The position numbers and the translations under genes are program-made. Positions 1 through 9,546 of a stretch of 9,546 bases of DNA are shown here, piece by piece. The notes beneath the pieces are model-generated. The model was not told where the DNA came from, ran no database searches, and was given only the letters and a program-made list of their open reading frames with translations. The DNA is taken from contig JAJXUC010000145.1 in assembly GCA_021783435.1 (NCBI GenBank), positions 1 to 9,546 of the forward strand, given 5' to 3'. Position 1 is the stretch's first letter. Each line of letters opens with the position of its first letter. The DNA comes from Pseudomonadota bacterium (GTDB lineage: Bacteria > Pseudomonadota > Gammaproteobacteria > Burkholderiales > Burkholderiaceae).

Positions 1-58
1 AGGGCCGAGCGCGGGCTGTATCCCTGAGAGCCCGCCTCCCTCCCCACAGAACGCGGCA

Positions 59-80
59 CCCTCCCCACCCGTGGGGAGGG
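59..80. repeat. Perfect GC-rich inverted repeat
   Basis: Ten-base arms CCCTCCCCAC (59-68) and GTGGGGAGGG (71-80) are perfect reverse complements separated by CC. The flanks add further related runs: CTCCCTCCCCACAG at 36-49 and CTGGGGTGGGGAG at 81-93, which can extend the fold as an outer, imperfect stem. No T-tract follows, so it does not look like a simple intrinsic terminator. It looks like a dispersed intergenic palindromic repeat, but only this window is available to judge copy number. Confidence 0.7.
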
Positions 81-124
81 CTGGGGTGGGGAGTTCTTGC
101 GCGGCGAAACCTTCCCCCTCCCGG

Positions 125-147
125 CCTTCCCCACAGGGTGGGGGAGG
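125..147. repeat. Second related inverted repeat
   Basis: Arms CCTTCCCCAC (125-134) and GTGGGGGAGG (138-147) pair over ten positions, nine Watson-Crick and one T-G, with the loop AGG. The core CTTCCCCACAG matches the CTCCCCACAG run at 40-49, so 35-147 seems to hold at least two diverged copies of one palindromic unit. Its role is unknown. Confidence 0.6.
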
Positions 148-236
148 CGCGTTTCAGCGCAGCGCGTCAACAAGAATTGCAACCCTTGGTCTGGCCCGTG
201 ACTGAACTATGGGATGTTGTTCGAGTCTGCATCTGC

Positions 237-311
237 ATGGATGTCGACGATGCAAGACGGCTGACGCCTGCCGAGCAACACGAGCGGCGCCGGCAGGTCA
301 CTCGGGTGGGT
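237..311 (+). pseudogene. Possible IS630-family transposase N-terminal remnant
   Basis: Starting at an ATG, about 25 residues read MDVDDARRLTPAEQHERRRQ followed by VTRV. This resembles the usual start of many IS630-type transposases (Asp-Ala-Arg-Lys/Arg-Leu, then a Gln/Glu and Arg-rich helix ending in Arg-Arg-Gln-Val). After that the similarity stops: there is no helix-turn-helix continuation and no DDE catalytic domain. If the reading is right, it is a stub left by an insertion that has otherwise been lost. The match is short and from memory, so chance resemblance is possible. Confidence 0.3.
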
Positions 312-630
312 AAGGTGGCATGGCCGTGCCGGTTTCTCAACGTAAAGGCCGTCGGCAGAGGATCAGTGAAACCCGCGAACCCGAGCGCGTCTGAACTTAC
401 TTCCAGAATTCCGATGTCGGCTACGCAGCTTGAAACTGTTTGCGGGCCGTATTCATATTGGAACCTCACACGCTCATTTGCACGCTACCGATTGGCGGAA
501 TGGCGTCGGTTTTTTCACTCGGCTGGCACAATTCGGCGCAGCAAACAAAGCAATAAGAAGGCGCAGGCCAGGAGCACTGTGTCGTTGACGGGGATGTTCA
601 ACGCGAGACATGATCAGTCTTGCCTCAACC

Positions 631-634
631 GGAG
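631..634 (+). promoter_or_regulatory. Ribosome binding site that fixes the start at 642
   Basis: GGAG lies seven bases before ATG 642. It is the only good Shine-Dalgarno sequence in the open frame that begins at 138, and the protein that follows starts with a signal peptide. It therefore decides in favour of a short 83-residue gene rather than a 251-residue one. Confidence 0.6.
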
Positions 635-641
635 ATGCAGC

Positions 642-893
642 ATGAAGACCCACCACGTTTTTGTATCCGCCTTGTTCTTCGCCTTGGCCACGTCAGCGCA
701 TGCCACGACGTTCGCCCAGTTCGCCCACAACGTCAAAGAAGACGCCGTCCACGCTGGCAAGAAGGTCGTGCAGGTTGGTGCCGAGACCGGGCACGCTGTC
801 GTCCACGCAGGCAAAGTGGTCGGCGGCGATGTTGCCAACGGCGTGGAACATGGCTACCACACCACGGTGCACGAGGTGAAGAAGGTCGGATAG
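642..893 (+). CDS. Small exported protein of unknown function, 83 aa
   Basis: I do not recognise a family. The N-terminus is a clear Sec signal peptide: basic start MKTHH, hydrophobic core at residues 6-17, and a likely signal peptidase I site after Ala-His-Ala (19-21). The mature part is about 62 residues, without cysteine or lipobox, rich in Val, Ala, Gly, His and Lys. It has an internal near-repeat: VHAGKKVVQVG (36-46) and VHAGKVVGGDV (54-64), offset by 18 residues. The mature chain contains six histidines and several lysines, so it may be basic and helical, possibly periplasmic. The start is chosen on the GGAG seven bases upstream. The gene stands alone, with more than 480 bases of apparent non-coding DNA before it and 139 after. 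Metal or membrane association would be guesses. Confidence 0.65.
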   Translation: MKTHHVFVSALFFALATSAHATTFAQFAHNVKEDAVHAGKKVVQVGAETGHAVVHAGKVVGGDVANGVEHGYHTTVHEVKKVG

Positions 894-913
894 GCTGGCT
901 CGGCTGGTGTTTA

Positions 914-931
914 CTCAGAAAACGGTAAATA
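914..931. mobile_element. Possible relic of a Tn3-family terminal inverted repeat
   Basis: CTCAGAAAACGGTAAATA matches, apart from one base, the inner part of the Tn21-type 38-bp terminal repeat as I remember it (CTCAGAAAACGG followed by AAAATA). The outer GGGG end that should lie to the left is degenerate here, and no transposase or resolvase gene lies nearby. It could be a scar of an old insertion or a chance match. Confidence 0.25.
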
Positions 932-964
932 GTGCGACAACGCGGTCACCTAGGATGCATGTTT

Positions 965-991
965 CGGCCCGAGACGCGCTGGCGTGGGCCG
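965..991 (+). other. Bulged GC-rich hairpin upstream of dusA
   Basis: CGGCCC (965-970) pairs with GGGCCG (986-991), and ACGC (974-977) pairs with GCGT (982-985) around a four-base loop, with a three-base GAG bulge on the left. It lies 41 bases before the dusA start. There is no T-tract, so it is not a standard terminator. It could be a factor-dependent stop for the gene at 642-893 or a leader structure of dusA. Confidence 0.3.
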
Positions 992-1032
992 TATGAGCCC
1001 GCGCGCTGGTATGTCGTTCGTCTTGAACCTCG

Positions 1033-2055
1033 ATGATGTCAGCGCTGCTCCGAATTCCATTGAAAAACGTGTTTCAAAATCACAATCCGTGGTTGCTTTC
1101 GGTTGCGCCGATGCTCGACTGGACCGACCGGCATTGCCGCTATTTCCACCGTCAGCTCAGCGGTCATGCGCGCCTGTACACCGAGATGGTGACCACGGGC
1201 GCCTTGCTGCATGGGGATCAGCCACGGCATCTGGACTACAACGGCGAGGAGCATCCGCTTGCGTTGCAGCTGGGCGGCAGCGAGCCGCAGGAACTTGCCG
1301 CGTGCGCGAAGCTGGCGCAGCGCTGGGGGTATGCGGAGATCAATCTCAACTGCGGTTGCCCGAGCGAGCGTGTTCAGCGCGGCGCTTTCGGTGCCTGCCT
1401 GATGGCCGAGCCAGCCCTGGTGCGCGACGGCGTGGCGGCCATGCGCGACGCTGTGGGCGACGATCTGCCGGTGACGGTGAAGCACCGTATCGGTATTGAC
1501 CGCGTAGAGAGCGATGACTTCGTGCGCGACTTCGTCGGCACCGTGGCGGAGGGGGGGTGCTCGGTATTCATCGTGCATGCGCGCAACGCTTGGCTGCAGG
1601 GTTTGAGTCCCAAGGACAACCGCGAGATTCCGCCATTGCGACATGAACTTGTGTATCGGCTCAAGCGCGAATTTCCGCAGTTCACCATCGTGCTCAATGG
1701 CGGGGTGAAGACCGATGCCGAGGTGCGTGAACACCTGATGCATGTGGATGGTGTGATGGTCGGACGCGAGGCGTATCAGCGACCCTGGTGGCTGGCGAGC
1801 TGGGATGCGCTGTACTTCGGCGCAGGGCCGCGGCATGCGGCACCGGAGGACGTTGAGCGCAGTATGCAGGCCTATGCGCAGCGCATGGCCGGGCAGGGTG
1901 TGCCGGCCTTCGCCATCACCCGTCATATGCTGAACCTTTGGAAGGGCGCGCCTGGCGCCAGACTGTGGCGTCGGACGCTGAGCGATCCGGCGCGGCGCCG
2001 ACTGCCGCCGGCCGAACTCTTCCAGCAGGCCGAGCAAGCGCGACTGGCAGCCTGA
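1033..2055 (+). CDS. dusA: tRNA-dihydrouridine(20/20a) synthase DusA, 340 aa
   Basis: This is an FMN-dependent enzyme that reduces uridine 20/20a in the tRNA D-loop to dihydrouridine using NADPH; it is cytoplasmic. Family signatures are clear and closer to DusA than to DusB or DusC: SVAPMLDWTDRHCRYF (23-38), YTEMVTTGALLHG (49-61), HPLALQLGGS (74-83), the catalytic cysteine C109 in NLNCGCPSERVQ (104-115), GAFGACLM (117-124), VTVKHRIGID (147-156) with K150, FIVHARNAWLQGLSPKDNREIPPL (179-202), and the FMN phosphate site LNGGVK plus DGVMVGREAYQ (239-249). The C-terminal helical domain with ITRHMLNLWKG matches DusA. Length is normal (E. coli DusA is about 330-345). An in-frame stop at 1024-1026 limits the start to ATG 1033, ATG 1036 or a later GTG near 1069; none has a convincing ribosome binding site. 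It appears to be transcribed alone. Confidence 0.95.
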   Translation: MMSALLRIPLKNVFQNHNPWLLSVAPMLDWTDRHCRYFHRQLSGHARLYTEMVTTGALLHGDQPRHLDYNGEEHPLALQLGGSEPQELAACAKLAQRWGYAEINLNCGCPSERVQRGAFGACLMAEPALVRDGVAAMRDAVGDDLPVTVKHRIGIDRVESDDFVRDFVGTVAEGGCSVFIVHARNAWLQGLSPKDNREIPPLRHELVYRLKREFPQFTIVLNGGVKTDAEVREHLMHVDGVMVGREAYQRPWWLASWDALYFGAGPRHAAPEDVERSMQAYAQRMAGQGVPAFAITRHMLNLWKGAPGARLWRRTLSDPARRRLPPAELFQQAEQARLAA

Positions 2056-2075
2056 GGGCTGTTCGCACAGTCATC

Positions 2076-2094
2076 GGCAGGATGTCTTCCTGCC
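2076..2094. terminator. Perfect 7-bp hairpin between converging genes
   Basis: GGCAGGA (2076-2082) and TCCTGCC (2088-2094) are perfect reverse complements around the loop TGTCT. It starts 20 bases after the dusA stop and lies 40 bases beyond the end of the minus-strand regulator, the place expected for a shared terminator. A T-tract is missing on both sides, so termination strength is doubtful. Confidence 0.4.
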
Positions 2095-2134
2095 ACGTAC
2101 GCGCCCGCCGACACCGGAGGCTTGAACGCGAAGT

Positions 2135-2326
2135 TCAACGACCGAGCGCGTCATCCAGCGATTCGCCCGGTTTCCAGGGGCGGCCGAGCTCGGCCTCGAT
2201 GTATTCCCGGATCAAACGCCGAACCACCTGGGAGGGGGTCTGGTCCTCGCGCGCGCACAGGTGCTCGAACACGGCCTTTTTCTGCGGGTCGATCAGCACG
2301 GTCAGTCTGCTGGTGCGTTGTTCCAT
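2135..2326 (-). CDS. Ribbon-helix-helix (CopG-type) DNA-binding protein, 63 aa
   Basis: The small protein has the layout of a ribbon-helix-helix repressor. A short beta strand TSRLTVLID (residues 5-13) is followed by helix 1 PQKKAVFEHLCARED (14-28), a turn TPS (30-32), and helix 2 QVVRRLIREYIEAEL (33-47), with a charged tail to residue 63. Such proteins bind DNA as dimers through the paired strands, usually at short palindromes, and often repress their own promoter. It is transcribed divergently from hyfB; the 67-base gap between the two starts contains two inverted repeats. No toxin gene adjoins it, so an antitoxin role has no support here. No strong Shine-Dalgarno precedes its ATG. Control of the hyf operon is an inference from position only. 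Confidence 0.75.
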   Translation of the reverse strand: MEQRTSRLTVLIDPQKKAVFEHLCAREDQTPSQVVRRLIREYIEAELGRPWKPGESLDDALGR

Positions 2327-2343
2327 TGCGGTGCGTATTGCAT

Positions 2344-2353
2344 TAACATGTTA
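2344..2353. promoter_or_regulatory. Perfect 10-bp palindrome, candidate operator
   Basis: TAACATGTTA is its own reverse complement. Its size and position in a divergent region beside a ribbon-helix-helix gene fit an operator for that protein. Binding is inferred. Confidence 0.4.
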
Positions 2354-2355
2354 TG

Positions 2356-2368
2356 CACATCGTATGTG
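2356..2368. promoter_or_regulatory. Inverted repeat CACAT-CGT-ATGTG, candidate operator half-sites
   Basis: Five-base arms CACAT (2356-2360) and ATGTG (2364-2368) are perfect reverse complements around CGT. The centre lies 13-14 bases from the centre of the neighbouring palindrome, so two dimers could sit side by side. The two repeats are not identical in sequence (ACATGT-like core shared as ACAT/ATGT). Confidence 0.35.
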
Positions 2369-2393
2369 ATTTTTAGTCTAACGAAAACCCGTC

Positions 2394-4397
2394 ATGGATG
2401 CCCCCACGCTGCTGGCCGTCGCTTTGGGTGTCGTCCTGGGCTGGGGTTTGATCGGGCTGGCGGGCTTGCTGGCGCCACAGTCCACGCGCTGGGTCGCGCA
2501 TGGCATGTTTCCGCTTGGGGCTGTGGGCAGTGTGGCGATGGCCGGTGTGGGGCTCCTGGCGCTGTTCGCGCCGGCGTCTTCGCTGGCGCTGCCGGTCGGC
2601 CTGCCGGGGCTGCCCATGCATTTGCGGCTGGACGCGCTGTCCGGTTTTTTTCTGTTCCTGCTCGGCGCGTCCAGCATCGGCATTTCAGTGTTCGCGGCGG
2701 GCTATTTCCGCTCAGGCGAAGGCACCGCCCCGGGCCTGCTCGGCTTGCAATATCACATCTTTCTGGCTGCCATGGCCATGGTGCTGCTGGCGGCCGACGC
2801 CTATGCCTTCATGCTGGCGTGGGAAGTCATGGCGCTGTCGTCCTATTTCCTGGTCGTGAGCCAGCACCGCCTTGCGGAGATCCGCAGCGCGGGTTTCGTC
2901 TACCTTCTGCTCGCGCATTTGGGCGCCATCGCTCTGCTACTGTGCTTCGGGGTGATGATGCAAGGCGGGGGCAGCGGGCTGACCTTCGAGGCCATGCGCC
3001 AGGCTCGCCTTTCGCCTGCCTGGGCCACGGTGGCTTTCGGCCTCGCCGTGGCGGGGTTCGGTGCCAAGGCCGGGCTGGTTCCTTTGCATATCTGGCTGCC
3101 CGAGGCACACCCCGCGGCTCCGTCGCCGGTGTCCGCGCTGATGAGCGGGGTCATGCTGAAGACGGCGTTGTACGGTCTGCTACGGGTGAGCTTCGATCTG
3201 CTGCACGCGCCGCTGTGGTGGTGGGGCGTGCCGCTGTTGGCGCTGGGCCTGTTCGGCGCGCTGTTCGGCGTGCTGTTCGCCGCGGTGCAAACCGATATGA
3301 AGCGCCTGCTGGCGTATTCATCCATCGAGAACATCGGCATCGCGTTTGCGGCGCTTGGTCTGGCTCTGGTGTTCCATGGCATTGGCATGCCCGCGCTTGC
3401 CGCGCTGGCGCTGGCGGCCATGCTGTACCACGTCCTCAACCACGCCTTTTTCAAGAGCCTGCTATTCCTCGCCACCGGCTCCGTATTGCATGCAACCCAC
3501 CAGCGCAGCCTGGGACGGCTTGGCGGCCTGCTGCGGCGCATGCCCTGGGTTGGATGGACGGCCTTGGTTGGCACCCTGGCCATCGCAGGCCTGCCGCCGC
3601 TCAACGGTTTCGTGGCGGAATGGCTGCTGTTGCAGGCTTTTCTGTTCACGCCGGGCATTTCCAAACCCTTTTTCGGCATGCTCATCCCGCTGGGGGCGGC
3701 CGTTCTGGCGCTCACCGCGGCATTGGGGGGCTATGTGATGGTGAAGTTCTATGGCGTGATTTTTCTTGGCCGTGCGCGCGAGCCGGAACTGGAACATGCG
3801 CATGACGCTGGCCTGCTGGAGCGTTTCGGTCTGGTGTGGCTTGCAGCGGGCTGCGTGCTGCTCGGACTGCTGCCGGGTCTGGTGCTGCAGGCCATCGACC
3901 GCGTCAGCCTGCAGCTTCTGGGCAACGGACTCGGACAAACCGGCAACTGGACCTGGCTGGTGCCAACGTCGCCCCAGCGCGCAGCCTATAACCCGGTGGT
4001 CGTGCTGCTGGTCGGGCTCTTGGTGATCGGCTTCACGTTCTGGGTCACGCACCGGATTTACACCGGCCGTACGCGCCGCGCCGAGGCCTGGGATTGCGGA
4101 GCCCCTGGCCTGACACCGCGCATGCAGGACACGGCCGAGGGCATGGGCCAGCCGGTCCGCAGATTGTTTGCCCCGTTCTTCCAGACCCGCGTGGACCTGC
4201 CGGCTCCGGCCGACACGGCCCCACGCTACCGCGTGGCGGTGGCGGACCGTTTCTGGGCACAGCTCTATACGCCCCTGGCGGATGCGGTGTTGTGGCTGGC
4301 GCGCCAGATCGGGCGCATCCAGCAGGGGCGCATTGCCGTCTACCTCCTCTACAGCTTCATCACCCTGCTGGTGTTGCTGATGGTGGTCGTGCGATGA
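2394..4397 (+). CDS. hyfB: HyfB-like proton-channel membrane subunit, 667 aa
   Basis: This is a member of the NuoL/M/N and Mrp antiporter-like family, the HycC/HyfB branch, in the inner membrane. It is predicted to translocate protons as part of a complex I-like membrane arm. The key charged residues are present: E144 in LAWEVMALSSYF (TM5 glutamate), K225 in FGAKAGLVPLHIWLPEAHP (222-240) followed by SPVSALMSG, and K354 in the NHAFFKSLLF helix, plus E409 in GFVAEWLLLQ. The C-terminal part carries the HycC/HyfB-type segment EAWDCG (564-569) with RMQDTAEGMGQPVRRLF (576-592), an amphipathic stretch, and a last membrane helix (about 647-666). Length is close to E. coli HyfB (about 670). An in-frame TAA at 2379-2381 makes ATG 2394 the first possible ATG; its ribosome binding site is weak. 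It overlaps hyfC by ATGA. Confidence 0.93.
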   Translation: MDAPTLLAVALGVVLGWGLIGLAGLLAPQSTRWVAHGMFPLGAVGSVAMAGVGLLALFAPASSLALPVGLPGLPMHLRLDALSGFFLFLLGASSIGISVFAAGYFRSGEGTAPGLLGLQYHIFLAAMAMVLLAADAYAFMLAWEVMALSSYFLVVSQHRLAEIRSAGFVYLLLAHLGAIALLLCFGVMMQGGGSGLTFEAMRQARLSPAWATVAFGLAVAGFGAKAGLVPLHIWLPEAHPAAPSPVSALMSGVMLKTALYGLLRVSFDLLHAPLWWWGVPLLALGLFGALFGVLFAAVQTDMKRLLAYSSIENIGIAFAALGLALVFHGIGMPALAALALAAMLYHVLNHAFFKSLLFLATGSVLHATHQRSLGRLGGLLRRMPWVGWTALVGTLAIAGLPPLNGFVAEWLLLQAFLFTPGISKPFFGMLIPLGAAVLALTAALGGYVMVKFYGVIFLGRAREPELEHAHDAGLLERFGLVWLAAGCVLLGLLPGLVLQAIDRVSLQLLGNGLGQTGNWTWLVPTSPQRAAYNPVVVLLVGLLVIGFTFWVTHRIYTGRTRRAEAWDCGAPGLTPRMQDTAEGMGQPVRRLFAPFFQTRVDLPAPADTAPRYRVAVADRFWAQLYTPLADAVLWLARQIGRIQQGRIAVYLLYSFITLLVLLMVVVR

Positions 4398-5344
4398 ACG
4401 CTGCGGCCCTGCTCACCCAGCTGCTGGCGGTATTGGCTTCGGTTGCCCTGGCGCCGCTGTTCCTCGGCTGGGTGAACCAGTGCCGCGCCTGGCTTGCCAA
4501 CCGCACCGCGCCGCCCTTGTGGCTGCCGTACCTGCGCTTGCGCAAGCTGCTGCACAAGGACGCCGTGCTGGCGCACGGAGCCACGCCCTTGTTTCGCGCC
4601 GTGCCCTATATGCTGTTCGGCATCATGGTGGCCGCGGCCGCCATCATCCCCTCGCTGAGCACCGATCTGCCGTTTGCCTCGGCGGCGGATGCCATCGCGC
4701 TGGTCGGTCTGTTCGCGCTGGCGCGGGTGTTCATTGCGCTGGCCGGCATGGACATCGGCACCGCTTTCGGCAGCATGGGGGCGCGGCGCGAGATGATGGT
4801 GGGCTTCCTCGCCGAGCCGGCCCTGCTCATGGTGTTGTTCACGGCTTCGCTGATCACTGGCAGCACCCTGTTACCCGTCATCGCCGAGACGTTGCAATCA
4901 CGAGCCCTGGCCATTCATGCCAGCCTGGCCTTCGTCGCGGTGGCCTTCGTCATGGTGTTGCTCGCCGAGAATGCGCGCATTCCGGTGGACAACCCGGCCA
5001 CGCATCTGGAACTCACGATGATCCACGAGGCCATGGTGCTGGAGTATTCGGCGCGCCACCTCGCGCTGGTGGAGTGGGCCAGCGCGCTGAAACTGTTCAA
5101 TTACACCTGCATCGGCTTTGCCCTGTTTCTGCCTTGGGGCATGGCCGGCCGCGCCGACGGCATCCTATGGTTGTTGCCCGCGATTCCGCCGCTGCTGATC
5201 AAGCTCGCGGTGGCGGGCTTGGTCATCGCGCTGATCGAAACCCTGAGCGCCAAGCTGCGCATTTTCCGCGCGCCGGAATTCCTGGCCACGGCCTTCCTGC
5301 TGGCCGTTCTTGGGTTGTTGGTGCATCTGACGCTGGAGCATTGA
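4394..5344 (+). CDS. hyfC: HyfC-like (NuoH/HycD family) membrane connector, 316 aa
   Basis: This multi-helix inner-membrane subunit is homologous to NuoH, HycD and HyfC and joins the soluble electron-transfer module to the ion-pumping arm. Recognisable family blocks are WLPYLRLRKLLHKD (43-56), the acidic-basic loop GMDIGTAFGSMGARREMMVGFLAEPA (about 118-143), AENARIPVDNPATHLELTMIHEAMVLEYS (about 195-223), and LFIALIET-like VIALIETLSAKLRIFRAPEFL near the C-terminus. These conserved Glu/Asp and Arg residues form the 'E-channel' and quinone-side loops in complex I. Length equals the family norm (HyfC about 315). The start ATG overlaps the hyfB stop as ATGA, which implies translational coupling. 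Confidence 0.94.
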   Translation: MNAAALLTQLLAVLASVALAPLFLGWVNQCRAWLANRTAPPLWLPYLRLRKLLHKDAVLAHGATPLFRAVPYMLFGIMVAAAAIIPSLSTDLPFASAADAIALVGLFALARVFIALAGMDIGTAFGSMGARREMMVGFLAEPALLMVLFTASLITGSTLLPVIAETLQSRALAIHASLAFVAVAFVMVLLAENARIPVDNPATHLELTMIHEAMVLEYSARHLALVEWASALKLFNYTCIGFALFLPWGMAGRADGILWLLPAIPPLLIKLAVAGLVIALIETLSAKLRIFRAPEFLATAFLLAVLGLLVHLTLEH

Positions 5345-5347
5345 GCC

Positions 5348-6049
5348 ATGCCGGCCGTCACGACATCCATGGTTGGCAGCGGTGCTGCCGCGCTTCCGGT
5401 CGGCACGCAACTCATCCACTTGTTTGCCGCGGTGCTGCTGTTGCTGTCTTTTGCAATGTTGGCCCAGCGCCGCGTTGTCAACCTTGTGAATCTCTTTGCC
5501 GGGCAGGGCGCCGCCCTGGTCGCTTGCGCCGTGGTGGTCGGTTACTCGACCGGGCAGCCCGAGCTGTACACCTCAGCCGCCATCACCCTGGTCCTCAAGG
5601 TTTTGGTGTTGCCTTACATCCTGCACAAGCTCATCGGCAGGCTGCAGGTGGAGCGAGACACGGAGACCCTGGTGAACATCCCCACCATGCAGATCATTGG
5701 CATCCTGCTGGTGATTTTTGCCTTCGTGCTGGCGCAACCGATCTCGCAGTTCGCCGGCGCGGCCACGCGCAGCACCCTGGGTATCGCGCTGGCCGTGGTG
5801 TTCCTCGCTTTCCTGATGATGATCGTGCGGCGCAAGGCCATCGCCCAGGTGGTGGGCTTCCTGGCGATGGAAAACGGCTTGCTGTTCGCGGCGACCAGCG
5901 CGACGCACGGCATGCCCATGGTGGTGGAGCTGGGCATCGGCCTGGACGTGCTGGTGGGTGTGTTCGTGCTGGGCATTTTCTTTTTCCAGATCCGCGAGCA
6001 ATTCGACAGCCTCGATCTGCGGCATCTGGAAACCCTGAAGGACGACTGA
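5348..6049 (+). CDS. hyfE: HyfE-like (NuoK-related) membrane subunit, 233 aa
   Basis: This inner-membrane subunit is of the HyfE family, whose C-terminal half resembles NuoK/MrpC. I see about seven hydrophobic segments (roughly residues 20-40, 44-66, 74-92, 112-131, 143-160, 166-184 and 192-214). The buried glutamates typical of NuoK-like proteins are E175 in GFLAMENGLLFAAT and E194 in VVELGIGLDVLVG. The protein ends with a charged tail QIREQFDSLDLRHLETLKDD. It is slightly longer than E. coli HyfE (about 216) because of an N-terminal extension; ATG 5369 is an alternative start. A GGAG at 5335-5338 sits nine bases before ATG 5348, three bases after the hyfC stop. In the complex it links the NuoH-like and antiporter-like subunits. 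Confidence 0.9.
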   Translation: MPAVTTSMVGSGAAALPVGTQLIHLFAAVLLLLSFAMLAQRRVVNLVNLFAGQGAALVACAVVVGYSTGQPELYTSAAITLVLKVLVLPYILHKLIGRLQVERDTETLVNIPTMQIIGILLVIFAFVLAQPISQFAGAATRSTLGIALAVVFLAFLMMIVRRKAIAQVVGFLAMENGLLFAATSATHGMPMVVELGIGLDVLVGVFVLGIFFFQIREQFDSLDLRHLETLKDD

Positions 6050-7504
6050 ATGGGCTTGCTCGCCGTCCTGGCCCTGCCGCTGCTTGGCGCCGTGATCCTG
6101 GCGTTTTTCGGCCATCGTCTCATTGCGCCGCGCCTGAACCTGGCGGTGAGCGCGGCCACATTCGTCGCTGCCTGCGTGCTGACCGCGGATGTCATCGCGC
6201 ATGGGCCGATGCAGGTTCTGGCGGCCGAGTTCTTCATCGATCCGTTCAACGTCTTCCTGGTCGCGCTCACGGCCTTCGTCGGTATGACCACGGCCGCCTT
6301 TTCGCGACCCTACATGCGCATCGAGCAGGAGCACGGGCGGGTCGATGCGCGGCGCCTGCGGCTGTATCACAGCATGTACCAGCTGTTCATGTTCACCATG
6401 TTGCTGGCGCTGACCACGAACAATATGGGCATACTCTGGGTGGCGATGGAGGCGGCCACGCTGTCCACCGTGCTGCTGGTGTCGCTGTACCGCACCGCGG
6501 CCAGCCTCGAGGCGGCGTGGAAATACTTCATCCTGTGCGGCGTGGGCATTGCGCTGGCCTTGTTCGGCACCGTGCTGCTGTATTTCGCCGCCGAACGCGT
6601 GCTTGGTGCCGAAGGCATGAGCGCCTTGCTCTGGACCCACCTGAATGCGGTGAAGGGGCAGCTCGAACCCAGCATCATCGGCATCGCTTTCGTCTTCCTG
6701 CTGGTGGGCTATGGCACCAAGGTGGGACTGGTGCCGCTGCACAGCTGGCTGCCGGATGCGCACGCCGAAGGACCCACGCCGGTCTCGGCCGTGCTGTCGG
6801 GGCTGCTGCTGAACGTGGCGCTGTACGCGGTGATGCGCTGCAAGGTGCTGGTGGACGGCGCGGTGCACGCCGCTTGGCCGGGACAGATGCTGATGGGCTT
6901 CGGCTTGCTTTCGGTGGTGGTCGGCGCTTTCCTGCTGTGGCGGCAAAAGGATGTCAAGCGCATGTTCGCCTATTCGTCCATCGAGCACATGGGCATCATC
7001 ACCTTTGCCTTCGGCATGGGCGGCCCGGTGGCGAATTTCGCGGCCCTGCTGCACATGACGGGCCATGCGCTGACCAAGAGCGCTATCTTTTTCACCACCG
7101 GCCACGCCACGCAAAAGGCCGGCACGCAGCGCATGGACGACATCCAGGGGCTGCGCGAGCAGTCGCCGGCGTTGGGCTGGGGGTTGATGCTGGGGGCGCT
7201 GGCCATCGTCGGCATGCCGCCGTTCGGCGTGTTCGCCAGCGAGTTCCTCATCCTCACCACCGCGATGCAGACCCAGCCCTGGGCCACACCCATCCTGCTG
7301 CTGGCGCTGGGCGTTGCTTTCGGCGCCATCTTCATACGGGTGCAGGGCATGGTGTTCGGTGCCAGCACCTTGCGCCGGCTTCCGCATCAACCTGACATGC
7401 TGCCAGTGTTCGCCCATCTGGCGCTGGTGCTGCTGCTCGGACTGTATGTCCCGACATTCCTGGCATCGTGGTGGCATCTGGCCAGCAGCATGATCGGAGG
7501 ATGA
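6050..7504 (+). CDS. hyfF: HyfF-like proton-channel membrane subunit, 484 aa
   Basis: This is the second NuoL/M/N-like antiporter subunit of the operon, in the HyfF branch. Conserved charged residues of the proton path are kept: E134 in LWVAMEAATLSTVLLV (TM5), K224 in YGTKVGLVPLHSWLPDAHAEGPTPVSA (221-247), the broken-helix region FAYSSIEHMG (306-315), K343 in HALTKSAIFFTTGHA, and E398 in FGVFASEFLIL (392-402). About 14 membrane helices are expected. It is shorter than E. coli HyfF (about 526 residues), and the chain ends right after the last helix (about 452-474). ATG 6050 abuts the hyfE stop (6047-6049); GAAGGA at 6037-6042 lies seven bases before it. Its 3' end overlaps the first possible hyfG start. 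Confidence 0.93.
   Translation: MGLLAVLALPLLGAVILAFFGHRLIAPRLNLAVSAATFVAACVLTADVIAHGPMQVLAAEFFIDPFNVFLVALTAFVGMTTAAFSRPYMRIEQEHGRVDARRLRLYHSMYQLFMFTMLLALTTNNMGILWVAMEAATLSTVLLVSLYRTAASLEAAWKYFILCGVGIALALFGTVLLYFAAERVLGAEGMSALLWTHLNAVKGQLEPSIIGIAFVFLLVGYGTKVGLVPLHSWLPDAHAEGPTPVSAVLSGLLLNVALYAVMRCKVLVDGAVHAAWPGQMLMGFGLLSVVVGAFLLWRQKDVKRMFAYSSIEHMGIITFAFGMGGPVANFAALLHMTGHALTKSAIFFTTGHATQKAGTQRMDDIQGLREQSPALGWGLMLGALAIVGMPPFGVFASEFLILTTAMQTQPWATPILLLALGVAFGAIFIRVQGMVFGASTLRRLPHQPDMLPVFAHLALVLLLGLYVPTFLASWWHLASSMIGG
7496..7500 (+). promoter_or_regulatory. Ribosome binding site that decides the hyfG start
   Basis: GGAGG directly abuts ATG 7501, which is too close for use, but lies nine bases before ATG 7510, in the same frame. 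The usable start is therefore most likely 7510. Confidence 0.5.
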
Positions 7505-7509
7505 CGGCG

Positions 7510-9030
7510 ATGCGCGCACGGTGCTCCGGGATGGCGGTGGATCACCGCGCGGTGGACGCTCAGGGCTGGGCCGCGCTCGCGCAGCACATGCACGCGCAGG
7601 ACGCGCGGCTGCTGGCCTTGTGGGGCAGCGATACGCGTCTGCAGCGGGGCGGCTTCACGGTGCACGCCTGCTGGCTGCAGCGCGAAGCGCTCACTCTGGC
7701 CGAGCTTGTGCTGGCCTCCGGCGTGACCCATTACCCGGCGTTGCACGCCCTGTTTCCCGTGGCCGACCGCCTGCAGCGCGCCTTGCGCGACTTGCTCGGC
7801 TTGCAGGCGCCAGGCATGGACTCGCGTCCTTGGCTGCGCCACACGGCCTGGGGCGCCGACGAATTCCCGCTGCGCTGCGATGCGCCCGAGCCCGTTCCCG
7901 GAGGGGCGGCGGAAGCCGAGCGCTACGCCTTCGTTGCGGTGGATGGCGAAGGCGTGCACGAGATTGCCGTCGGCCCTGTGCACGCCGGCATCATCGAACC
8001 CGGGCAGTTTCGCTTTTCCGTCGTGGGCGAGAAGGTTTTGCGCCTGGAGCCGCGCCTGGGTTTCACGCACAAGGGGGTGGAGCGGCGTTTTCAGCAACTG
8101 ACCCTGGGCGAGGGCGTCGAGCTGGCGGCGCGCTTGTGCGGCGACAGTGCCGTGGCCAACGCCTGGGCTTATTGCATGGCGCTGGAGGCCTTGGCGGACA
8201 TGAGGATTCCGCCGCGCGCAGCCGCCTTGCGCGCCTTGTTGCTGGAACGCGAGCGCCTTGCCAACCACCTGGGCGATTTGGGCGCCATCGTCAACGACGC
8301 GGGTTTCGGCTTCGGCCTCGCGCAGTTCTCGCGGCTCAAGGAGGACCTGCTGCGCCTCAATGCCCGGGTGTTCGGCGCGCGCTACCCGATGGACGCGATC
8401 CAGCCCGGCGGCGTGGCACGGGACCTGGACGACGGCGCGCAGTCCATGCTGCGTCACCAGTGCCGCGTTTTGCGCAGCGAGGTGGAGCGCTTGAAGGGCA
8501 TCCTCGACCAGCATGAGGGCTTGCAGGACCGGCTCGCCGCCACGGGCCGCGTCGCGCCCGATCTGGCGCGTCGTCTCGGCATGCTGGGCCTGGCGGCGCG
8601 CGCCAGCGGCCAGGCACTGGACCTGCGGGCGATCCCCGGCCTTGCGCCGTACGACAACCTGGGCGTGCGCATCGCGGTGGAGCAGGGCGGCGATGTCGCC
8701 GCGCGGGTGGCGGTGCGTTTCGCCGAGGTGTTCGAGTCACTGCGTCTGAGCCTCGCGCTGCTCGATGCCTTGCCCAAAGGGCCGCATGCCCTGGCGTTGC
8801 CCGAGATCATTGCCCCCGGATTGGCGCTGGGTGTGGTGGAAGGATGGCGCGGGCCGGCTTTCGTCGCGCTGCAAGCCGGGGAGGGCGGATGCATCGCGCA
8901 CTGCCATCCGCATGATCCATCCTGGCAGAACTGGCCGGCGCTGGAGTGGATCATGGTCCAGGACATCGTGCCCGATTTTCCGCTGATCAACAAATCGTTC
9001 AATCTGTCCTATTCCGGACACGATCGCTGA
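7510..9030 (+). CDS. hyfG: HyfG/HycE-like large subunit lacking [NiFe] ligands (Ehr type), 506 aa
   Basis: This soluble subunit is a fusion of a NuoC-like domain (about 1-125, motif RDLLG at 93-97, EFPLR at 118-122) and a NuoD/hydrogenase large-subunit domain (about 150-506), as in HycE. Family blocks are VGPVHAGIIEPGQFRF (154-169), GFTHKGVERRF, ALLLERERLANHLGDLGAI, and IQPGGVARDL. In group 4 hydrogenases the [NiFe] site is CGxCxxxH near the start and DPCxxC near the end. Here the first reads C210-G-D-S213-A-V-A-N217, and the last reads SFNLSYSGHDR (496-506), with S500 and G503 where cysteines belong. Only C210 remains. The chain stops at the conserved Asp-Arg, with no cleavable tail. So it is very likely not an H2-forming enzyme; its substrate is unknown. 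Start chosen on GGAGG spacing; 7501 (ATGA overlap with hyfF) or 7531 remain possible. Confidence 0.88.
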   Translation: MRARCSGMAVDHRAVDAQGWAALAQHMHAQDARLLALWGSDTRLQRGGFTVHACWLQREALTLAELVLASGVTHYPALHALFPVADRLQRALRDLLGLQAPGMDSRPWLRHTAWGADEFPLRCDAPEPVPGGAAEAERYAFVAVDGEGVHEIAVGPVHAGIIEPGQFRFSVVGEKVLRLEPRLGFTHKGVERRFQQLTLGEGVELAARLCGDSAVANAWAYCMALEALADMRIPPRAAALRALLLERERLANHLGDLGAIVNDAGFGFGLAQFSRLKEDLLRLNARVFGARYPMDAIQPGGVARDLDDGAQSMLRHQCRVLRSEVERLKGILDQHEGLQDRLAATGRVAPDLARRLGMLGLAARASGQALDLRAIPGLAPYDNLGVRIAVEQGGDVAARVAVRFAEVFESLRLSLALLDALPKGPHALALPEIIAPGLALGVVEGWRGPAFVALQAGEGGCIAHCHPHDPSWQNWPALEWIMVQDIVPDFPLINKSFNLSYSGHDR

Positions 9031-9043
9031 GGAACCGCAAGTC

Positions 9044-9546
9044 ATGTGGAGAACCCTGCGCCAGATCGCCCGCGTCGGCCGCATCAGCGAGACGCCGCAC
9101 ACCGCAAGCATGGCCGTCGAGGCCGCGGACAGGCCCGATGTGCAGGCCGAGCTGCTGCGCATCCTCGGACGCGCGCTGGCCATCCGCGTGGTCGATGCCG
9201 GTTCGTGCAACGGCTGCGAACTGGAGATCCAGGCGCTGTCGAATCCCTATTACAACCTCGAAGGCCTGGGACTGCAGTTCGTCGCCAGCCCGCGGCATGC
9301 GGACATGCTGCTGGTCACCGGGCCGGTTTCGCGCCACATGGAGCAGGCTTTGCGGCGCACCTATGAAGCCATGCCCGAGCCGCGCCTGGTGGTGGCCGTG
9401 GGGGAGTGCGCATGCACCGGGGGGGTGTTCGGCGCAAGCTATGCGAGTTGCGGGCGTGTGGGCAATGTCCTGCCGGTGGATATCGCTGTGGCAGGCTGTC
9501 CGCCAAGCCCGCAGGCTCTGCTGGAGGGCATTCTGCGGGCCGTACA
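9044..9546 (+). CDS. hyfI: HyfI/HycG-like (NuoB family) Fe-S subunit, 3' end outside window
   Basis: The first 167 residues of a NuoB-family small subunit are present; the frame is still open at the window end. In complex I relatives this subunit carries the [4Fe-4S] cluster (N2 type) next to the active site of the large subunit. All four ligands are visible in the hydrogenase-style spacing: C55 and C58 in DAGSCNGCELEIQ (51-63), C122 in VGECACTGG (119-127), and C152 in AGCPPSP (150-156). C124 and C136 are additional cysteines in the same loop region. Residues 1-45 form an N-terminal helix region before the fold. It starts 13 bases after the hyfG stop; GAGGA at 9029-9033 overlaps that stop and lies ten bases before ATG 9044. 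E. coli HyfI/HycG are about 250 residues, so about 80-90 are missing from view. No HyfH ferredoxin gene separates it from hyfG. Confidence 0.92.
   Translation, partial: MWRTLRQIARVGRISETPHTASMAVEAADRPDVQAELLRILGRALAIRVVDAGSCNGCELEIQALSNPYYNLEGLGLQFVASPRHADMLLVTGPVSRHMEQALRRTYEAMPEPRLVVAVGECACTGGVFGASYASCGRVGNVLPVDIAVAGCPPSPQALLEGILRAV

Follow-up and report, generated by a model that had tools for sequence, protein, structure and literature searches.

The window, a stretch of 9,546 nucleotides analysed over its full length, carries a cassette of six hyf-like genes downstream of dusA (1033-2055, plus strand), all on the same strand and in the order hyfB-, hyfC-, hyfE-, hyfF-, hyfG- and hyfI-like. 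The first gene (2394..4397) codes for a HyfB-like, antiporter-like membrane subunit of 667 aa (NCBIfam NF005086, 875 bits) and is followed by those for a HyfC/NuoH-like membrane anchor (4394..5344; PF00146), a HyfE-like membrane subunit of 233 aa (5348..6049) and a HyfF-like, again antiporter-like, membrane subunit of 484 aa (6050..7504; NF005045, 858 bits). The HyfE-like protein scored 94 bits against NF008556, below the cut-off of 136, and its gene occupies the same cassette slot in related loci. The HyfG-like large subunit, a NuoCD/HycE homologue of 506 aa (7510..9030), matched PF00346, PF00329 and the solved chain 7z0s_E (E 4e-57), and the gene for the HyfI/NuoB-like small subunit (9044..9546; PF01058) runs off the window. 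Thiomonas delicata is the closest named genome (93% identity for HyfG). We observed the B-C-E-F-G-I order in 64 of 73 stretches from the window's order; the nine others, which were incomplete or re-ordered, probably owe this to contig ends or to cross-matching between antiporter-like genes.

Divergent to hyfB lies the gene of a putative regulator (2135..2326, minus strand), a 63-aa protein that reads as a member of the ribbon-helix-helix (CopG-like) family. Every one of the 11 Thiomonas-set loci has such a gene upstream of the cassette, as do 7 loci beyond that set, at a variable distance. Between the regulator and hyfB, the inverted repeat CACAT-CGT-ATGTG (2356..2368) is a candidate operator, the same or nearly the same in most of the aligned upstream regions of the Thiomonas set. 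A small protein with a signal-peptide-like start (MKTHHVF...) is encoded at about 639-893 of the window (plus strand), and dusA of T. delicata is preceded by a similar one.

The sequence-only reading had held that three of the four [NiFe] cysteines are missing from the HyfG-like protein, and alignment with HycE by phmmer and MAFFT bears this out: HycE C241, C244, C531 and C534 align with C210, S213, S500 and G503. The two former ligand motifs, C210-G-D212-S213 (8137..8148, plus strand; C241-G-I-C244 in HycE) and K495-S-F-N498-L-S500-Y-S-G503 (8992..9018, plus strand; G-S-L-D529-P-C531-Y-S-C534 in HycE), were compared across 241 aligned HyfG, namely the window protein, the best 120 nearest homologues and the best 120 of a second clade. 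At the four ligand positions, cysteine is wholly absent from 226 of these sequences and occurs once in 15. Cys stands at the C210 position in 14 sequences, compared to 226 with Ser there; Ser is found at the S213 position in 237 and at that of S500 in 230, and Gly at that of G503 in 240. For this clade, the alignment also rejects the possibility, raised beforehand as the case that would speak against a lost site, that other cysteines of the protein fill the metal site. Reduction of polysulfide, a candidate suggested by C210 and by the sulfur-oxidising genus, is not favoured because C210 is not conserved.

The pocket around the former metal site is strictly kept. D212, K495 and N498 are invariant in all 241 aligned HyfG, and E163 and H187 are present in all of the 240 sequences with a residue at those positions. 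Among 72 loci of the window's order, the second motif reads K..N in 69 and K..S in one, the pattern being unmatched in two, and the first motif pattern was matched in 66, every time as G-D-S, and unmatched in six. The position of the quinone-site Tyr of complex I is Gly in the HyfG-like protein. N498 takes the position of the HycE canopy residue Asp529, with Asn in 241 of 241 sequences; according to the part of the source available, this canopy Asp is strictly conserved and matters for the reduction of quinone (PMC9474812). A salt bridge between D212 and K495 in place of the metal is an idea to which the invariance of both residues lends itself, and in the predicted HyfG model, which used 77 of 240 homologues, residues 142-190 have a pLDDT below 50. 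The second clade (P0121-P0240, mostly named rhizobia and their kin) has invariant cysteines where the window protein has I493 and L499, a pair flanking the former ligand site that might serve as metal ligands or be joined in a disulfide.

HycE, HyfG and the Azospirillum HyfG continue for 32 residues beyond ...CTDR, a tail that is removed by a maturation protease, whereas the window protein stops there, like NuoCD. None of the 241 aligned homologues extends past the last residue of the window HyfG, and the tail is also absent from all 70 HyfG of the order set that were read to their stop. Of the 56 genomes carrying the complex, HypD was found in 25, compared to 11 of 11 genomes with a HycE/HyfG-like match (30-32% identity); within Thiomonas it was found in 9 of the 28 genomes, all 28 of which carry the complex. 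Many of these genomes are fragmentary, which makes the absence of HypD uncertain in each. The supposed absence of HypD from the window's closest relative proved wrong, T. delicata having one HypD. The true Hyf locus of Azospirillum has HycH-like, HycI-like and hyp genes. In tblastn searches of the cassette loci, HyfJ/HycH, HycI and HypA-D gave no match above 45 bits, and neither HyfA, HyfH, fdhF nor a third antiporter-like gene was found in the single-cluster cassettes. The window protein has neither of two features expected of a [NiFe] group 4 hydrogenase, the CxxC and CxxC ligands and the C-terminal extension. With the ligands and the tail gone and HypD not in all carriers, the earlier statement that this is not a [NiFe] hydrogenase holds at the level of sequence, where a hydrogenase is very unlikely. 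Open reading frames, the invariant HyfG residues and the presence of the complex throughout Thiomonas likewise agree with the claim that the gene is not decaying.

Judged by its genes, the complex is an energy-converting hydrogenase-related (Ehr) complex of the six-subunit hyfBCEFGI type, an already-known kind, as the sequence-only reading had grouped it. The large subunit is without metal motifs, and the syntenic membrane genes of Ehr complexes (NuoH-, NuoL-, HyfE- and HyfB-like) and the small subunit are all present in the window. Mycobacterial Rv0082-Rv0087 is among the closest known systems. In our tree, 41 Ehr-like rows stood apart from three HycE/HyfG (100/99) and two Nuo sequences, with long-branch warnings and with published Ehr references absent from the set. 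Among the matches listed, Ehr was present in at least 56 of 397 sampled Pseudomonadota genomes, as well as in all 28 of Thiomonas, and the cassette occurs on large plasmids in rhizobia, a Burkholderia, Variovorax, Azospirillum and a rhodococcus. Cupriavidus metallidurans CH34, a laboratory strain, was also among the matches. A relative already in print, the hyfBCEFGI of Acidithiobacillus ferrooxidans, was called a non-hydrogenase using HydDB, according to the available part of that paper (PMC7735108). From similarly partial texts, the HydDB classifier excludes Ehr (PMC5037454), Ehr is unlikely to act on H2 (PMC7304191) and its function is given as unknown (PMC4378227, PMC10284858, PMC12342949, PMC10432482, PMC6728331); these Ehr papers place complexes without metal motifs in Sulfobacillus, Nitrospira, CPR bacteria, ammonia-oxidising archaea and the tuberculosis complex. 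The warning that automated annotation would mislead here was well placed: relatives at 43-55% identity are publicly labelled as hydrogenase parts ('hydrogenase 4 subunit B/F', 'nickel-dependent hydrogenase large subunit', 'hydrogenase expression protein HypE').

The small subunit of hydrogenase-4 and of complex I is fed by a subunit (HyfH, NuoI) that carries two [4Fe-4S] clusters. The HyfI-like proteins keep the ligands of one proximal [4Fe-4S] cluster, C55 and C58 in 37 of 38 and C122 and C152 in 36 of 38 (one row being short), and all three cysteine patterns are present in 69 of 71 HyfI from the order set; the T. delicata orthologue had its best PDB match in MbhJ (6cfw_J, E 2e-35). We scanned frames of at least 60 aa for ferredoxin motifs in 38 cassette loci (39 minus the divergent L087), a scan that recovered the HyfH/NuoI-type subunits of four control loci (L063, L064, L065 and L089). 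The motif was absent in 29 of the 38 loci, seven had only strings judged to be out of frame or of low complexity, and in two (L019 and L072) it lay in a HyfI encoded by a second Ehr operon nearby. When the 72 order loci were searched by tblastn with HyfH, HycF and NuoI as queries, four stretches (L099, L101, L159 and L160) showed weak and partial matches several kb off, and two ferredoxin motifs occurred, as a motif match only, in nine frames from five stretches. Without a HyfH/NuoI-type ferredoxin subunit, the cassette therefore codes for one Fe-S cluster only, and since the electron-input subunit is missing beside it, a redox role is not to be taken for granted. Two kinds of Ehr operon share one contig in L019/L090 (a Variovorax plasmid) and in L072, the second kind having its HyfI fused to a ferredoxin-like domain. 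A HyfI homologue from an Allomeiothermus plasmid (L087:12077-12949) has none of the four cluster cysteines and bears an N-terminal extension.

In the membrane arm, the ion-path residues of HyfB, HyfF, HyfC and HyfE are kept in 38-40 of 40 rows, which argues for selection on ion movement. E144 of HyfB is found in all 40 rows and K225 and K354 in 39 each; E134, K224 and K343 of HyfF are kept in 39, 38 and 39; and the acidic residues E193, E207, E213 and E283 of HyfC are present in 40 of 40. The position of K225 of HyfB is Leu in E. coli HycC.

Carriers of the cassette have RuBisCO more often than other genomes. Among the 397 Pseudomonadota, carriers were called by bit score and identity (55 at 296 bits or more and one incomplete at 201), and RuBisCO, of form I/II by score, was counted at 370 bits or more together with two incomplete matches; RuBisCO-like proteins and short fragments were excluded (carriers G397, G145, G002, G382 and G224). 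RuBisCO was present in 32 of 56 carriers compared to 50 of 341 non-carriers (odds ratio 7.8, uncorrected for kinship). In a sample of 300 genomes from the window's order (RuBisCO cut at E < 1e-115; one genome with a 37% identical match, G667, not taken as a carrier), it was present in 56 of 80 carriers compared to 54 of 220 non-carriers (odds ratio 7.2, again uncorrected for kinship); the two samples are nested. RuBisCO was not counted in 24 of the 80 order carriers and 24 of the 56 phylum carriers. Within Thiomonas, 23 of 28 genomes have it, 22 at full length and one as a fragment.

The two sets of genes are not adjacent: cbbL lay within 4 kb of the cassette in 0 of 51 RuBisCO-positive loci, which rules out RuBisCO directly beside it in these loci. 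Where both were on the same contig, the distances, picked by eye among the matches listed, were 6.3-6.4 kb in two genomes and 12-25 kb in four, and in five more the nearest copy among the matches listed was 72 kb to 2.4 Mb away. T. delicata has DabA about 2 kb from RuBisCO (G001 C5:940447-946343), so another carbon pump is present there. Replacement of DabA by Ehr was not retained, as we observed a tendency only, DabA being found in 9 of 40 genomes with Ehr and 17 of 40 without (p 0.09), in a comparison covering 80 of the 110 RuBisCO-positive order genomes.

We then read the flanks of the cassette in 72 of the 80 order carrier loci, many of which have short flanks. A SulP gene was present within 4 kb in 17 of 51 RuBisCO-positive loci compared to 1 of 21 RuBisCO-negative loci (p 0.015), and the genome of this sole negative locus (G690) has a RuBisCO fragment. 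Thirteen of the 21 flank SulP genes share the strand of hyfB and lie no more than 500 bp upstream of it (p ~1e-12 against an even spread), and 20 SulP genes were counted in 472 kb of near flank compared to one in 273 kb of far flank. On the HyfG tree the SulP label changes eight times, as a raw count without a shuffled comparison. The best solved chain for one of the SulP proteins was a plant sulfate transporter, with 6ki1, which we take to be BicA, much lower; SulP proteins also carry other anions.

A gene for a CsoSCA-like carbonic anhydrase was found within 4 kb in 4 of 51 RuBisCO-positive and 0 of 21 RuBisCO-negative loci (p 0.31). It lies 69-179 bp from hyfI in L094, L095, L138 and L150, all RuBisCO-positive, and its product matched PF20686 (30.8 bits, cut-off 21.5) and, weakly, 2fgy (E 6e-5). 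In L094 it codes for 353 aa (about 9310-10371, minus strand), and the order there is SulP, cassette, CsoSCA-like gene, a GGDEF/EAL protein, a LysR regulator and the RuBisCO large subunit; the order in L095 is the same. A hexapeptide gene (Pfam Hexapep), whose product we read as gamma-carbonic-anhydrase-like, occurred within 4 kb in 7 of 51 positive and 0 of 21 negative loci (p 0.10); taken singly, neither of these two differences is significant. No SulP, CsoSCA-like or gamma-carbonic-anhydrase-like gene was found beside the cassette of T. delicata or that of the window, which ends inside hyfI, and only one of 39 earlier, broader loci (L070, also in the order set) has such neighbours. In the available part of a study of Acidithiobacillus caldus, one hyfBCEFG set co-occurs with carbon-fixation genes and a second set lies beside a beta-carbonic anhydrase and was proposed to be an H2-evolving hydrogenase aiding pH/CO2 homeostasis (PMC3826726); among the partial Ehr texts at hand, a collection not assembled by a search on carbon genes, this was the only one near a carbon link.

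A scan of the neighbour genes predicted in 23 loci, covering 124 of 170 (families listed: 25 of 159 from Pfam and 25 of 670 from NCBIfam) gave as the commonest listed neighbours HTH_3 (5 of 124), polyamine aminopropyltransferase (4), pyridine-nucleotide oxidoreductase (3) and ABC (3); short-chain and dihydrolipoyl dehydrogenase families came to two each. Formate dehydrogenase, ferredoxin, carbonic anhydrase and SulP were not among the 25 commonest neighbour families listed. A conserved redox partner next door was rejected, since among the families listed non-regulators recur in at most 4 of 124 neighbours. A cobalamin-adenosyltransferase-like gene, PduO-type by our reading, lies just downstream of hyfI in eight loci; within 4 kb, 7 of 51 RuBisCO-positive and 1 of 21 RuBisCO-negative loci have it. 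Six loci have a spermidine-synthase-like (polyamine aminopropyltransferase) gene near the cassette.

We tentatively propose that, in autotrophs such as Thiomonas, the complex is a module that translocates ions in the service of inorganic-carbon supply. Ion translocation would be coupled to events in the polar HyfG pocket (D212, K495 and N498 with E163, H187 and R447), where the conversion of CO2 to bicarbonate may be helped by removing a proton; alternatively, the ion gradient might be supplied to the neighbouring SulP-type transporter. It seems rather doubtful that the proposal extends to six-subunit Ehr complexes as a whole, as a further energy-coupled inorganic-carbon machine with the pocket handling CO2/bicarbonate or gating ion flow, SulP and carbonic-anhydrase-like proteins as partners and, elsewhere, a part in anaplerotic CO2 or pH control.

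Because of the kept cluster ligands and the results against the carbon link, we place level with carbon supply, and just as tentatively, a redox pump in which a free ferredoxin or flavodoxin would dock on HyfI at the place otherwise taken by HyfH and electrons would pass through the single [4Fe-4S] cluster to a quinone or another small acceptor in the HyfG pocket, ions being pumped as in complex I or MBS. In its favour, the cluster ligands are kept in 36-37 of 38 HyfI, E163 and H187 are retained wherever the position is filled (240 sequences), and the best relatives in sequence and structure are redox enzymes; in 6u8y_L, presumably the MBS large subunit, the first motif also retains its Cys at the C210 position and lacks its other one, the C-terminal motif lying outside the alignment. 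However, the 38 loci scanned have, by our judgement, no true ferredoxin motif outside a second Ehr operon, the HyfH/NuoI-like matches in the order loci are weak, partial, several kb away and limited to four stretches, and the listed non-regulator neighbour families reach at most 4 of 124 proteins. Moreover, the canopy Asp is Asn in 241 of 241 HyfG and the quinone-site Tyr position is Gly.

An ion-gradient or pH-homeostasis module, or a regulated proton path, with no dedicated substrate is unlikely. It would fit ion-path residues that are strictly kept while the catalytic metal site is not, as well as the distant Allomeiothermus HyfI that lost all four cluster cysteines, but a strictly conserved HyfG pocket is unexpected for a part with no task. 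Somewhat less probable still is a complex fed by a formate dehydrogenase encoded elsewhere. In the parts available, such an FDH-Ehr has been proposed for Riflemargulisbacteria and Saganbacteria (PMC6349859), Ehr subunits were abundant on formate in Geobacter (PMC7894505) and a formate link was suggested for Acidithiobacillus (PMC3826726, PMC7735108). In contrast, FdhF fragment, FdhB and HyfA queries were unmatched beside the single-cluster cassette while the control Hyf locus L089 was matched, and a related match occurred in only one of the 72 order loci (L101), about 9-10 kb off. The HycE fold and the one HypD of T. delicata would point to a working [NiFe] hydrogenase whose ligands are unusual, or to a gene in decay, which we consider extremely improbable given the ligand positions without any cysteine in 226 of 241 HyfG and with one in 15, the tail missing from 241 of 241, HypD not found in 31 of 56 carriers, the open frames with invariant residues and the complex in 28 of 28 Thiomonas genomes.

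Compared to known systems, the complex differs from formate hydrogenlyase and hydrogenase-4, whose HycE and HyfG have the [NiFe] ligands and the tail, in being without both. Respiratory complex I has the same core, and its large subunit also ends ...DR without a tail; however, NuoE, F, G and I were not matched beside the single-cluster cassette, the small-subunit cluster has CC where the window-type HyfI has CxxC, and the conserved canopy Asp and quinone Tyr are replaced by Asn and Gly in the window HyfG. In 6u8y, which we take to be Pyrococcus MBS, the membrane-bound sulfane sulfur reductase, the first motif retains a single Cys, at the position of C210, as in the window. C210 is not conserved among the aligned HyfG, though, and whereas MBS has a ferredoxin-type subunit, the window cassette does not. 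The DAB and NDH-1 CO2-uptake complexes combine antiporter-like subunits with energy-coupled carbon uptake, and their likeness to the carbon-supply module that we propose is one of working principle only, without a claim of membership; the DAB pump requires a DabA subunit, and a profile search (PF10070) gave no match among the seven window proteins, the cassette having none.

The published hyfBCEFGI and other Ehr complexes, whose function is unknown in the printed parts available, share with the window complex the six subunits, the missing metal motifs and the group-4-like large subunit, and nothing decisive sets the window complex apart from them. In the portions at hand, that literature does not state the absent ferredoxin subunit, the canopy Asn or the lost tail, nor, in papers not searched on carbon genes, the SulP and carbonic-anhydrase neighbours. 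What our analysis adds to the published description are therefore limits on the mechanism (no metal site, no wire, an altered canopy and an intact ion path) and a carbon-gene neighbourhood, and the link to RuBisCO, SulP and carbonic-anhydrase-like genes makes the question of function testable, for example by deletion. If carbon uptake were true, Ehr would be a case of a [NiFe] pocket turned to a use beyond H2 and quinone chemistry.
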